Shown: in pieces, positions 1 to 64,000 of the stretch
Layout: each line of letters starts with the position of its first letter
Numbering within the stretch: position 1 is the first letter of the stretch
Origin: Halorubrum sp. CBA1229
GTDB lineage: Archaea; Halobacteriota; Halobacteria; Halobacteriales; Haloferacaceae
DNA: 64,000 bases
NCBI RefSeq assembly: GCF_003721435.2
Contig: NZ_CP054585.1
Coordinates: 372,001-436,000 of the forward strand
Reading direction: 5' to 3'
Program-made: the position numbers and the translations under genes
The notes under the pieces: generated by a model
What the model saw: only the letters and a program-made list of their open reading frames with translations
What the model was told of the DNA's origin: nothing
The model's database searches: none

Positions 1-2
1 AG

Positions 3-1052
3 GCGATGCTCGCGCAGGCGGGGACGGCGACCGACGCGGTCGAGTCGTTCGGCGAGGTCGCCGTCGAGACCAAGTTCGACGGGGCGCGCGTGCAGATTCA
101 CTACGTGCCCGAGGGCGACGGCGACGAGGCCGACGGCGGAGCGCTCGGGCCCGAACTCTACTCCCGCAACATGGACGACGTGACCGACGCGCTCCCGGAG
201 ATCGCTGAGCGCGTCGCGGACCGCGCCGACGTCCCGGTCATCCTCGACGGCGAGGTCGTCGCGGTCGACGACGGCGGCGACCCGCTCCCGTTCCAGGAGG
301 TGCTGCGGCGCTTCCGCCGGAAACACGACGTCGACCGGATGCGCGACGAGGTGTCGCTCCGGCTCCACGCCTTCGACTGCCTCCACGCCGACGGCGCGGA
401 CTTCCTCGACGAGCCGCTCCGGGCCCGCCACGATCGCCTCGTCGACGTCCTGCCGGGCGCGGCCGCGGAGTTGGAGACCGCGAGCGACGTCGAGGCGATC
501 GAGGCGGCCGAGGCGGCCGCGCTCGACGCGGGCCACGAGGGCGTCATGCTGAAGGACCCGGACGCGGCCTACACCCCGGGCGACCGGGGCCGGGAGTGGC
601 TGAAGCGCAAGCCCGACGTGGAGACGCTCGACGCGGTCGTCGTCGGCGCGGAGTGGGGCGAGGGGCGCCGCGCCGACCTGTTCGGGACGTTCCTGCTCGG
701 CGTGCGGGCGGGGGCGGACGGGGTGTCGGCCGAGGCGGACTCGAGGAGGGCCGAGACGGGAGACGACGAGTTCGCGACCATCGGCAAGGTCGCGACCGGC
801 CTCACCGACGAGGAGCTCGCCGACCTCACCGAGCGGCTGGAGCCCCACGTGGTGAGCGAGGACGGGACCGAGCTCGCGATCCGGCCCGCGGTCGTCCTGG
901 AGGTCGGCTACGAGGAGATCCAGACGTCCCCGACGTACTCGTCGGGCTACGCGCTGCGGTTCCCGCGGTTCGTCGGCGTCCGCGAGGACAAGTCGGTCGC
1001 GGACGCCGACTCGCTGGAGCGGGTCGCGCGCCTCGCCGGCGACGCGGCGTAG
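3..1052 (+). CDS. lig: ATP-dependent DNA ligase, C-terminal part (5' end outside window)
   Basis: Seals nicks in duplex DNA during replication and repair through an enzyme-AMP intermediate. The frame is open from the window edge, so the true start lies upstream and the N-terminal DNA-binding domain is missing here. The nucleotidyltransferase motif TKFDGAR lies at nt 69-89; its lysine (nt 72-74) is the adenylation site. Further nucleotidyltransferase motifs follow: HAFDCLH, GHEGVMLKD and WLKRKPD. The end carries the OB-fold segment RFPRFVGVREDKS typical of archaeal and eukaryal ligase I. A short low-complexity insertion (about residues 235-250 of the visible part) is common in halophilic proteins. 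Certain as to family. Confidence 0.93.
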   Translation, partial: AMLAQAGTATDAVESFGEVAVETKFDGARVQIHYVPEGDGDEADGGALGPELYSRNMDDVTDALPEIAERVADRADVPVILDGEVVAVDDGGDPLPFQEVLRRFRRKHDVDRMRDEVSLRLHAFDCLHADGADFLDEPLRARHDRLVDVLPGAAAELETASDVEAIEAAEAAALDAGHEGVMLKDPDAAYTPGDRGREWLKRKPDVETLDAVVVGAEWGEGRRADLFGTFLLGVRAGADGVSAEADSRRAETGDDEFATIGKVATGLTDEELADLTERLEPHVVSEDGTELAIRPAVVLEVGYEEIQTSPTYSSGYALRFPRFVGVREDKSVADADSLERVARLAGDAA

Positions 1053-1135
1053 TCTTTTATAAGAGGGTCCGGCACCCGGCCGAACGCGGACCGACCACGC
1101 GAAACTCCTTCACCCTCGGGTTCTTACGAACTCCC
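1053..1135 (+). promoter_or_regulatory. Promoter region of the 1136 gene
   Basis: A TATA-like box TTTTATAAG sits directly after the ligase stop codon (nt 1055-1063), about 75 nt before the chosen ATG. A second weaker T-rich stretch (TTCTTACG) lies about 15 nt before it. The downstream gene is therefore probably transcribed separately from the ligase gene. Confidence 0.4.
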
Positions 1136-2017
1136 ATGCCAGGCCCGCTCGGGGACGCGACGCGACAGCGGCTGACGGACGCGGCCGCGACCCGGCTCGC
1201 CGACGACGGATACGAGGTTTCCCACCCGGAGACGCGGGCCGAGCCCCCGGCGGTGGCGACCCGTTCGGAGGGGGAGGCGTCCCTCGCGGTCGAGCCGCTC
1301 ACGCCTGACGACGCGACGGCGACGGTGATCGGCTCTCGGCTCGCGCACGCGATCGACCGCGACCGGCGCGTCTGCTTCGTCGTTGAGGACGATGCGACGG
1401 CCGAAACGGTGCGGTCGCTGCTCGCCGACCCCCCGCTGCTCGTCGCCGAGCGCGACGGGCGCCGGACGTTCCACGCCGGGCCCGACCGGATCCCCGTCGC
1501 CGGCGGCGGGTACGCCTGCGTCCGCTTCGAGGGGCTCGGGGAGCCGACGTTCGCGTGGCGCGAGACCGACACGCCGGCCGGGCCGGTCCCCGCGGGGGCG
1601 GGCGTCGACGCCGCGGCCGTCGACGAGGCGGGTCGCCCGGCCGTCCCGCGGCTGGTCTGCGAGGTCGACGGGCGGGTCGTCGCGGTGCTCGCGGGCGTCG
1701 AAAGCCTCCGCGAGCCGCCGGCCGAGGCGTTCCCGTACGCGTACAGCCGCCACCCGGACGACAAGCGGTTCCGGGTGCGCCGGGGCGCCGACGGCGCGGT
1801 CGTCGAGAGCGCCAGCGGCTTCGCGCCGATGAAATCGGCGGGCTACGTCCCAATCCCGATGCCAATCGTCCCGGAACACGTGCTCGGCCCGGCGTACGGG
1901 CCCGATCGGGGCGTCGGGAGTGGGGGCGGCCGCGAGGGTGACGGCGAGGACGGCGCCGGACCCGGCCTCGACGACGCCTGGGAGCTGATCCGCGTCGACG
2001 CGGTCGACCCGGCGTAA
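1136..2017 (+). CDS. Conserved haloarchaeal protein of unknown function (293 aa)
   Basis: I do not recognise a named family. The protein begins MPGPLGDATRQ. I chose this ATG because the upstream extension of the same frame overlaps the ligase gene and has an arginine/glycine-rich shadow composition. From about residue 60 on it looks like a soluble alpha/beta protein with several VxFVVEDD- and RLVCEVDGR-type strands. A conserved-looking block, FPYAYSRHPDDKRFRVRR, follows in the C-terminal half, then a glycine/acid-rich tail. No signal peptide, membrane segment or metal-binding cluster is visible. It starts 83 nt after the ligase stop and ends 55 nt before the hydrolase gene, so it may belong to a loose unit with it. 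Confidence 0.7.
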   Translation: MPGPLGDATRQRLTDAAATRLADDGYEVSHPETRAEPPAVATRSEGEASLAVEPLTPDDATATVIGSRLAHAIDRDRRVCFVVEDDATAETVRSLLADPPLLVAERDGRRTFHAGPDRIPVAGGGYACVRFEGLGEPTFAWRETDTPAGPVPAGAGVDAAAVDEAGRPAVPRLVCEVDGRVVAVLAGVESLREPPAEAFPYAYSRHPDDKRFRVRRGADGAVVESASGFAPMKSAGYVPIPMPIVPEHVLGPAYGPDRGVGSGGGREGDGEDGAGPGLDDAWELIRVDAVDPA

Positions 2018-2072
2018 CCGCCGTCGACCACGCATAGCCACCCTCAAGGCGCCCGCGATCCGACCGTGAGCC

Positions 2073-2807
2073 ATGACGGTCCGTTACGACGACTTCGCGG
2101 TGGAGTGGCTCGGCTACGCGACGGCGCGGCTCGCGCCCGAGGGCGGCCCGGTCGCCTACACCGACCCGGGGCGGTACGGCGTGCTCGACGACTACTGGGC
2201 GCGCGACGGCGACCTCGTCGTCGTCACCCACGACCACCACTACGACCCCGAGGGGATCCGGTCGGTCGCGAGCGAGGACGCGACGCTCGTGATCTACGAG
2301 GCGGTCGACCCGGCGGGGATCGACCGCGACGTGGAGTCGATCGGCTCGCTCGCAGACGACTACGACGTGGTCCGCGTCGACGACGAGTCGCGCGTCGACG
2401 TCGACACGCCCGCGGGGGAGGCGACCGTGTGGTCGGTCGCGGCCCACAACGATCCGGAGGGCCCGAACGCCGGCCCCGACGGCTCGGTGACGCACCCGCC
2501 CGGGTTCGGCTGCGGGTTCCTGCTCGGCCTCGGCGACCGCACCGTCTTCTGGCCGGGGGACTCGGACGCGCTCGACGCGTTCGCGGAGCTCGACGTCTCG
2601 ATCTTCCTCGCGAACATCGGAGGCGGCGGCATCGTCGCCGACCGCCACGAGAGCGCGGCGCTCGCCGAGGCGATGGACCCGGACCTGGTCGTCCCGATCC
2701 ACTACGACACCTTCGAAATGCTAGAAGCGGACGGGGAGGCGTTCGCTGGCGACGTCGCCGCCCGGTCGATCCCCGTCGCGCTGGACGCCCGGTCGGCGAC
2801 TCAGTAG
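2073..2807 (+). CDS. Metallo-beta-lactamase-fold hydrolase, UlaG-like (244 aa)
   Basis: Soluble metal-dependent hydrolase of the L-ascorbate-6-P lactonase-like (UlaG/YtnP) branch of the metallo-beta-lactamase fold. The N-terminus has the family pattern WLGYATARL. The metal site is VTHDHHYDPEGI (about residues 51-62), so it reads HxHHxD instead of the usual HxHxDH. Other expected elements are present: a histidine in VAAHND, FWPGDSD, and the C-terminal HYDTF where PxHY is typical. The substrate cannot be inferred. It is convergent with the nucleoside transporter operon, with a 38-nt gap between the stop codons. Start chosen at the first ATG after a purine-poor leader. Confidence 0.8.
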   Translation: MTVRYDDFAVEWLGYATARLAPEGGPVAYTDPGRYGVLDDYWARDGDLVVVTHDHHYDPEGIRSVASEDATLVIYEAVDPAGIDRDVESIGSLADDYDVVRVDDESRVDVDTPAGEATVWSVAAHNDPEGPNAGPDGSVTHPPGFGCGFLLGLGDRTVFWPGDSDALDAFAELDVSIFLANIGGGGIVADRHESAALAEAMDPDLVVPIHYDTFEMLEADGEAFAGDVAARSIPVALDARSATQ

Positions 2808-2845
2808 GGGCGGCACCGCGGACGGCGCGACCGCTCCGCCCGACT

Positions 2846-3895
2846 TCACTCTTCGCTCTCGTACGACTCCCCGACGGCGGAGGGCGTCCGCGTGGAGCCC
2901 CAGACGGTGAGGACGACGATCACGCCGACGTACGGGAATAGGTTAACGAGCCGGTTGGGAACGTTGATGCCGACGGTCTGTAACTGGATCTGCAGCATAT
3001 CCAGTCCGCCGAACACGAGCGCCGCGATGGCGGCCCCGATCGGGTTGTAGTTCCCGAACAAGTAGGCGACGATACCGATCCAGCCGCGGCCGCTGACCAT
3101 CGTGTCGCCAGTCCCAGTGAACGAACCCGCCTGCGCCAGCAACACCGCACCGCCGAGCCCGGCCATGACACCGGAGAAGATCACGGCGGCGTACCGGACT
3201 CGCGTGACGCTGACGCCGGCCGTATCGAGCGCTTCCGGGTTCTCACCGGCCGCCTGGATCCAGTATCCGTATCGCGTGTCGTTGAGGAACTTCCACGCGG
3301 CGACGGCCAGAACGGCAGTGACCAGCACCAGCGGCGACGTGTCGAAGAAGATCGGACCGAGCACCGGAATATCCGCAAGCACCGGGACAGTCAGGTCGTT
3401 GATGCTCTCGAGGCTCGGGCTGTTTCGGCTGTCCCAGACGAGGACCGCCATGAACGGCCCGAACCCGAGACCGATGAACCAGAGCGCCAGCCCCGCGACG
3501 ATCTGGTCCGCTTCGTACCGGATCAACAGGACGGCGAACACGATCGCGAACGCCAGACTGATCAGGACCGAAGCGAGAATCGCGAGCCAGATATCGCTCT
3601 GGCCGGGGGACCCCCCGCTGATGATCCACATCATCGTCGCCGCGGTCGCCGCCCCGAAGATCATGAACCCCTCGACGCCGATGTTGAAGACTCCGCTCTT
3701 CTCGGCGTACAGCCCACCGATCGCCGTCAGTGCGATAGGGGTCGCGGCCTGTAGCGAGCGCTCCACGAACCCGATCGTAACGATATCGATGATCGGCAGG
3801 TCCATCGCCACCGTCGCGAGGACCGCCACGCCGACGACGGCGACGATGCCCGCGATCCGGATCCGATTTTCGCCGGCGTACTCGGCGAGACTCAT
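2846..3895 (-). CDS. ABC transporter permease, nucleoside/BMP type (YufQ-like, 349 aa)
   Basis: Second membrane subunit of a nucleoside-type importer. About nine hydrophobic segments are visible, with the family motif EKSGVFNIGVEGFMIFGA in the first third and TRVRYAAVIFSGVMAGLGGA near the coupling helix. It is the last gene of a four-gene minus-strand unit (binding protein, ATPase, permease 1, permease 2). Its ATG overlaps the end of permease 1 by 4 nt, so translation is probably coupled. The family (BmpA/YufNOPQ, related to the ribose and branched-chain amino acid permeases) mostly transports nucleosides or purine derivatives; the exact substrate here is inference. Confidence 0.88.
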   Translation of the reverse strand: MSLAEYAGENRIRIAGIVAVVGVAVLATVAMDLPIIDIVTIGFVERSLQAATPIALTAIGGLYAEKSGVFNIGVEGFMIFGAATAATMMWIISGGSPGQSDIWLAILASVLISLAFAIVFAVLLIRYEADQIVAGLALWFIGLGFGPFMAVLVWDSRNSPSLESINDLTVPVLADIPVLGPIFFDTSPLVLVTAVLAVAAWKFLNDTRYGYWIQAAGENPEALDTAGVSVTRVRYAAVIFSGVMAGLGGAVLLAQAGSFTGTGDTMVSGRGWIGIVAYLFGNYNPIGAAIAALVFGGLDMLQIQLQTVGINVPNRLVNLFPYVGVIVVLTVWGSTRTPSAVGESYESEE

Positions 3896-5022
3896 CGGCT
3901 CTCACCTCCGAGGCCGGTTCGTTCCGCGGCCATCCGGAACAGTTCCGGCACGGCGACGAAGAGAATGACGAGCCCGATGACGCCGTCGATGAGCTGGACG
4001 GGAACGTCGGAGTAAATCCCGATGTGTGATCCGGCCGAGTCGAGCCCCCCGAACAACAGTCCGGCGGGAACGATTCCGAGCGGGTTGTTCGCGGCGAGCA
4101 GGCTCACGGCGATCGCGTCGAATCCGTACGTACCGATGCCGCTCGGGTCGGTGTAGTAGCCCTGAACCATAATCGCGAACACCGCGCCGGCGAGTCCCGC
4201 GACCATCCCCGAGAGCGTCATCGTCAGGACGACCGTCCGCTCGGCGCCAACACCGGAGTACGTCGCCGCCGATTCCTGATGGCCGCTGGTCACCATGTCG
4301 TACCCGAATCGGGTGCGTTCCATCACGACGAAGACCACCGCGACGGCCGCGAGCGCGATCCCCAATCCGATAATCGAGAACCCGGAACTGTCGAACACGA
4401 TACCGGGCAGAGAGACGTACTCCGGAATCCGCTCCGTGTTCGGCGCCGCGTTCCCCTCACCGCGAAACGGATTCTGGACCAGCCACCCGACGACGCCGGT
4501 CGCGATGAAGTTCAACATGATCGTGGTGATGATCACGTTGGCGTCAGCGTAGGCCTTCAGCGCGCCCGGGAGCGCTCCGTAGGCGCCGCCCGCGAAGATC
4601 CCGGCGAGGAACCCGACGAGAAGTAATCCGACGCCCCCGACGACGCCTTCGGGTAACAGCGGTGCCGTCCAGATGATCGACATGATAGTCGCGAAGCCGC
4701 CGACGACGAACTGCCCTTGGACGCCGATGTTGAACACGCCTGCTCGGAACGCGACCGCAACCGCGACGCCGGTCAGGATGAACAGCGTCGAGAACCGCAG
4801 TGTCCGCGCGATAGCCGACCGTCCGCCGAGGGCACCTTCTATCACGTTCGTGATGAACTGCACCGGGTCGTAACCGGCTGCCGCGACGATGGTGACTCCG
4901 ATTAGCAGGGCCAGTGCTGTCGAAGCCGTCGCGATCGCCAACCGTTCGATCACCGACGCGCGTAACATGCGGTCAGCCGCTCGATCGATTGCGGCATAGA
5001 GGCGTCCGGACGATCCGCTCAC
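3892..5022 (-). CDS. ABC transporter permease, nucleoside/BMP type (YufP-like, 376 aa)
   Basis: First membrane subunit of the importer. About ten hydrophobic segments are present; the motif AFRAGVFNIGVQGQFVVGGF is the signature shared by YufP/YufQ permeases. The N-terminal 25 residues are polar and cytoplasmic. Its start overlaps the stop of the ATPase gene by 4 nt and its end overlaps the next permease by 4 nt, so the three genes are tightly coupled. It forms a heterodimeric channel with the 2846-3895 product. Confidence 0.88.
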   Translation of the reverse strand: MSGSSGRLYAAIDRAADRMLRASVIERLAIATASTALALLIGVTIVAAAGYDPVQFITNVIEGALGGRSAIARTLRFSTLFILTGVAVAVAFRAGVFNIGVQGQFVVGGFATIMSIIWTAPLLPEGVVGGVGLLLVGFLAGIFAGGAYGALPGALKAYADANVIITTIMLNFIATGVVGWLVQNPFRGEGNAAPNTERIPEYVSLPGIVFDSSGFSIIGLGIALAAVAVVFVVMERTRFGYDMVTSGHQESAATYSGVGAERTVVLTMTLSGMVAGLAGAVFAIMVQGYYTDPSGIGTYGFDAIAVSLLAANNPLGIVPAGLLFGGLDSAGSHIGIYSDVPVQLIDGVIGLVILFVAVPELFRMAAERTGLGGESR

Positions 5023-6599
5023 GACTGAACACCCCCATCGGGCGTGTTCTCACGGGCGGCGTCCCCGTCGCAGGTGTCGTGACCGGCCATCAGCATCCCG
5101 AGTTCCTCTTCGGTGGTTTCGGCCGGATCGACGGTCCCGATAAATTCGCCTTCGTACATCACCGCGATCCGGTCCGAGAGTTTCTGGATCTCGTCGAGCT
5201 TCGAGGAGACGACGACGATCGCCATCCCCGACTCACGCAGCTCCAGCAACCGGTCGTGAATGAACTCGATCGAGCCGATGTCGACCCCCCGCGTCGGGTG
5301 AGACGCGATCATGACGTCGGGCTCGTGTTCGATCTCCCGTCCGACGATGAACTTCTGCTGGTTCCCGCCGGACAGCGACTTCGCGTCGGTGCTTTTGTCC
5401 GGTGGCTGCACGTCGTACTCCCGGATGATATCCTCGGCGTGGTCGTCGACGGCCGACCAGTCGATCATCCCGTTATCGACGAACGGTTCGATGGTCTGGT
5501 TCCCCAGTAACGCGTTGCGAACCAGCGTGTAGTCCTGAACGAGTCCCTCCGTCGTCCGGTCCTCCGGGATGTACGCGACTCCGTCTCTGATCCGCTGGCG
5601 TCTGTTCGTATCCGTGATGTCCCGATCGTGGAAACGGACGGTTCCGGAGTCGACGTCACGCAGCCCCGTCAGCGCCTCGACGAGCTCGGTCTGCCCGTTT
5701 CCCTGGACGCCGGCGATGCCGAGAATTTCACCCTCCCGCACGGCGAGATCGACGCCGCTCACCTGCTCGAGATCCCGACTGTCTCGCACGTGGAGCCGGG
5801 TCGCTTCCAATACGGAATCCCCTCGAGGCGGGTCTCGAGACGGGCGATCGAACTGAATTTCTCGGCCGACCATCATCCGCGCCAGCTCCTCTTCTGAACT
5901 CTCTCCGGCGTCGACTGTGCCGATTGCCTCGCCGTCTCGTAGCACGGTGATCTCGTCGGCCGCGTCGAGCGCCTCCCCCAGCTTGTGCGTAATAAATATG
6001 AGCGAGTGACCGGCGTCTGCGAGTTCCGACATCAAGTCGAGCAGATCCTCGATCTCCTGGGGAGTGAGAACCGCAGTCGGTTCGTCGAGGATGAGGATAT
6101 CCGCGCCGCGATAGAGGCTTTTCACGATCTCGACGCGTTGGCGGGCACCGAGATCGAGGTCCTGAATCTTCGTGTCGAGGAACTCGTCGACGTGGAAATC
6201 GTAGCGCGAGCAGATCTCCTCGATATCGGTTCGAGCGGTCGCCGTGTCGACGAACCCGTTATCGGTTGGCTCGTGGCCCAGGATGATGTTCTGGAGTACG
6301 GTCATCGTCTCCACGAGCTGGAAATGCTGGTGGATCATGCCGACGCCCGCGTCCATCGCGTCTCTGGGCGATTCGAACGTTTCGGGCTCGCCGTCGACGT
6401 GAATCGTCCCGGCGTTCTTCTCGTAGAGTCCGTAGAGGACGCTCATCAGCGTCGTCTTGCCGGAGCCGTTCTCACCGAGGAGGGCGTGAATCGACCCCTT
6501 CTCCAACGAGAAATCGACGTCGTCGTTCGCCACGACGTCGCCGAATCGTTTCGTGATACCCTCCATGCGGACGGCGGGTGGTTCGTTTTCAGTTGTCAT
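5019..6599 (-). CDS. ABC transporter ATP-binding protein with two ATPase domains, nucleoside/BMP type (YufO-like, 526 aa)
   Basis: Tandem ATPase that energises the importer. Domain 1 (about residues 10-240) has Walker A GENGSGKTT, a degenerate signature LDLGARQR and Walker B ILILDEPTAV. Domain 2 (about 265-505) has the reduced Walker A GVQGNGQTE, signature LSGGNQQKF and a Walker B variant MIASHPTRGVD. This asymmetric layout is the norm for RbsA/YufO ATPases, where only one site hydrolyses well. The start ATG is 53 nt downstream of the binding-protein stop; an AT-richer spacer with GATTACAAATA may hold an internal promoter. Length fits the family. Confidence 0.9.
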   Translation of the reverse strand: MTTENEPPAVRMEGITKRFGDVVANDDVDFSLEKGSIHALLGENGSGKTTLMSVLYGLYEKNAGTIHVDGEPETFESPRDAMDAGVGMIHQHFQLVETMTVLQNIILGHEPTDNGFVDTATARTDIEEICSRYDFHVDEFLDTKIQDLDLGARQRVEIVKSLYRGADILILDEPTAVLTPQEIEDLLDLMSELADAGHSLIFITHKLGEALDAADEITVLRDGEAIGTVDAGESSEEELARMMVGREIQFDRPSRDPPRGDSVLEATRLHVRDSRDLEQVSGVDLAVREGEILGIAGVQGNGQTELVEALTGLRDVDSGTVRFHDRDITDTNRRQRIRDGVAYIPEDRTTEGLVQDYTLVRNALLGNQTIEPFVDNGMIDWSAVDDHAEDIIREYDVQPPDKSTDAKSLSGGNQQKFIVGREIEHEPDVMIASHPTRGVDIGSIEFIHDRLLELRESGMAIVVVSSKLDEIQKLSDRIAVMYEGEFIGTVDPAETTEEELGMLMAGHDTCDGDAARENTPDGGVQS

Positions 6600-6652
6600 T
6601 GTCCTTTGTGAGAAAGTGTGATTACAAATACCGGTCAGAAACCGCGAGCGAC

Positions 6653-7771
6653 TCAGTTACAGCCGGAGGCGGAACACGGAACCTCGATATCGCCGCTCGT
6701 GATGCCGTCTTTCGCCTCTTGAATGTTCTGCGACACGACGTCGGGCATGTCGCCGTCGAACGCCTGACCGATCACGAGATCGACGCCCTCCTCGTCGAGT
6801 CCGAGCGTGTTCGCGCCTGTGACGCTCTCGAAGTCGCCCTCGGCGACCGCCGAAGCGACTTCCTGAGTCCCCTCGTTGATGTACTTGACCGCGGAGCCGA
6901 TAATGACGTCTTGGAACTCTTCGAGGGTCAGGGACTGGTCCGCGTCGACGCCGATCGCGAAGCGGTTGTTCTCTTGGGCGGACTCGAAGACGCCCTGTCC
7001 GGCCGCGGCCGCGGCGTGGTAGACGATGTCTGCGCCGTTGTCGTACTGGGAGGAGGCGATGCTAGCGGCGGTGTCCGTGTCGCTGTAATCGCCGATGTAC
7101 CCGACGTCGACGGTGACGTCGGAGTTGACCCACTCCGCGCCGGCGACGTACGACCGCTCGAACGCGTTGATGAGCGATCCGTCGACGCCGCCGACGAAGC
7201 CGATGTGTGCGTCGCTCGGATCGTTCGAGTTGCCCTCGTGAGAGAGCTCCTCGGTCGTCATCGTTCCGCCCAGAACGCCCGCGAGATAGGACATCTCGTG
7301 GTTGGCCCACGTGTACCCAGCCACGTTGGGCTCGTCGACGTGCGCGTTGATGAGCATCCAGTTCTGGTCCGGGTAGTCCGCGGCGTTCTGCGTGAGGGCC
7401 TCGGTGTGGTTGTACGAGACCAACACGATGAGGTCGTAGTCGCCGCTCTCGGCGAGGTTCGCCTGCGTGGACTGGTAGTTCGACTGCTGGGTCTCCTCGA
7501 CCTGATTGATCTCGATCTCGTACTCCTCCTGTGCGGCCTGGAGCCCCTCGACCGCTAGGTCGTTGAACGCGTTGTCATCGAACCCGGCCGGGCTGGAGAC
7601 GATCGCGATATTCGTCGCAGACTCCGATCCGCCGTCGCCGCTGTCGCCGCCGTCGCCGCCGCCGAGACAGCCGGCGAAGGCGGTCCCCGTCGCGAGCGCG
7701 CTCCCCGAAGCGAGCACCGTCCGCCGGTCGACGCCCTCGGTCTCGCCGATCGATTTACGATTTTCTGTCAT
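6653..7771 (-). CDS. BMP-family (basic membrane protein/PnrA-like) substrate-binding lipoprotein (372 aa)
   Basis: Extracellular binding protein that delivers the substrate, probably a purine nucleoside, to the permeases. The N-terminus has a twin-arginine lipoprotein signal: DRRTVLASG, a hydrophobic stretch, then lipobox FAGC; the cysteine is followed by a Gly/Asp/Ser-rich linker. The BMP domain starts at NIAIVSSPAGFDDNAFNDL, the typical PnrA N-lobe. It also has the GFVGGVDGSLIN and VDADQ elements of this family. It is the first gene of the four-gene unit and has its own promoter. Confidence 0.9.
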   Translation of the reverse strand: MTENRKSIGETEGVDRRTVLASGSALATGTAFAGCLGGGDGGDSGDGGSESATNIAIVSSPAGFDDNAFNDLAVEGLQAAQEEYEIEINQVEETQQSNYQSTQANLAESGDYDLIVLVSYNHTEALTQNAADYPDQNWMLINAHVDEPNVAGYTWANHEMSYLAGVLGGTMTTEELSHEGNSNDPSDAHIGFVGGVDGSLINAFERSYVAGAEWVNSDVTVDVGYIGDYSDTDTAASIASSQYDNGADIVYHAAAAAGQGVFESAQENNRFAIGVDADQSLTLEEFQDVIIGSAVKYINEGTQEVASAVAEGDFESVTGANTLGLDEEGVDLVIGQAFDGDMPDVVSQNIQEAKDGITSGDIEVPCSASGCN

Positions 7772-8122
7772 GGATGTGTCTTATCGTCCACAATCATCCG
7801 TTATAAATTCAGGGGACACCGGAGTTGGGTGTCGAGTGAACTACCCTCGATGGGGGGATCGACTGACAATTTCCTCCACATATTTGTGTGTTTATAACAA
7901 GATTAAAACAAATCCCAGATTCCGGCTGATACGACCTCAGACGCGATCGAGAAACTGACAGTGAAGACACCGTTTCGACCGAATCGTCGAAAACACTCCG
8001 CTGGTCGTACAGTATCATATTTCTTTACGAGCGGCGTTGTACGGGGGTCACGACCCGAAGCGTCGACTCCGGACAGCGAATTCATACGAAACCAAATATG
8101 TTATAGAGAATCAAGGAGAATA
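7772..8122. promoter_or_regulatory. AT-rich intergenic region: promoter of the nucleoside importer and left flank of the tnpB element
   Basis: No credible gene lies here. On the minus strand a TATA box (TTTATAAC, nt 7801-7808) lies about 30 nt before the binding-protein ATG, so the transcript has almost no leader. A second TATA-like stretch (complement of TTTATAACAAG, nt 7890-7900) lies further up. Beside it is a small dyad, CACA-TATT-TGTG, at 7877-7888, which could be a regulator site. AT content is clearly above the window average, which fits an insertion boundary. Confidence 0.5.
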
Positions 8123-8142
8123 CCTGACCCTTTAGGGTCAGG
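8123..8142 (+). repeat. Left-end hairpin of the tnpB element
   Basis: Perfect 8-bp stem CCTGACCC / GGGTCAGG with a TTTA loop, about 100 nt before the tnpB start. In IS200/IS605 elements a subterminal hairpin like this is the binding site for the Y1 transposase. It could also act as a terminator for transcription entering from the left. Confidence 0.6.
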
Positions 8143-8239
8143 ATGAATCCGACAACTCCTACACAATCAACCGTCGATAGCAAGGCCGGATATTCTACAC
8201 CAACCGATACTATTAACAAAACAGCACCTATAACCAGTT

Positions 8240-9526
8240 ATGAAGCCAGAAATGAGTCGAACCGTCCGAACCTTCGAGGCCACCATCACGAACCAGCAAC
8301 AGGTTCGTGACGACCTTGATCAACTCGGATGGGCCGCCTCAAAACTCTGGAACGTCGGTCGCTACTACGCACAAGAACAGTGGGACGAAACGGGCGAGAT
8401 TCCCGATGACGGGGAACTCAAAGCCGAACTCAAAAGCCACGAACGCTACACGGACTTACATTCTCAGTCCAGTCAGCGCGTTCTCGAAGAACTCGCTGAA
8501 GCGTTCAACGGCTGGTTCGGTAAGCGTCGGAACGGCGACGACCGTGCCAGACCGCCCGGCTACCGCAAGAACGGAGATTCTCACCCTCGTTCAACCGTGT
8601 CGTTCAAAGCGGCTGGCTTCAAGCACGACGCACAGTTCACCCGCGTTCGCCTCTCGAAAGGCCGCAACCTCAAAGAACACCGTTCAGACTTCATCCTGTG
8701 CGAGTACCAGACTCGCCCGGACGTTGATCTGACCGAGTGGGACATTCAGCAGGTTCGCGCGATCTACAAGCGCGACGAATGGCGGCTTCAATTCGTCTGT
8801 CGCACCACCATCGACCCGGAACCGCCGGGCGACGAGGTGGCCGGTGTTGACCTCGGGATTTGCAACTTCGCCGCCGTCTCGTTCGGCGGTGAAGCGGTGT
8901 TGTATCCCGGTGGCGCACTCAAAGAGGACGAATACTACTTCACGAAAAAGAAGGCTAAGTGCGACGATTCCTCGTCTCGTGTGGCCACCCGACTTGACCG
9001 CAAGCGGAGGGGTCGTCGGACACACTTCTTGCACGCGCTCTCGAAAGCGATTGTCGAGGAGTGCATCGAACGAGATGTCGGGACTCTTGTCGTTGGCGAC
9101 CTCGGCGGGATCCGAGAGGGCGACGAGAACGGCGAGTCTCGGAATTGGGGCGACCACGGCAATCTCGACTTGCACGGGTGGGCGTTCGACCGCTTCGCGA
9201 CGCTACTCGACTACAAGGCGGAAGCCGAGGGCATCGACGTGGAGTTGGTGTCGGAACGCGATACGTCGAAGTCGTGTTCAGCATGTGGTCACACGGACGA
9301 TAACCAACGGGTCAAACGTGGGTTGTACGTCTGTGAGGCGTGCGATACGGTTGCGAACGCGGACGTGAACGGTGCGGAGAACATTCGACAAAAGGTACTC
9401 CCGAGTCTCGCCACGGATGGCGGCGATAGGGATAACGGCTGGTTGGCACAGCCAGCGGTTCACCTGTTCGACCGCAGCGAGGGCAGTTTCGCCCCGCGAG
9501 AACAGGTCGTGAACCGCGAACCATAA
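8240..9526 (+). CDS. tnpB: TnpB-family RNA-guided nuclease / IS1341-type transposase (428 aa)
   Basis: Relatives are RNA-guided DNA nucleases ancestral to Cas12. The order is an N-terminal wedge/REC-like helical part (to about 190), then a split RuvC domain. RuvC-I is GVDLGICNF with Asp204. RuvC-II is LVVGDLGGIRE (283-293), where the usual catalytic Glu is Gly286. A zinc ribbon is formed by C346-C349 and C365-C368, and RuvC-III is NADVNGAENI with Asp375. Full length for the family, no stops or frameshifts. A TATA-like stretch with ACTATTAACAAAA lies about 30-40 nt upstream. Start ATG at 8240; a second ATG at codon 5 is possible. Its 3' end overlaps the predicted guide RNA. Confidence 0.9.
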   Translation: MKPEMSRTVRTFEATITNQQQVRDDLDQLGWAASKLWNVGRYYAQEQWDETGEIPDDGELKAELKSHERYTDLHSQSSQRVLEELAEAFNGWFGKRRNGDDRARPPGYRKNGDSHPRSTVSFKAAGFKHDAQFTRVRLSKGRNLKEHRSDFILCEYQTRPDVDLTEWDIQQVRAIYKRDEWRLQFVCRTTIDPEPPGDEVAGVDLGICNFAAVSFGGEAVLYPGGALKEDEYYFTKKKAKCDDSSSRVATRLDRKRRGRRTHFLHALSKAIVEECIERDVGTLVVGDLGGIREGDENGESRNWGDHGNLDLHGWAFDRFATLLDYKAEAEGIDVELVSERDTSKSCSACGHTDDNQRVKRGLYVCEACDTVANADVNGAENIRQKVLPSLATDGGDRDNGWLAQPAVHLFDRSEGSFAPREQVVNREP

Positions 9527-9605
9527 TATCCCAACTCAGCGGTGCGGTGCCGTGGGATTCCCGCGTCTTCAGGCGCGGGAGGATGTCAAGCGGGCGGTAG
9601 ACTCC
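9440..9605 (+). ncRNA. Putative TnpB guide RNA (omegaRNA / sense-overlapping transcript), 5' end uncertain
   Basis: In characterised TnpB systems the guide RNA derives from the 3' end of tnpB and stops inside flanking DNA; haloarchaeal IS1341-type genes are known to produce such sense-overlapping RNAs. Here the segment after the stop folds into CCCGCGTCT-TC-AGGCGCGGG (9560-9579, nine pairs including one G-T), followed by AGGATGTCAA, where the element appears to end (9589). The next roughly 16 nt (9590-9605) would be the guide. The 5' boundary is a guess. Confidence 0.6.
9560..9579 (+). repeat. Right-end hairpin of the tnpB element
   Basis: Nine-pair stem with a two-base loop, CCCGCGTCT-TC-AGGCGCGGG, located 34 nt after the tnpB stop and 10 nt before the inferred element end. 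It probably serves both as the DNA end structure and as the terminal stem of the guide RNA. Confidence 0.65.
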
Positions 9606-9705
9606 GCCCGGACCGCGCGGCGGGATTCGTCTCCGATCGGCCACCGCACGATCGGTCGGCAGTCAGCACGCAGTCGGCGTCACTGCGGTCAGCGCCGCCG
9701 CGCGC

Positions 9706-9756
9706 GATCAACGTCGCCGCGCGATCAGCGCCGTCGCGCGATCAGCGCCGTCGCGA
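9706..9756. repeat. Three 17-bp tandem repeats over the btuF stop codon
   Basis: Units start at 9706, 9723 and 9740, each beginning GATCA and running through a CGCCGTCGCG-like core, with a few mismatches. The last codons and stop of the btuF-like gene (9725) fall inside the array, so the sequence for its ARRR tail is repeated beyond the stop. Probably replication slippage. Confidence 0.6.
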
Positions 9757-10906
9757 TCGCGGCGATCAGCGCCGCGACGACGCCGAACCCGGGCGCCGAG
9801 TCACCGGTCGATCCCTCACCGGTCGACCCGTCGCTCCCGTCCTCCGTCGATCCGTCGTCGCCGTCGCTCGTGGTGTCTCCGTCGCCGCCGTCGTCTCCGT
9901 CGGCGCTCTCGTCCTCACCGTCGGTCGCGCCGTCGCTCTCGGTCTGGAGCTCCTCGACGGCGGTCGAGAGCGTGGTCGTGGACTCGATCACGCTGCGCGG
10001 CGCGGGCTGGTTGAGGTAGTTGACGTTCATCACGACGTAGTTCCCCTCCGTCCCGGCGGTCGTGCTCGCGTACGGCTCCTCCTCTAAGATCACCGCGTCG
10101 GGGGTCGTCACGAGGATCAGTTCGGGGTCGGTCTGGAGGATGACCTCGTTGGAGAGCTGCGGGTAGCCGTCGCCCTCGGCGGCCGCGACGTTGGCCACGC
10201 CGCCGGCTTCCATGATGGAGTTGATGAACGTGTTGCCCGCGGCGACGTAGCCGTCGCCGAGCGGGTACAGCGCGTTCGGCCGGTCGAGGCCGGCGGTCCG
10301 GTTCTCGGCGGCCGCGACGGCCTCGTTCATCTCCGCGTTCGTCTCGGCGGCGGCCTCGCAGTTGCCGACGAGCCGCCCGGTCGTCTCCGTCTTCTCCGCG
10401 ATGGCCTCGATCGAGGTCGCCTCGGCGTAGTGGTACACAGTGAGGTTCTGGGCGCGGAGGGTCTCGGCCGTGCTCGCCGAGGAGGCGTTCGGGACGAGCA
10501 CGAGGTCCGGCTCGGTGTCCACGACGCGCTCGACGCTGACGCCGAAGCCCTCGGCCGAGACGTTCTCGCGCTCGCTCGCCCCGTCGAGGTACGCGGCGTA
10601 CTGGGTCACGCCGACGACACGGTCGCGGGCGCCGATCTCCCAGAGCGTCTGGGCGGCCGACGGGTTCGTCGTCGTGATCCGCTCGGGCCGCTCGTCGAGC
10701 GTGATCGTCGTCCCCGTCGCGTCCGTGATCTCCAGCGGGAACTCGCACGCGGCGTCCGTCTGCTGGGCGCCCGGCCCGTCGGTCGAGTGGTCGATCGTCG
10801 GCGACGCCGTCGTCGTCGGCTGTGCGCCCGCGGCCGGGCCCGCGACGCCGCCCACCAAGGCGGTCGTCACGAGCAGGGCCATCGCGATGACGTACCTGTG
10901 TCGCAT
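9725..10906 (-). CDS. btuF: Cobalamin-type ABC transporter substrate-binding protein with PGF-CTERM anchor (393 aa)
   Basis: Extracellular binding protein of the BtuF/FecB/FhuD fold. The N-terminus has a Sec signal (charged MRHR, hydrophobic core, AGPAAGAQ). The binding domain runs from about residue 55, with ERPERITTTNPSAAQTLWEIGA and VNNASS-like spacing; PNALYPLGDGY and TDPELILVTTPDA are family-typical. A linker rich in Asp/Gly/Ser/Thr leads to APGFGVVAALIAAIATALIARRR, which is PGF, a membrane segment and an arginine tail: the tripartite signal for archaeosortase A cleavage and lipid anchoring. It is divergent from btuC, with 62 nt between start codons. Vitamin B12 is the best guess, from gene order; an iron chelate is possible. 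Confidence 0.85.
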   Translation of the reverse strand: MRHRYVIAMALLVTTALVGGVAGPAAGAQPTTTASPTIDHSTDGPGAQQTDAACEFPLEITDATGTTITLDERPERITTTNPSAAQTLWEIGARDRVVGVTQYAAYLDGASERENVSAEGFGVSVERVVDTEPDLVLVPNASSASTAETLRAQNLTVYHYAEATSIEAIAEKTETTGRLVGNCEAAAETNAEMNEAVAAAENRTAGLDRPNALYPLGDGYVAAGNTFINSIMEAGGVANVAAAEGDGYPQLSNEVILQTDPELILVTTPDAVILEEEPYASTTAGTEGNYVVMNVNYLNQPAPRSVIESTTTLSTAVEELQTESDGATDGEDESADGDDGGDGDTTSDGDDGSTEDGSDGSTGEGSTGDSAPGFGVVAALIAAIATALIARRR

Positions 10907-10968
10907 CGGATCGATGAGACGCCTCGTCCAATAAGTATTTACCTACTACAAGTTTTGTTGGAGAACGA
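10907..10968. promoter_or_regulatory. Divergent promoter between btuF- and btuC-like genes
   Basis: Only 62 nt separate the two start codons. The middle is AT-rich (AATAAGTATTTACC and ACAAGTTTTG), enough for two back-to-back TATA boxes with nearly leaderless transcripts. There is no room for a cobalamin riboswitch, so control must act at the DNA level or elsewhere. Confidence 0.55.
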
Positions 10969-12135
10969 ATGAGTGCCTGGAGGCGGGCGTCGGTCTGGTC
11001 GGCGGGCCTAGCGGCCGCGCTGGGCGTCGTGATAACGGTGAGCGCCGCGATCGGCCCCGCGCCCATCTCCCCCGCGGAGACGGTGAAGGCCGTGTTGAAC
11101 GCGATCGTCGTGCCGGCCGGGATCGAGACGACGGCCGCCGGGATCGGTACCCTACGGCTCCCCGGCGTGGGCCCGCTGACGCTGCCCGGCGTCGACCTCG
11201 CGTACGCCTCGCCGTTCGCGTACCCGGTCGACGACGTCCACGCGCGGATCGTTGTCGGGGTCCGGCTCCCCCGCATCTTGATGGCCGCGCTGGTCGGCTT
11301 CGCGCTCGCGGCGGCCGGCACCGTCATGCAGGGGTTCTTCCGGAACCCGATGGCGGACCCGTCGATCATCGGCGTCTCCTCCGGCGCGGCGGTCGGCGCC
11401 GTCGCCTTCATCGTCTTCCCGACGGCGCTGTCGGCGACCGTGACGCTCCCACTGATCGGCGCGGTCGACGTGGGGCTCTCGTACGGCGCGGGCGTCAGCC
11501 TCTTCGCGTTCGTCGGAGCCCTCGCGGCCGCCTTCGGCGTGTACGCCATCGCGACGCGACACGGACGGACGCCGGTGGCGACGCTCCTGCTCGCCGGCGT
11601 CGCGGTCCAGACGTTCCTCGGCGCGGTCATTTCGTACCTCCAGCTGCAGGCCGGCGAGTCGCTCCGGCGGATCGTCGCGTGGCTGATGGGCCACCTCTCC
11701 GGCGCGTCGTGGAGCGAGGTCGCCGCGACGGCGGTCGTGGTGCCGCCGCTGTTCGTCCTCCTCTTAGTGTACGCCCGCGACCTCAACGTCCTCCTCCTCG
11801 GCGAGGAGGAGGCGCGCGGGCTCGGCATCGCGGTCGAGCGCACCAAGCGGATCCTGCTGGGCGCCTCCGCGCTGATCACGGCCGCGGGCGTCGCCTTCGC
11901 CGGCGTCATCGGCTTCGTCGGGCTGATCGTCCCGCACATGCTCCGGCTGGTCGTGGGCCCCGACCACCGGGTGCTGCTGCCGACCGCGGCGCTCGCGGGC
12001 GGGTCGTTCCTCGTCGCCGCCGACACGGTCGCCCGCGCCGGGAGCACGGAGCTGCCGGTCGGCATCGTCACCGCCGCGGTCGGCGCGCCCTTCTTCATCT
12101 ACCTGCTCTCGAACCGGGAGGTGCACGAGCTGTGA
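10969..12135 (+). CDS. btuC: FecCD-family ABC transporter permease, cobalamin type (388 aa)
   Basis: Membrane subunit of the BtuCDF-type importer. About ten hydrophobic segments. Family motifs are VRLPRILMAALVGFALAAAGTVMQGFFRNPMADPSIIG near residues 85-125, LLLAGVAVQTF, LGIAVERTKRI and GFVGLIVPHMLRLVVGPDHR near the C-terminus. A roughly 50-residue loop between the first and second segments (about 38-85) is longer than in bacterial BtuC. The stop overlaps the GTG start of the ATPase gene. Confidence 0.9.
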   Translation: MSAWRRASVWSAGLAAALGVVITVSAAIGPAPISPAETVKAVLNAIVVPAGIETTAAGIGTLRLPGVGPLTLPGVDLAYASPFAYPVDDVHARIVVGVRLPRILMAALVGFALAAAGTVMQGFFRNPMADPSIIGVSSGAAVGAVAFIVFPTALSATVTLPLIGAVDVGLSYGAGVSLFAFVGALAAAFGVYAIATRHGRTPVATLLLAGVAVQTFLGAVISYLQLQAGESLRRIVAWLMGHLSGASWSEVAATAVVVPPLFVLLLVYARDLNVLLLGEEEARGLGIAVERTKRILLGASALITAAGVAFAGVIGFVGLIVPHMLRLVVGPDHRVLLPTAALAGGSFLVAADTVARAGSTELPVGIVTAAVGAPFFIYLLSNREVHEL

Positions 12136-13448
12136 GCGCCGACGAGCGCGCGGAGGGGAACGAGGGCGAAGCGAGCGACGGCCCGTCGGCAACCGACGCC
12201 GGCGGCGGCCCCCTCGTCGGAGTCACCGACCTGACCGTGTCGTTCGGCGACGTGCCCGTCGTCGCCGGCGTCGACCTCCGGGTCGAGCGCGGCGAGTTAG
12301 TCGGGCTCGTCGGCCCGAACGGCGCCGGGAAGACGACGGTGCTCCGGGCGATCAAGGGAACGCTCGCGCCCGACTCGGGGGAGGTCCGGCTGGACGGGAC
12401 CGCCGCCGCCGACCTCTCCGCGCGCGAGGCCGGCCGCCGGGTCGCCAGCGTCCCGCAGGACACGAGCCTCGCGTTCGACTTCCGGGTGCGCCACGTGGTG
12501 GAGATGGGACGGACCCCGCACCTCGGGCGGTTCGACGGGCACGGCGCCGACGACGACCGGGCGGTGCGAGAGGCGATGGACGCGGCCGGCGTGGCGCGCT
12601 TCGCCGACCGATCGATCGCGGAGGTCTCGGGCGGGGAGCGTCAGCGCGTCCTGCTCGCGCGAGCGCTGGCGCAGGGGACTCCGGCGCTGCTGCTCGACGA
12701 GCCGACCGCGAGCCTCGACGCGAACCACGCCGTGCGCACCCTCGAACTCGTCCGCGACCTCGTCGACGACGGGCGCGGCGCGCTCGCGGCGATCCACGAC
12801 CTCGACGTGGCGGCCCGGTACTGCGACCGGATCGTCGTCCTCGCGAACGGCGGCGTCCACGCCGCCGGGCCGCCCGGCGAGGTCCTGACCGCCGACGCGC
12901 TGCGAGCGGCCTTCAACGCCGAGGCGTTCGTCGGGCGCAACCCCGCGACCGGGACGCCCGCGGTCACCGCCTTCGACGCGGTCGGTGCGGCCGGCACGTC
13001 GGGCGCGACCAACGAGCGCGACGCGGACCGCGACGAGACCGGGCCGCGACGCCTCCACGTCGTCGGGTCCGGGCGGGACGCCGCCCGGGTCATCGCGCGC
13101 CTCGCGGCCGCGGGCCACGAGCTCTCGGTCGGCGTGGTGCCCGAGGGCGACGCCGCCGCCGAGACGGCCCGCGACGCCGGCGCCGAAATCGTCGCCGCGC
13201 CCGCGTTCGAACCGGTGGGAGCGGAGGCCCGGGAGGCCGCGGTCGCGCTCGCGAGCGACGCCGACGCGGCGATCGCGGTCGGCGGCGGAGCGGGCGGCGA
13301 CGGAACGCGGGTCGAAGGGGACCGGGCCGACCCGAACGCGGCGGTCCTCGCGGCCGCCGACCGGGCGATCGAGATCGACCGCGACGTCGACGACGCCGAC
13401 CTGCTCGACGCGGTTCGTGACCCGGGCGGCGACCTCGACTCGACATAA
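12132..13448 (+). CDS. btuD: ABC transporter ATP-binding protein, cobalamin type, with extra C-terminal domain (438 aa)
   Basis: Energises the BtuC permease. GTG start at 12132 overlaps the btuC TGA (GTGA), giving an acidic 30-residue N-terminal tail. Walker A is GPNGAGKTT (about residue 62), signature VSGGERQRVLLARAL, Walker B ALLLDEPTASLD and the switch histidine in AAIHDLDVAARY. Bacterial BtuD stops near residue 265. Here a further 130-residue domain follows (RRLHVVGSGRDAARVIARL and VPEGDAAAETARDAGAEIV), which looks like a Rossmann-type fold. The function of this extension is not known to me. Confidence 0.88.
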   Translation: MSADERAEGNEGEASDGPSATDAGGGPLVGVTDLTVSFGDVPVVAGVDLRVERGELVGLVGPNGAGKTTVLRAIKGTLAPDSGEVRLDGTAAADLSAREAGRRVASVPQDTSLAFDFRVRHVVEMGRTPHLGRFDGHGADDDRAVREAMDAAGVARFADRSIAEVSGGERQRVLLARALAQGTPALLLDEPTASLDANHAVRTLELVRDLVDDGRGALAAIHDLDVAARYCDRIVVLANGGVHAAGPPGEVLTADALRAAFNAEAFVGRNPATGTPAVTAFDAVGAAGTSGATNERDADRDETGPRRLHVVGSGRDAARVIARLAAAGHELSVGVVPEGDAAAETARDAGAEIVAAPAFEPVGAEAREAAVALASDADAAIAVGGGAGGDGTRVEGDRADPNAAVLAAADRAIEIDRDVDDADLLDAVRDPGGDLDST

Positions 13449-13835
13449 CTCGACCGCGTCGGCGGCCCCTCGCGACCCGACTCTCGGCGGGCGGTGAGCC
13501 GTTCGGCTATCGAGACGGCGTCGCCGCGGATCGGTTTATAAATGCGACCGTCCGATCGCCGCGCGTCGCGCTCTCGTCGCCGGGCCGTCGCGCGTCGGTC
13601 GGATACCACCTGACGGCAATCGACTCCGGTATCGGACACGGCGGGCGCTCGGCGGTTCAGCGGGGCCGAGCCGAGTGATCGGGACAGATCGACGCTACAC
13701 GACCTGAACCGCCGGGTTCGTCCCTGTGTTCGTCTCTCACGGCGCACAATTGATTACTGTTAAACATCATAGCTGCAGATAAATATTCTTTATAAGCATA
13801 TGCCCTTATGAATGGCACCGGTACGAGGTGGTACG
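13449..13835 (+). other. Intergenic region with two TATA boxes and a possible structured RNA
   Basis: No credible protein-coding frame. A TATA box (TTTATAAATG, about 13535-13544) starts a stretch containing a perfect 11-bp inverted repeat, CGGCGGTTCAG at 13650-13660 and CTGAACCGCCG at 13704-13714, extended by three weaker pairs. This could be a small RNA. A second TATA box (TTTATAAGC, about 13789-13797) in an AT-rich tract lies about 45 nt before the binding-protein ATG and is probably that operon's promoter. Confidence 0.5.
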
Positions 13836-14831
13836 ATGGAACGAAGACAGTTCCTGCGCGGCACCGGCGCGACGATCGGCGGCTCGCTGCTCGCCGGCTG
13901 CGCCGGGAGCGACGGACGCACCGTGACGGTCGACTACGCCTACTACAACCCGGTCAGCCTCGTCCTGCGCGAGAAGGGGTGGCTGGCGGAGGCGTTCGCG
14001 GAGACGGACGTCGACGTGGAGTGGGTGCTGAGCCTCGGCAGCAACCAGGCCAACGAGTACTCGCAGGGCGGGGAGGCGGAGGTCGCCTCGACCGCCGGGA
14101 TCGCGGCGCTGATGGCGCGGTCGAACGGCGTGCCAATCACGACGCCGTACGTCTACTCCGAGCCCGAGTGGACCGCGCTCGTCACGTTCGCGGAGACGGG
14201 GATCGAGTCGGTCGCCGACCTGGAGGGCAAGCGCGTCGCCGCCACCCGCGGCACCGACCCGTACTTCTTTTTGCTGCAGGCGCTCGACGACGCCGGCCTG
14301 AGCGAGGACGACGTCGAGGTCGTCCACCTCCAACACCCCGAGGGGCAGTCGGCGCTGGTGGGGGGCGACGTCGACGCGTGGGCCGGGCTCGACCCCCACA
14401 TGGCCGAGCTGGAGCTGGAACACGACGGCGCGGAGCTGTTCTTCCGCGAGCCCGCGTACAACACCTACGGCTTCCTCAATTTCCTCGACGGCTTCCTCGC
14501 GGATCACCCGGAGGACGCCCGACGCGTCCTCGAGACCTACGAGCGCGGCCGCAGGTGGGCGATCGACAACCCCGAGGCGACCGCGGGGATCCTCGCGAGC
14601 GAGTCGGAGATGTCCGAGGCGGTGGCCGAGCGCGTGTTCACGAAGCGGACCGACCTCTCGGAGCCGATTCCGGGCGACCCGCACCGCGACCTGCTCGCCG
14701 ACCTCGCGCCCATCCTAGAGCGCGAGGGACTCGTCACCGACGACGCCGACCCCGCGGGGAGTATCGACGACCTGCTCGACCCGGAGTTCGCGAGCGAGAC
14801 CGTGAGCGACGCCGGTTCCGGAGGCGAGTGA
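13836..14831 (+). CDS. ABC transporter substrate-binding lipoprotein, SsuA/TauA/NMT1-like (331 aa)
   Basis: Extracellular binding protein for a sulfonate, nitrate, taurine or thiamine-precursor type compound. I chose ATG 13836 because the twin-arginine signal MERRQFLRG starts there and a GAGGTGG Shine-Dalgarno lies about 5 nt before it. Two upstream in-frame codons would add only a few residues. The lipobox is LAGC. The mature part begins with VDYAYYNPVSLVLREKGWLAEAF, the hallmark of the NMT1/SsuA class, and contains a strand-helix pattern ending in WAGLDPHMAELE. First gene of a three-gene unit with permease and ATPase 1 nt and 17 nt away or overlapping. Confidence 0.85.
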   Translation: MERRQFLRGTGATIGGSLLAGCAGSDGRTVTVDYAYYNPVSLVLREKGWLAEAFAETDVDVEWVLSLGSNQANEYSQGGEAEVASTAGIAALMARSNGVPITTPYVYSEPEWTALVTFAETGIESVADLEGKRVAATRGTDPYFFLLQALDDAGLSEDDVEVVHLQHPEGQSALVGGDVDAWAGLDPHMAELELEHDGAELFFREPAYNTYGFLNFLDGFLADHPEDARRVLETYERGRRWAIDNPEATAGILASESEMSEAVAERVFTKRTDLSEPIPGDPHRDLLADLAPILEREGLVTDDADPAGSIDDLLDPEFASETVSDAGSGGE

Positions 14832-14832
14832 G

Positions 14833-15639
14833 ATGGCGACGACGCGAGAGACGGGACGGGCGAGCGCCGACGCCGCCGCCGAGACCCTCCCCGACGCCGA
14901 CCGGTTCCGGTGGCTGATCGGGTTCGTCGTGCCCGCGGCGATCGTCGTCGCCTGGCACCTGCTGGTCGCGACCGGCGTCTTCGCCGCCCACCAGCTCCCG
15001 GCGCCGCTGCGGGTGGTCGAGACGCTCTACGGGCTCGGCGCCTCGGGCGAGCTGTGGGGCCACGTCGCGATCACGGTCCAGCGCGTGTTCCTCGGGGTGC
15101 TCCTCGGCGCGAGCGTCGGGATCGCTCTCGGAACGCTCACCGGACTCTCCGAGCTCGCCGCCGACTTGCTCGATCCGCTGCTCCAGAGTCTCAAGAACAT
15201 CCCCTCGCTGGCGTGGGTGCCGCTGTTCCTGCTGTGGTTCGGGATCGGCGAGGGCGCGAAGGTGCTGCTGATCGCCGTCGGCGCCTTCTTCCCGGTGTAC
15301 CTCAACCTCTCGGCGGGGATCGGCGAGGTGAGCGAGGACCTGCTGGAGGTGGCCGAGGTGTACGACCTCGGCCGGATCGAGTCGCTCCGACGGGTGGTGT
15401 TCCCGGCGGCGGTACCGAGTCTGCTCGTCGGGATCCGCGGCGGCGTCGGACTGGCGTGGATGTTCGTCGTGGCCGCGGAGCTGATCGCGGCCAGCGAGGG
15501 GATCGGGTTCCTGCTGAGCGACGGGCGCGTGCTCGCGCGGCCGGACATCATCGTCGGTTCGATCCTGCTTTTCGCCTTCCTCGGGAACCTCTCGGACCTG
15601 GCCGTCAAGGAGGTGGAGAACCGTGTCGTCGGTCGGTGA
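14833..15639 (+). CDS. ABC transporter permease, SsuC/TauC-like (268 aa)
   Basis: Membrane subunit of the SsuABC/TauABC-like importer. About six hydrophobic segments. The EAA-type coupling loop reads EVYDLGRIESLRRVVFPAAVPSLLVGIR (about residues 175-200). Other family-typical parts are LDPLLQSLKNIPSLAWVPLFLLWFGIG and IGFLLSDGR. It starts one base after the upstream stop and overlaps the ATPase gene by 17 nt. Confidence 0.88.
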   Translation: MATTRETGRASADAAAETLPDADRFRWLIGFVVPAAIVVAWHLLVATGVFAAHQLPAPLRVVETLYGLGASGELWGHVAITVQRVFLGVLLGASVGIALGTLTGLSELAADLLDPLLQSLKNIPSLAWVPLFLLWFGIGEGAKVLLIAVGAFFPVYLNLSAGIGEVSEDLLEVAEVYDLGRIESLRRVVFPAAVPSLLVGIRGGVGLAWMFVVAAELIAASEGIGFLLSDGRVLARPDIIVGSILLFAFLGNLSDLAVKEVENRVVGR

Positions 15640-16429
15640 GGGAGCGATCCCGGACGGCGACGCGAGCGAGGAGAGGCCGGAGTCGACGACCGACCCGTCG
15701 CTCGCGGTGCGCGGGCTCACCAAGCGCTACGGCGAGACGGTCGCGCTCGACGGCGTCGACCTCGCGGTCGACGAGGGGGAGTTCGTGGCGGTCGTCGGCC
15801 CCTCCGGCTGCGGGAAGTCGACGCTGCTGCGCGTGCTCTCCGGGCTGGAGGAGCGCTTCGAGGGCGAGGCCGCGGTCGGCGGGACCGACGTGCGGAGGGC
15901 CGGCAGCGACCACGTCGGGATGGTGTTCCAGGAGCCGCGGCTCCTCGCGTGGGCCGACGTCCGGGAGAACGTCGCGATCGGGCTCCCGGCGGACGTCGAC
16001 CGCGACGACCCCGCCGCCAGCGACCGCGTTGACGACCTGATCGAGACGGTGGGGCTCGACGGGTTCGCGGAGAGCCGCCCGGGCGAGCTCTCCGGGGGGA
16101 TGGCCCAGCGGGTCTCGCTGGCGCGGGGGCTCGCCTACGATCCGGAGGTGTTGCTGCTCGACGAGCCGTTCTCGGCGCTCGACCGGCTGACGAAGTACGA
16201 GCAGCAGGACCACCTGCTCGACGTATGGGCGGAGCGGGGAACCACGGTCGCGCTGGTGACGCACGACGTCGAGGAGGCCGCCTACCTCGCCGACCGCGTG
16301 GTCGTCCTCGGCGGTCAGCCCGGGACGGTCGAGGCGGTGATCGACGTCGACGCCGACCGCCCCCGCGACCGGACCGACGGGGGACTGCTGGCGGCGCGCC
16401 GCGAGATCACCGACGCGCTCGGGCTCTGA
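15623..16429 (+). CDS. ABC transporter ATP-binding protein, SsuB/TauB-like (268 aa)
   Basis: Energises the permease. GTG start at 15623, inside the end of the permease gene, is supported by a strong AAGGAGGTGG Shine-Dalgarno 6-14 nt upstream. Walker A GPSGCGKST, Q-loop GMVFQEPRLLAW, signature LSGGMAQRVSLARGLAY, Walker B VLLLDEPFSALD and switch TLVTHDVEEAAYLADRVVVL are intact. These match the nitrate/sulfonate subfamily, but the substrate of this importer cannot be fixed from sequence. Confidence 0.88.
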   Translation: MSSVGEGAIPDGDASEERPESTTDPSLAVRGLTKRYGETVALDGVDLAVDEGEFVAVVGPSGCGKSTLLRVLSGLEERFEGEAAVGGTDVRRAGSDHVGMVFQEPRLLAWADVRENVAIGLPADVDRDDPAASDRVDDLIETVGLDGFAESRPGELSGGMAQRVSLARGLAYDPEVLLLDEPFSALDRLTKYEQQDHLLDVWAERGTTVALVTHDVEEAAYLADRVVVLGGQPGTVEAVIDVDADRPRDRTDGGLLAARREITDALGL

Positions 16430-16713
16430 GCCGGACGGACCTGACCGCATCGAGCCGACTCGGACCGGGCTCGCCTCCGCTCGCGCGCCCCGGCCGCGGC
16501 CGAAACGAAACGAACGTCGATACCCCTTATTAACCGGGTTCCGAAATCACAGTCCCAGATCGCGCCGAGACGAATATAAATAATATAAGGAGTGCCCACG
16601 ACGTTGGTGTCGTGCGGTTTTCCGCCGACCGCGATCCCCGTAGCCCTGTCGCCGCGGAGTCGTTTTTGCGAACGGCACAAGCGTTAAGTTCTCCACCGTA
16701 CTGTCGTGAACCG
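16430..16713 (+). promoter_or_regulatory. Promoter and leader of leuA
   Basis: An AT-rich block (AATATAAATAATATAAG, about 16573-16589) supplies the TATA box. Initiation near 16612 would leave a leader of about 100 nt before ATG 16714. Just after the box lies a small dyad, CACGAC (16597-16602) and GTCGTG (16609-16614). A second T-run, GTCGTTTTTGCG, sits in the leader. Leaders this long are not the rule in haloarchaea. Confidence 0.5.
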
Positions 16714-17935
16714 ATGACAGACATCACGGAGGCTTCGTCGGACACCCCGGCGGATCGAGTTCTTCCAGGGCACGATAGCTTCTAACATCGAAATCGGTCC
16801 TGTACGGATCTTCGACACGACGTTACGAGACGGAGAACAGTCACCACGGACGTCGTTCAGCTATGACGAGAAACGCCGCATAGCGGCGACGCTGGACGAC
16901 ATGAACACCCACGTCATCGAGGCTGGGTTCCCGGTGAACTCGGACGCGGAGTTCGAGGCCGTGAGCGACATCGCCGCCGCGACGGACACCACCGTCTGCG
17001 GGCTGGCGCGGGTCGTCGAGGGCGACATCGACGCCGCGATCGACTCCGGCGTCGAGATGGTCCACGTGTTCGTCTCCACCAGCGACGTGCAGCTGGAGGA
17101 CTCGATGCACGCGACCAGAGCCGAGGCGAAGGAACGCGCGGTCGACGCCGTCGAGCAGGTGAAAGACGCCGGCGTCGAGTGCATGTTCTCGCCGATGGAC
17201 GCCACCCGGACGGACCCGGACTACCTGACGGAGATCGTCGAGGCGGTCTCGGACGCCGGCACGGACTGGATCAACATCCCGGACACGTGCGGCGTGGCGA
17301 TGCCGACGAGCTTCGGGAAGACGGTGAAGGCCGTCGTCGAGGCGACCGACGCCCGCGTCGACGTGCACACGCACGACGACTTCGGGATGGCCGCGGCGAA
17401 CGCCGTCACCGGCTTCGAGAACGGCGCCGAGCAGGCGCAGGTGTCGGTCAACGGGATCGGCGAGCGCGCCGGCAACGCCGCCTACGAGGAGGTCGTGATG
17501 GCCGTCGAGTCGGTGTACGGCGTCGACACCGGCATCGACACGACCCAGATCACCAAGCTGGCGCGGATCGTCGAGGAGGCGTCCGACATCCCCGTGCCCG
17601 CGAACAAGCCCGTCACCGGGCGCAACGCGTTCGCGCACGAGTCGGGCATCCACGCGGCCGGCGTCATCGAGAACGCCGACACGTTCGAGACCGGCGTGAT
17701 GACCCCCGAGATGGTGGGGGCCGAACGGGAGTTCGTGCTCGGGAAACACACCGGCACCCACAGCGTGCGCAAGCACCTGGTGGAGGCCGGCTTCGACCCG
17801 AGCGACGGAGAGGTCCGGCGCATCACCAAACGCGTCAAGGAGTACGGCTCCGGCAAGCGGCAGGTGACCGCCGGCGACGTCGAGCGCTTCGCCGAGGAGG
17901 CGGGCATCGACCGCGAGGAGGAGGTCCGGGTCTGA
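16714..17935 (+). CDS. leuA: 2-isopropylmalate / citramalate synthase with a frame shift near the 5' end
   Basis: Condenses acetyl-CoA with 2-oxoisovalerate (or pyruvate), the entry step to leucine (or isoleucine). The main frame, open from 16718, has TPRRIEFFQGTIA (from 16742), then FDTTLRDGEQSP with the catalytic Arg-Asp at 16826-16831, HVIEAGFP, VHTHDDFGMA, NGIGERAGNAAY and GKHTGTHSVR. It contains no ATG, GTG or TTG until 16901, which would cut off the active site. The natural ATG at 16714 opens a different frame and stops at 16785 after 23 residues. One extra base, or two lost, between about 16718 and 16745 would explain this. The C-terminal leucine-feedback domain is absent (about 400 aa). 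Confidence 0.8.
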
Positions 17936-18290
17936 TGGCCGCCCCCCTGACCGGGGAGCCCGCCGAGCGACCGCCGTCAGCGTCGACGGCGGCGCTCGCG
18001 GTCCCGTTCGTCGCGGGCCGATCGACCGGATCGGCGTCCCGACAGGGATTTATATCGCGGCTCCGTTGGTCAGGGCGAGATGCGACGGCACACCGCGGTC
18101 CCGATGACAGCCGACGTCGCCGGAGCCGTCGCGCCGATTATTGTAGGGGTATAAGCCCCTACACTACCCCTTCCTCACCGACCCGACGTACCGACGAACG
18201 CCAGCGGACGGGCGGCCGTCCGCCCGCGGTTCCGGCGTTCGGACCGAACTTCGACGCGTACGAGATGCCACACCGAACACCACCACGACA
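17936..18290 (+). promoter_or_regulatory. Promoter/leader region of ilvB with a TATA-containing palindrome
   Basis: No credible gene. A TATA box (GATTTATATCG, about 18047-18057) lies upstream. Closer to ilvB is a perfect palindrome TGTAGGGG-TATAAG-CCCCTACA (18142-18163), whose loop is itself a TATA box. Transcription from it would leave a leader of about 110 nt before the ilvB ATG. A GC-rich inverted stretch (GGACGGGCGGCCGTCCGCCC, about 18202-18221) follows in the leader. Confidence 0.55.
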
Positions 18291-20105
18291 ATGAGCGACA
18301 CAGCAGCACACCCACGAGAGGACGACCCCGAGGGCGCCGAAGAGCCGGCGGAGGGAGCCGACGACGCCCCCGCCGCCGACCCCGACGAGACGCCCGCCGC
18401 GGGGGCGGTCTCGACCGGCGCGGAGTCGGTCGTCGCCGCCCTCGAGGCGGCCGGCGCGGAGACCGCCTTCGGCGTCCAGGGCGGCGCGATCATGCCCGTC
18501 TACGACGCCTTGTACAGTTCGTCGATCGACCACGTCACCATGGCCCACGAGCAGGGCGCCGTCCACGCCGCCGACGCGTACGGCGTCGTGTCCGGCGAAC
18601 CGGGGCTCTGCCTCGCGACGTCCGGCCCCGGGGCGACGAACCTCGTCACCGGGATCGCCGACGCCGACATGGACTCCGACGCGATGCTCGCGTTGACCGG
18701 GCAGGTGCCGACCGAGTTCGTCGGCAACGACGCGTTCCAGGAGACCGACACCATCGGCGTCACGCGACCGATCACGAAACACAACTACTTCGCGGGCGGC
18801 GCCGACACCGTCGGCGACACCGTCGGCGAGGCGTTCGAGCTGTCGCGGGCCGGTCGCCCGGGACCGACGCTCGTCGACCTCCCGAAGGACGTCACGCAGG
18901 ACGAGACCGACGAGACGCCGGGGCCGGCCGCACCGCCGGCCGGCACCGACCCCGACCCGAACGCCGACGCCGACGCGGTCGAGGCGGCCGCGCGGGCCAT
19001 CGAGGAGGCCGAGCGCCCCCTCTGTCTGTTCGGCGGCGGCGTCATCAAGGCCGAGGCGAGCGACGCCGCGCGGACGTTCGCGCGGACGTACGGGATCCCG
19101 GTGACGACGACGATGCCGGGGATCGGCTCGTTCCCCGAGGACGACGAGCTCAGCCTCTCGTGGGCCGGGATGCACGGCACGGGCTACGCGAACATGGCGA
19201 TCACCCACACCGACTGCCTGATCGCGGTCGGCACCCGATTCGACGACCGGCTCACCGGCGGCATCGACACGTTCGCCCCGGAGGCGGAGGTCGTTCACGT
19301 CGACATCGACCCGGCCGAGATCTCGAAGAACGTCTACGCGGACCACCCGCTGATCGGCGACGCGGAGCGCGTCCTCGACCAGCTGACCGCGGCGGTCCGC
19401 GAGGCGCCCGACGCCGAGGCGTGGCGCGAGCGGTGCGCAGAGTGGAAGGAGACGTACCCGCTCACCTACGCGACGCCCGAGGACGAGCCGCTGAAGCCGC
19501 AGTTCGTCGTCGAGGCGTTCGACGAGGCGACTGACGACGACACCATCGTGACGACCGGCGTGGGCCAACACCAGATGTGGGCCTCCCAGTTCTGGACGTA
19601 CACGGAGCCCCGGACGTGGGTCTCCTCGCACGGCCTGGGCACGATGGGGTACGGCGTGCCCGCCGCGGTCGGCGCGCGCGTCGCCGCCGACAACATGGGC
19701 GAGCCCGACCGCGACGTGATCTGTTTCGACGGTGACGGCTCCTTCCTGATGACGATGCAGGAGCTCTCGGTGGCCGTCCGCGAGGACCTCGATATCACCT
19801 TCGCCGTGCTCAACAACGAGTACATCGGCATGGTGCGCCAGTGGCAGGACGCCTTCTACGAGGGGCGCCACATGGCCTCCGACTACACGTGGATGCCCGA
19901 GTTCGACAAGCTCGCCGAGGCGTTCGGCGCCCTCGGGCTCCGCGTCGACGACTACGACGAGGTCGCGCCGGCGGTCGAGGAGGCCCTCGACTACGACGGG
20001 CCCGCCGTGATCGACTTCCACGTCGACCCCGAGGAGAACGTCCTGCCGATGGTGCCGAGCGGGGGCGCGAACGGCAAGTTCGCCACCGCGGAGGACCAGC
20101 TATGA
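18291..20105 (+). CDS. ilvB: Acetolactate synthase, large (catalytic) subunit (604 aa)
   Basis: Makes acetolactate or acetohydroxybutyrate from pyruvate, using thiamine diphosphate. A 40-residue acidic/alanine-rich tail precedes the enzyme, which begins at GAESVVAALEAAGAETAFGVQGG. The catalytic glutamate is in MAHEQGAVHAADAYG. The FAD/domain-2 region has LTGQVPTEFVGNDAFQETD, and the ThDP-Mg motif is GDGSFLMTMQE with NNEYIGMVRQWQ. The TGA stop overlaps the ATG of ilvN (ATGA). Full length for the family apart from the extra N-terminal tail. Confidence 0.95.
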   Translation: MSDTAAHPREDDPEGAEEPAEGADDAPAADPDETPAAGAVSTGAESVVAALEAAGAETAFGVQGGAIMPVYDALYSSSIDHVTMAHEQGAVHAADAYGVVSGEPGLCLATSGPGATNLVTGIADADMDSDAMLALTGQVPTEFVGNDAFQETDTIGVTRPITKHNYFAGGADTVGDTVGEAFELSRAGRPGPTLVDLPKDVTQDETDETPGPAAPPAGTDPDPNADADAVEAAARAIEEAERPLCLFGGGVIKAEASDAARTFARTYGIPVTTTMPGIGSFPEDDELSLSWAGMHGTGYANMAITHTDCLIAVGTRFDDRLTGGIDTFAPEAEVVHVDIDPAEISKNVYADHPLIGDAERVLDQLTAAVREAPDAEAWRERCAEWKETYPLTYATPEDEPLKPQFVVEAFDEATDDDTIVTTGVGQHQMWASQFWTYTEPRTWVSSHGLGTMGYGVPAAVGARVAADNMGEPDRDVICFDGDGSFLMTMQELSVAVREDLDITFAVLNNEYIGMVRQWQDAFYEGRHMASDYTWMPEFDKLAEAFGALGLRVDDYDEVAPAVEEALDYDGPAVIDFHVDPEENVLPMVPSGGANGKFATAEDQL

Positions 20106-20815
20106 GCGGCGATTCGTCCGACTCCCGACCCGCGACCGACGGCGGCTCCGCCGCCGATGCCCCCGACGACGACTCCCGGCCCGCGCCGAGCGAGCAGCCC
20201 GGCCCCGAGGAGCGACCCCACCCGGAGGGGCGTCGGAACCTCGAGGGGATCCGGATCGACCCCGTCGTCGAGGCGGAACACGAGTCGCGGCGCGCCGTCA
20301 TCTCGGCGCTCGTGGAGGACGAGCCGGGCGTGCTCGCGCGCGTCTCCGGGCTCGTCTCCCGCCGCCAGTTCAACATCGAGAGCCTCACCGTCGGCCCGAC
20401 GACCGTCGAGGGCCACTCGCGGATCACGATGGTCGTCGAGGAGACGGACCCCGGCATCGACCAGATCGAAAAGCAGATGGCGAAGCTGAAACCGGTTATC
20501 TCCGTCGGCGAGGTGTCCGGCGACGCCGTCACGGCCGAGCTGGTCCTGCTGAAGGTCGAGGCCGACGACCCCGCCGCGGTCCACGCGGTCTGCGACATGT
20601 ACGACGGCCGGACGCTCGACGCCGGGCCGCGGACGATCACCGTCCAGCTCACCGGCGACGAGGCGCGGATCGACGACGCGCTGGACGCGTTCCGCCAGTT
20701 CGGCATCATCGAGATCGCCCGGACGGGCCAGACCGCGCTCGCGCGCGGCGATACCCCGACGGCGCCCGGAGAGAAACCCGGAACGGCCGGTGAACCGACG
20801 ACGCACGACAGCTGA
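20102..20815 (+). CDS. ilvN: Acetolactate synthase, small (regulatory) subunit (237 aa)
   Basis: Regulatory partner of IlvB that normally gives valine feedback. ATG 20102 overlaps the ilvB stop. Residues 1-55 are a Pro/Ser/Asp-rich, probably disordered extension. The ACT domain follows: ISALVEDEPGVLARVSGLVSRRQFNIESLTVG (about 62-95) with the nucleotide-like turn ISVGEVSGDAVTAELVLLKVEA leading into the second ACT-like domain. The end, FRQFGIIEIARTGQTALARG, is standard. The long N-terminal tail is unusual outside halophiles. Confidence 0.93.
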   Translation: MSGDSSDSRPATDGGSAADAPDDDSRPAPSEQPGPEERPHPEGRRNLEGIRIDPVVEAEHESRRAVISALVEDEPGVLARVSGLVSRRQFNIESLTVGPTTVEGHSRITMVVEETDPGIDQIEKQMAKLKPVISVGEVSGDAVTAELVLLKVEADDPAAVHAVCDMYDGRTLDAGPRTITVQLTGDEARIDDALDAFRQFGIIEIARTGQTALARGDTPTAPGEKPGTAGEPTTHDS

Positions 20816-20839
20816 CGCAGTTCCAACACACGATACACA

Positions 20840-21898
20840 ATGAGCGACAACGACATGCAGACGGTCGAATCCAACGTATATTACGACGAAGACGCGGACG
20901 GCGAAGCGATCGCCCAGAAGGTCGTGGCCGTCCTCGGCTACGGCTCGCAGGGGCACGCGCACGCCCAGAACCTGAACGAGAGCGGCGTCGACGTAATCGT
21001 CGGCCTGCGCGAGGACAGCTCCTCGCGGGAGGCCGCCGAGAGCGACGGGCTCGAGGTTGCGACGCCCGCCGAGGCCGCCGAAGCGGCCGACATCGTGAGC
21101 GTCCTCCTCCCCGACACGGTCCAGGCGGACGTCTACGAGGAGTCGATCGAACCGAACCTCGAGCCCGGCGACACGCTCCAGTTCGCGCACGGGTTCAACA
21201 TCCACTACAACCAGATCCAGCCGCCCGAGGACGTCGACGTGACGATGATCGCGCCGAAGTCGCCGGGCCACATCGTCCGCCGGAACTACGAGAACGACCA
21301 GGGGACGCCGGGACTGCTGGCGGTGTACCAGGACGCCACGGGCGAGGCCCACGACGAGGCGCTCGCGTACGCGGCCGCCATCGGCTGTACCCGCGCCGGC
21401 GTCGTCGAGACGAGCTTCCGGGAGGAGACCGAGACCGACCTGTTCGGCGAGCAGGCCGTCCTCTGCGGCGGCATCGCCTCGCTGATCAAGCAGGGGTACG
21501 AGACGCTCGTCGAGGCGGGGTACTCCCCCGAGATGGCGTACTTCGAGTGCATGAACGAGATGAAGCTCATCGTCGACCTGATGTACGAGGGCGGGCTCGG
21601 CGCCATGTGGGACTCCGTCTCGCACACGGCGGAGTACGGCGGGCTCACCCGCGGCGACGAGATCATCGACGACCAGGTCCGCGCGAACATGGAGGAGGTG
21701 CTCGAGGGCGTTCAGAACGGCACCTTCGCCCGCGAGTGGATCTCCGAGAACCAGGCCGGGCGGCCGGCGTACACCCAGCTGCGTAACGCCGAGAAGAACC
21801 ACGAGATCGAGGCCGTCGGCGAGGAGCTGCGCGGCCTGTTCGCGTGGCAGGAAGAGGGCGAGGAAGAGGAAGAAGAGTCGGCGGAGGTGACCGCGTGA
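20840..21898 (+). CDS. ilvC: Ketol-acid reductoisomerase, class I (352 aa)
   Basis: Mg- and NAD(P)H-dependent isomeroreductase, second common step to valine and isoleucine. The Rossmann motif is [15 protein letters not shown], and the loop [14 protein letters not shown] contains several serines where NADPH enzymes bind the 2'-phosphate. The catalytic domain has [42 protein letters not shown] with the metal-binding glutamates. A Glu-rich tail ([15 protein letters not shown]) is halophile-specific. It begins 24 nt after ilvN; the stop overlaps a 21-codon open frame. Confidence 0.96.
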
Positions 21899-21963
21899 TG
21901 GGCGTACGCGGCGACGCGAACCGAGCCACTGTGACCGCGTCCCGCGCGGGTGATCCCCGATGA
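21898..21963 (+). CDS. Candidate 21-residue small ORF between ilvC and leuC
   Basis: ATG 21898 overlaps the ilvC TGA, and its TGA overlaps the leuC ATG (ATGA), so ribosomes could pass ilvC, the small frame and leuC without a gap. Product [21 protein letters not shown]: basic, no recognisable motif. It may merely carry translating ribosomes across the 61-nt gap. A chance open frame is possible. Confidence 0.35.
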
Positions 21964-23381
21964 GCGAGGGGACTCTGTACGACAAGGTGTGGGACCGACA
22001 CAAGGTGACGGAGCTGCCGACCGGACAGGACCAGCTGTTCGTCGGGCTCCACCTCGTCCACGAGGTCACCAGTCCGCAGGCGTTCGGGATGCTGCGGGAG
22101 CGCGGCCAGGAGGTCGCCTTCCCGGAGCGCACGCACGCGACGGTCGACCACATCGTACCGACCGGGAACCGCGACCGACCGTTCGAGGACGAGGCGGCCG
22201 AGACCATGATGTCGGAGCTCGAGGAGAACCTCCGGGGGTCCGGCATCAACTTCTCCGACCCCGACTCCGGCGACCAAGGCATCGTCCACGTCATCGGGCC
22301 GGAGCAGGGGCTCACGCAGCCCGGTATGACGATCGTCTGCGGCGACTCCCACACGTCGACGCACGGCGCGTTCGGCGCGCTGGCGTTCGGCATCGGCACC
22401 TCGCAGATCCGCGACGTGCTGGCGACGGGCTGCGTCGCCATGGAGAAACAGAAGGTCCGCCGGATCGAGGTCACGGGCGAGCTCGGCGAGGGCGTCACCG
22501 CGAAGGACATCATCCTGACGATCATCGGGAAGCTCGGGACCGACGGCGGCGTCGGACACGTCTACGAGTACGGCGGCGAGGCCATCGAGAACCTCGGCAT
22601 GGAGGGACGGATGTCCATCTGTAACATGTCCATCGAGGGCGGCGCCCGCGCGGGGTACGTCAACCCCGACGAGACCACCTACGAGTGGCTCCGGGAGACG
22701 GACGCGTTCGAAGACGATCCCGAGGAGTTCGAGCGGCTGAAGCCCTACTGGGAGTCGATCCGGACCGACGACGACGCGGAGTACGACGACGTCGTCACCA
22801 TCGACGGCTCGGCGATCGAGCCGACCGTGACGTGGGGGACCACGCCCGGACAGACCGCGGGCATCACGGAGCCGATCCCGGACCCGGACGATCTCCCCGA
22901 GGAGGACCGCGACACCGCGCGTCGCGCACAGAAGCACATGCGCGTCGAACCGGGCGACACGATGGAGGGCTACGACATCGACGTGGCGTTCCTGGGCTCG
23001 TGTACGAACGCGCGCCTGAAGGACCTCCGCGAGGCCGCGGCGTTCGTCGAGGGCCGCGAGGTCGACGACGACGTGCGCGCGATGGTCGTGCCCGGCAGTC
23101 AGCGCGTCCGCGACGCCGCAGAGGCGGAGGGGCTTGACGAGATATTCACCGAGGCGGGCTTCGACTGGCGCGAGCCCGGCTGCTCGATGTGTCTCGGGAT
23201 GAACGACGACCAGCTCGAGGGCGACGAGGCGAGCGCGTCCTCCTCGAACCGGAACTTCGTCGGCCGGCAGGGGTCGAAGGAGGGCCGGACCGTGCTGATG
23301 AGTCCGATCATGGTCGCGGCCGCGGCGGTGACCGGCGAGGTCACCGACGTCCGCGAGATGGAGGAGGTGGCGACCGTATGA
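21960..23381 (+). CDS. leuC: 3-isopropylmalate dehydratase, large subunit (473 aa)
   Basis: Iron-sulfur aconitase-family subunit that isomerises 2- to 3-isopropylmalate with LeuD; in archaea the same pair may also process citramalate. Motifs: [52 protein letters not shown], and the [4Fe-4S] ligands in [13 protein letters not shown] and CSMCLGMN. Full length, ending with the conserved [16 protein letters not shown]. The stop overlaps leuD by 4 nt. Confidence 0.95.
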
Positions 23382-24034
23382 GCTCTCCCGAGTTCAGCGA
23401 CGGCGAGGCGCCGGCCGAGAAGGTCACCGAGGTCTCAGGGACGGGAATCCCCGTCCGCGGGAACGACATCGACACCGACCAGATCATCCCGGCGCGGTTC
23501 CTGAAGGTCGTCACCTTCGACGGGCTGGGGCAGTTCGCCTTCTTCGACCAGCGGTTCGACGACGACGACAACGAGAAGGACCACCCGTTCAACGAGGAGC
23601 AGTACCAGGGCGCGAACGTCTTGGTAGTCAACGCCAACTTCGGCTGCGGCTCCTCGCGCGAGCACGCGCCGCAGGCGCTGATGCGCTGGGGGATCGACGC
23701 CGTCGTCGGCGAGTCGTTCGCGGAGATCTTCGCGGGCAACTGCCTCGCGCTCGGGATCCCCACGGTCACCGCCGACCAGGAGGATATCGAGGCGCTCCAG
23801 GACTACGTCGAGGCGAACCCGGACGCCGACGTCGACATCGACGTGGCCGCCGAGACGATCACGTACGGCGACACCGTGATCGACGCGACGGTCCACGACG
23901 CGCAGCGGAAGGCCCTCGTCGAGGGCGTCTGGGACACCACGGCGCTGATGGGCGCGAACGCGGGCGCCGTCCGCGAGACCGCCCGGTCGCTCCCCTACGT
24001 TCCGGAGGCGGACATCCCGGGGGACGGGGCGTGA
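23378..24034 (+). CDS. leuD: 3-isopropylmalate dehydratase, small subunit (218 aa)
   Basis: Swivelling-domain partner of LeuC. ATG 23378 overlaps the leuC TGA; the upstream extension of this frame is a shadow. The motif [16 protein letters not shown] begins at about residue 27 and the substrate loop [17 protein letters not shown] at about 85. The family is usually 160-200 residues; a 17-residue acidic leader accounts for the excess. GTGA overlap with leuB at the end. Confidence 0.95.
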
Positions 24035-25029
24035 GCCACGAGATCGCCGTCATCGAGGGCGACGGGATCGGCCGGGAGGTCGTCCCCGCGGCCCTCGAGG
24101 TGTTGGAGGCGTTCGACCTCGCCTTCGAGTTCGTCGCGGGCGAGGCCGGCGACGCGACGAAGGAGGCGACCGGCGAGGCGCTCCCGGCGGAGACGTACGA
24201 GCTCGCCGCGGGCGCGGACGCCACGCTGTTCGGCGCCGCGGGCGAGACCGCCGCCGACGTCATCCTCCCGCTGCGCGACGCCGTCGACTCGTTCGTCAAC
24301 GTCCGGCCGGCGAAGGCGTACCCCGGCGTCGACGCGCTCCGCCCGGAGACGGACGTCGTCTTCCTCCGCGAGAACACCGAGGGCGTCTACTCGGGCCACG
24401 AGGACCGGCTCTCCGAGGACCTCTCGACGCTGACGCGAGTGGTCACCTCCTCCGCCTCCCGCGAGCTGGCGGAGTACGCCTGCGAGTTCGTCGAGGACGG
24501 TCGAGGGCCCGCCGGCGGCCCCGAGGACGGGTTCACCGTCGCGCACAAGGCGAACGTGATGCGCGAGACGGACGGGCGGTTCCGCGAGGAGATGCTCGCG
24601 GTCGCCGAGGAGCGCGGCGTCGACGCCGACGAGGAGCTGATGGACGCGTTCGCGACGAAGCTCCCGATGGACCCGACGCAGTACGGCGTGATCGTCTGCC
24701 CGAACCTCGCCGGCGACGTGCTCTCGGACCTGGCGGCCGGGCTCGTGGGCGGGCTCGGCCTGCTCCCGTCGGCGAACGTCGGCCACGACAACGCCCTGTT
24801 CGAGCCGGTCCACGGGACCGCGCCCGACATCGCCGGCCAAGGGGTCGCGAACCCGACGGCGGCGATACTGTCGGCCGCGATGCTGTTGGAGTACCTCGGG
24901 TACGTCGAGGAGGGGCAGCGGGTGCGCGACGCCGTGGAGGGCGTGCTCTCCGACGGGCCCCGCACCGGCGACCTCGGCGGCGACGCGACGACCGACGAGG
25001 TCACCGCGGCGATCGTCGACCGGCTCTAG
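24031..25029 (+). CDS. leuB: 3-isopropylmalate dehydrogenase (332 aa)
   Basis: NAD-dependent oxidative decarboxylase, last specific step to 2-oxoisocaproate. GTG start overlaps the leuD stop. Motifs: [32 protein letters not shown] (the segment that sets substrate choice), [29 protein letters not shown] with the catalytic lysine, and [29 protein letters not shown]. The loop after [13 protein letters not shown] favours isopropylmalate over isocitrate. Last gene of the ilv-leu run; no clear terminator seen. Confidence 0.94.
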
Positions 25030-25117
25030 GCGCCGGACCGTTCCGCGAGAGAGGGCCTCGCACGGTGGCCGCGGTCGAACCACAAGAAAGGAAACCCTGC
25101 GGCCCGTCCGTCCGGGT

Positions 25118-25492
25118 ATGAGCAACTACGAAGTCGCGATGGAAGCCGCCTGGTTGGTCCGTGACGTCGAGGAGACCGACGACGCCATCGGCGTCGCGGT
25201 CAGCGAAGCCGGCAAGCGACTCAACGAGACGGACAAGCAGTACGTCGAGGTCGAGCCCGGCGTCACCGGCTGTCCGGCCTGCGGCGAGCCGTTCGACGCC
25301 GCGTTTCTCGCCGCGAACACGGCCTTGGTCGGGCTCCTCTTGGAGATCGACATCTTCAACGCCGACAGCGAGGAGCACGCGGAGCGGATCGCGAAGAGCG
25401 AGGTCGGCGGCGCGCTGCGAGACGTCCCCCTCGAGGTCATCGAGATCATCGAGACGGAGGGCGACGAGGACGACGACCGCGACGACGAGTGA
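25118..25492 (+). CDS. UPF0212 (DUF555) family protein (124 aa)
   Basis: Small soluble protein of a family found across euryarchaea, function unknown to me. The pattern YEVAMEAAWLVRDV at the N-terminus and the single zinc-binding-like CPACGEPF (about residues 49-56) identify it. The C-terminus ends in an acidic run. It lies 88 nt after leuB with its own spacer, so it is probably a separate transcript. Confidence 0.85.
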   Translation: MSNYEVAMEAAWLVRDVEETDDAIGVAVSEAGKRLNETDKQYVEVEPGVTGCPACGEPFDAAFLAANTALVGLLLEIDIFNADSEEHAERIAKSEVGGALRDVPLEVIEIIETEGDEDDDRDDE

Positions 25493-25572
25493 GACGCGAC
25501 GAGTGAGCGTGTCGCGGTCGAACGGGGCTCGCGACCGCCGCCGCGATATCGGTCGTCGCCGAAACCTTTTCT

Positions 25573-25589
25573 AATAACCCGGAGTTATT
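25573..25589. promoter_or_regulatory. Palindrome at the start of the XRE-CBS regulator gene
   Basis: Perfect inverted repeat AATAAC-CCGGA-GTTATT, six bases before the ATG at 25596 and just downstream of a TATA-like CTTTTCTAA. This position blocks or guides transcription start, as expected for an autoregulatory operator. Confidence 0.5.
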
Positions 25590-25595
25590 TGGGGT

Positions 25596-26135
25596 ATGGA
25601 ACTTCCGACGCCACAGGACCTCCGCGAGCGACGGACGACGCTGGAGCTGACGCAGAGCGAGCTGGCCGACGCGGCGGACGTCTCCCAGCCCCTGATCGCC
25701 CGGATCGAGGGCGGCGACGTCGACCCGCGGCTCTCGACGCTCCGGCGGATCGTCAACGCGCTCCACGAGGCGGAGGGCGAGGTCGTGCGCGCGAGCGACC
25801 TGATGAACGAGACGGTGATCAGCGTCGCGCCCGACGACGCGGTGCGCGAGGCGGTCGACCTGATGGAGGAGGAGGCGTACTCGCAGCTCCCGGTCCTCCA
25901 GAACGGGGTGCCCGTCGGCTCGATCAGTCAGGGCGACGTGGTCCACGCGGGCGAGAACGTCGGGGACCACCCCGTCAGCGAGGTGATGAGCGAGTCGTTC
26001 CCCACGGTCGCGCCGAGCGCGACCGTCGACGAGGTCCGGAACCTGCTGGACCACTACAAGGCCGTGATGGTCACCGACGGCGGCGAGACGGTCGGGATCA
26101 TCACCGAGGCGGACATCGCCGCGCACCTCTCGTAG
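25596..26135 (+). CDS. XRE-family helix-turn-helix protein with two CBS domains (179 aa)
   Basis: Probable transcription regulator sensing an adenosine nucleotide. The N-terminal HTH (residues 4-57) reads LRERRTTLELTQSELADAADVSQPLIARIEGG. Two CBS repeats follow (about 65-120 and 125-178): DLMNETVISVAPDDAVREAVDLM with GSISQGDVV, then VMSESFPTVAPSATVDEVRNLL with VGIITEADI. CBS pairs bind AMP, ATP or SAM in other proteins; the ligand here is unknown. The nearby inverted repeat suggests self-control. A gene of this architecture is widespread in euryarchaea. Confidence 0.87.
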   Translation: MELPTPQDLRERRTTLELTQSELADAADVSQPLIARIEGGDVDPRLSTLRRIVNALHEAEGEVVRASDLMNETVISVAPDDAVREAVDLMEEEAYSQLPVLQNGVPVGSISQGDVVHAGENVGDHPVSEVMSESFPTVAPSATVDEVRNLLDHYKAVMVTDGGETVGIITEADIAAHLS

Positions 26136-26139
26136 CTAG

Positions 26140-26376
26140 CTACTCGCTGCGCGTCGTCTCGTTCGCCTCCGTCTCCTCCCGGTTCGTCTCGTTCCGCTTC
26201 GGTTTCTCCCGCTCCGCCTCCCGCCGTTCCGAGAGATGCTCCCAGATCTCCGTACAGCCCGCCCCGTCCTCCACGTCAGCGAGGTGATCCGAGTCGTCGG
26301 CGTCTCCCTCGGGACCGGCGCTCGCGTCGCCGTCGGCGGCGACGTCCGACTCCGTGGGCTCGGATCGGTCTGCCAT
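26140..26376 (-). CDS. Small acidic haloarchaeal protein of unknown function (78 aa)
   Basis: Starts MADRSEPTES, with a 40-residue Asp/Glu/Ala-rich segment, then a compact block GCTEIWEHLSERREAEREK that looks like a conserved helix with one cysteine. The C-terminus is charged (Asn/Glu/Thr-rich). A TATA-like GTCTTATACC on the minus strand (about 26395-26405) lies about 25 nt before the ATG, which supports a real, nearly leaderless transcript. It is convergent with the XRE-CBS gene, with 4 nt between stop codons. Confidence 0.65.
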   Translation of the reverse strand: MADRSEPTESDVAADGDASAGPEGDADDSDHLADVEDGAGCTEIWEHLSERREAEREKPKRNETNREETEANETTRSE

Positions 26377-26481
26377 CGGCAGAATCTACGCCCCTCGCGG
26401 GTATAAGACGGCGTTCGCGAGTAAATCGGGCCGCTGCTCCGGACTACCGGCAAAAATATCTCGTTCTCAGCGGCCGCGCGC

Positions 26482-27534
26482 CTACAGCTCCAGCCCGCGG
26501 ATCGAGACGGTCCCGGCCGCCCCGTCGTCGCCGTCGCCCGTCGCGTCGGTCGCGTCGCTCTCCTCGACGCGCCCGATCACACGGCCGTCAGTGGCGGCCG
26601 CCAGCGACTCGGCGGCGTCGGGGTCGAGGGCCGCGACGAAGCCGGTGCCCATGTTGAACGTCCGGTGCATCTCCTCGTCCGGGACGTTCCCCTCGGTCTG
26701 CACGAACTCGAAGACGGGCTGGGGGTCGAAGGCGTCCTCGACGACGTACCGGTGGTCGCCGAGCCGCGTCAGGTTCGTCCACCCGCCGCCGGTGACGTGG
26801 GCCGCGCCGTGCACGCCGTGATCGCGCATGGGGTCGAGCAGGTCCGTGTAGATCCGGGTCGGCTCCAGCAGCGCCTCGCCGACCGTCTCGTACCCCTCGA
26901 ACGGGCACAGGTCGGTGTACGCGTGCTCGCGGGTCGCGGCCTCGCGGGCGAGCGTGAGCCCGTTGGAGTGGATCCCTGAGGAGCGCCAGCCGACGAGGGC
27001 GTCGCCCGGCTCCGCCGCGCCGTCGAAGACGGCGTCCTTCGCGGCGAGCCCGGCGCAGGTGCCCGCCAGATCGAGCCCGTTGATCACGTCGGGCATCACC
27101 GCCGTCTCGCCGCCGACGAGCTCCATGTCGGCGAGCTCGGCGCCGCGGGCGAGGCCGTCGCCGACCTGCTCGGCGAACCGCTCGTCCGGCTCGTCGACCG
27201 CGAGGTAGTCGACGAAGGCGACGGGACGGACGCCGGCGGCGACGAGGTCGTTGACGTTCATCGCGATGCAGTCGATGCCGACCGTCGAGTAGTCGCCGAG
27301 CGCCTCGGCGACGAGCAGCTTCGTCCCGACGCCGTCGGTCGCGAGCGCGAGGTACCGGTCGCCGATGTCGAGGAGACCGGCGTAGTCGCCCTCGGCCTCG
27401 CCGACGGCGCCGATCAGCGCCGCGGTCGCCGCCTCGCTCGCGTCGATGTCGACGCCCGCGTCGGCGTAGGTGAGCTCGTCGTCGCCCGTCGCTTCCCCGT
27501 CGCTTCCGCCCGCCGCGCCGCCGTCCTCGGTCAT
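26482..27534 (-). CDS. purM: Phosphoribosylformylglycinamidine cyclo-ligase (350 aa)
   Basis: ATP-dependent ring closure giving aminoimidazole ribotide in purine synthesis. ATG 27534 (MTEDGG) is chosen; the upstream extension MLRRRPSTH is arginine-rich and unlikely. The enzyme begins after a 25-residue acidic tail at TYADAGVDIDAS. Motifs: LATDGVGTKLLVAEALGDYSTVGIDCIAMNVNDL, GGETAVMPDVI, GWRSSGIHSNGLTLAR and the C-terminal HVTGGGWTNLTRLG (glycine-rich ATP loop). Full length. Confidence 0.94.
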   Translation of the reverse strand: MTEDGGAAGGSDGEATGDDELTYADAGVDIDASEAATAALIGAVGEAEGDYAGLLDIGDRYLALATDGVGTKLLVAEALGDYSTVGIDCIAMNVNDLVAAGVRPVAFVDYLAVDEPDERFAEQVGDGLARGAELADMELVGGETAVMPDVINGLDLAGTCAGLAAKDAVFDGAAEPGDALVGWRSSGIHSNGLTLAREAATREHAYTDLCPFEGYETVGEALLEPTRIYTDLLDPMRDHGVHGAAHVTGGGWTNLTRLGDHRYVVEDAFDPQPVFEFVQTEGNVPDEEMHRTFNMGTGFVAALDPDAAESLAAATDGRVIGRVEESDATDATGDGDDGAAGTVSIRGLEL

Positions 27535-27663
27535 GTGTGTCGAGGGACGCCGGCGGAGCAAAAGCGCACCGTTCCCGCCGGGAGGGCGGCGGCGGCGACG
27601 GGGGACGAGTCCAGCGGCGACAGAGGCGGCAGGCCGCCGTCGACGGAGGGCGGCGGGGGCCGT

Positions 27664-28368
27664 TCAGAACGGCCCGCCGAAGCCGAGCCCGCCCACGAAG
27701 ACGAGCCCGACCGTGAGCAGGACGGAGACGGCGAAGAAGCCGGCCCACGCCGCCTTGCTCCAGTCGAGCACGGTCTTCCCGTCGAGCGGGCCGTACGGGA
27801 TCAGGTTGAACGCCGCGAGGAAGACGTTGATCGCGATCCCGCGGGAGCCGATCAGGGTGATCACGGGACTCCCGACGGCGGGGCCGATGAGGAGCGCCGG
27901 CAGGAAGACGAGCGTGAGGAGCAGGTTGACGACCGGGCCGGCGAGCGCGATGTGGCCGTGCTCCTTCGGGGTCAGCCGGCCGCGGTGGTGGACCGCCCCG
28001 GGCGCGGCGAAGATGAAGCCGAGGAGCGAGCTCATCACGGCGAGGAACAGCATGCTGTTGTCGGCCCGGAACTCCGCCACCTGGTCGTAGTGGACCGCGA
28101 CGACCTTGTGGGCGATCTCGTGGAGGAGGAACGCGACGCCCGCGGTGAGCAGGCCGACGAGCAGCGGCGGGACCACCCCCGCCGCGAGCAGCCGGTCGAA
28201 GCCGGCGGTGCCGTTGACGAAGAAGAACGTGAACGCGACGCCGAGCGCGAGCCACGCGACGAGCAGGTCCCGCAGCTCCGTGCCGCTGAAGTAGAGCCCG
28301 GCGATCCGGCGCCCTTGGAAGGTCGAGCTCACGCTCGCCCCCCGGTCGCGGCTCGGTTCACGCGCCAC
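27664..28368 (-). CDS. Site-2 protease-type membrane metalloprotease (M50, 234 aa)
   Basis: Intramembrane zinc protease. The metal site HEIAH sits in the third hydrophobic segment (AFLLHEIAHKVVAVHY) and the second zinc element is FNLIPYGPLDGK near residue 195. About six membrane segments; no PDZ domain. I give the GTG start at 28368, which overlaps the TraB gene by 11 nt. A second GTG (28332, product MSSTFQGRR) is equally possible and leaves a 25-nt gap. Substrates are unknown. Expression is probably coupled to the upstream TraB gene. Confidence 0.83.
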   Translation of the reverse strand: MAREPSRDRGASVSSTFQGRRIAGLYFSGTELRDLLVAWLALGVAFTFFFVNGTAGFDRLLAAGVVPPLLVGLLTAGVAFLLHEIAHKVVAVHYDQVAEFRADNSMLFLAVMSSLLGFIFAAPGAVHHRGRLTPKEHGHIALAGPVVNLLLTLVFLPALLIGPAVGSPVITLIGSRGIAINVFLAAFNLIPYGPLDGKTVLDWSKAAWAGFFAVSVLLTVGLVFVGGLGFGGPF

Positions 28369-30169
28369 CCCCGCCCAGGAGGGTATTCCGAACGAGCTCC
28401 GCGCCGGCGTACGCGCCGTCGACCAGCAGGCGGCCCACCTCGTCGACGCCGCCGACCTCGGCGCCGAACATCGCGGGGATCACGTAGACGGCGAACAGGA
28501 AGCTCGCGACGATGCTGCCGACGTTCGTCATCGCGACGACGACGATGAGCTTGAACAGCGGCACGTCGAGCATCGACGAGACCAGATCCGAGGGCGACAG
28601 CGTCTCGTCCGAGAGGAGGTCGTTGAGCGTCCCGATGTCGCCGACGTTCACGGTGAGGTGCCGGAGCTCGACGTACCCGGTGAACCAGCCGGGCGCGAGC
28701 ATCGGGTTGATCGAGGTCATCCACGCGACCGCGCCGCCGACGCCGGCCGAGATCCACCGCGCGCCGGCCACCTTCGCGAAGCCGAAGGCGAATATCCCGT
28801 TGATGAGGAACCACGCGCCGAACAGCCGGAAGAGGAAGGCGTTCTCGACGCCCGCCAGCGCCAAGAGGACGAAGAAGCCGACGAAGCCGACGGTGATCGC
28901 GTACCCGATCGCCTTCTTCCACGGCAGCCTGCTCCCGCCGCGCTCGCGGCCGACGAGCCCCTCCATCGGCGGGAGCGTCTCGGGGTTCGCGAGGTACCCC
29001 TCGATCCCCGCCTGGTGGCCCGCGCCGACGACGGCGACGACGTCCTTACCCGCGTCGCGGAGCGCGACGAGGCGGTGGGCGATGAACGCGTCGCGCTCGT
29101 CGATGAGCGCCTCGGCGCCGCCCGGCGAGAACTGGCGGAACTCCTCCATCATCATCGTCACCACGTCGGTGTCGGTGAGCTCCTCGACGTCGAGCTCCTC
29201 GAGACCGCCGTGGTCCGGCTCATCGTCGCGGCCGGTCAGTCCGAGCAGCGTCGCCACGACCACGCCGAGCGTCAGCCCGAGTGCGATCCCGAGGCCGAGG
29301 CTGCCGATCGCCGTCACGGCGAGGCCGCCGAGGTACGTCGAGACGAGCCCGTTCGCGACGCCGGAGGCCGCCGCGGCGATCCCGGCGCCCGCGCCGAGCC
29401 CGGCCGCCGCGTAGAGCCGGCCGTCCGGCGAGAGCGCCGCCTTCCCGACCTGATCGACGGCGATCCCGACGGCGACGGCGGCGAGTACACCGCCCGTCAC
29501 GCTCGTCAGCAGCGCGTCGGTTATCCCGAGCGCGCCGCCGAACAGGCCGATCGCCGGCCCCGCGAGGATCCCGGCGAACAGCCCCGCGAGGACCCCGACG
29601 ATCCGCGAGTCGGTGACGCCGAACGCGAGCCCGCCGACCATCCGGAGCTTCTCCGTAATCGTCATCCGGGCCCAGAAGCGCTGGATCGTCGTCTGGATGT
29701 CTCGGTCGACGAGGGCGACGTCGATGCCGAGCCCCTCGGCGACGTCGATGGCCGCGCGCATGTCCGCGCCCGGCTCGATGTCGAAGCGGTCGCCGAGCTG
29801 CGTCTGGACGTACGAGAGCATCCAGTACGCGAGGAACTGGAACACCGTGTTCCCGCGCAGGAGGTCGCCCGCGTCGAGGTCGTCCGGGGTCTCGCCCTGC
29901 AGCTGGCGGTACCGGCCCTCGTCGAGCTCGACCGCGACGACGTCGGGGCGCTCGCGCTCGATCGCCTCCTCGACCCGGTCGACCGAGTGTTCGGAGACGT
30001 GGGCGGTACCGACGACCGTCACGGAGCCGTCCTCGACCCCGTCGGCCGTCACGGGGTCACCCTCGGCCTCGTCGCCTGTCTCGGAGGGCGGCACGGGGCC
30101 GGACGCCCCGGAGTCGCTCGCCGTCGGGGGCGCGGACGCACCGTCGGAGCCCCCTGGCGTCTCTGTCAT
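28358..30169 (-). CDS. TraB/PrgY family membrane protein (603 aa)
   Basis: Homologous to the pheromone-shutdown protein TraB/PrgY and to eukaryal TRABD. A 55-residue disordered acidic N-terminus precedes the TraB domain: VTVVGTAHVSEHSVDRVEEAIE, VVAVELDEGRYRQL (conserved ELD), VDRDIQTTIQRFW, then KDVVAVVGAGHQAGIEGYL. Between these lies a long insertion with several hydrophobic segments (about 230-330), and a C-terminal membrane region of about five segments follows. GxxH and ELD motifs suggest a metal-dependent hydrolase fold related to erythromycin esterase-like/Tiki proteins; the reaction is not established. Confidence 0.85.
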   Translation of the reverse strand: MTETPGGSDGASAPPTASDSGASGPVPPSETGDEAEGDPVTADGVEDGSVTVVGTAHVSEHSVDRVEEAIERERPDVVAVELDEGRYRQLQGETPDDLDAGDLLRGNTVFQFLAYWMLSYVQTQLGDRFDIEPGADMRAAIDVAEGLGIDVALVDRDIQTTIQRFWARMTITEKLRMVGGLAFGVTDSRIVGVLAGLFAGILAGPAIGLFGGALGITDALLTSVTGGVLAAVAVGIAVDQVGKAALSPDGRLYAAAGLGAGAGIAAAASGVANGLVSTYLGGLAVTAIGSLGLGIALGLTLGVVVATLLGLTGRDDEPDHGGLEELDVEELTDTDVVTMMMEEFRQFSPGGAEALIDERDAFIAHRLVALRDAGKDVVAVVGAGHQAGIEGYLANPETLPPMEGLVGRERGGSRLPWKKAIGYAITVGFVGFFVLLALAGVENAFLFRLFGAWFLINGIFAFGFAKVAGARWISAGVGGAVAWMTSINPMLAPGWFTGYVELRHLTVNVGDIGTLNDLLSDETLSPSDLVSSMLDVPLFKLIVVVAMTNVGSIVASFLFAVYVIPAMFGAEVGGVDEVGRLLVDGAYAGAELVRNTLLGGGGA

Positions 30170-30278
30170 TACCGGGACGTACCTCCTCGCCGCGTTTAGG
30201 GTTTGTGAGTCGATACCGGGCCGGCGGGGTCGTTATCGATCCAACAAATTTGTATCCTCACAGCGCGGAGGGCCGATC
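30170..30278. promoter_or_regulatory. Divergent promoter region with a 10-bp palindrome
   Basis: Separates traB-like and winged-helix genes. The rightward side contains ACAAATTTGT (30244-30253), a perfect palindrome centred about 30 nt before the ATG at 30279, where the TATA box should be. It may be both promoter element and regulator site. Confidence 0.45.
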
Positions 30279-30977
30279 ATGTCGCGGCTGTTGCCCTCCC
30301 TGCCCGACGCGACTCCCGAGGACCGGGAGCCGCGGGTCGTGGGCGTCGACGACGAGGACGCGGACGACCTCATCGCCGCCCTCGGCTCCGAGACCGCCCG
30401 CGAGATCCTCACGTGTCTCCACGACGAGCCGGCGACCAAGTCGGAGCTCGCCGCCGAGGTCGACACCTCTCTCCAGAACGTGCAGTACCACCTCTCGAAG
30501 CTCGACGGCGCCGACCTCGTCGACGTCGTCGACACGACCTACTCCGAGAAGGGCCGCGAGATGGACGTGTACGCGGCCGCCGACGAGCCGCTCGTGCTGT
30601 TCGCCGGCGGCGCCGAGGAGTCGGCCGGGATCAAAAGCGCGCTGATGCGGCTGCTCGGCGGGTACGCGCTCATCGGGCTCGCGGCCGCCGCCGCCCAGCG
30701 CGTCCTCTCGGTGGCGGACCCGACGGCGCGCGTGACGACCACGACCGGGGGCGGGGACGCGGGCGTCGCCACCGAGGACGCCGCGGCCGACGGCGGATCG
30801 ACCGGGGCCGCCGCCGACGGGGGCGACGCGGCGATCGACGGGACGGTCGAGTACGTCGTCGACCCCATCGCCGAGTACGCCGTCTCGGCGCTCGAGCCCG
30901 GCGTCGTCTTCTTCCTCGGCGCGGCGCTCGTGTTCACCCTCGCGTGGGCGTACTGGTACCGGACGAGCGGGGCGTGA
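30279..30977 (+). CDS. Winged-helix regulator with C-terminal membrane segments (232 aa)
   Basis: ArsR/TrmB-like DNA-binding domain at residues 22-95: LGSETAREILTCLHDEPATKSELAAEVDTSLQNVQYHLSKLDGADLVDVV. This is followed by a sensor-like stretch (VLFAGG), one hydrophobic segment (YALIGLAAAAAQRVL, about 127-142), an Ala/Asp/Gly/Thr-rich linker and a second hydrophobic segment (PGVVFFLGAALVFTLAWAYWY) at the C-terminus. It is thus probably a membrane-anchored transcription regulator with an extracellular loop. ATG chosen to begin at the palindrome-proximal Met; the longer frame upstream is a shadow of the TraB gene. Confidence 0.8.
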   Translation: MSRLLPSLPDATPEDREPRVVGVDDEDADDLIAALGSETAREILTCLHDEPATKSELAAEVDTSLQNVQYHLSKLDGADLVDVVDTTYSEKGREMDVYAAADEPLVLFAGGAEESAGIKSALMRLLGGYALIGLAAAAAQRVLSVADPTARVTTTTGGGDAGVATEDAAADGGSTGAAADGGDAAIDGTVEYVVDPIAEYAVSALEPGVVFFLGAALVFTLAWAYWYRTSGA

Positions 30978-31059
30978 CCGGACCGGCACGGCGCGCCCGG
31001 ACCGGGGCTCGCCGTCGCCCGTGGGACAGCTATTCATGCCGCCGCCGCCACGATCCGGT

Positions 31060-31512
31060 ATGGAACACGAAGCCGAGGTCGTCGGGGTCGGAGCGGGCTC
31101 CGCGCCGGGCGGCGACGTCCCGGCCGTCATCCTCTCCGCGCGGGGCGAGTACGTCCCGATCTTCGTCAGCGCCGACCAGGCGCAGTCGATCGGATTGGCG
31201 TTGGAGGGCGAGCCGTTCGACCGGCCGCTGACACACGACCTGCTGGTCGACATCCTCACCGAGTTCGGGGGCGCGATCGACCGGGTCCGGGTCGACGACC
31301 TCCGCGACGGCACCTTCTACGCGAAGGTCGACGCGGAGCGGTACGAGGACGGCGAGCCCGAGCGGTTCGTCTTCGACGCGCGCCCCTCCGACGCGCTCGC
31401 GCTGGCCGTCCGGGTCGACTGCCCCGTCGTCGTCTCCGACGAGGTGGTCGACGAGGCGGGGCGATCCCCGGACTCCGTCCGCTTCGACGACGGGCCTCCG
31501 GACGAGTCCTGA
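31060..31512 (+). CDS. Bifunctional nuclease family (DUF151) protein (150 aa)
   Basis: Small soluble protein of the DUF151/BFN family; plant and bacterial members have reported DNase/RNase activity. The family core is VILSARGEYVPIFVSADQAQSIGLALEGEPFDRPLTHDLL, and RFVFDARPSDALALAVRVDCPVVVSDEVVD near the end matches the DARPSDA motif. ATG 31060 is preferred over upstream 31021 because the added residues are proline-rich and unlike the family. The start lies 82 nt after the winged-helix gene. Confidence 0.84.
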   Translation: MEHEAEVVGVGAGSAPGGDVPAVILSARGEYVPIFVSADQAQSIGLALEGEPFDRPLTHDLLVDILTEFGGAIDRVRVDDLRDGTFYAKVDAERYEDGEPERFVFDARPSDALALAVRVDCPVVVSDEVVDEAGRSPDSVRFDDGPPDES

Positions 31513-31598
31513 CGGCGAGGCGACTCGGACGGCGCGGGACCCGCGTACCGCCGGGCGGAGAGCCGGAGATTCAAGTCGCGCGCCCGCGCACCGCCGGT

Positions 31599-32081
31599 AT
31601 GGACGAGACGGCGACCGTCGCGGAGTCGTACACGGAGATGACAGAGATGCTGTTGCCGAACGACACGAACAACCTCGGGCGAGCGCTCGGGGGCGCCGTC
31701 CTCCACTGGATGGACATCTGCGGCGCGATCGCCGGGATGCGCTTCTCGAACCGACAGGTGGTCACCGCCTCGATGGACCACGTCGACTTCATCGCGCCCA
31801 TCGAGATGGGCGAGGTCGCCGTGATCGAGGGATACGTGTTCAACGTCGGCCGGACGAGCCTCGACGTGAAGGTCGACGTGCGCGCGGAGAACCCGCGGAC
31901 CGACGAGCAGCGCCGCACGACCACCTCCTACTTCACGTTCGTCGCGCTCGACGACGAGGGGTCCCCCGCGAGCGTGCCGGAGCTGATCTGTCCGACGCCG
32001 GAGGAGGAGGCCCTGCGCGACGAGGCGATCGAGGGGCGGCGCGAGCAGCTCACGGACATCGTCGAGCGCTACGATATATAA
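31599..32081 (+). CDS. Acyl-CoA thioesterase, hotdog fold, YciA-like (160 aa)
   Basis: Hydrolyses acyl-CoA thioesters. The hotdog helix and following region read LPNDTNNLGRALGGAVLHWMDICGAIAGMRFSNRQVVTASMDHVDF, including the general-base Asn/Asp and Thr/Ser pattern of the BFIT/YciA group. The remaining strands (GEVAVIEGYVFNVGRTSLDVKVDVRAE) are typical. No fused domains. The chain-length preference cannot be read from the sequence. Confidence 0.86.
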   Translation: MDETATVAESYTEMTEMLLPNDTNNLGRALGGAVLHWMDICGAIAGMRFSNRQVVTASMDHVDFIAPIEMGEVAVIEGYVFNVGRTSLDVKVDVRAENPRTDEQRRTTTSYFTFVALDDEGSPASVPELICPTPEEEALRDEAIEGRREQLTDIVERYDI

Positions 32082-32126
32082 ATAGACGGCCGGCAGTGTA
32101 TAAACGAACGATCGCTGCGACGGCCG

Positions 32127-32666
32127 TTACTCCCCGGCGACGACGTCGACGCGCGCGCCGCTCTCCGCGGCGTCGCCCTCGCCGGTAACGTCCCCGTCGG
32201 GCGCGTCGCTCCCGCCGAGCACCCCGACCGCCGCCACGTGCGCCTCTCTGATTCGCGCGGCGAACGCGTCGAGGGAGTCTCCTTCGGCGCCGGCCAGGTG
32301 GCTCGGGCAGTCGCAGTCGGACGCGCCGAACCCGTCGACCGGGCCCGCGGGGAGGCGGTCGGCGACGGCGCACTCGACGTCGGCGCCGACGCTCCGGACG
32401 ACGCGGTCGATCCGGGCCGCCGGGTGGCCGAGCAGGTGGTCGACGTGCCAGTGGCGGACGTCGTGGTCGCCGCGGGCGATCCGGCGGTGACGGTCGACGC
32501 GCGAGAACCCGCCGGCGCCGAGCGCGCTCCCGGTGTACGCGTAGGCGCCGGCGTCGAAGCGGCGCTCGCCGAGCGCGCCGACCTCGATCCCGGCTGGGGC
32601 CGCGACCTCGACGAGGAGAGTGTAGGTACCGCCCTCGTCGGGATCGGGCGACCCGGCCCCGCTCAC
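32127..32666 (-). CDS. DUF123 (GIY-YIG-like) family protein (179 aa)
   Basis: GTG start at 32666 overlaps the TGA of the DCC protein gene (GTGA), and the upstream extension is a shadow of that gene. The N-terminal part carries YTLLVEV, then RRFDAGAYAYTGSALG and HWHVDHLL, the pattern of the archaeal DUF123 nuclease-like family related to GIY-YIG. A second half has conserved-looking cysteines (VECAVADRL, SDCDCPSHL). An acid-rich tail ends the protein. Biochemical function of the family is not established to my knowledge. Confidence 0.82.
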   Translation of the reverse strand: MSGAGSPDPDEGGTYTLLVEVAAPAGIEVGALGERRFDAGAYAYTGSALGAGGFSRVDRHRRIARGDHDVRHWHVDHLLGHPAARIDRVVRSVGADVECAVADRLPAGPVDGFGASDCDCPSHLAGAEGDSLDAFAARIREAHVAAVGVLGGSDAPDGDVTGEGDAAESGARVDVVAGE

Positions 32667-33097
32667 GGCAGCGCCTCCGGCGGGTCGCTCGCGGCCGGGC
32701 GGAGGTCGTCGACGAGGTCGCGCGCGGCGTCGGTCAGCCGGTACTCCTCGTGGACGTCGGCCGGGTCGCGGCCGCGGCCGGACAGCGTCCCGACAACGTC
32801 GGCGATCCGGTCGTAGTTGTCGCGGACGAGCCCGCCGACGATCCCCGGGGTGCCCGCGCGGTCGGCCAGCTCCTGGGCCGCCGACCGGCCGGCGTACACC
32901 CGGCGCTCGCGCGGGTCGACGAGCACCATCGCGAACGGGCGCGAGCCGAACTGCGCGTCGAGGAAGGGGCCGACGGGGTCGGCCTCCCACGGCACCGCGA
33001 CGACGCCCTCCAGCCGGCGGAGCGCGAGCGCGGCGACCGAGCAGTAGGGGCAGTCGCCGTCGAAGATCAGCACCGGCGCGTCCGAGTCGGAACTCAT
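32663..33097 (-). CDS. DCC-family thiol-disulfide oxidoreductase (DUF393, 144 aa)
   Basis: Thioredoxin-related small protein. The diagnostic motif DGDCPYC is at residues 14-20 (LIFDGDCPYCSVAALAL), a CxxC redox site. FGSRPFAMVLVDPRERRVYAGRSAAQELADR is the usual second half. No signal peptide, hence cytoplasmic. It is co-transcribed with the DUF123 gene that overlaps its end by four bases. Confidence 0.86.
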   Translation of the reverse strand: MSSDSDAPVLIFDGDCPYCSVAALALRRLEGVVAVPWEADPVGPFLDAQFGSRPFAMVLVDPRERRVYAGRSAAQELADRAGTPGIVGGLVRDNYDRIADVVGTLSGRGRDPADVHEEYRLTDAARDLVDDLRPAASDPPEALP

Positions 33098-33182
33098 AGA
33101 CGGAGGTACGTCCCGCGGCGGCTTAAGCGGCCGGCCGGCGGCGGGAAACTGGTGCGAAAAGCGGTGACAACGCGAGCGCGTC

Positions 33183-33467
33183 TCAGTGCGAGTGGCCGAG
33201 CGCGTCCTCCAGCGACTGCCCGAACCGCTCCTCGAACAGCTCCGCGGCCGTCTCGTTCATTTCCGCGATGTCCTCGGGCACGTCGCCCTCGCTGTGGTGG
33301 ACGATGACGTGCGCCTGCTGGGCCATCGCCTGCACCACGACGTCGCTGACGACGCGGGTGCCCTGCTCGCCCTGGTCGCTGAGCACGTCGACGAGACCGG
33401 CGGGCAGTTCGAACGACTCCTCGTCACCGTCGGGACCGGTGATCGTGTAGGTTTCCGTCTCTCCCAT
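33183..33467 (-). CDS. Conserved haloarchaeal protein of unknown function (94 aa)
   Basis: Begins MGETETYTITGPDGDEESFELP, a short beta-rich part, followed by helical SDQGEQGTRVVSDVVVQAMAQQAHVIVHHSEGD and a C-terminal helix with EERFGQSLEDALGHSH. Acidic, no membrane segment, no cysteines. The histidines (VIVHHSEGD and terminal HSH) might bind a metal. It is transcribed on its own, 97 nt downstream of the znuB-like region and upstream of the DCC gene; I do not assign a function. Confidence 0.7.
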   Translation of the reverse strand: MGETETYTITGPDGDEESFELPAGLVDVLSDQGEQGTRVVSDVVVQAMAQQAHVIVHHSEGDVPEDIAEMNETAAELFEERFGQSLEDALGHSH

Positions 33468-33563
33468 ACGCGCAACTGGCGGTCTGGATATAAGGGTCTG
33501 TGGAAAGCGCGCGCGGCGAGCGCACGCGCGCCGCGACGCAGGATCTGGCCCCTCGCCCGGCGG

Positions 33564-34646
33564 CTACCCGTGCGCCGAGATGGCCTTCACCGAGAAGCCC
33601 GAGACCGCGATGCTCGCGAGGTAGATGGCGATCGCCGTGACGACGATCGAGCCGCCGGAGGGGAGGCCGAGGCCGATCGAGACGGCGAAGCCGCCGAGCA
33701 CCGACAGCTGGCCGAAGATCACGCCGAGGTACGTCGCCTCGCGGAAGCTCCGGGCCACCTGCGAGGCGGCCGCGACGGGGACGACGAGCATGGCGGCGAC
33801 GAGGATGACGCCGAGCACCTGCATCGCGCCGACGACGACGACGGCGGTCATCACCACGAGCAGCGTGTTGTAGCCGGTGACGTTCAGCTGGGCGACCCGC
33901 GCCGCCTGCTCGTCGAAGGTGATGAAGAGGAGCTGCTTGTACGTCAGCGCCACGCCGCCGACGACGAGCAGGGAGAGCGCGCCCATCAGCCGCGCGCCCT
34001 CGGCCGTGACGACCGCGAGGTTGCCGAACAGGTACCCCTCGATGTTGATCGCGGTCAGCCCGCGGCCGTAGCTGACGATCAGGGTGCCGACCGCGAAGCT
34101 CCCGCTGAGCATGATCGCGATGGGCACGTCGCCGTAGGCGTCGGTGCGCTCGGTGAGCCACTGGACGACCAGCGCCCCCGCGATCGCGACGACGAGCGCG
34201 ACGAGCAGGAGCGAGCTGCCCCACCCCGTCGAGGCGTTGACGAGGATGCCGATCGCGACCCCCGCGAACGCCGTGTGCGCGAGCGTCTCGCCGATCAGCG
34301 CCATCTCCCGGTGGACGAGGAACGAGCCGACGAGCGGAGCGACGACGCCGACGAGCACGCCCACCGCCATCGACTGCCACATGATCGGGTGCCGGAACAC
34401 GTTCGTGCCGAACGCGGCGTCCATCCCCCGCCCGAGCGAGCGGAACGCGGCGTACAGGTCGCTCGCGACCGGAAGGTCCTGCGCCCAGTAGAGGAGGAGG
34501 AATCCGAGCATCCCGGCCGCGACGACGGCCGTGAGCCCGATCCCCGCGAGCTCGGCTCGCCGGCGGAGTCCACGGTCGGGCCGGCCGGGCGCCGGCTCCT
34601 CGGCGGGGTCCTCCCTCTCGCCGTCCGGCGTCGCGGTCCCGCTCAT
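33564..34646 (-). CDS. znuB: Zinc/manganese-type ABC transporter permease (ZnuB family, 360 aa)
   Basis: Membrane subunit of an ABC-3 family metal importer. ATG 34646 overlaps the last base of the ATPase stop (TGATG); the longer open frame upstream is a shadow of the ATPase gene. An acidic 30-residue tail precedes about nine membrane segments. Motifs: FRHPIMWQSMAVGVLVGVVAPLVGSFLVHREMALIGETLAHTAF, INIEGYLFGN and VMTAVVVVGAMQVLGVILVAAMLVVPVAAA. Zinc, manganese or iron can be carried by this family. Confidence 0.88.
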   Translation of the reverse strand: MSGTATPDGEREDPAEEPAPGRPDRGLRRRAELAGIGLTAVVAAGMLGFLLLYWAQDLPVASDLYAAFRSLGRGMDAAFGTNVFRHPIMWQSMAVGVLVGVVAPLVGSFLVHREMALIGETLAHTAFAGVAIGILVNASTGWGSSLLLVALVVAIAGALVVQWLTERTDAYGDVPIAIMLSGSFAVGTLIVSYGRGLTAINIEGYLFGNLAVVTAEGARLMGALSLLVVGGVALTYKQLLFITFDEQAARVAQLNVTGYNTLLVVMTAVVVVGAMQVLGVILVAAMLVVPVAAASQVARSFREATYLGVIFGQLSVLGGFAVSIGLGLPSGGSIVVTAIAIYLASIAVSGFSVKAISAHG

Positions 34647-35386
34647 CAGTGGTGGTGGTGGACGACCTGTCCGGTCGCGCCGTACGCCTCCGAGAGCGCG
34701 TCGCTCTCGACGAACGACTCGGTGTCGCCGTGGTGGTACAGCTCGGTGTTGATACAGGCGATGCGGTTCGCGCGGTCGGTGACGACGCCGATGTCGTGCT
34801 CGATGAGGATGATGGTGATCCCGTCGTCGTTCAGCTCGTCGAGCAGCGCGTAGAACGCGTCGCGCGACTCGGCGTCGACGCCCACGGTCGGCTCGTCGAG
34901 CGCGAGGAGGTCCGCGTCGCTCGCGAGGGCGCGCGCGATGTACGCCCGCTGCTTCTGTCCCCCCGACAGCTCCGTGACGAGCCGGTCGGCGAGGTTGCCG
35001 ATCCCGACCGTCTCGATGGCGTCGGCGACGGCGGCGCGGTCGGCCTCGGAGAGCCGCCCCCGGCCGGCGTGTGCGAACCGGCCCATGGTGACGCACTCGC
35101 GGACCGTGACGGGCATCGCCCCGCCGCGGCTCGTCGCCTGCTGGGAGACGTAGCCGATCCGGCCGCCGTCGTCGAACTCGTCGATCGGTCGACCGAACAG
35201 CTCGACGGTCCCCTCGTCGGGCTCGTGAAGCCCGAGCATGAGGTGGAGCAGCGTCGTCTTGCCGGAGCCGTTCGGACCGACGAGCCCGAGGAAATCGCCC
35301 GCCTCGACCGTCAGAGAGACGTCTCTCACGGCGACGGTGTCGCCGTAGGCGAACGTCACGTCGTCGAGGTCGACGATTTCGGTCAC
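34646..35386 (-). CDS. znuC: Zinc/manganese-type ABC transporter ATP-binding protein (ZnuC family, 246 aa)
   Basis: Energises the importer. Walker A GPNGSGKTT, Q-loop VSQQATSRGGAMP, signature LSGGQKQRAYIARALA, Walker B LLALDEPTVGVD and switch IILIEHDIGVV are intact. The C-terminus ends ATGQVVHHHH, a four-histidine run that might bind the metal or be chance. Starts 95 nt downstream of the binding protein gene and overlaps znuB by one base. Confidence 0.9.
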   Translation of the reverse strand: MTEIVDLDDVTFAYGDTVAVRDVSLTVEAGDFLGLVGPNGSGKTTLLHLMLGLHEPDEGTVELFGRPIDEFDDGGRIGYVSQQATSRGGAMPVTVRECVTMGRFAHAGRGRLSEADRAAVADAIETVGIGNLADRLVTELSGGQKQRAYIARALASDADLLALDEPTVGVDAESRDAFYALLDELNDDGITIILIEHDIGVVTDRANRIACINTELYHHGDTESFVESDALSEAYGATGQVVHHHH

Positions 35387-35480
35387 TGCGTGTCCCGTCT
35401 CTGGGTCGCCCGAACGTTTAGCTCTTTTAGTCCGTCGGCGGCGGGGCGGTCGGCCGGCGCCGCGGCCCGGCGGCGCCGGT

Positions 35481-36491
35481 TCACCGGACGCCGAATCCGC
35501 GCTCGAACGCGGGGACGTTGACCTCGGTCATCTGTTCGAGGTAGCCGTAGCCGGCGTCGTTCCACTCCCGCGTCGTACCGCCCGCCGGGCTGACGGCCGC
35601 CATCTCCGTCGCGTCGCTGTTCTCGACGATCGTCTCGGCGAGCGTCGTCGACGCGAAGCGGTCGTACAGCACCGTGTCGATTCCCTCGTCGTTCACCAGC
35701 TCGATGGTGTCGGCGATCTCGCTCTGGCTCGGCTCGTTCTGCGGCGAGACGCCGACCGGCGAGTGGAGGCGGAACCCGTAGCGCGCCTCCAGGTACTGGA
35801 AGGAGTTGTGGCCCGCGATGACGGCCACGTCGCGGTCGGCGCGCTCGGCGATCGACTCGAAGGCGGCGTCGACGCCGTCGAGCTCCTCGGCGTAGGCGGC
35901 CGCGTTGTCGGCGTAGGCCTCGGCGTTGTCGGGGTCCGCCTCGCCGAGTCCGGTCGCGATGGTGTCGACCATCGCCGCCGCGAAGACCGGGTCGACCCAG
36001 ACGTGGGGGTCGTACCGGCGGCCGTCGTTGCTCTCCTCGTCGTGGGTGTCGTCCTCGTGGCCGTCGTCACCCGCCTCGCCCTCGTGCGAGTGGTCCCAGT
36101 CGAGGAGGTCGTCCTCGACGCCGTCGAGAGCGTCGATGACCGCGACGGAGTCGTAGTCGGCCTCGAGCGTCTCGGCGAGGTCCTGTGCCCACGCGAACTC
36201 GGGGCTATCGAGGTAGACGAACGCGTCCGTCGAGGCGACGTCCGCGGCGAGGTTCCCGTCCGGCGTCCAGCCGTGGCCGAGCCGACCGACCTCGACCGGG
36301 TTCTCGAAGCTCGCGCGGTCGCCGGCGACCCGATTCGCCCAGTCGCTGAGCGTGAAGAACGCGGCGTACCCGCCGTCGAACCCCGCGTCGCCCCCGTCCG
36401 CGGCGCCCGAGCAACCGGCGAGCGAGGCCGTCGTGCCGGCGGCCAACAGCCCCGCCCCGCGCTTCAGCACCGACCGACGTGAGTGGCTCAT
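35481..36491 (-). CDS. znuA: Zinc/manganese-type ABC transporter substrate-binding lipoprotein (ZnuA family, 336 aa)
   Basis: Extracellular metal-binding protein. The N-terminus has a Tat lipoprotein signal: SRRSVLKRG, hydrophobic core, lipobox LAGC. A first binding element is RLGHGWTPDGN, and an acidic/histidine loop (DHSHEGEAGDDGHEDDTHDE, about residues 127-146) is the metal-collecting loop of ZnuA-like proteins; it precedes DPHVWVDP. Later, VIAGHNSFQYLEARYGF and VLYDRFAS complete the site. First gene of the three-gene unit. Confidence 0.88.
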   Translation of the reverse strand: MSHSRRSVLKRGAGLLAAGTTASLAGCSGAADGGDAGFDGGYAAFFTLSDWANRVAGDRASFENPVEVGRLGHGWTPDGNLAADVASTDAFVYLDSPEFAWAQDLAETLEADYDSVAVIDALDGVEDDLLDWDHSHEGEAGDDGHEDDTHDEESNDGRRYDPHVWVDPVFAAAMVDTIATGLGEADPDNAEAYADNAAAYAEELDGVDAAFESIAERADRDVAVIAGHNSFQYLEARYGFRLHSPVGVSPQNEPSQSEIADTIELVNDEGIDTVLYDRFASTTLAETIVENSDATEMAAVSPAGGTTREWNDAGYGYLEQMTEVNVPAFERGFGVR

Positions 36492-36560
36492 ACCGATCCC
36501 TAGCGGGCATTAATAGAAAAATGTTATTACTTCATAACTCTATTTTAATAACCCACTCCG
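36492..36560. promoter_or_regulatory. Promoter of the metal importer with an inverted repeat
   Basis: AT-rich block upstream of the lipoprotein ATG. GTTATTA (36523-36529) and TAATAAC (36546-36552) form a perfect 7-bp inverted repeat with a 16-nt spacer. TATA-like sequence on the minus strand lies inside the arms (TTATTAAAATA), so a bound regulator would block initiation. Metal-dependent repression is inference. Confidence 0.5.
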
Positions 36561-36674
36561 CGGAGAGCGGGTTCGATTAACAACGGCGAGTCCGAGTGTC
36601 AACGCCGGTCGAGTCGGCCACCCTACGGTCGGGCGCACCGCATCCCGGAATCGCGCGATCGCGGGCGACCACGC

Positions 36675-37166
36675 TCACTCCGTGAGGTCGACGGTCGTCG
36701 CGTCCGCGAGCGCCGCGAGCCGCTCCGGCTCGATGGCGAACACCGCGCTCGGCGTTCCCGCCGCGCCGTAGACGGTGTCGTAGCCGGCCAGCGTCGGGTC
36801 GAAGACCGTCGGGAGCGCGGCGTCGTGACACAGCGGCGGCACGCCGCCGATGCTCCAGCCGACGGCCTCGCGGATCCGCGTCGGGTCCGCCATCGCCGCC
36901 TCGGCCGCCCCGAAGTGGGCCGCGACCGCGTCCAGGTCGAGCCGGTTGGCGCCGCTGGTGATCGCGGCGACGAGGCGGTCCCCGTCGGCGTCGGCGTTCC
37001 CCGAGAGCGACACCACGATCGTGGAGGCGATCGCCGCGGTGTCGCAGCCGACGGCGTCGGCCGCCGCCGCCGCCGTCTCCGTCCCGGCGTCGAACTCCAG
37101 CACCTCGAGGTCGACGCCGTATCGGTCCCGCGCCCGTGCCGCGAACTCCGCCGCGCGCTCGTGCAT
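36675..37166 (-). CDS. YbaK/ProX-type aminoacyl-tRNA deacylase family protein (163 aa)
   Basis: Trans-editing domain fold that removes mischarged amino acids from tRNA. ATG 37166 (MHERAAEFAARARDRYG) is chosen because the upstream residues are Ser/Arg-rich. Motifs: AAADAVGCDTAAIASTIVV, LVAAITSGANRLDLDAVAAHFGAAEAAMADPTRIREAVGWSIGGVPPL, TVFDPTLAGYDTVYGAAGTPSAVFAI. The family lysine is replaced by small residues (SGANRLD), so it may be a YeaK-, YbaK- or ProX-like variant. tRNA specificity is unknown. Confidence 0.82.
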   Translation of the reverse strand: MHERAAEFAARARDRYGVDLEVLEFDAGTETAAAAADAVGCDTAAIASTIVVSLSGNADADGDRLVAAITSGANRLDLDAVAAHFGAAEAAMADPTRIREAVGWSIGGVPPLCHDAALPTVFDPTLAGYDTVYGAAGTPSAVFAIEPERLAALADATTVDLTE

Positions 37167-37280
37167 GCAGAGAAAGAGACTCGCGCCGGAGTATGAAGCT
37201 CTCGGCCGCGGCACGTCTGTCGGCGAGACGGCGGGGGGCCGGGCGCGTCGACGCCCTATCGCGTCCGCCGCTCGTCTCCG

Positions 37281-38006
37281 TTATCGAGTTCGCAGCTCGT
37301 CTTTGTCCTTGATCACGCGGGCGTCGCCCTCGCCGGAGGTGACCTCGTTGACGAGCTCGTAGAGGTCGTTCTGTAATCCGGCGGGGAACGTGAGCACGCC
37401 GACCCACGAGCCGTCGTTTTGCCACTCCTCGCGCTCCAGATCGCCGAACTCGCGGATCTGGGCCTGCCCGGAGCCCGCGTAGTCCGCGGGGAGCTGGACC
37501 GCCATCGTCACCTCCTCGAAGCGGATCGGGATGACGGGCCGGAGCGCCTCGAGCGCGTCGTCGACCTGGTTCTCGACCGGCTCCATCGGGTCGACCTGGA
37601 ACCCGGCCTCCTCTAACGCGCGCTCGATGCGCTCGGGCGGGTGCGGCGAGTCGTCCATCTGCGGGTTCACAGCGTTGCGCGTGATGGTGGTGACGAGCTG
37701 GTTGTGCTTCCGTTCCAGCATCTCCTCGCGCTGCTCCGCCGTGATCTGGATCTCCCCGCGCTCGACGACCTCGGGGATGATCGCCAGCGCGTCCGTCGTG
37801 CCGAAGACGGTCTCTAAGTCCTCCTCGGCCGGGCGGTCGCCCCGCGAGGCGTTCTCGAACACGTCCTCGGCGGCGATCACGTCCTCCAGGTCGCCCTCGA
37901 ACTCCCCGCGCTTCATCGCGAGCGCCGCGTCCGGGTCGATCAGCACCTCGAACCGTTCGCCGTGCGACTCAAGTCGGGCCGTCACGGCCTCGTCGAGCGA
38001 TATCAT
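37281..38006 (-). CDS. Ribosome maturation protein SBDS homolog (241 aa)
   Basis: Archaeal SBDS removes the anti-association factor aIF6 from the 50S subunit together with EF-2. The start is at MISLDEAVTARLESHG, residue 76 of the longer frame; the upstream part is Arg/Gly-rich shadow. The N-terminal domain has FEVLIDPDAALAMKRGEFEGDLEDVIAAEDVFENASRG and the central helical domain ITAEQREEMLERKHNQLVTTITRNAVNPQM. The C-terminal ferredoxin-like domain begins at LRPVIPIRFEEVTMAVQLP. Full length. Confidence 0.93.
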   Translation of the reverse strand: MISLDEAVTARLESHGERFEVLIDPDAALAMKRGEFEGDLEDVIAAEDVFENASRGDRPAEEDLETVFGTTDALAIIPEVVERGEIQITAEQREEMLERKHNQLVTTITRNAVNPQMDDSPHPPERIERALEEAGFQVDPMEPVENQVDDALEALRPVIPIRFEEVTMAVQLPADYAGSGQAQIREFGDLEREEWQNDGSWVGVLTFPAGLQNDLYELVNEVTSGEGDARVIKDKDELRTR

Positions 38007-38097
38007 ACCCAGAGATACCACCCCCGTACTGAAAAAGCCTCCCGCGAGGGGCGCGTGTCGCCGACCCGGCGAGCGCCGCGAGCCGCCGCCTCTCGGG

Positions 38098-38298
38098 TCA
38101 GGCGTTCGCCCGGGGTCGCTCGTCCTCCCAGTCGTCTCGACAGGCCTGCGAGCAGAAGTGCCGGTGCTCGACGTCGTCCCCGTCGACCCACGTGACGGTT
38201 CGACGACCGACGCCCAGCGCCGGCCCCCCACAGGTCGCGCAGCGCGGCGCGGACTCCTCGTCGACGTCCTCCTCGAGGTCGGAAGTCGGATCTACCAT
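38098..38298 (-). CDS. Small zinc-finger protein (66 aa)
   Basis: Begins MVDPTSDLEEDVDEES, an acidic leader, then CATCGGPA, a pair of strands (TVTWVDGDDVEHRHFCSQACRDDW) and an Arg/Pro tail. Cysteines C-x2-C and C-x3-C, with a nearby histidine, make a compact treble-clef or zinc-ribbon like that of many tiny haloarchaeal proteins. ATG 38298 is preferred; the longer frame upstream is an Arg/Pro-rich shadow. Divergence in GC and context are normal. Regulatory or RNA-binding roles are guesses only. Confidence 0.68.
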   Translation of the reverse strand: MVDPTSDLEEDVDEESAPRCATCGGPALGVGRRTVTWVDGDDVEHRHFCSQACRDDWEDERPRANA

Positions 38299-38396
38299 AC
38301 CCGTCCGTGCGTCCCCGGACACTTGAACCCGCGAAGGGCGGCAGTTCTGGCCGGGCGATCGGCTTCGACCGAGGAAACGTCGGCGCGTCGGCCGCG

Positions 38397-39842
38397 CTAC
38401 CGCCCGACCGACCCGTCGCCGCGGAGCCGGCGACCGCCGGTCGGTGCCGACCGTTGCTGCGACGGGTGTTCGACCGCGATCTCCGCGTCCGGCGTGGGGT
38501 CGGGGAGGATCCGCTCGCGGCCGTCCGGCCACCGGACGACGACCCGGCGCGGCGTCGCGCCGCCGAGCCCGAAATGCGCGACCGGCTCCGTCTGACAGAG
38601 GCAGCCGCCGCCGGCGTCGACGGTGCGGCGCTGGATCCCGGTCTCCGTCTCCAGCCTGACGACGGCGCCGCGGGCGGGCGCGCCGTGTCGCGTCGTCGGC
38701 CGGACGCGGAGCCAGCCGGCGTCAGCGGCGCCCGGGACGTCGTAGGTCGCGATCGGCTGCGCGGCGACCTCGCCGTGGACGACGACGAGCTCCAAGGCGC
38801 CGTCCTCGTCGATGTCGGCCGCCACCGCGCCCGTCCCGAAGCCGTCCGGCTCGGCGGCGCCCCCCGGGTCGACGGGCCGCCAGCGGGAGCCGTCGTCGCC
38901 GGCGTCGGACCCGTCCCCGCCGGTCCGCTTGTAGAGCCGGTTCGGTTCGCCCGAGACGTTGTAAAACAGCTCCTCGCGGCCGTCGTTGTCGAAGTCGGCC
39001 GCGACGACGGTCCGGACGCGGTCGGGCTCCCCGAGGGCCGGCGGCGCGACGTCCTCGAACCCGCCGGCCGAGTCGTGGCGGAGGAGGCGGTTCGGGCCGT
39101 TCTCGTTGCCGACCGCGAACGCGAACGTCCCGCCCTCGTCGACGAGGGCGGCGCCGCGGGTGTCGCCGGCGGGGTCGGCCAGCGCGCCGCCGCCGGTCGG
39201 GTCGTAGTGGCCGCGCTCGTTCCGGAACAGCCGGTTCGGGCCGCGCTCGACGCCCGCGAACAGGTCGCCCTCGCCGGAGCAGTGCGGGACCGCGAGCAGG
39301 GACCGACAGCCGCCGTCGACCTCCAGCCCGACGGCGTCGGCCATGTCGGTGATCTCGCCGTCGTCGCCGAGCTCGTAGAACGCGAGGGGCGCGGCGTACC
39401 CGGAGACGGCGACCCCGTACCGGCCGGTCCCCAGCCGGTCGAGCGCGGCGACGGACCGGCCGGCGCGCACGTCGAGCCGGTCGGCGTTCACGTCGAGCGC
39501 GAACACGTCGGTCCAGCGGTACGCGTCGGATTCGAGTCGGCTCAAGAGGAGGTCGGGGTCGCCGCCCCCGTCCACGCCCTTGGTGCAGTTGTGGACGTAC
39601 ACCTCCTCGCAGCCGTCGGCGTCGAGGTCGGCCGCGCACACGCCCATCCCGTGACGGGTCCCGTCGGCGACGATGCCGCAGGCCGTGTCGACGAAGCAGT
39701 CCCCGTCGCGGGCGTACAGGCGGTTCGGCTCGCCGTAGCCGGCGACGAAGACGAGCGGTCCGTCCAGTCCCGGCGTCACCGCGACGCCGTACCCGCGGAT
39801 CGGGTCGTCGTCGCCGACGAGGTCGGACCGCTCCGTAAACAT
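38397..39842 (-). CDS. FG-GAP/VCBS repeat protein with ASPIC/UnbV end domain (CRTAC1-like, 481 aa)
   Basis: Seven-bladed beta-propeller type protein. Repeats contain calcium-loop-like DLDADGCEEVYVHN, DFDNDGREELFYNVSGEPNRLY and [15 protein letters not shown] at intervals, each followed by an N-R-L-Y/F pattern. The C-terminus carries the ASPIC/UnbV domain: RPTTRHGAPARGAVVRLETETGIQRRTVDAG and HFGLGGATPRRVVVRWPDGRERIL. No signal peptide or membrane anchor is visible, which is odd for a family mostly found outside the cell. Repeats are clean, without frameshift. The ligand is unknown. Confidence 0.85.
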   Translation of the reverse strand: MFTERSDLVGDDDPIRGYGVAVTPGLDGPLVFVAGYGEPNRLYARDGDCFVDTACGIVADGTRHGMGVCAADLDADGCEEVYVHNCTKGVDGGGDPDLLLSRLESDAYRWTDVFALDVNADRLDVRAGRSVAALDRLGTGRYGVAVSGYAAPLAFYELGDDGEITDMADAVGLEVDGGCRSLLAVPHCSGEGDLFAGVERGPNRLFRNERGHYDPTGGGALADPAGDTRGAALVDEGGTFAFAVGNENGPNRLLRHDSAGGFEDVAPPALGEPDRVRTVVAADFDNDGREELFYNVSGEPNRLYKRTGGDGSDAGDDGSRWRPVDPGGAAEPDGFGTGAVAADIDEDGALELVVVHGEVAAQPIATYDVPGAADAGWLRVRPTTRHGAPARGAVVRLETETGIQRRTVDAGGGCLCQTEPVAHFGLGGATPRRVVVRWPDGRERILPDPTPDAEIAVEHPSQQRSAPTGGRRLRGDGSVGR

Positions 39843-40002
39843 GGTCCCCCGTCACCGCTCGGAGAATATGAACTCACGGGTTGGATTCGGCCCGAGAGCG
39901 ATAAATACGATTCCGCCGACGGCCGACCGCGACGGATTTCGGTTACGGAGGATCGAGGAGAACGCCTCGCGCTTCAGCGGGGGGGAGCGTGTCAACGCGT
40001 CG
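39843..40002. other. Intergenic region between FG-GAP and DICT genes
   Basis: 160 bases without a gene. Contains a TATA-like ATAAATACGATTCC (about 39900-39913), which on the minus strand could belong to the upstream promoter of the FG-GAP gene (about 60 nt before its ATG). Nothing else stands out. Confidence 0.35.
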
Positions 40003-40983
40003 CTACAGATTGCGTTCGATGTACCGGTTCAGCTCGCGGACACGCGTCTCGTCGAACGTCCACGTGCCGCGCCACACCCGCGGCTCCGCCTCCACGGCGA
40101 GGAGGCCAACGCCCCCCTCGATACCGCGCCTGAGGTCAGTTCCCACCTCGTCAGCGACCGAGCGAGGCCCCTCCGGCGGTCGGTACACGACGAACCAACT
40201 GCGGGTGAAGTCCCGATCGTCGCCCCCGTGGATCACCGCGTCGAGGCCGCGGGGCAGGTCGTCCGGCACGCCGTACAGGTGCGTGTCGACGCCGGCGTCG
40301 GCCACGCTCTCGTACACCTCCCGAGTCCCGACCTCGTCGTCGAGCCGCGAGAGCCGCTGGAACGAGGACCGCAGCGTCCCGTCGCCGGCCACCCACGCGG
40401 CGCGTTCGATGAACCGAGAGATGGTGATGAGGAGGAGCTTCTGCCGGTTCGACTCGGGGTAGCCGCGGAGGGTGAAGGTCGTCTCGCTGAGCCGACTGAC
40501 CACCGCCGGGAGGTCGACGTCCTCCAGCGAGCGCGTCCCGGTGATGTACAGGTCGGAGTTCACGAACAGCACGGCGTCGCCGAGCTCGCCGAGCGTCGAG
40601 CCGGCGACGACCTCGTCGCCCTCCACGAGCAGCGCGAGGTTCTCGACCGCCGACGGGTCGTCGCCGTCGAAGGGGACCGCGTCGTTCCGCCGGAGCGCGT
40701 CGACGTCGATCACCGGGGCCTCGCCCGCGTCGGCGGTTCGCATGGTCAGCCGCTCGGCGGAGAGCCCCGACCCGCCGGTGACGCCGGCCCCGTCGGGCCG
40801 GGCGTCACGTTGCTCGGACCCGGTGCCCGCGTCGCCCGCGAGGCTCCCGTCGGTCACCTCCACCGGGCCCTCTCCGAACGTGTCGGCGAGCATGTTGAGA
40901 ACGGGGTCCGGGTCGGTGCGGTTGACCACGACGATGGACCGCTCGACGTCGTCGAAGCGATCGAGGAGCTGTTCGAGCGTCAC
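40003..40983 (-). CDS. DICT sensory-domain protein (326 aa)
   Basis: The DICT domain is a sensory module found with diguanylate cyclases and two-component systems; haloarchaea have many single-domain versions. Signs: N-terminal helix MTLEQLLDRFDDVERSIVVV, LALLVEGDEVVAGSTLGEL, RLSETTFTLRGYPESNRQKLLLITISRFIERAAWVAGDGTLRSSFQRLSRLDDEVG, then DFTRSWFVVYRPP and the final LLAVEAEPRVWRGTWTFD. A 45-residue Gly/Asp-rich insertion (about 48-75) interrupts the first third. No catalytic domain is fused. It may work with unlinked regulators. Confidence 0.75.
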   Translation of the reverse strand: MTLEQLLDRFDDVERSIVVVNRTDPDPVLNMLADTFGEGPVEVTDGSLAGDAGTGSEQRDARPDGAGVTGGSGLSAERLTMRTADAGEAPVIDVDALRRNDAVPFDGDDPSAVENLALLVEGDEVVAGSTLGELGDAVLFVNSDLYITGTRSLEDVDLPAVVSRLSETTFTLRGYPESNRQKLLLITISRFIERAAWVAGDGTLRSSFQRLSRLDDEVGTREVYESVADAGVDTHLYGVPDDLPRGLDAVIHGGDDRDFTRSWFVVYRPPEGPRSVADEVGTDLRRGIEGGVGLLAVEAEPRVWRGTWTFDETRVRELNRYIERNL

Positions 40984-41100
40984 GAGCAGTTGTCCGGAGT
41001 TCCGGAGAATAAACGTTCGTCTGAGGTTATCTCGTCTGAGAACCGGACGCGTCGACCGGGTCGACGGGCGGTCGGAGAAGTGGGAGACAGAGGCGACCGA

Positions 41101-42669
41101 TCAGGCGCTGACGGTCTCTTCGAGCAGCTGGAGGGGGTGTTTGATCTCGTAGCCGGTGCCGTGTTCCATCTGCATCGCGCAGGTGGGACACTCCGTCATC
41201 CCCACGTCGCCCTCGGCGTCCTCCATGTGCTCGAACATCTCCTCGCCGATCTTCATCGACTTCTCGTACTTCTCCTCCTTCCAGCCGTAGGTGCCCGAGA
41301 TGCCGGAACAGGAGTCGCCGACGTCCTCCATGGTCACGCCGTCGACGTCGCGGAACGTCTCGACGGCCTGCCGGGAGAGCCCCTGGTTGCGGGCGTGACA
41401 CGGCGCGTGGTAGGCGAACGACTGTTCGTCCGCGAGCTTCGTTCCCGCCAGTTCGCCCTCCAGGTCCTCGTTGATCCGGAGGTACTCCAGCGCCTCGTAA
41501 GTGTGCTCGGAGACGTCCTCGATCCCGTGGATGTCGAACAGCTCGGGGTACTCCTGCCGGAGCGACATCGAGCAGGAGGTACAGGAGGCGATCACGTCGG
41601 CGCCCTCGCCGATCGCCTCGATCAGGCTCTCGACGTTCGTCTCCGCGTGCCGGCGCGCGTCTTTCAGCATGCCGTTCGCGAACATCGGGGTGCCGGAGCA
41701 CTTCTGCGGGGGCACCATCACCTCGTAGCCGAAGTGCTCGTACACCCGGACCATCGCCTTGCCGACCTCCGGCGTGTTGTAGTTGGAGTAACAGCCGTGG
41801 AAGTACGCCACGCGCTTGTCCGGGTTCTGTACCTGTGCCCCGCCGCGCGCCTTCCACCACTCGCGGAACGTCTCCGTGGCGAACTCGGGGAAGTCGCGCT
41901 CTTTCGGGATACCGAGCGTCTTCTCCATCGCCCAGCGGACCGGCCCGAAGTTCATCACGAACGAGGAGGTCCGCGGGAAGACGCTCGCCAGCCGCGCGGA
42001 GGTGCGGTAGTTCGCTAAGATCCGGTTCCGGACGTACTCCACCGACAGCTTCTCCATCTGCTCTTCGACGAACTGGCCGCGCGCCTCGTTGTGCATCTGC
42101 GAGAGCGGCACCGAGGAGGGGCAGGCGTCGTCACAGCGCATGCAGTTCGAACAGGAGGTGATCGACTCGTCGATGTCGTGGTCCTCCTTCCGCTTGAGCC
42201 GCCACTGCTCCGGGCCCTGGAACTTCGGCCCCGGGAACTCCTCGTCGACCTCGGCGACCGGACAGGAGGTGTCACAGCTCGTGCATTTATAACAGGAGTC
42301 GGCCCCCTCGCGGAGGTCGAGGTCGCCGCCGGGGAACACGTCGACCGGGTCGTACGCGTCCGGGTCGAGCTCCGCCGACTCGGCCCCGCCGGTCGCGCTC
42401 TCGACGCCGCCGTCGGTGGCCGCGTCGTTCGTTGCGCGTCCACCATCAGTGGCCGCGTCGTTCGTTGCGCGTCCACCATCAGTGGCCGCGTCGCGCTCGG
42501 CGCCGCCGTCGGTCGCGACCGCCCGCTCCGGCTCGCCGTCGTGAGGAACGAAGACCGAGGGCCGCTCGTCACGGCCGGCAGCCGGGACGCCCGGGCTGGC
42601 CCCCGGCTCGCTCCCGTCGTCGCGCTCTCCCCCCGCTCCGTCCGTGTCGTCGTCTGTGTCTCGTGTCAT
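41101..42669 (-). CDS. glpC: Anaerobic-type glycerol-3-phosphate dehydrogenase, subunit C (522 aa)
   Basis: Membrane-associated iron-sulfur subunit that passes electrons from GlpAB to the quinone pool. ATG 42669 overlaps the glpB stop; the longer frame upstream is a glpB shadow. The N-terminal 120 residues are low complexity and contain a perfectly repeated 11-residue unit (ATDGGRATNDA). The ferredoxin-like cysteines follow: CYKCTSCDTSCPVAEVDEEFPGP and SCSNCMRCDDACPSSVP. Two CCG domains end it, with FHGCYSNYNTPEVG, CSGTPMFANG and CHARNQGLS. No membrane segment; the heterodimer probably associates peripherally. Confidence 0.9.
   Translation of the reverse strand: MTRDTDDDTDGAGGERDDGSEPGASPGVPAAGRDERPSVFVPHDGEPERAVATDGGAERDAATDGGRATNDAATDGGRATNDAATDGGVESATGGAESAELDPDAYDPVDVFPGGDLDLREGADSCYKCTSCDTSCPVAEVDEEFPGPKFQGPEQWRLKRKEDHDIDESITSCSNCMRCDDACPSSVPLSQMHNEARGQFVEEQMEKLSVEYVRNRILANYRTSARLASVFPRTSSFVMNFGPVRWAMEKTLGIPKERDFPEFATETFREWWKARGGAQVQNPDKRVAYFHGCYSNYNTPEVGKAMVRVYEHFGYEVMVPPQKCSGTPMFANGMLKDARRHAETNVESLIEAIGEGADVIASCTSCSMSLRQEYPELFDIHGIEDVSEHTYEALEYLRINEDLEGELAGTKLADEQSFAYHAPCHARNQGLSRQAVETFRDVDGVTMEDVGDSCSGISGTYGWKEEKYEKSMKIGEEMFEHMEDAEGDVGMTECPTCAMQMEHGTGYEIKHPLQLLEETVSA
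42416..42481. repeat. Two perfect 33-bp tandem copies inside glpC
   Basis: Units 42416-42448 and 42449-42481, each starting GTGGCCGCG and ending CACCATCA; a third partial copy (GTGGCCGCGTCGCG) begins at 42482. Encodes an 11-residue repeat in the disordered N-terminal region of GlpC. In frame, so it does not break the gene. Confidence 0.85.
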
Positions 42670-44045
42670 TGGGTCGCCTCCGTCGCCGCCTGCCGCCCGG
42701 CCACGAGGCCGGTCGCGAGCGACACCCCGCTCGCGGACTTCTCTCGCGCCACGTCCGCGCCGCCGACGACGCCGCCGGCCGCGAAGACGTTCGCGTACTG
42801 TGCCTCTCCGTCCCCGTCGAGGGGTCGCCCGCGCTCGTCGGGGCGCACGCCGAACCGCGCGTACGGTTGGTCGCCGAACGCGTCGTCGACGAACCACTCG
42901 TAGCGGTCGTCGGGCTGCTCGACGTGTAAGTCGAAGACGGGTTCGCGGACGCCCTCGCGGTCCGAGTCGAGCCCCTTCCCGACGAGCCCGCCGGTCGCGA
43001 GCACGAACGCGTCGGCGCCGTACGGCGTCTCCCGGCCCTTCCGGTCGACCGCGACCGTCTCGACCCGCCCGTCCGCCTCGGTCTCGATCCCGACGACGGG
43101 GTTGCCGGTCTCGAATCGGACGCCCTCGGCGTCGAGCGCGTCGTAGAGCCGGTCCTCTAAGCGGAGCCCGGGGAGGCTCGGCGGCCCCATCGGGATCTCG
43201 AAGGCGTCAGCGCCGAGCCGGTCGGCCAGTTCGGCGCGGACCTCGTCGCCCCGGTCGTCGCCGAGGAACGCCGGGAAGCCGACGCGCTCGACGCGGTCCA
43301 CGCCGCCGTCCGCGTCGACGACGTCGTGGAGGTGCGGGGCGACCGCCTTCGCCAGCGCCTCGCGCGCGGGGACCCCGTCGATCTCCTCGTCGTGGTCGAG
43401 CGCCTTCGCGAGGCGGGTGACCTTCGTGTCGGCCCGGAACGCCTCGGCGAACTCGACCTCTGCGCCGGCGACGTCGAAGGGGACACCGGCCGCCTCCAGC
43501 CGGCCCGCGAACGCCCGCGCGTCGTACTCGGTCAGCGATCGGAAGCCCACGATGAGCGCGGGCCGGTCGTCGCTGGCGATCCCCGCCTCCGCGGCGGCCG
43601 GGTACCGCGCGGTCGGCTTCACGCTCCCGCCGAACGTGGGCACCAAGGCGTTGCGGTCGGTGTGGCCGCCGCGGTACGCGTCGCCCGCGAGCTCGTCGAA
43701 CAGGTCCAGCCCCTCCCGGAGCGCGTCGGCGCCGACGATCCGGTAGGGGTGCGTCTCGGGGAGCCGGTCGATCCCCTCGAAGGGATCGGCGAGCGGGCCC
43801 TCCGGATCGGGCCAATCGTCGCGGTCGAGCTCGCGGCCCGCGGTCGGCGGTCCCTCGCGGAGCGGCTGCGCGGGCTCGGTCGCGGGCACGTAGCCGAGCG
43901 CGTCGATCAGCCCCGACGCCTGTCGGAGCGTACTCGCCTTGTGGGAGACGAGCCGCACGTCGGCGCCCTCGCGGGACGCCGAGATCGCCGCCGTGATCGC
44001 CGCCAGCCCGCCGCCGACCACGAGGACGTCGCTGTCGATCGCCAT
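42666..44045 (-). CDS. glpB: Anaerobic-type glycerol-3-phosphate dehydrogenase, subunit B (459 aa)
   Basis: FAD/FMN flavoprotein subunit that connects GlpA to GlpC. It starts with the dinucleotide-binding motif DVLVVGGGLAAITAAISASREGADVRLVSHKASTLRQASGLIDALGY, which is characteristic of GlpB, and has FVLATGGLVGKGLDSDREGVREPVFDL and NVFAAGGVVGGADVAREKSASGVSLATGLVAGRQAA at the end. ATGA overlaps join it to glpA upstream and glpC downstream, so the three are translated together. Confidence 0.92.
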   Translation of the reverse strand: MAIDSDVLVVGGGLAAITAAISASREGADVRLVSHKASTLRQASGLIDALGYVPATEPAQPLREGPPTAGRELDRDDWPDPEGPLADPFEGIDRLPETHPYRIVGADALREGLDLFDELAGDAYRGGHTDRNALVPTFGGSVKPTARYPAAAEAGIASDDRPALIVGFRSLTEYDARAFAGRLEAAGVPFDVAGAEVEFAEAFRADTKVTRLAKALDHDEEIDGVPAREALAKAVAPHLHDVVDADGGVDRVERVGFPAFLGDDRGDEVRAELADRLGADAFEIPMGPPSLPGLRLEDRLYDALDAEGVRFETGNPVVGIETEADGRVETVAVDRKGRETPYGADAFVLATGGLVGKGLDSDREGVREPVFDLHVEQPDDRYEWFVDDAFGDQPYARFGVRPDERGRPLDGDGEAQYANVFAAGGVVGGADVAREKSASGVSLATGLVAGRQAATEATQ

Positions 44046-45790
44046 CAGCGACCCCCGTCCGTAGCGGCGGTTCCGGCCTCGCCGCTACCGGCGTCGGACT
44101 CGGCCGGGCCGCCCGGCGAGCCGGCGTCGAAGGCGCCGAAGTCGACCTCGCTATCGAGGTTCGCCGGGTCGCCGTCGCGGTTCATCGTCGTCGCGTGCAA
44201 CAGGAGGTTCAGCATCGCCTGCGAGAGCTGTCGGCCCCACAGCGCGTGGCGCTGGCCCTTCCAGCGCTCCTGGTACAGCTCGTCTTCCGCGTCGCGAACG
44301 ACGGGCTCCGGGTACTCCTGCGCCAGCTCCGCGGCGATCCGGTGGGTACAGAAGCCGCCCTGGCAGTTGCCCATCGAGGCGCGGGTGCGGAGCCGGACCG
44401 CGTTGAGGTCGCTGCCCGCGTCGCCGATCGCGTCCTGCACCTCCGCGCGGGTGACGCCCTCGCACTCGCAGACGATCGGGTTCGGGTCGTACTCCCCGAG
44501 CACGTCGTCGGCGCGCGACCCGAGCCGCTGGCCGGAGCGGCGGGCGACCGGGGAGCGGAGGCCGAACTCGTCCATGAGCTCCTCCATGCGGGCGTCGCTC
44601 TCCGAGCCCGGGAGGGGCGCGTCGGCGGTGTCGCAGGTCGCCTCGTGGCCGAGGGTGTCGCAGACGTGGTCGCTGATGGACTCGGCCATCATCCGGTAGG
44701 TGGTGAGCTTCCCGCCGACGATGGTCGTCATCCCGGGCAGGTCGTCGCGCTCGCCGTGGTCGAGGAGGAAGTAGTCGCGCGTGATGTCGGTCGGGTCCTC
44801 GGTGCCGGTCCCCGGCGGCTCGTAGAGGGGGCGGACGCCCCAGAACGACCGCAGCGTCCGGGCGTCCTTCAGCGCGGGCACGAGCTCCGAGAGCGTCTCG
44901 ATCATCAGGTCGACCTCCCAGTCCTCCTCGGGGTAGTCCTCGGGGTCGTCGACCTCCTCGTCGGTCGTCCCGAGGATGCAGGCCGTCTCGTGGGGCACGA
45001 CGATGTCGGCGTCCCCCTTCGGCCGGCACCGGTTGATGACGGTGTCGACCTGTCGGGTGTTCATCACCGTCATCACGCCCTTCGAGGGGCGCACCTCGAC
45101 GTCGACGCCGGCCATCTCGCCGACGTTCCCGGCCCACGCGCCGGTCGCGTTGACGACGTGGCGCGCGCGGATCTCCTCGGTCGTCCCGGGCTCGCGGTGG
45201 ACCCGCTTGCCGGGACCGGTCTCGTGTTCGACCTCGACGCCGACGACCTCGCCGTCCTCGACGAGCACGTCCGTCACCGGGGCGTGCGTCTCGATCCGGG
45301 CGCCGTGCTCGCGGGCGTCGGCCGCGTTGGAGACGCAGAGCCGGAAGGGGTCGACCGCGCCGTCGGGGAGCGCGATCGCCTTCTCGACGTCGCGCGCGAG
45401 GTAGGGCTCGCGGCGGCGGGCCTCTTCGCCGTCGAGCACCTCGACGGGGATGTCGCACGCCCGACACCCCTCCAGCTTCTCCTGGAAGTACTCCTCGGAG
45501 TCCTCCGGGCGCTTGACGAACATCCCGCCGGTCTCCTCGACGCAGTGCGACGCGATGTCGCGGAGCACCCGGTTCTCCTCGATACACTCCTTCGCGCTCT
45601 TCTGGTCGGAGACCGCGTACCGACCCCCGCTGTGGAGGAGCCCGTGCATCCGTCCCGTCGTGCCGTGCGTCAGGTTCCCCTTCTCGACGAGCACCGCGTC
45701 GAGCCCCCGTCGCGCCAGGTCCCTGACGACGCCGCAGCCGGTCGACCCGCCACCGACGACCACGACGTCCACCTGTTGGTCCATAGCCAA
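44045..45790 (-). CDS. glpA: Anaerobic-type glycerol-3-phosphate dehydrogenase, subunit A (581 aa)
   Basis: Catalytic flavoprotein that oxidises glycerol 3-phosphate to dihydroxyacetone phosphate. The FAD motif is [33 protein letters not shown], followed by [26 protein letters not shown]-like and [21 protein letters not shown] complete the dehydrogenase domain. The C-terminal [2Fe-2S]/ferredoxin-binding domain shows [15 protein letters not shown] and MGNCQGGFC. Divergent from glpK across 401 bases. Homologous haloarchaeal genes are glycerol-inducible. Confidence 0.93.
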
Positions 45791-46191
45791 CCGCTTGGAC
45801 GCCGTCCACTTTACTTTACCTCCTCCTCACGGGTTCGCATAACTATCAGGGACGTTCAAGTGGTGCAAGCGTTGGCAGCAGCGATTTGTTTATATATTAC
45901 CTTTTTGAATCGCGCTCAAAAGCGGATTTTAACAGTTAGATTATTATGGTAGTACATTATGTTCACGAACGGCGTGGTAGCTTCCGTGAAGATATACCGC
46001 GGCGACGACGGTGACGCCCCCCGAACCGGGACCGCGCGGCCGGCGCGCGGGCCGGACGCGGTCTCTCGGGTGGGGGCACCTCACGGCGTCGACTCCCGGC
46101 CCGGCCGGGACGCGTCCCCCTCGGGAACCGCCCGAGGCGGGATCGTCGACGTCGCCGCGGGCGGACCAGCGCCACAGGAGGGATCCAAAAC
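45791..46191. promoter_or_regulatory. Divergent control region between glpABC and glpK
   Basis: 401 bases. On the minus strand the TATA box is TATATAAAC (about 45888-45896), 100 nt before the glpA ATG. On the plus strand the AT-rich block AACAGTTAGATTATTATGG (about 45931-45949) is the likely promoter of glpK, which leaves a leader of over 200 nt. Near it an inverted pair TTCACG (45962-45967) / CGTGAA (45985-45990) could be an operator. The leader holds a 78-codon open frame (45959-46195) that overlaps the glpK ATG; its base composition is not convincingly coding. Confidence 0.5.
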
Positions 46192-47733
46192 ATGACACAG
46201 TACGTCGGTGCGATTGACCAGGGGACGACCGGCACCCGCTTCATGGTGTTCGACCACGAGGGCCAGGTCGTCGCGAACGCTTACGAACAGCACGAACAGA
46301 TCTACCCGAACCCGGGTTGGGTCGAGCACGACCCGATCGAGATCTGGGAGAACACCCAGCAGGTCGTCCTCGACGGCCTCGCGGACGCGGGGCTAGACGC
46401 GGACCAGCTCGAAGCGATCGGGATCACCAACCAGCGCGAGACGACGATCGTCTGGGACAAGGACTCCGGGAAGCCGGTCCACAACGCCCTCGTGTGGCAG
46501 GACCGGCGGACGACGGACCGCGTCGAGGAGATCCAAGAGGCGGGCAAGGTCGAGGAGATCCGCGAGAAGACCGGACTGGAGTGTGACGCCTACTTCTCCG
46601 CGACCAAGACCGAGTGGATCCTCGACAACGCGGAGCCGCTCAAGATGCAGAGCTCCCGCGGCGGCGACCTCCGCGACCGCGCCCGCGAGGGCGAGCTCGT
46701 CATGGGCACGATCGACTCGTGGCTCATCTACAACCTGACGGGCAACCACATCACGGACGTCACGAACGCCTCCCGGACGATGCTGTACAACATCCGGGAG
46801 ATGGAGTGGGACGACGAGCTACTCGACGAGTTCGGCGTCCCGGAGGAGATGGTCCCCGAGGTACGCCCCTCCTCCGACGAGGAGTACTACGGCCACACGG
46901 ACGCCGACGGCTTCCTCGGCGAGGAGATTCCGGTCGCCGGCGCGCTCGGTGACCAGCAGGCCGCGCTGTTCGGCCAGACCTGCTTCGACGAGGGCGACGC
47001 GAAGAACACCTACGGCACCGGGTCGTTCTACCTGATGAACACGGGCAACGAGGCCGTCGAGTCCGACCACGGGCTCTTAACGACCATCGGCTTCCAGATG
47101 TCCGGCGAACCCGTCCAGTACGCGCTGGAGGGCTCGATCTTCATCACGGGCGCCGCCATCGAGTGGCTCGAGGACGTCGACCTGATCAACAACGCGGCCC
47201 AGACCGCGGAGCTGGCCCGGTCGGTCGACTCGACCGACGGCGTCTACATGGTCCCGGCGTTCACGGGGCTCGGCGCCCCGCACTGGGACGGCCGCGCCCG
47301 CGGGACCATCGTCGGGATGACCCGCGGCACGAGCAAGGAGCACATCGTCCGGGCGACGCTCGAATCGATCGCCTACCAGACCCGCGACGTCGCCGAGGCC
47401 ATGGAGGCCGACTCCGGCGTCGAGACGACCAGCCTCCGCGTCGACGGCGGGGCGGTCAAGAACAACTTCCTCTGTCAGCTCCAGTCCGACATCATCCAGA
47501 CGGAGATCGCGCGACCGGAGGTCGACGAGACCACCGCGCTCGGCTCCGCGTACGCCGCGGGCCTCGCGGTCGGCTACTGGGACTCCGTCGACGAGCTCCG
47601 CGACAACTGGCAGGTGGACCGCGAGTTCACCCCCGAGAAGGACCAGGAGGAGGTCGACAAGCTGTACAGCCGGTGGGACGACGCGGTCGAGCGCTCCCGC
47701 AACTGGGCACAGGACGACGAGGAGGACGAGTAG
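46192..47733 (+). CDS. glpK: Glycerol kinase (513 aa)
   Basis: Phosphorylates glycerol to glycerol 3-phosphate; feeds the GlpABC dehydrogenase transcribed divergently. FGGY-family ATPase fold: GAIDQGTTGTRFMVFDHEGQVV (phosphate-1), GITNQRETTIVWDKDSGKPVHNALVWQDRRT, AALGDQQAALFGQ, NTYGTGSFYLMNTG (phosphate-2), VPAFTGLGAPHWD and RVDGGAVKNNFLCQLQSDI. Full length. ATG chosen at 46192. Followed immediately by a membrane protein with no gap between stop and ATG. Confidence 0.95.
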   Translation: MTQYVGAIDQGTTGTRFMVFDHEGQVVANAYEQHEQIYPNPGWVEHDPIEIWENTQQVVLDGLADAGLDADQLEAIGITNQRETTIVWDKDSGKPVHNALVWQDRRTTDRVEEIQEAGKVEEIREKTGLECDAYFSATKTEWILDNAEPLKMQSSRGGDLRDRAREGELVMGTIDSWLIYNLTGNHITDVTNASRTMLYNIREMEWDDELLDEFGVPEEMVPEVRPSSDEEYYGHTDADGFLGEEIPVAGALGDQQAALFGQTCFDEGDAKNTYGTGSFYLMNTGNEAVESDHGLLTTIGFQMSGEPVQYALEGSIFITGAAIEWLEDVDLINNAAQTAELARSVDSTDGVYMVPAFTGLGAPHWDGRARGTIVGMTRGTSKEHIVRATLESIAYQTRDVAEAMEADSGVETTSLRVDGGAVKNNFLCQLQSDIIQTEIARPEVDETTALGSAYAAGLAVGYWDSVDELRDNWQVDREFTPEKDQEEVDKLYSRWDDAVERSRNWAQDDEEDE

Positions 47734-48840
47734 ATGAGCGCCGAGGCTTCGGCGCTGGTGGCGTCAGGCGACCTGCTCGCGCAGTCGGGCGGAGTGCTCG
47801 CGCAGTGGAACGCCGGTTCGATCGGCGCGGTGCTCGACATCCTGCTCGACCCGACCATCTGGCTCGGCGCGGCGGCCGGCGGGGCGTTCGGCGCGGCGCT
47901 CGGTGCGCTCCCGGCGTTCATTTTCACCGGCTTCCTCGTCATCGCCGGCGTGTGGGGCGGTGACGCTGCCATGGGGTCGGGCGTCGGCGTCGGGTTCGGT
48001 CCCGTCTTCGGGCCGCACATCTCCTTCGCCGGCGGTGCGGCGGCGGCGGCGTACGCGGCGAAGAACGGCGCGATGGAGTCCGGCTTCGACTACCACAACG
48101 CGAAGGACATCGGCTTCGCGCTGGGGAGTCGCCCGGACATCCTCGCGGTCGGTGCGGCGTTCGGTGTCTTCGGCATCGTGCTCGAACAGACGCTCCGGAA
48201 CCTGGCGATCCCGACGGACCCGATCGCGTTCACCGTCGTCGCCAGCGCGCTGGTCCACCGGGCGGTGTTCGGCTACTCCGTGATCGGCAACGTCAGCAGC
48301 AAGGCGAGCGGCTACTTCGACATGGGGCCGTTCGAGCGCGAGGAGATGCGCGACCCCGGTGAGGTGCCCGGCGACGGCGACAAGTCCAGCGAGGACCGCC
48401 TCGCGGTCGAGCCGTGGCTGCCGAACATGTACAAGTGGTCGCACGTCGCGGCGATCGGCGCAGCCGCCGGGCTGGCGGCCTCCTACGCCGCGATCCAGAC
48501 CGGAAACGTGTTCCTCGGGTTCGGTATCAGCGCGGCGACGCTGCTGTTCCTGAACCTCGGCGTGGACCGGATCCCGGTCACCCACCACATGACGCTTCCG
48601 GGCGCGACCGCGTGGGCCGCGTTCACCGGCGCGGGCTTCAGCGGCACGGTCGGGCTGATCGCCGGGGCCGGCTTCGGTCTCCTCGGCGCCGTGATCGGCG
48701 AGGCCTTCCAGCGCGTCTTCTACGCGCACGGGGACACACACGTGGACCCGCCGGCCGCGGCGATCTTCATCACGTCCTCGATCCTCGCCGTGCTGGCGAT
48801 TCTCGGCGTCCTCGGTTCGATCTGGGTTCCGGGCACCTAA
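47734..48840 (+). CDS. Haloarchaeal membrane protein next to glpK, putative glycerol facilitator (368 aa)
   Basis: Starts at the base after the glpK stop, so it is surely co-transcribed. Eight to ten hydrophobic segments, for example LDPTIWLGAAAGGAFGAALGALPAFIFTG, GPHISFAGGAAAAAYAAKN and LIAGAGFGLLGAVIGEAFQRVF. A His/Asp motif DYHNAKDIGFALGSRPDIL and HMTLPG lie in loops. From memory, the Haloferax volcanii glpK operon has a membrane protein in this position described as a putative facilitator, and I place it with that. Not related to GlpF aquaporins by visible motifs (no NPA). Confidence 0.75.
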   Translation: MSAEASALVASGDLLAQSGGVLAQWNAGSIGAVLDILLDPTIWLGAAAGGAFGAALGALPAFIFTGFLVIAGVWGGDAAMGSGVGVGFGPVFGPHISFAGGAAAAAYAAKNGAMESGFDYHNAKDIGFALGSRPDILAVGAAFGVFGIVLEQTLRNLAIPTDPIAFTVVASALVHRAVFGYSVIGNVSSKASGYFDMGPFEREEMRDPGEVPGDGDKSSEDRLAVEPWLPNMYKWSHVAAIGAAAGLAASYAAIQTGNVFLGFGISAATLLFLNLGVDRIPVTHHMTLPGATAWAAFTGAGFSGTVGLIAGAGFGLLGAVIGEAFQRVFYAHGDTHVDPPAAAIFITSSILAVLAILGVLGSIWVPGT

Positions 48841-48856
48841 GCCCGGTCTTCCGTAT

Positions 48857-49258
48857 TTATCCAGTCGGAAGCACCGAGGAAAGAACCACGTACGAAACGA
48901 CACCAGCGATGATCCCGACACCAACCGAGGTAACGAACCCTTGAGTGAACACGAACGCGGCGGCGGCGACGACCGACAGCACGGCCAGTCCGATTCCGGC
49001 GGCGCCGTGATGGTACGCACCGACCGTCGGGTGTTCGCTGAGCGACGTCCGATCGGACGCCGGAACCCGGACGCTCGCGTGATACGGGATGTACAGCCGG
49101 ACGCCGATGCCGGCGGTCGCCGCGACGATCGAGGCGAACTGGACGTCGTCGACGAGCTCGCGGACGAGGAGGAACGCGGCGATCGCGACGATCAGCGCGA
49201 CCGCCTTGCTCTGCTTGTCGGCCTTGACGACCGACTCGTCGAACTCTGGTTCGGACAT
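48857..49258 (-). CDS. Four-helix membrane protein of unknown function (133 aa)
   Basis: Hydrophilic N-terminus MSEPEFDESVVKADKQSK, then hydrophobic segments around 20-35, 40-55, 80-100 and 105-128, the last ending FTSVGVGIIAGVVSYVVLSSVLPTG. A short extracellular or cytoplasmic loop holds HASVRVPASDRTSLSEHPTVGAYHHG. I do not recognise the family. It is convergent with the glpK-linked membrane gene (16 nt between stop codons), so it is not part of the glp operon. Confidence 0.68.
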   Translation of the reverse strand: MSEPEFDESVVKADKQSKAVALIVAIAAFLLVRELVDDVQFASIVAATAGIGVRLYIPYHASVRVPASDRTSLSEHPTVGAYHHGAAGIGLAVLSVVAAAAFVFTQGFVTSVGVGIIAGVVSYVVLSSVLPTG

Positions 49259-49433
49259 ACTCCGCGGGAGGCGGGCGGACGGGTTAAGATTGTGGACGGC
49301 GCGGCGATTGCCGCCGTCGCCGACCGCGTCGTCGCCGTCCGCGGCGCCGACGTCTCCCCCGCCAATGGGTCCGACCGACCCCGGACCGAGGCAGTCGGGA
49401 TGGATTTAACGTCGTTCGACGTGAGGCGACGGT

Positions 49434-49640
49434 ATGAACGTGGGTACGCTGGGGCTCGAGAGACGGGACGGTCGCAACATGCTCGTCGTCGCGGCGATCG
49501 TCACGCTCGTCGTGACGGTGACGGCGGAGGGCCCGGTCGGCGCGCGCGTCGTCGCCGGCGCGATCGTCGGCGCCGTCGCGGCCGTCGTGTTCGCCGTCTC
49601 GACGCTGCTGATAAACCGGTACAAGCCCGACCACTGGTAG
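49434..49640 (+). CDS. Small two-helix membrane protein (68 aa)
   Basis: MNVGTLGLERRDGRN then two hydrophobic segments (MLVVAAIVTLVVTVTA and VAGAIVGAVAAVVFAVSTLLI), finishing in the basic NRYKPDHW. The start is 27 nt after TTTAACG, a possible TATA (about 49405-49411), so the transcript would be leaderless. No family is recognised. A short gene of this kind is often missed. Confidence 0.6.
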   Translation: MNVGTLGLERRDGRNMLVVAAIVTLVVTVTAEGPVGARVVAGAIVGAVAAVVFAVSTLLINRYKPDHW

Positions 49641-49728
49641 GACCGCGGCGGTCGCCCGGTCGGCGACGGCGGCGGTCGCGGCACGGTAGTCCGTGCCAGT
49701 TTTATCCGGACACGCAGGAGGGACGACC

Positions 49729-50901
49729 GTGAACATCGACGACCGGATCGAGCGCCGGTTGGGGTACGACGCTGGGGCCGGCGTTCTGGTCGACCTCGAC
49801 GCCGTTTCCCCCGTCGCGCACGTGGAGTCCCCGATCGGTCGGGGGCCGGCGTTCGAGCGATTGCTCGACGCCTTCAGCCCGGCGTTTTCCGGGTCGCTCC
49901 CGCCGAGCACCTACGTGCACGGCCCGAAGGGGAGCGGGAAGTCGGCCGCCGTCTCGGCGCTGTTCGACCGGCTTGCGGCGCACAGCGGGCCGCGGCGAGC
50001 GATCCAGACCTCGACGCGCGCGGTCGAGCCGACGCTGCCGGGGTTCGTCTACGTCGACGCGCGGCGCGGCTCGACCCGGTTCCGGCTCTACCACACCATC
50101 CTCTCGGCGATCGGCGACGACCCGATCCCCGAACACGGGATCGGCACCGACGAGCTCGCCGACGAGCTCCGGGAGAGCGTCCGCACCGGTCCGGACGTGG
50201 TCGTCGCGGTCGACCACGCCAACGAGCCGGAGACGCCGGACGCGACGACCGTCGTCGACTGGCTCACCGACGTCAGCGGACACATCGCGCCCGTCTGCCT
50301 CGGTCGGGACCCGCCGGAGGCGATCGAGTGGGAGCCCGACGCGTCCGTGGCGTTCGAACCGTACCGGCGCCACGTCCTCGTCGAGCTGCTGACGAGCCGG
50401 TGTTCGACCGGCCTCGGCCGCGACGCGATAAGCCACGACCAGATCCGCGAGGTCGGCGAGTGGGCCGAGGGAGACGCCCACGACGCGCTCGCCGCGATAG
50501 CCGGCGCCGCGATCAGCGCGGAGCGGGAGGGCGCCTCCACGATTCGGTCGGCGGACCTCGACGCGGGGATCGAGGGAGTGCCGAAGCCCGGAGTGGCGCT
50601 GGGCCGCGTGCTCGCGCTCTCCGAGAGCCGCCGCCGCCTCCTGTACGAGCTGGTCAGCCTGCCGGAGGACGACCGGGCCTCGGTGAGCGCGGCGACGGAG
50701 ACGATCGCCTCGCGGCCCGCCGTCGACCTCTCGGCGTCCACCGTGCGCCGGGTGCTGTACGAGCTCGCGGACGCGGGGCTGCTCGACCGGGTGACGGTCC
50801 GCCAGAGCGGCGGGAAGGGCCGTCCCCCGAGCCGGCTCGTCCCGCGGTTCCCGACGCTCGTGTTCCGGGAGCTGTTCGACCGGCCGTCGTGGCCGGCCTG
50901 A
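49729..50901 (+). CDS. Orc1/Cdc6-like AAA ATPase, divergent (390 aa)
   Basis: GTG 49729 is preferred; a GGAGGG Shine-Dalgarno lies 6-12 nt before it. AAA part: Walker A HGPKGSGKSAAVSALF (about 65-78), Walker B VVVAVDHANEP with D in place of the usual DE pair, sensor-like HIAPVCLGRDPP. The lid follows, then a C-terminal winged helix: LSASTVRRVLYELADAGLLDRVTVRQSGGKGRPPSRL, the conserved Cdc6 wedge. The missing Walker B glutamate and the lack of nearby origin repeats suggest it is not a standard initiator. Confidence 0.78.
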   Translation: MNIDDRIERRLGYDAGAGVLVDLDAVSPVAHVESPIGRGPAFERLLDAFSPAFSGSLPPSTYVHGPKGSGKSAAVSALFDRLAAHSGPRRAIQTSTRAVEPTLPGFVYVDARRGSTRFRLYHTILSAIGDDPIPEHGIGTDELADELRESVRTGPDVVVAVDHANEPETPDATTVVDWLTDVSGHIAPVCLGRDPPEAIEWEPDASVAFEPYRRHVLVELLTSRCSTGLGRDAISHDQIREVGEWAEGDAHDALAAIAGAAISAEREGASTIRSADLDAGIEGVPKPGVALGRVLALSESRRRLLYELVSLPEDDRASVSAATETIASRPAVDLSASTVRRVLYELADAGLLDRVTVRQSGGKGRPPSRLVPRFPTLVFRELFDRPSWPA

Positions 50902-50940
50902 ACCGCCCCGCTTGACCAAGCCGCCGCGGTCGACGACCGC

Positions 50941-50958
50941 GGACGCTTTTTTATATCA
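50941..50958 (+). promoter_or_regulatory. T-run / TATA box between Cdc6-like and HAD genes
   Basis: CTTTTTTATATC, 40 nt after the Cdc6-like stop and 65 nt before the HAD phosphatase ATG. It can serve as terminator of the first transcript and promoter of the second. Confidence 0.45.
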
Positions 50959-51017
50959 CCGCACGAGACGCCGATCGCGAACGCAAGACAGTTGCGCCCG
51001 GCCGCCTCACCGCCGGT

Positions 51018-51701
51018 ATGACCCCGCCCCTCGCGCTGGACATCGACGGGACGCTGACGACGCCGAGCGGCCGGATCGACCCCCGCGTCTTCGAGCTGTT
51101 GCCCGACTGGGACGCGCCGGTCGTCTTCGCGACGGGGAAGGCGTTCCCCTACCCGGTCGCGCTGGCGCACTTCCTCGGCCGACCCGAGTTCGTGATCGCC
51201 GAGAACGGCGGTGTCGCGTACGTCGACGGCGAGACGGCGGTCCTCGGCGACCCGACCGCGCCCCGGGCCGTCGTCGAGGCGTTCCGCGAGCGCGGCGGGG
51301 AGGTCGGCTGGGGCGACGGCGACACGGTGAACCGGTGGCGCGAGACGGAGGTGGCGCTGTCGCTCGACGCCGACGAGGCGCTGCTCCGCGAGGTCGCCGC
51401 GGCCGCCGACGGCGACGTGACGGTCGTCGACACCGGCTACGCGTACCACGTCAAATCGCCCGCCGCGAGCAAGGGGAAGGCCCTCGAACGCGTCGCCGAC
51501 GCGCTCGGGATCGCCACCGAGGCGTTCGTCGCGATCGGCGACAGCGAGAACGACGCCTCCACGTTCGCCGTCGCCGGCGAGTCGTACGCGGTCGCCAACG
51601 CCGACGCGACCGCCCGCGAGGCGGCCGACGTCGTCCTCGACGAGGCGTACATGGACGGGACGGAGACGGTGTTGGCGGCCCTCCGCGAGCGGGGCGAGTG
51701 A
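51018..51701 (+). CDS. HAD-superfamily phosphatase, archaeal phosphoglycolate phosphatase type (227 aa)
   Basis: Small C2-cap HAD hydrolase. Motif I is LALDIDGTLT (nucleophile and acid aspartates), motif II lies in FATGKAFPYPV, motif III is KGKALERVA with the lysine and motif IV is GDSENDASTF. The cap segment IAENGGVAYVDGE resembles the Thermoplasma TA0175-type phosphoglycolate phosphatase. Substrate might equally be a mannosyl- or sucrose-phosphate. Full length; no neighbouring partner genes. Confidence 0.84.
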   Translation: MTPPLALDIDGTLTTPSGRIDPRVFELLPDWDAPVVFATGKAFPYPVALAHFLGRPEFVIAENGGVAYVDGETAVLGDPTAPRAVVEAFRERGGEVGWGDGDTVNRWRETEVALSLDADEALLREVAAAADGDVTVVDTGYAYHVKSPAASKGKALERVADALGIATEAFVAIGDSENDASTFAVAGESYAVANADATAREAADVVLDEAYMDGTETVLAALRERGE

Positions 51702-51727
51702 AGCGAGCGAGAGCCTCCGGTAGGGGG

Positions 51728-52105
51728 ATTTTATAAGTAATCACGACATCCCGCGGAGGTTTTTTAAGTAAGATTGCGGTGGCGCGCCTCCGAGCGGTCG
51801 CCGCCGGCGACCGCGAGGAGTCCGCGAGGGACGCGGTGAGCGCTCGAAGAGCGCGAACCGCGAGGCTGGGGAGGCGTGAGGCTGCGGTGGGTGGGACTCA
51901 AAGGGGCAGTCGCGAGGACGGCGCAGGTGACGCAAGGACCGCAAGGAGCGACCAGCGCGAGCGACTGAGGACCGCAGCGAGCGTGCGCCGTCCTCGCGAC
52001 TGGGGCTTTGGCGGTGTTCACCGCAGAGTTGTCGGCCGCGTATAGCCGAGCGGCTGGGGCTTTGGAGGTGCTCCCCGTCGACCCGCAGTCAACGACTTAT
52101 AAATG
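51728..52105 (+). ncRNA. Putative structured RNA / dispersed repeat element without protein-coding sense
   Basis: Starts with a TATA box (TTTTATAAG) and ends in its inverted counterpart (CTTATAAAT, about 52096-52104). Between them are at least four strong hairpins: 51795-51813 (eight pairs, GCC loop), 51832-51862 (six pairs, tandem G-A mismatch, six pairs, GAA loop), 51899-52010 (CAAAG stem, 3x3 loop, then a perfect 19-bp stem at 51907-51925 / 51984-52002) and 52035-52054. The segment CTGGGGCTTTGG occurs twice (about 51999 and 52053). Open frames here are arginine-rich without codon bias. Sequences of this kind, as I recall, recur in many haloarchaeal genomes. Confidence 0.6.
51907..52002. 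repeat. Perfect 19-bp inverted repeat (arms 51907-51925 and 51984-52002)
   Basis: Arm 1 begins CAGTCGCGAGG and arm 2 is its exact complement; spacer 58 nt. Flanking CAAAG/CTTTG extend it across a 3x3 GGG/GGG loop to 51899-52010. This is the largest dyad in the window outside the tnpB element. Confidence 0.9.
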
Positions 52106-52244
52106 AGCCAGCCGGTGACGGCGGAGTATCGGCGGTCGGGCCTCGCACTCGTCGTAGGGCGTTCGATACCGCTGAAGACAACGACGATACGTCGACCACC
52201 GTCCCGCCGCAACCGCTTTGTCGCTCGTGGTCGTCTGACGCGGC

Positions 52245-52754
52245 ATGACCGGACGGATCGAGGCGATTCACGTCGCCGCCGAGTCGGGCGAGCCGATGGA
52301 GGAGCGAGACCGCGTCGAGGCGGTGTCCGGGCGGGGATTGCGCGGCGACCGGTACTTCCTCGAGCGCGGGACCTACTCGCAGTCGGCGCGGGACGTGAGC
52401 CGCGAGCTGTCGCTGATCGAGGGCGAGACGCTCGACGCCGTCGAGCGCGACTACGGGATCGCCGTCGGCCCGGACGAGCACCGGCGCAACCTCACCACCG
52501 GGGACATCGGGCTCAACCGCCTCGTCGGGGCGCGGTTCAGCGTCGGCGACGCGGTCTGCGAGGGGGTCGAGCTCTGCGAGCCGTGCTCGTATCTCGAGTC
52601 GCTGCTCGAACGCGAGGGGGTCCGCGAGGCGCTCGTGCATCGGGGTGGGCTCCGGGCCAGAATCGTCGAGGACGGCGCGATCGAAGCCGGCGCGCCGGTC
52701 CGGATCCTCGGCGACGCGGACGACGCCGTCCGGCCGCGGCTCAAGGACGCGTAG
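52245..52754 (+). CDS. MOSC domain protein (169 aa)
   Basis: MOSC domains bind molybdenum cofactor or other sulfur carriers. Motifs: GLRGDRYF at residues 32-39, NLTTGDIGLNRLVGARFSVGDAVCEGVELCEPCSYLE with the conserved cysteine at about 112, and HRGGLRARIVEDGAIEAGAPV at the end. Stand-alone MOSC proteins such as YiiM act in amine and sulfoxide reduction. Start ATG 52245 follows a leader lying directly behind the repeat element. Confidence 0.87.
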   Translation: MTGRIEAIHVAAESGEPMEERDRVEAVSGRGLRGDRYFLERGTYSQSARDVSRELSLIEGETLDAVERDYGIAVGPDEHRRNLTTGDIGLNRLVGARFSVGDAVCEGVELCEPCSYLESLLEREGVREALVHRGGLRARIVEDGAIEAGAPVRILGDADDAVRPRLKDA

Positions 52755-52797
52755 CGGGGGTCGCCGCTCAGACGAGGACGCGTCGCCGCGCCGCCGC

Positions 52798-53082
52798 TCA
52801 CGTCGTGAACAGCTCGGTGTCGTCGGGGACGGCGAACAGCCCCAGCCGGACGCCGGCGTCGAGCCAGCCGTACCCGTACGAGTACGACGCGAGCGCGTTC
52901 ACCGGGTCGCCGTCCTCCCGGAAGTGCCGCCCGTCGTCGAGGTACGACTCGGCCATCTCGACCACGTCGGCCGCGGCCTCGCCGAGGGGCGTGTCGGCCG
53001 GCGGCCGGGGCTCCGCGGCGGCCAGCGCGTCCGCGAGCATCCGCTCGTAGCGGTCCGTCTTCTCCTCCAGGTCGGCGCTCAT
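52798..53082 (-). CDS. DUF357 domain protein (94 aa)
   Basis: Small helical protein, MSADLEEKTDRYERMLADALAAAEP, with the family block EAAADVVEMAESYLDDGRHFREDGDPVNALASYSYGYGWLDAGVRLGLF. Found in most euryarchaea and often encoded next to translation genes; function unknown. ATG 53082 is preferred over the 50-residue longer frame, whose extra part is Arg/Gly-rich. Divergent from rnp3, the two start codons being 145 nt apart. Confidence 0.83.
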   Translation of the reverse strand: MSADLEEKTDRYERMLADALAAAEPRPPADTPLGEAAADVVEMAESYLDDGRHFREDGDPVNALASYSYGYGWLDAGVRLGLFAVPDDTELFTT

Positions 53083-53227
53083 GCGCTCCGGTTCCTCCGA
53101 GCGACGCAAAAACCTCCCGGGGAGCGCGGCGCCGAGCGAGCCGCCCGCGCGCCGCGCCGACCCGACGCGGTCGCCCCCGCCGCCCGAAAGCGCAACGACG
53201 ATACCCGCGGAGCCGAAACGGCCGGCC

Positions 53228-53953
53228 ATGTACGAGGCCGTTCACGCCCACCCCGACGGCGACGCGACCGTCGCCCGCCACGCGGCCACCGCGGCGCGGT
53301 ACGGCTACGACGGGGTCGTCGTCCGCACGCGGGACGCGCTCACCCCGGCCGGCGATGACGGCGAGCCCTCACAAGAGGCGGCCGCGCTCCGCGAGGAGTA
53401 CGGGGTCGACGTCGTCGACGCGGTCGAGGTCGACGCCGACGACGCCACGGGCGCCTCGGGCGCGGTGGGCAACTACCGGACCGAGCGCACCGTCGTCTGC
53501 CTCGTCGGCGGCGACGACGGCCTCAATCGGTTCGCGGTCGAGGAGCCGCGCGTCGACGTGCTGGCGCGACCGATGGACGGCCCGGGAGACTTCAACCACG
53601 TCCTCGCGAAGGCGGCCCGCGACAACGGGGTCCACGTGGAGTTCGACCTCGGCCCGCTGCTCCGCGCGAGCGGTGGCAAGCGCGTTCGCGCCCTCGCCGA
53701 CCTGCGGAAGCTCCGCGAGATCGTGACCTACTACGACGCGCCCCACGTCGTCAGCGCGAACGCGCGCTCGCACCTCGGTCTCCGCGCGCCCCGCGAGCTG
53801 GTCGCCGCCGCCGAGGCCGTCGGGTTCGACCCGGAGTGGGTCGAGGAGGGGCTCCGGGCGTGGGGGGCGATCGCGGCCCGCAACCGCGAGCGGCGCTCCG
53901 AGGCCTTCATAGAGCCCGGGGTCCGACGTGGCAGGTATGAAGAAGAGCGTTGA
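53228..53953 (+). CDS. rnp3: RNase P protein component 3 (Rpp30 homolog, 241 aa)
   Basis: Protein subunit of the archaeal tRNA 5' processing ribonucleoprotein; pairs with Rnp2. TIM-barrel pattern: YEAVHAHPDGDATVARHAATAARYGYDGVVVRTRDA, the strand RTERTVVCLVGGDDGLNRFAVEEPRVDVLARPMD, then DFNHVLAKAARDNGVHVEFDLGPLLRASGGKR and APHVVSANARSHLGLRAPRELVAAAEAVGF. ATG 53228; the frame upstream is a DUF357 shadow. It overlaps the methyltransferase gene by 17 nt. Confidence 0.93.
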   Translation: MYEAVHAHPDGDATVARHAATAARYGYDGVVVRTRDALTPAGDDGEPSQEAAALREEYGVDVVDAVEVDADDATGASGAVGNYRTERTVVCLVGGDDGLNRFAVEEPRVDVLARPMDGPGDFNHVLAKAARDNGVHVEFDLGPLLRASGGKRVRALADLRKLREIVTYYDAPHVVSANARSHLGLRAPRELVAAAEAVGFDPEWVEEGLRAWGAIAARNRERRSEAFIEPGVRRGRYEEER

Positions 53954-54560
53954 GGAGCACGCGGCGCGCTTCTCCGAGAAGGCCGCCGAGTACGACGACT
54001 CGAAGAGCGACGAGTACCACGCCTGCGCGAGCCTCGTCGTCGACTACGCCGACCCGGACCCCGACGACGTGGTGCTCGACCTGGGAGCCGGCACCGGCGC
54101 CATCGCGCTGCCGCTCGCGACCAACGCGGAGCGCGTGCTGGCCCGAGACGTTAGCGAGGGGATGATGGACGAGGGGCGCCGCAAGGCCGAGGAGCGCGGT
54201 CTCGCGAACGTCGAGTTCGCGTACGGCGAGTTCCGCGATCCCGAGATCGACGCCGATCAGCGGATCGACGTCGTCACCTCGAACTTCGCGCTCCACCACC
54301 TCGCCGACGACGAGAAGCGCGAGGCGATCCGCGAGATGGCCGCGACCGGGGCGCGCCGGATCGTCCTCGGCGACGTGGCCTTCTTCGAGGAGCCGGACCC
54401 GGAGGCGCCCTTTTACGGCCCCGAGGTCGACGACCCCGCCACCGTCGGCACCCTCGTCGAGGCGTTCACCGCCGAGGGGTTCGCGGTGACCGCTGTCGAG
54501 CGCGTTCACGACCAGGTCGCCGTGATCGTCGCGGAGCGCGGGGCCGCGCTGTCCGGGTGA
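53937..54560 (+). CDS. Class I SAM-dependent methyltransferase (207 aa)
   Basis: Motif I is DDVVLDLGAGTGAIALPLA (about 47-60), motif IV DVVTSNFALHHLADDEK. ATG 53937 (MKKSVEEHAARFSEKAAEYDD) is used; the alternative GTG 53928 adds only three residues. It lies between the two RNase P protein genes, and the archaeal order rnp3-methyltransferase-rnp2-psmA is conserved, so its substrate might be RNA or a ribosome/RNase P component. This is inference from position. Confidence 0.83.
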   Translation: MKKSVEEHAARFSEKAAEYDDSKSDEYHACASLVVDYADPDPDDVVLDLGAGTGAIALPLATNAERVLARDVSEGMMDEGRRKAEERGLANVEFAYGEFRDPEIDADQRIDVVTSNFALHHLADDEKREAIREMAATGARRIVLGDVAFFEEPDPEAPFYGPEVDDPATVGTLVEAFTAEGFAVTAVERVHDQVAVIVAERGAALSG

Positions 54561-54567
54561 CCGCGCC

Positions 54568-55047
54568 GTGAAACACCTCCCCAAACACCTCCGGCCGCGC
54601 TGGCGGTACGTCGCGGTCGGGATCGAGACGTGGCCCGACGCCGAGGTCGGCCGCCGCGCGTTCCAGCGTGCGCTCTGGTACGCCGCCGGCAACCTGATCG
54701 GCGACGCCGGCAGCGCCGACGCGGACCTGACCCTCCTCAGCTTCTCGCACGGCGACGGCGTCGGCGAGGCGATCGTTAAAGTGCGACACGGGCACGTCGA
54801 CGAGGCGCGGGCGGCGATCGCCTGCGTCAGCGAGATCGACGGCGACCCGGTCGGGATCCACGTCCGTGGGATCTCGGGGACGGTACGTGCCTGTGAGGAA
54901 AGATATATGGGTCGCGCGGGCGCTAATTCTACACAGCGAGACGTCGCGTTCCGGGACGCCGAGCGGCCCGCCGTCGTGCGCGAGGACGCGTGCGACGTGC
55001 GGGTCGAGTCGGGTTACGTCGGCGCGGCGGCGTTCGACATCGAGTGA
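54568..55047 (+). CDS. rnp2: RNase P protein component 2 (Pop5 homolog, 159 aa)
   Basis: Pairs with Rnp3 to activate the RNA subunit. GTG start (MKHLPKHLRPRWRYVAVGIE). The Pop5 pattern: LPKHLRPRWRYVAVGIE, ALWYAAGNLIGDAGSADADLTLLSFSHGDGVGEAIVKVRHGHVDEARAAIACVSEIDGDPVGIHVRGISGTVRACEERY. The C-terminal RDVAFRDAERP continues into a short tail specific to haloarchaea. It begins 8 nt after the methyltransferase stop. Confidence 0.93.
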   Translation: MKHLPKHLRPRWRYVAVGIETWPDAEVGRRAFQRALWYAAGNLIGDAGSADADLTLLSFSHGDGVGEAIVKVRHGHVDEARAAIACVSEIDGDPVGIHVRGISGTVRACEERYMGRAGANSTQRDVAFRDAERPAVVREDACDVRVESGYVGAAAFDIE

Positions 55048-55051
55048 TATC

Positions 55052-55843
55052 ATGCAGGGCCAATCCCAACAGCAGGCGTACGACCGAGGAATCACAATCT
55101 TCTCTCCCGACGGCAGGCTCTACCAGGTCGAGTACGCCCGGGAGGCGGTGAAACGCGGGACGGCGAGCGTCGGCGTCCGCGCCGAGGACGGCGTCGTCCT
55201 CGCGGCCGACAAGCGCGCCCGCTCCCCCCTGATGGAGCCGGAGAGCATCGAGAAGCTCCACAAGGCCGACGACCACGTCGGCGTCGCGAGCGCGGGCCAC
55301 GTCGCCGACGCCCGCCAACTCATCGACTTCGCGCGCCGGCAGGCGCAGGTGAACCGCCTGCGCTACGGCGAGGCGATCGGCATCGAGACCCTGACGAAGA
55401 CGATCACCGACCACATCCAGCAATACACCCAGGTCGGCGGCGCGCGCCCCTTCGGCGTGGCGCTGATCGTCGGCGGGATCGAGAACGGCGAGCCGCGACT
55501 CTTCGAGACCGACCCGTCCGGCACCCCCTACGAGTGGCAGGCGCTCTCGATCGGCTCGGACCGGAGCGACCTCCGCGACTACCTCGAAGCGGAGTACGAG
55601 GAGGACCTCTCCACCGACGAGGCGGTCGGGCTCGCGCTCGACACCCTCGCGCAGTCGAACGACGGCGAGTTAGCTCCCAACGGCGTGGGCGTCGCCACGA
55701 TCACCGTCGAGGACGACGACGGCTACACCGAGCGGTCGAACGAGGAGATCGAGGCGATCCTCGACGAGCGCGACCTGCTCGCGACCGAGGAGGACGACGA
55801 GGCGGCGGACGACGAGGCGGCGGACGACGCCGACGAGGAGTGA
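55052..55843 (+). CDS. psmA: Proteasome subunit alpha (263 aa)
   Basis: Outer-ring subunit of the 20S proteasome; gates entry to the proteolytic chamber. The N-terminal gate sequence is YDRGITIFSPDGRLYQVEYAREAVKRGT; K at ADKRA and the conserved RPFGVALIVGGIE complete the fold. The Glu/Asp-rich C-terminus (TEEDDEAADDEAADDADEE) includes a seven-residue repeat. ATG 55052 chosen because it starts at the gate; the longer frame is an rnp2 shadow. It begins 4 nt after the rnp2 stop. Confidence 0.96.
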   Translation: MQGQSQQQAYDRGITIFSPDGRLYQVEYAREAVKRGTASVGVRAEDGVVLAADKRARSPLMEPESIEKLHKADDHVGVASAGHVADARQLIDFARRQAQVNRLRYGEAIGIETLTKTITDHIQQYTQVGGARPFGVALIVGGIENGEPRLFETDPSGTPYEWQALSIGSDRSDLRDYLEAEYEEDLSTDEAVGLALDTLAQSNDGELAPNGVGVATITVEDDDGYTERSNEEIEAILDERDLLATEEDDEAADDEAADDADEE

Positions 55844-55847
55844 GGCG

Positions 55848-55867
55848 CTCGCCGCTCGGCGCTTTTT
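55848..55867 (+). terminator. Likely terminator after psmA
   Basis: GC-rich short dyad (GCGC...GCGC) followed by five Ts (55863-55867), 20 nt past the psmA stop. T-runs are the main termination signal in archaea. Confidence 0.45.
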
Positions 55868-55934
55868 GACTCGGACCGCCCGCGACGGCGGCGCCCACAC
55901 CGCCCCGCTCGGTCGACGCCCGGTCGGGAGAGTT

Positions 55935-56828
55935 ATGCCGACGGGGGCCGACCGACGACGCGTGCAGAAGACGGTACTCATCACCGGCTGTTCCTCGGGT
56001 ATCGGCCGCGCCGCGGCGCACGCGTTCACCGACGAGGGATGGACCGTGTACGCGACCGCTCGGAATCCGGCGGACATCGAGACGCTCGGCGAGGCGGGCT
56101 GCGAGCTCGCCACGCTCGACGTGACGGACCAGTCCGACGTCGACCGCGTCGTCGACCGGATCCTCGACGAGGAGGGCGCGATCGACGCCTTGGTCAACAA
56201 CGCGGGGTACGGCCAGTTCGGTCCGATCGAGGACGTGTCGACAGCGAAGGTCCACGAGCAGTTCGACGTGAACGTGTACGGCCCGCATCGGCTCATCAAG
56301 GCCGTGTTGCCGGCGATGCGCCGCGAGCGCGACGGCACGATTATCAACGTCTCGTCGGTCGCCGGGCGCGTCTCGTTCCCCGGCGGCGGCGTGTACAGCG
56401 GCTCGAAGTTCGCCGTCGAGGCGATGTCGGACGCGCTCCGCAACGAGGTCGCCGAGCACGGGATCGACGTCGTCGTCGTCGAGCCGGGCCCGGTGAAGAC
56501 GAACTTCTCGAAGCGCGCCCAGGCGGAGACGGGTACCGGTTCGGGCGCGGACGGGGGCGACGAAGGCGACGACGCCGGGATCGACCGCTCCGGCGCCTAC
56601 GAGGAGTTCTACGCGATGTTCGAGGACGCGCAGCTGATCGGCGGCGACGGTCCGGGCGCGGTCGAGCCCGAGCTCGTCGCCGGCGCCATCTACGACGCCG
56701 CGAGCGCGACGCGGCCGCCGGCGCGGGTCCAGCCGGGCACCGCCGCCCGCGTCGGCGTGCTCGCGCGGTTCCTCCCGGACGCGCTGCTCGACCGCGGCTA
56801 CGAGTTCGTCCGGAAGTTCACCTCGTAG
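55935..56828 (+). CDS. Short-chain dehydrogenase/reductase (297 aa)
   Basis: NAD(P)-dependent oxidoreductase of the SDR fold. Rossmann motif TGCSSGIGRAAAHAF (about residues 15-29), NNAG motif LVNNAGYGQFGPIED, catalytic Ser in NVSSVAGRVSF, and YSGSKFAVEAMSDALR carrying Tyr-x3-Lys. An ETGTGSGADGGDEGDDAG insertion near 200 is halophile-specific. ATG 55935 is chosen; a GTG start at 55962 (MQKTVLITG) would fit the family equally well. The substrate is unknown (ketoreductase- or retinol dehydrogenase-like). Confidence 0.84.
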   Translation: MPTGADRRRVQKTVLITGCSSGIGRAAAHAFTDEGWTVYATARNPADIETLGEAGCELATLDVTDQSDVDRVVDRILDEEGAIDALVNNAGYGQFGPIEDVSTAKVHEQFDVNVYGPHRLIKAVLPAMRRERDGTIINVSSVAGRVSFPGGGVYSGSKFAVEAMSDALRNEVAEHGIDVVVVEPGPVKTNFSKRAQAETGTGSGADGGDEGDDAGIDRSGAYEEFYAMFEDAQLIGGDGPGAVEPELVAGAIYDAASATRPPARVQPGTAARVGVLARFLPDALLDRGYEFVRKFTS

Positions 56829-56830
56829 CG

Positions 56831-57355
56831 TCAGTCGTCCGGGTCCGATCCGTCGCGGCCCGACCCCACCGCGAACGGGCTCTCTTCCTCTCGCCACTCC
56901 CAGCCGGGGAGCCGCGTCTGAAAGCCCGCGGCGAGCGCGGCGTCGAGGTCGTCGGCGCCGGCCGAACCCGCGCCGTCGGCCGTCTCGTCCCCGCTCACGT
57001 GGACGTCGACGAAGTGGAACGTCGCCTCCGCGAGCAGCGAGAGCGGGCGGCCGCCGGCGATCGTCGCCGCCAGCTCACGGCCGAGGACCTCGTCGACGAC
57101 GAAGCCGGGGTAGTCGCCGGCGACGTCGAGGTCGCGGAGGAGCGCGACGCAGCCGGCGGCGTTGACCGCCACCTCGCCGTCGGCGAAGACGGCGTCGACC
57201 TCGCGGCGGTACGCCTCGCTGGTCACGGGGTCGACGTCCGTCTCGAACAGCGTCCCCAGTCGCTCGCGGGCCTCGTTGATGCGAGGGACGACGACCGGCG
57301 CGCGGTCTCGCACCCACGCGCGTTCGTCGCGGACCGTCTCGGGGGTGACGCGCAT
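56831..57355 (-). CDS. Conserved haloarchaeal protein of unknown function (174 aa)
   Basis: Begins MRVTPETVRDERAWVRDRAPVVVPRINEARERLGTLFETDVDPVTSEAYRREVDAVF, an all-alpha-looking segment. Then a compact part with VNAAGCVALLRDLDVAGDYPGFVVDEVLGRELAATIAGG, a possible small catalytic or binding pocket, and an aspartate/glycine-rich tail. ATG 57355 fits better than the upstream frame. Two nt separate its stop from the SDR stop (convergent). I do not recognise the family. Confidence 0.68.
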   Translation of the reverse strand: MRVTPETVRDERAWVRDRAPVVVPRINEARERLGTLFETDVDPVTSEAYRREVDAVFADGEVAVNAAGCVALLRDLDVAGDYPGFVVDEVLGRELAATIAGGRPLSLLAEATFHFVDVHVSGDETADGAGSAGADDLDAALAAGFQTRLPGWEWREEESPFAVGSGRDGSDPDD

Positions 57356-57590
57356 GGGAGCGGGGACGACGCCGCCGGGCAAGGAGTTTGCCCTTTGCGA
57401 AGGGTTTTATAATAACGGGGGTATACGTCCACCTAAGCGGGTTTTCGCTGGCTGTTCCCGCACGGTATCGCCTACGGACAGTACTACCACTATGCCTACC
57501 CCGTCACGGTCGACCGTTCGGCGACGAGCCACGGACCGGCGCGCGGACGCGCCCGACGGCGGCGGCGACCCCAACTACCCGCGGTAAGAT
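57356..57590 (+). promoter_or_regulatory. Promoter and long leader of aCPSF1
   Basis: TATA box TTTTATAATAAC (about 57404-57415), then roughly 150 nt before the ATG at 57591. A 31-codon open frame (57492-57587; MPTPSRSTVRRR...) ends 3 nt before the start codon, making translational coupling possible. A short arm pair, GCGGG/CCCGC, lies about 57438-57463. Leaders of this length are uncommon in haloarchaea. Confidence 0.5.
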
Positions 57591-59516
57591 ATGAGTCAAG
57601 TCGACAAGCAGCTCGATACCCTGAAATCAGAGATCGAACAGGAGATTCCGAACGACATCACGGTCACCGACGTCAAGTACGAGGGCCCGGAACTGGTCGT
57701 CTACACCCGCGACCCGAAGCGGTTCGCCGGCGACGGCGACCTGATCCGCCGGCTCGCCTCCAAGCTCCGGAAACGAATCACGGTCCGCCCCGACCCCAGC
57801 GCCCTCTCCCCGCCGGCGCGAGCGGAGGAAGAAGTCCGCGACGTGATCCCCGACGACGCCGGCGTGACTTCCCTCGACTTCCACGAGGACACCGGCGAGG
57901 TCGTCATCGAGGCCGAGAAGCCGGGCATGGTGATCGGTCGACGCGGCTCCACGCTGCGCGAGATCACCCAGGAGGTCGGCTGGACCCCCGAGGTCGTTCG
58001 GACGCCGCCGATCGAGTCCTCCACCGTCTCGAACGTCCGCGGCTTCCTGAAGACCGAGCGCGAGGAGCGCCGTGACATCCTCGAACGCGTCGGGCGCCAG
58101 ATCCACCGCGAGGAGATGTCCGACGACGAGTGGGTTCGGATCACGACGCTCGGCTGTTGCCGCGAGGTCGGTCGGGCCGCGTTCATCCTCTCGACGCCCG
58201 AGACGCGCATCCTCATCGACTGCGGCGACAAGCCCGGCGCGGAGGGCGAAGTGCCGTACCTCCAGGTCCCCGAGGCGCTCGGCGCCGGCGCGGCGACCCT
58301 CGACGCCGTCGTCCTCACGCACGCCCACCTCGACCACTCGGCGCTGGTCCCGCTCCTGTTTAAATACGGCTACGACGGCCCGATCTACACCACGGAGCCG
58401 ACCCGCGACCTGATGGGCCTGCTCACGCTTGACTACCTCGACGTCGCCGCCAAGGAGGGGCGGACGCCGCCGTACGAGTCGGCGCAGGTCCGCGACGCGA
58501 TCAAACACACCATCCCGCTGGAGTACGGCGACGTCACCGACGTGGCGCCCGACGTGAAGCTCACCTTCCACAACGCGGGCCACATCCTCGGGAGCGCCGT
58601 CACGCACTTCCACATCGGCGACGGGCTCTACAACGTCGCCTTCTCCGGTGACATCCACTACGAGGACACCCGCCTGTTCAACGGCGCCGTCAACGACTTC
58701 CCGCGGGTCGAGACGCTCGTGCTGGAGTCGACGTACGGCGGTCGCGACGACTACCAGACCGACCAGGCCGACTCCGAGGAGGCGCTCAAGGAGGTCATCA
58801 ACGAGACGTACGAGCAGGGCGGGAAGGTCGTCATCCCCGCGTTCGCCGTGGGGCGCTCCCAGGAGATCATGCTCGTCTTGGAGGAGGCGATGCGGAAGGG
58901 CGAGATCCCGGAGATGCCCGTCCACCTCGACGGGATGATCTGGGAGGCGACCGCGATCCACACGACCTACCCCGAGTACCTCCGGGACGACCTCCGCGAC
59001 CGGATCTTCCACGACGACGAGAACCCGTTCCTCGCGGACCAGTTCAACCACATCGACGCCGGCGAGGACGAGCGGCAGGAGGTCGCCGACGGCGACGAGT
59101 GCATCGTCATCTCCACCTCCGGGATGATCGAGGGCGGGCCGATCATGTCGTGGCTCCGCCACATCGGCCCCGACCCGGACTCGGACCTCGTCTTCGTCGG
59201 CTACCAGGCGCAGGGGACGCTCGGGCGCCGGATCCAGAACGGCTGGGACGAGATCCCGGTCGACGGCTGGGGCGGCGGGAGCCGCGGCGACACGCTCACG
59301 CTGGAGATGGGCACCGAGGTCGTCGACGGCTTCTCCGGCCACGCCGACCGGCAGGGGTTAGAGAACTTCGTGAAGACGATGAACCCGCGACCCGAGAAGG
59401 TGCTGTGCGTCCACGGCGACGAGCGCTCCGTGCAGGACCTCTCCTCTGCGTTATACCACGACTACAACATGCGGACGTTCGCGCCGAAGAACCTGGAGAC
59501 GTTCCGGTTCAAATAG
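57591..59516 (+). CDS. Beta-CASP ribonuclease aCPSF1 (FttA-like transcription termination factor, 641 aa)
   Basis: Archaeal homolog of the cleavage factor CPSF73; in other archaea it terminates transcription by cutting nascent RNA. Two N-terminal KH-type domains (residues 1-75 and 80-150, with GMVIGRRGSTLREI) are followed by the metallo-beta-lactamase core: THAHLDHSALVP (HxHxDH), GHILGSAV, FSGDIHYEDT. The beta-CASP insert has FAVGRSQEIMLVLEEA and STSGMIEGGPIMSWL. A final FSGHADRQGLENFV and CVHGDERSVQDL close the site. Full length. Confidence 0.95.
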   Translation: MSQVDKQLDTLKSEIEQEIPNDITVTDVKYEGPELVVYTRDPKRFAGDGDLIRRLASKLRKRITVRPDPSALSPPARAEEEVRDVIPDDAGVTSLDFHEDTGEVVIEAEKPGMVIGRRGSTLREITQEVGWTPEVVRTPPIESSTVSNVRGFLKTEREERRDILERVGRQIHREEMSDDEWVRITTLGCCREVGRAAFILSTPETRILIDCGDKPGAEGEVPYLQVPEALGAGAATLDAVVLTHAHLDHSALVPLLFKYGYDGPIYTTEPTRDLMGLLTLDYLDVAAKEGRTPPYESAQVRDAIKHTIPLEYGDVTDVAPDVKLTFHNAGHILGSAVTHFHIGDGLYNVAFSGDIHYEDTRLFNGAVNDFPRVETLVLESTYGGRDDYQTDQADSEEALKEVINETYEQGGKVVIPAFAVGRSQEIMLVLEEAMRKGEIPEMPVHLDGMIWEATAIHTTYPEYLRDDLRDRIFHDDENPFLADQFNHIDAGEDERQEVADGDECIVISTSGMIEGGPIMSWLRHIGPDPDSDLVFVGYQAQGTLGRRIQNGWDEIPVDGWGGGSRGDTLTLEMGTEVVDGFSGHADRQGLENFVKTMNPRPEKVLCVHGDERSVQDLSSALYHDYNMRTFAPKNLETFRFK

Positions 59517-59565
59517 GTCGGCCCGCTGAATCCGCTCCTCGTTCCGCGCGTTGCGCCGACGCGAG

Positions 59566-59596
59566 TTTTTAAATTGCGACGGGGTGACGTCGACCC
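59566..59596 (+). promoter_or_regulatory. Promoter of mgsA
   Basis: TATA box TTTTTAAATTG at 59566-59576; initiation about 25 nt on would fall close to the ATG at 59597, so the transcript is likely leaderless. Confidence 0.55.
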
Positions 59597-59968
59597 ATGC
59601 GTCTCGCGCTCATCGCCCACGACGAGCTGAAAGACGAGATGGTGGAGTTCGTCACGAAGCACGCCGCGGCCCTCGACGACTGCGAGCTCGTGACGACGGG
59701 GACGACGGGGAAGCGCATCGCCGAGGAGACGGGTCTCGCCGTCGACCGCCAGGCGTCGGGCCCGTACGGCGGCGACCTCCAGATCGGCGGCATGATAGCC
59801 GACGACGCGATCGACGGCGTCGTCTTCCTCCGAGACCCGCTCACGGCGCAGGCGCACGAGCCGGACATCTCCGCCCTGCTCCGCGTCTGCGACGTGAAGG
59901 ACGTCCCGCTGGCGACCAACGTCGCCTCCGGCGAGCTGCTCGTCGAGGGGCTGCTCGGCTCGACGTGA
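59597..59968 (+). CDS. mgsA: Methylglyoxal synthase (123 aa)
   Basis: Converts dihydroxyacetone phosphate to methylglyoxal, a bypass of lower glycolysis that relieves triose-phosphate overload. MGS-like fold: [36 protein letters not shown] (phosphate site) and [14 protein letters not shown], then [32 protein letters not shown]. The catalytic aspartate is in GGDLQIGG-like context. DHAP is also the product of the GlpABC step encoded at 41-46 kb. Confidence 0.92.
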
Positions 59969-60011
59969 CGCCGACCGCCCGAGAGTATCAGATCGGATAA
60001 CGAAAGCCGCG

Positions 60012-60044
60012 GTATTTTAAAAGCGTCCGCCGTATCCGGCACCG
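60012..60044 (+). promoter_or_regulatory. Promoter of the secreted protein gene at 60045
   Basis: TATA box TATTTTAAAAG at 60012-60022, 23 nt before the ATG, fits a leaderless transcript. Confidence 0.5.
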
Positions 60045-60548
60045 ATGACCAACCGCCAAGCGGCCCGGTTCGCGGCGCTGGCGACCGCGCTGCTCCTGCT
60101 CTCGGCGCTCGCCGCGAGCGGGGCGGCCGTCGGCGTCGGAGCGGCGCAGACGGGCGGCGACCCGCCGGGCGACGACGCGGACGGCGCCGCCGTGACGCCG
60201 CCCACGCGCTGTTTCGCGGGCGACGGCTACCCGATCTCGATCGGCGAGACGGGCGCGACGATCGACGCGGTCGTCCACCTCTCCGTGCTGACCGATCCCG
60301 CCGCCGGCAACGAGTTCGGGCTGGAGGCGGCCGGCGCGCTCGACGGCGTCCCCGTCGTGACGCTCGCCGCGGGGGTCCGGCTCACCGCGCGCGAGGCGGT
60401 CGCGAACGGGATCGATCCGTTCGCGGCGTTCGACGTGCTGTACGCCTACGAGCTCGACCTCCCGATGTTCGGCGGCGCGATTGGCGACTCCGACTACCGC
60501 GACGACGGCTCCCCGGTCGAGTCGGGCGCCGGCGCCGTGGCCTGCTGA
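60045..60548 (+). CDS. Secreted protein of unknown function (167 aa)
   Basis: The signal peptide comprises MTNRQAARFAALATALLLLSALAASGAAVGVGAAQ, with a probable cleavage after AAQ-like sites. The mature part begins with an acidic stretch then RCFAGDGYPISIGETGATIDAVVHLSVLTDPAAGNEFGLEAAG, and it contains two cysteines (the other at the very C-terminus, VAC). The two cysteines may form a disulfide. Haloarchaeal only, by impression; function unknown. Confidence 0.7.
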   Translation: MTNRQAARFAALATALLLLSALAASGAAVGVGAAQTGGDPPGDDADGAAVTPPTRCFAGDGYPISIGETGATIDAVVHLSVLTDPAAGNEFGLEAAGALDGVPVVTLAAGVRLTAREAVANGIDPFAAFDVLYAYELDLPMFGGAIGDSDYRDDGSPVESGAGAVAC

Positions 60549-60572
60549 GCCGCCGCGGGCGACTCGTCTCGC

Positions 60573-61223
60573 CTACTCGCCCGCCCCGCCCGCTCCTCCC
60601 TCTCCGCCCGCTCCCCCCTCTCCGCCCCTTCCGCCCGACGGGGAGCGCACGCCTCGGACGATCCCCAACAGCTCGCGGCGGGCGTCCGCGGGATCCCGAC
60701 CGTCTGGGTACGCGTCCGCGTCGAGCGGGTAGGCGCCCCCGGCGAGGAGGTACTCGTCGGTCGCCCAGACCGCGAGCAGCGCCTCGACCGGGACCGCGTT
60801 GCCGGCGCCGCTCCCCGCGCCCTCGGCGTCGTCCGCGCCGTCGTCGCCGCCGACCTCACCGATCCGGCAGTCGCCGCGGAACGTCCACAGCGTCGCGCGC
60901 GAGGCGGTCGGATCGTCGATCGCGATCTCGCGGTCGCCGCGCCGCTCGACAGCCTCGACGTCGCGCTCGGCGAGCCGGTCGCGGAACCCCTCTCTGGCCC
61001 GCCGCTCGACGAGACGGGTGAGCGCGGCGTTCGGCGTCGTCTCCGGGCGGATCCGCAGGCGACTCGCGAAGCAGAACGGCCGCGGCGCCGGCGACTCGAC
61101 CCGCTCGTACCGCACCGTGCTCGCGGTCACCGAGACCGGGCCGGCGGCGAACGGCCGGTCCGTCGCCTCGTCGACGCGTCGCCAGCCGCCGAGGCGGTCG
61201 GCGGGCACGACGGGCGGGTCCAT
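60573..61223 (-). CDS. Conserved haloarchaeal protein of unknown function (216 aa)
   Basis: Begins MDPPVVPADRLGGWRRVDEATDRPF. It has a beta-rich pattern with FAAGPVSVTASTVRYER, FASRLRIRPETTPNAALTRLVERRAREGF, and a later segment ATLWTFRGDC. The C-terminal third holds a repeated Gly-Gly-Glu/Gly-Ala tail (GGEGGAGGEGGAGGAGE), encoded by a short Cs-and-Ts repeat at about 60573-60645. No membrane segments. Function not assigned. Confidence 0.66.
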   Translation of the reverse strand: MDPPVVPADRLGGWRRVDEATDRPFAAGPVSVTASTVRYERVESPAPRPFCFASRLRIRPETTPNAALTRLVERRAREGFRDRLAERDVEAVERRGDREIAIDDPTASRATLWTFRGDCRIGEVGGDDGADDAEGAGSGAGNAVPVEALLAVWATDEYLLAGGAYPLDADAYPDGRDPADARRELLGIVRGVRSPSGGRGGEGGAGGEGGAGGAGE

Positions 61224-61321
61224 GGTCGGCGTTCGCCGGCGAGGTAATTAAAAGCGGTCGCGGGCGGGAGAGCGCGGAGGTCGACGGGACGGAAGAGAGA
61301 GGCGTCGTCGTCGCGCGTCGG

Positions 61322-61642
61322 TCAGTGGTCGTCTTCGCGCCACTTGTGCTCGCAGTCCGTGCAGACGAAGAAGCGCGTCTCGGACTCGTCGGCCGAGCGG
61401 ATCTGCTGCATGTACCAGTACGCGCGGTCGTTGCCGCACTCCGGGCAGTGGGCGGTCGTCTGCGGGAGCCCCTTGTCCTCCGCGTCGCTCACGTCGATGA
61501 CCTCCGACTCGACCTGCGACTCGGTGGTCCACTCGTCGTCGGCGTCGTCCCGGCCGATCTCGTTGCCGCAGGAGTCGCACACCCAGTGGTCCTCGCCCTC
61601 GCCGGACTTCATCATCGAGCCGCACTCGTCGCAGAACTTCAT
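61322..61642 (-). CDS. tfs: Transcription factor S (TFS, TFIIS-like, 106 aa)
   Basis: Stimulates RNA polymerase to cleave backtracked transcripts. Two zinc ribbons: the N-terminal CDECGSMM and CDSCGNEI pair, and the C-terminal CPECGNDRAYWYMQQIRSADESETRFFVCTDCEHKW. The acidic hairpin SADESETRF with the essential DE pair is intact. The gene has a TATA box (TTTATATACG on the minus strand, about 61663-61672) about 25 nt before its ATG. Length is typical. Confidence 0.94.
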   Translation of the reverse strand: MKFCDECGSMMKSGEGEDHWVCDSCGNEIGRDDADDEWTTESQVESEVIDVSDAEDKGLPQTTAHCPECGNDRAYWYMQQIRSADESETRFFVCTDCEHKWREDDH

Positions 61643-61662
61643 GGCGGAACCAACCGCGGATC

Positions 61663-61672
61663 GTATATAAAC
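61663..61672 (-). promoter_or_regulatory. Promoter of tfs
   Basis: TATA box TTTATATACG on the minus strand, 21-30 nt before the ATG at 61642; leaderless transcript likely. Confidence 0.55.
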
Positions 61673-61726
61673 GGCGGGATCGCGGGCGATCGGATCGGCG
61701 CCCGCCGCGCCGCGTCGGTGCGCGCG

Positions 61727-62527
61727 CTATTCGCCGCTGTCGGCGTGCTCGGCGAGCGCGAACCGGACGCGCTCCTCCTCGGCCCCCTTCGTCTCCCGGC
61801 CGGTAACGACGACCTCGCCGATCTCGGCGGTGTCGCCGACGTGGGTCCCGGCGCAGGCGGTGCGGTCGTAGGGGTCGGCGTCGGTCCCCGGACCCGCTTC
61901 GTCCGCGCCCGCCGCGCCGATCTCGACGATCCGAAGCTCCTCGATCGAGTCCGGGAGGAGGTCGATTCGGGTGCGTTCCGGATCGAGCGTCGCCTCCGCC
62001 TCCGCGCGGTCCATCGCGTAACTCGTCACGGGACGTTCGTCGGCGACGAGCTCGTTGAGCCGATCCTCGATCCGGTCGAGGTCGGCGTCGTCGAAGCGGT
62101 CGTACGCCGCGTCGAGGTGCGCGTGGTCGTCGTACAGCTGGTTCCCGGTGGTCTCCGCGTCGAATTCGTTTAAAAGCAGGGCGGAGAGCAGGTGCTGAGC
62201 GGTGTGGTACTTCGAGTGGGCCGCCCGGCGCGCCGCGTCGATCTCGCCGACGACGGCGGTACCGGGCTCGGGCGGCGAGGGGGCGTCTCCCTCGCCTCCC
62301 GCCGCGAGGGTGTGGTAGATGGTGTCTTTCTTCTGCACGTCGACCACGCGCCACCGCGGGTCGCCCTCCCCGTCCGCGGCGCGGAGCGTCCCCGTGTCGT
62401 GGGGCTGGCCGCCGCCCGTCGGGTAGAAGTGCGTCCGGTCGAGGACGACGCGGTCGTCGAGCGCGCGCTCGACGGTTGCCTCGAACGTCGTCACCGTGTC
62501 GTCTGCGAGGTACAGCTCCTCGGTCAT
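61727..62527 (-). CDS. alaX: Alanyl-tRNA editing protein (AlaX type, 266 aa)
   Basis: Free-standing editing domain that clears Ser- or Gly-tRNA(Ala). Motifs: DRTHFYPTGGGQPHDTGTL, the zinc-binding HSKYHTAQHLLSALLL and CAGTHVGDTAEIGEVVVTG near the end (His/Cys ligands). Length lies between AlaX-S and AlaX-L forms and matches the AlaX-M class. It is separated from tfs by 84 nt on the same strand. Confidence 0.91.
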   Translation of the reverse strand: MTEELYLADDTVTTFEATVERALDDRVVLDRTHFYPTGGGQPHDTGTLRAADGEGDPRWRVVDVQKKDTIYHTLAAGGEGDAPSPPEPGTAVVGEIDAARRAAHSKYHTAQHLLSALLLNEFDAETTGNQLYDDHAHLDAAYDRFDDADLDRIEDRLNELVADERPVTSYAMDRAEAEATLDPERTRIDLLPDSIEELRIVEIGAAGADEAGPGTDADPYDRTACAGTHVGDTAEIGEVVVTGRETKGAEEERVRFALAEHADSGE

Positions 62528-62689
62528 GGCCGTACGGAGCGGCTCCGCCGGCTTAGGTGGTGCGCTCGGGGAGCGGCGGGCGCGGCGGGGGCGCGGCGGG
62601 CCGGACGAGCGCGGCGGGCCGCCGACGCCGCTCTCAGATACGATACTCGGACGTCGCTATTTATCCGTGCTCCCGGCGTACGTTCCCGT
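62528..62689 (+). promoter_or_regulatory. Promoter of the pilin-like gene and GC-rich spacer
   Basis: The first 90 nt are a GC-rich low-complexity stretch of GGCGCGG type. A TATA box (CTATTTATCC, about 62657-62666) lies about 25 nt before the ATG at 62690, so the transcript is likely leaderless. Confidence 0.5.
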
Positions 62690-64000
62690 ATGAAGCGTCC
62701 CGACCGCGCACAGAGCGAGGTGATCGGCGTCGTGCTCCTCTTGGGGCTCACGATCACCGCGGTCGGGATAACGGTCGGGCTCGGGTCGACCGCGCTCGCC
62801 GACGTCCAGTCTTCGGCCGACGTCCAGCGGATCGAGGGGACGATGACGCAGCTCGACTCGAAGGCCAGCCTCGTCGCGCACGGCGGGTCGACGAGCCAGC
62901 GCGTGCGGCTCGGCCCGGGGCGGAGCGCCGACGTGCGCGTCGACGACGACGCCGGGGTGATGCGCATCGAGGTCGAGGCGGAAAACGCGGCCGGCGACCT
63001 GGAGACCACGACGCGGAACGTCACGCTCGGGACGATCGTCTACGAGCGCGGCGACGACCGGGTCGCGTATCAGGGCGGCGGCGTCTGGCGGTCGAACGGC
63101 GACGGCTCGTGGATGGTTTCCCCGCCCGAGTTCCACTACCGCGGCGACACCCTCACGCTCCCGCTCGTGACGATCAACGGGACCGACGGGCGGCTTGGCG
63201 ACGCGGCCGTCGTCACGGACGCCCCGGGCCACCCGGAGGGGCTGTTTCCTGCCGGGAACGTCTCGAACCCCCTGCTCGGCGGGAACGTGACGGTCACGGT
63301 CGAGAGCGAGTACGCGGAGGCGTGGGGGCGGTTCTTCGAGACCCGGACGCGGGCGAACGTCACGCAGGTCTCGCCGACGGAGGTCCGCGTCGCGCTCCGG
63401 ACGGAGACGGTCCACCCGACGCTCAGCGCGAGCGTCTCATCGGTGGGGCGCTCTCGGCTCGACACGGGGGGGATCGACAGCCTGTACGCCGACAGCTACG
63501 ACTCTAAAAACAATACTTCCTATCCCGGACGCGACAACGCGAGTAGTAATGCGGTGGTCCAGACCACCGGGGAGTTCCGTCTCACGGCCGGCGGGGGCGG
63601 TGGCACCGACATTATCACGATCCGCGGCGACCTCATCGCCGAGTCGTACAACATCCCGCCCGGCCAGGAGGACAAGCTGAACGTCACCGGCGAGCGGCGG
63701 ACCGACGACTCGCTGAGTCCCGCAGACCCCATCTCGGGCGCCATAACCGAGCGGATGAACCGGATCCGCGACCAGGATCTCGAATCGAACACCGTCTCCG
63801 GGTTCGGACACGACAACGGATCCGTCAAAACCATCGACACGGACACCTACGTGAACGGCGACATCACGGTCTCTGACGGCAGCACGCTCCGGATCGAGGA
63901 CGGAGCGACCCTCCACGTCGACGGAGGGCTCAACGTGAGCGAGGACGGCAGCGAAGTCGAGTTCGACGGTGCGGGCGGCGACGTCACGGTTCTCGTCGAG
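62690..64000 (+). CDS. Secreted protein with archaellin/pilin-like N-terminus (3' end outside window)
   Basis: Open from ATG 62690 to the window end (437 codons, no stop). The N-terminus MKRPDRAQSEVIGVVLLLGLTITAVGITVG is a class III (type IV pilin) signal or N-anchor: positive residues, RAQSEVIG, one hydrophobic helix. The outside part is beta-rich, with VTVTVESEYAEAWGRFFETR and repeated NG/NVT sequons (NVTLG, NVTVTVE, NVTQVSP). It later has DTYVNGDITVSDGSTLRIEDGATLHVDGGLNVSEDG, a parallel beta-helix-like repeat. Probably a cell-surface protein; domain family not certain. Confidence 0.75.
   Translation, partial: MKRPDRAQSEVIGVVLLLGLTITAVGITVGLGSTALADVQSSADVQRIEGTMTQLDSKASLVAHGGSTSQRVRLGPGRSADVRVDDDAGVMRIEVEAENAAGDLETTTRNVTLGTIVYERGDDRVAYQGGGVWRSNGDGSWMVSPPEFHYRGDTLTLPLVTINGTDGRLGDAAVVTDAPGHPEGLFPAGNVSNPLLGGNVTVTVESEYAEAWGRFFETRTRANVTQVSPTEVRVALRTETVHPTLSASVSSVGRSRLDTGGIDSLYADSYDSKNNTSYPGRDNASSNAVVQTTGEFRLTAGGGGGTDIITIRGDLIAESYNIPPGQEDKLNVTGERRTDDSLSPADPISGAITERMNRIRDQDLESNTVSGFGHDNGSVKTIDTDTYVNGDITVSDGSTLRIEDGATLHVDGGLNVSEDGSEVEFDGAGGDVTVLVE

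Follow-up and report, generated by a model that had tools for sequence, protein, structure and literature searches.

The window analyzed here is a 64,000-nt stretch of the genome of Halorubrum sp. CBA1229 (contig NZ_CP054585.1, positions 372,001 to 436,000). Within it, positions 51729–52104, between a HAD phosphatase gene and a MOSC gene, hold a single copy of a dispersed family of intergenic repeats. An earlier note on this region had described a stretch with no convincing gene and very high folding potential; the open reading frames are arginine/serine-rich and unconserved, and 51728–52105 folds far more stably than its shuffled versions on both strands (z = −5.2 for the plus strand and −7.5 for the minus strand; 0 of 100 shuffles as stable). 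The motifs and pairings named in that note are all present, and the layout of the copy is as follows.

51729..51737, no strand assigned: outer 5′ boundary motif, the upstream TATA-like box TTTTATAAG (from sequence)
51760..51768, plus strand: inner TATA-like box TTTTTTAAG, directly 5′ of the conserved start (from TATA enrichment upstream of the copies in this genome)
51776..51826, plus strand: 5′ domain helix P1, with its GCGGTGGCGCG start, a stem with a symmetric GA/GA internal loop and a GCC loop (46-copy alignment A2)
51832..51862, plus strand: 5′ domain helix P2, the GCGGT-GA-GCGC hairpin (alignment A2 and inspection)
51861..51881, plus strand: conserved linker CGAGGCTGGGGAGGCGTGAGG, with columns mostly invariant in 57 copies
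51889..51906, plus strand: conserved GGGTGGGACTCAAAGGGG box (class-wide form GGGTGGGACTGAAAGGGG), which holds the first three of four conserved G-tracts
51897..52011, plus strand: core long stem of 35 pairs
52000..52053, plus strand: first tail unit, 54 nt (usual unit, 57 nt), beginning with CTGGGGCTTTGG
52054..52104, plus strand: last tail unit, CTGGGGCTTTGGAGGTG..., ending in CTTATAAAT (from sequence)

The GCC-loop hairpin (GCGGTCGCC/GGCGACCGC, 51794–51814), previously given a stem of 8 bp, has one of 9 bp and sits inside the longer stem with the GA/GA internal loop. The GA/GA stem (GCGGT-GA-GCGC / GCGC-GA-ACCGC) was located at about 51833–51861, the perfect 19-bp stem is formed by 51907–51925 and 51984–52002, and CTGGGGCTTTGG occurs twice, starting at 52000 and 52054, all in agreement with the earlier description. 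The enclosing TATA-like motifs are likewise there (TTTTATAAG at 51729–51737 and CTTATAAAT at 52096–52104); their reading as two facing boxes falls away, because TTTATAAA is its own reverse complement and the facing boxes are therefore one motif, which is repeated at the head of the element and after every 57-nt tail unit. Some other copies have an extra A+T-rich box ~30 nt ahead of the first box. In the core long stem, an outer TCAAAG/CTTTGG helix is followed by a GGG × GGG internal loop, the 19-bp helix and then alternating steps; by inspection, two Watson-Crick pairs alternate with tandem G.A pairs in this inner stem. P2 differs in length and sequence among copies with its complementarity kept (alignment A2 and inspection), and it was left out of the pair-by-pair count because its register shifts between subtypes.

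Across the class, the core consists of (C)GGGTGGGACTGAAAGGGGC, a stem of ~90–100 nt and then GGGGCTTTC-N-GG-N-GTTC, and takes the form GGGTGGGACTCAAAGGGGCAG ... CTGGGGCTTTGGAGGTGTTC in Halorubrum. Because the GGG × GGG internal loop splits the outer AAAG/CTTT pairing from the main helix, the element is no simple inverted repeat; rare exceptions have CCCC on one side (e.g., L034). Many copies add a 5′ domain made up of two length-variable hairpins and the box CGAGGCTGGGGAGG, and those of Halorubrum also have TTTATAA boxes at their head and 57-nt tail units in tandem. There is one tail unit in 35 copies, two in 31 and three in 15 (maximum five), with a spacing of 57 nt in 58 of 71 cases; the unit, CGAGCGGCTGGGGCTTTGG...TTTATAA, resembles a shortened duplicate of the element's own 3′ end. 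The G-tract pattern GGGNGGG-N6-9-GGGG...GGGG is matched strictly by 74 of the 86 copies in this genome, and GGGNGGG is found in 19 of 23 distant cores. Judging from the letters, the four conserved tracts (GGGNGGG-N7-GGGG-hairpin-GGGG, in the box 51889–52005 and its class-wide equivalents) could form a quadruplex at molar K+; molar internal potassium would stabilize such a structure. Some copies (L311, L314, L319, L322, L329, L030, L313, and L035 of this genome) are interrupted at several internal places by extra-hairpin modules of ~50–90 nt, such as GGGCAGCCGGCGGC-GAAG-CCGCCGGCGACA, which resemble a second, smaller hairpin family nested within the first.

Covariation in the stems, on which the earlier note had made its case depend, is very strong in both the core and P1. 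In the core, 97.6% of 1980 cells keep their pairing, compared with a mean of 85.9% after shuffling, double changes occur in 23 of 35 pairs, with 222 doubly changed cells against 53 after shuffling, and controls in which the pairing was slid all collapse. In P1 (46-copy alignment A2), 94.6% of cells are paired against 82.7% after shuffling, and 8 of 17 pairs have double changes (75 doubly changed cells against 22.5). The shuffle controls leave the relatedness of the copies in place; chance is nevertheless untenable as an explanation, because the slid controls collapse and because of the number of pair types. The paired columns contain 49 G-U and 4 A-C combinations (p = 7e-11, although the cells depend in part on one another). 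In double-stranded DNA, a C-to-T change amounts to a G-to-A change on the other strand, so the excess shows selection on the plus strand as a single strand, and the asymmetry fits RNA and DNA alike as the selected strand. That copies change in sequence and keep their base pairs indicates that something in the cell recognizes the folded strand. A protein-coding reading was rejected because the length changes in the hairpins are not divisible by 3 and the open reading frames are unconserved.

Besides the copy in the window, blastn gave at least 39 matching places in the genome at 71–83% identity. A covariance model of the core (R1), built on 57 copies from this genome and genus, gave 111 matches in the genome at E ≤ 0.01, of which 86 scored above 84 bits, so the sequence is far from the single-copy case that the earlier note had allowed for. 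All matches lie on the 3.22-Mb chromosome, with a weak strand bias among the copies (51 plus, 35 minus); the second replicon (C2, 363,938 bases) has none at E ≤ 0.01, although the density on the chromosome predicts ~10. Copies occur in all 52 Halorubrum genomes searched and, class-wide, 218 of 292 genomes had a match, spread over 61 of 77 genera; match counts at E ≤ 1e-5 ranged from 3 to 74 in sixteen chosen distant genomes. In a phylum sample of 295 genomes, the 35 with matches at E ≤ 1e-6 all belong to the order of the window, and ~240 genomes from other classes of the phylum gave no match. A scan for an exact pattern across 84,980 species returned at least 120 matching stretches; among the matches listed, 80 of 80 were from haloarchaea, including Halobaculum, Haloarcula, Natrinema, Natronococcus, Haladaptatus, Halorussus, and Halovenus, and the named matches to the genus-type form fall in Halorubrum records. 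A viral origin was rejected, as 2.9 million viral contigs contained no match and no phage record matched. The idea that the family is confined to chromosomes was also dropped, as some haloarchaeal plasmids have 1–3 copies each. Some copies are labelled as hypothetical proteins (plasmid records CP002989.1, CP031304.1, and NZ_CP084884.1); these records, with the matches, bear out the earlier note's remark that relatives of this sequence turn up repeatedly among haloarchaea and give rise to spurious proteins. The palindromic or mobile repeat that the earlier note had proposed and a structured strand are both supported, by copy number and by covariation; a function as RNA would be only a possibility.

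Copies turn over between close relatives. Flanks of 34 copies were traced in G032, the closest of the relatives searched (92% identity in the neighboring HAD gene), and 30 loci were compared: the element is kept on the same strand at 17, and at ~9 the flanks align and the element is missing. At one locus (L329 at C1:869953 of this genome; L339 in G032), the same two genes flank an element of opposite orientation, which suggests an inversion or an independent insertion at the same site. The remaining loci fall at contig ends, and draft contigs of G032 end inside copies (L330, L332, L340, L351, L354, and L358), so the family breaks short-read assemblies. The HAD–MOSC site itself is without the element in G032 and G009; behind the HAD gene, G031, G051, and G044 carry forms that are full, have internal deletions or consist of the head alone. 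The earlier suggestion to look for target duplications in the flanks brought nothing to light, with no clean duplication recognizable at eight compared sites because the intergenic spacers have themselves diverged. At six same-site pairs, the core shows compensation by double change in 26 cases, G-U-type changes in 4 and breaks in 6, which reflects either strong purifying selection or the replacement of one copy by another. The patchy presence of copies could be due in part to recombination between species rather than transposition.

Genes around the copies were called by a simple codon-usage scorer, and the context counts are approximate. The copies in this genome are intergenic, with a questionable overlapping gene prediction in 9 of 86. 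They lie between convergent genes in 24 cases and divergent genes in 11, compared with 7 and 27 for background intergenic regions (p = 9e-5); at other loci, 28 of 81 are convergent, compared with 49 of 309 background regions (p = 4.5e-4). Of the genes next to a copy, 46 of 83 upstream ones and 32 of 82 downstream ones share the strand of the element, and a UTR element with a fixed orientation to its neighbor was rejected because orientation is not fixed in this genome. Twelve head-to-head doublets with spacers of 23–33 nt were found in other genera; such doublets are not the rule in Halorubrum.

The reading that we prefer, and hold with about as much doubt as conviction, is that of structured, non-autonomous repeats in intergenic DNA, forming one family across Halobacteria and behaving in the manner of bacterial REP/BIME/REPIN elements. 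Many copies, a strand-specific hairpin, doublets with fixed spacing, a bias toward the 3′ ends of genes, and gain, loss and inversion of copies together point to a REPIN-like mode. In the proposed mechanism, one strand would fold from the box GGGTGGGACTGAAAGGGGC through the long stem with tandem G.A steps to GGGGCTTTC, and a trans-acting enzyme of the host or of a mobile element would recognize it; copying, inversion or loss of the repeat would follow at intergenic sites, chiefly at the 3′ ends of genes. The spread would be driven by this recognition, and the folded strand would presumably be DNA during mobilization, with an RNA form (a 3′ UTR or a separate transcript) being secondary. Several observations count against this reading: the searches for Y1 transposase and reverse transcriptase yielded no mobilizer, no clean target duplication was seen, the element is much larger than REPs, absence from the second replicon and sparseness on plasmids are unlike a freely mobile element, and the mostly intact pairs at shared sites mean that individual copies could be functional.

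Chief among the alternatives is a family of structured RNAs, each transcribed on its own from a TATA promoter, present in many copies and acting with one common partner, either a protein or the ribosome; we consider it a serious possibility, albeit a clearly less probable one. Covariation and the G-U/A-C asymmetry are typical of a functional single strand, the variable orientation to neighboring genes suits a separate transcript, and the same-site pair changes between sister species are mostly compensatory. In 42 of 75 copies of this genome (56%), compared with 2.6% of control windows, a TATA-like box lies within the 50 nt that precede the start, at a narrow distance, mostly 5–10 nt. However, a normal archaeal start site lies about 24 nt downstream of the TATA box, so transcription from a box ending ~5–10 nt before the start would cut off the 5′ strand of P1. 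The box was also not seen in most of the distant genera, no TATA box or promoter is visible by inspection in the doublet spacers of other genera, and the gain, loss and inversion of copies between sister species sit poorly with a set of RNA genes.

Less probable still, though not negligible, is a cis-acting RNA element at mRNA 3′ ends that would serve as a terminator, a stabilizer or an insulator between convergent genes. It accords with the enrichment of convergent intergenic regions and with copies located just past stop codons, but not with the same-strand fractions for upstream and downstream genes given above, nor with the absence of about one third of the copies at the same site in the sister species. 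A conventional element of the MITE or IS-derived kind, mobilized by a transposase resident in the genome, such as an IS200/IS605 remnant like the PATEs of Haloquadratum, would likewise be dispersed, intergenic and polymorphic between species, and yet it is the least probable of these readings. The element lacks the usual terminal inverted repeats, its GGGG/GGGG base being non-complementary and strand-specific; the eight compared sites have no target duplication, and nothing in it matches the TnpB-associated sot RNAs. Nor does the Y1 transposase (PF01797) follow copy number: it was found in none of G172, G280, G071, G253, and G279, of which G172 and G280 are high-copy genomes, and it is common in genomes with no copies. 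The sole Y1 gene of this genome is an ordinary IS605 transposase adjoining TnpB. IS200/IS605 or a RAYT as the mobilizer was rejected on this lack of correlation, and a retroelement or SINE-like reading on the absence of reverse transcriptase (PF00078) from all 17 genomes searched, where the controls were positive. With Y1 missing from several high-copy genomes and no reverse transcriptase, the usual mobilizers do not account for the family.

There is a fair chance, though one below even, that the repeat belongs to a categorically new archaeal system, in which a structured strand, possibly a quadruplex-duplex made up of the four G-tracts, would be copied or flipped within chromosomes by a haloarchaeal enzyme that is neither a Y1 transposase nor a reverse transcriptase.

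The family seems to be previously undescribed: a search of the literature by topic and by sequence string, subscription journals and preprints aside, found no description of it, and no Rfam family matched at its gathering score (with E up to 5, two weak rows at chance level only). An Rfam match to sot0042, a sense overlapping transcript RNA, lies elsewhere in the window (9393–9580, plus strand) and is unrelated to the repeat. At an estimated ~1% of a haloarchaeal chromosome (~86 copies of 300–450 nt in 3.2 Mb), the repeat is found in most haloarchaeal genera with its folded shape tightly conserved, confuses annotation through spurious open reading frames, and breaks assemblies. As a REPIN-like system it would be the first large one in archaea; the alternative is a structured RNA family that ranks among the largest in any archaeon. 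Both readings are directly testable in culturable strains.

Among known systems, the family resembles the structured RNA families of Rfam in having a consensus structure backed by covariation, whereas its copy number and turnover are far higher than those of ordinary RNA genes. Like the PATEs (palindrome-associated transposable elements) of Haloquadratum, it is non-coding, multi-copy and haloarchaeal; PATEs carry IS200/IS605 ends, and none were recognized here. sot0042-type RNAs occur with IS200/IS605 TnpB genes, and that TnpB-linked family does not match the repeat. Bacterial REP, BIME and REPIN elements occur as dispersed copies with a strand-specific hairpin, doublets of fixed spacing, a preference for gene 3′ ends and turnover between relatives. 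The present family is similarly high in copy number, intergenic, hairpin-forming, strand-specific, biased toward 3′ ends and subject to turnover, and in other genera it forms inverted doublets with a short fixed spacer. It differs from REPs in two defining features, unit size with foot sequence and the presence of a RAYT. REPs have a GTAG/GGAG hairpin foot and an associated RAYT, whereas the foot here is formed by the GGGTGGGACTGAAAGGGGC ... GGGGCTTTC boxes, and several high-copy genomes have no RAYT/Y1. In place of a unit of 20–40 nt, the repeat has one of ~115–380 nt, multi-helix and strongly covarying, and exceeds every REP by far in both size and complexity.
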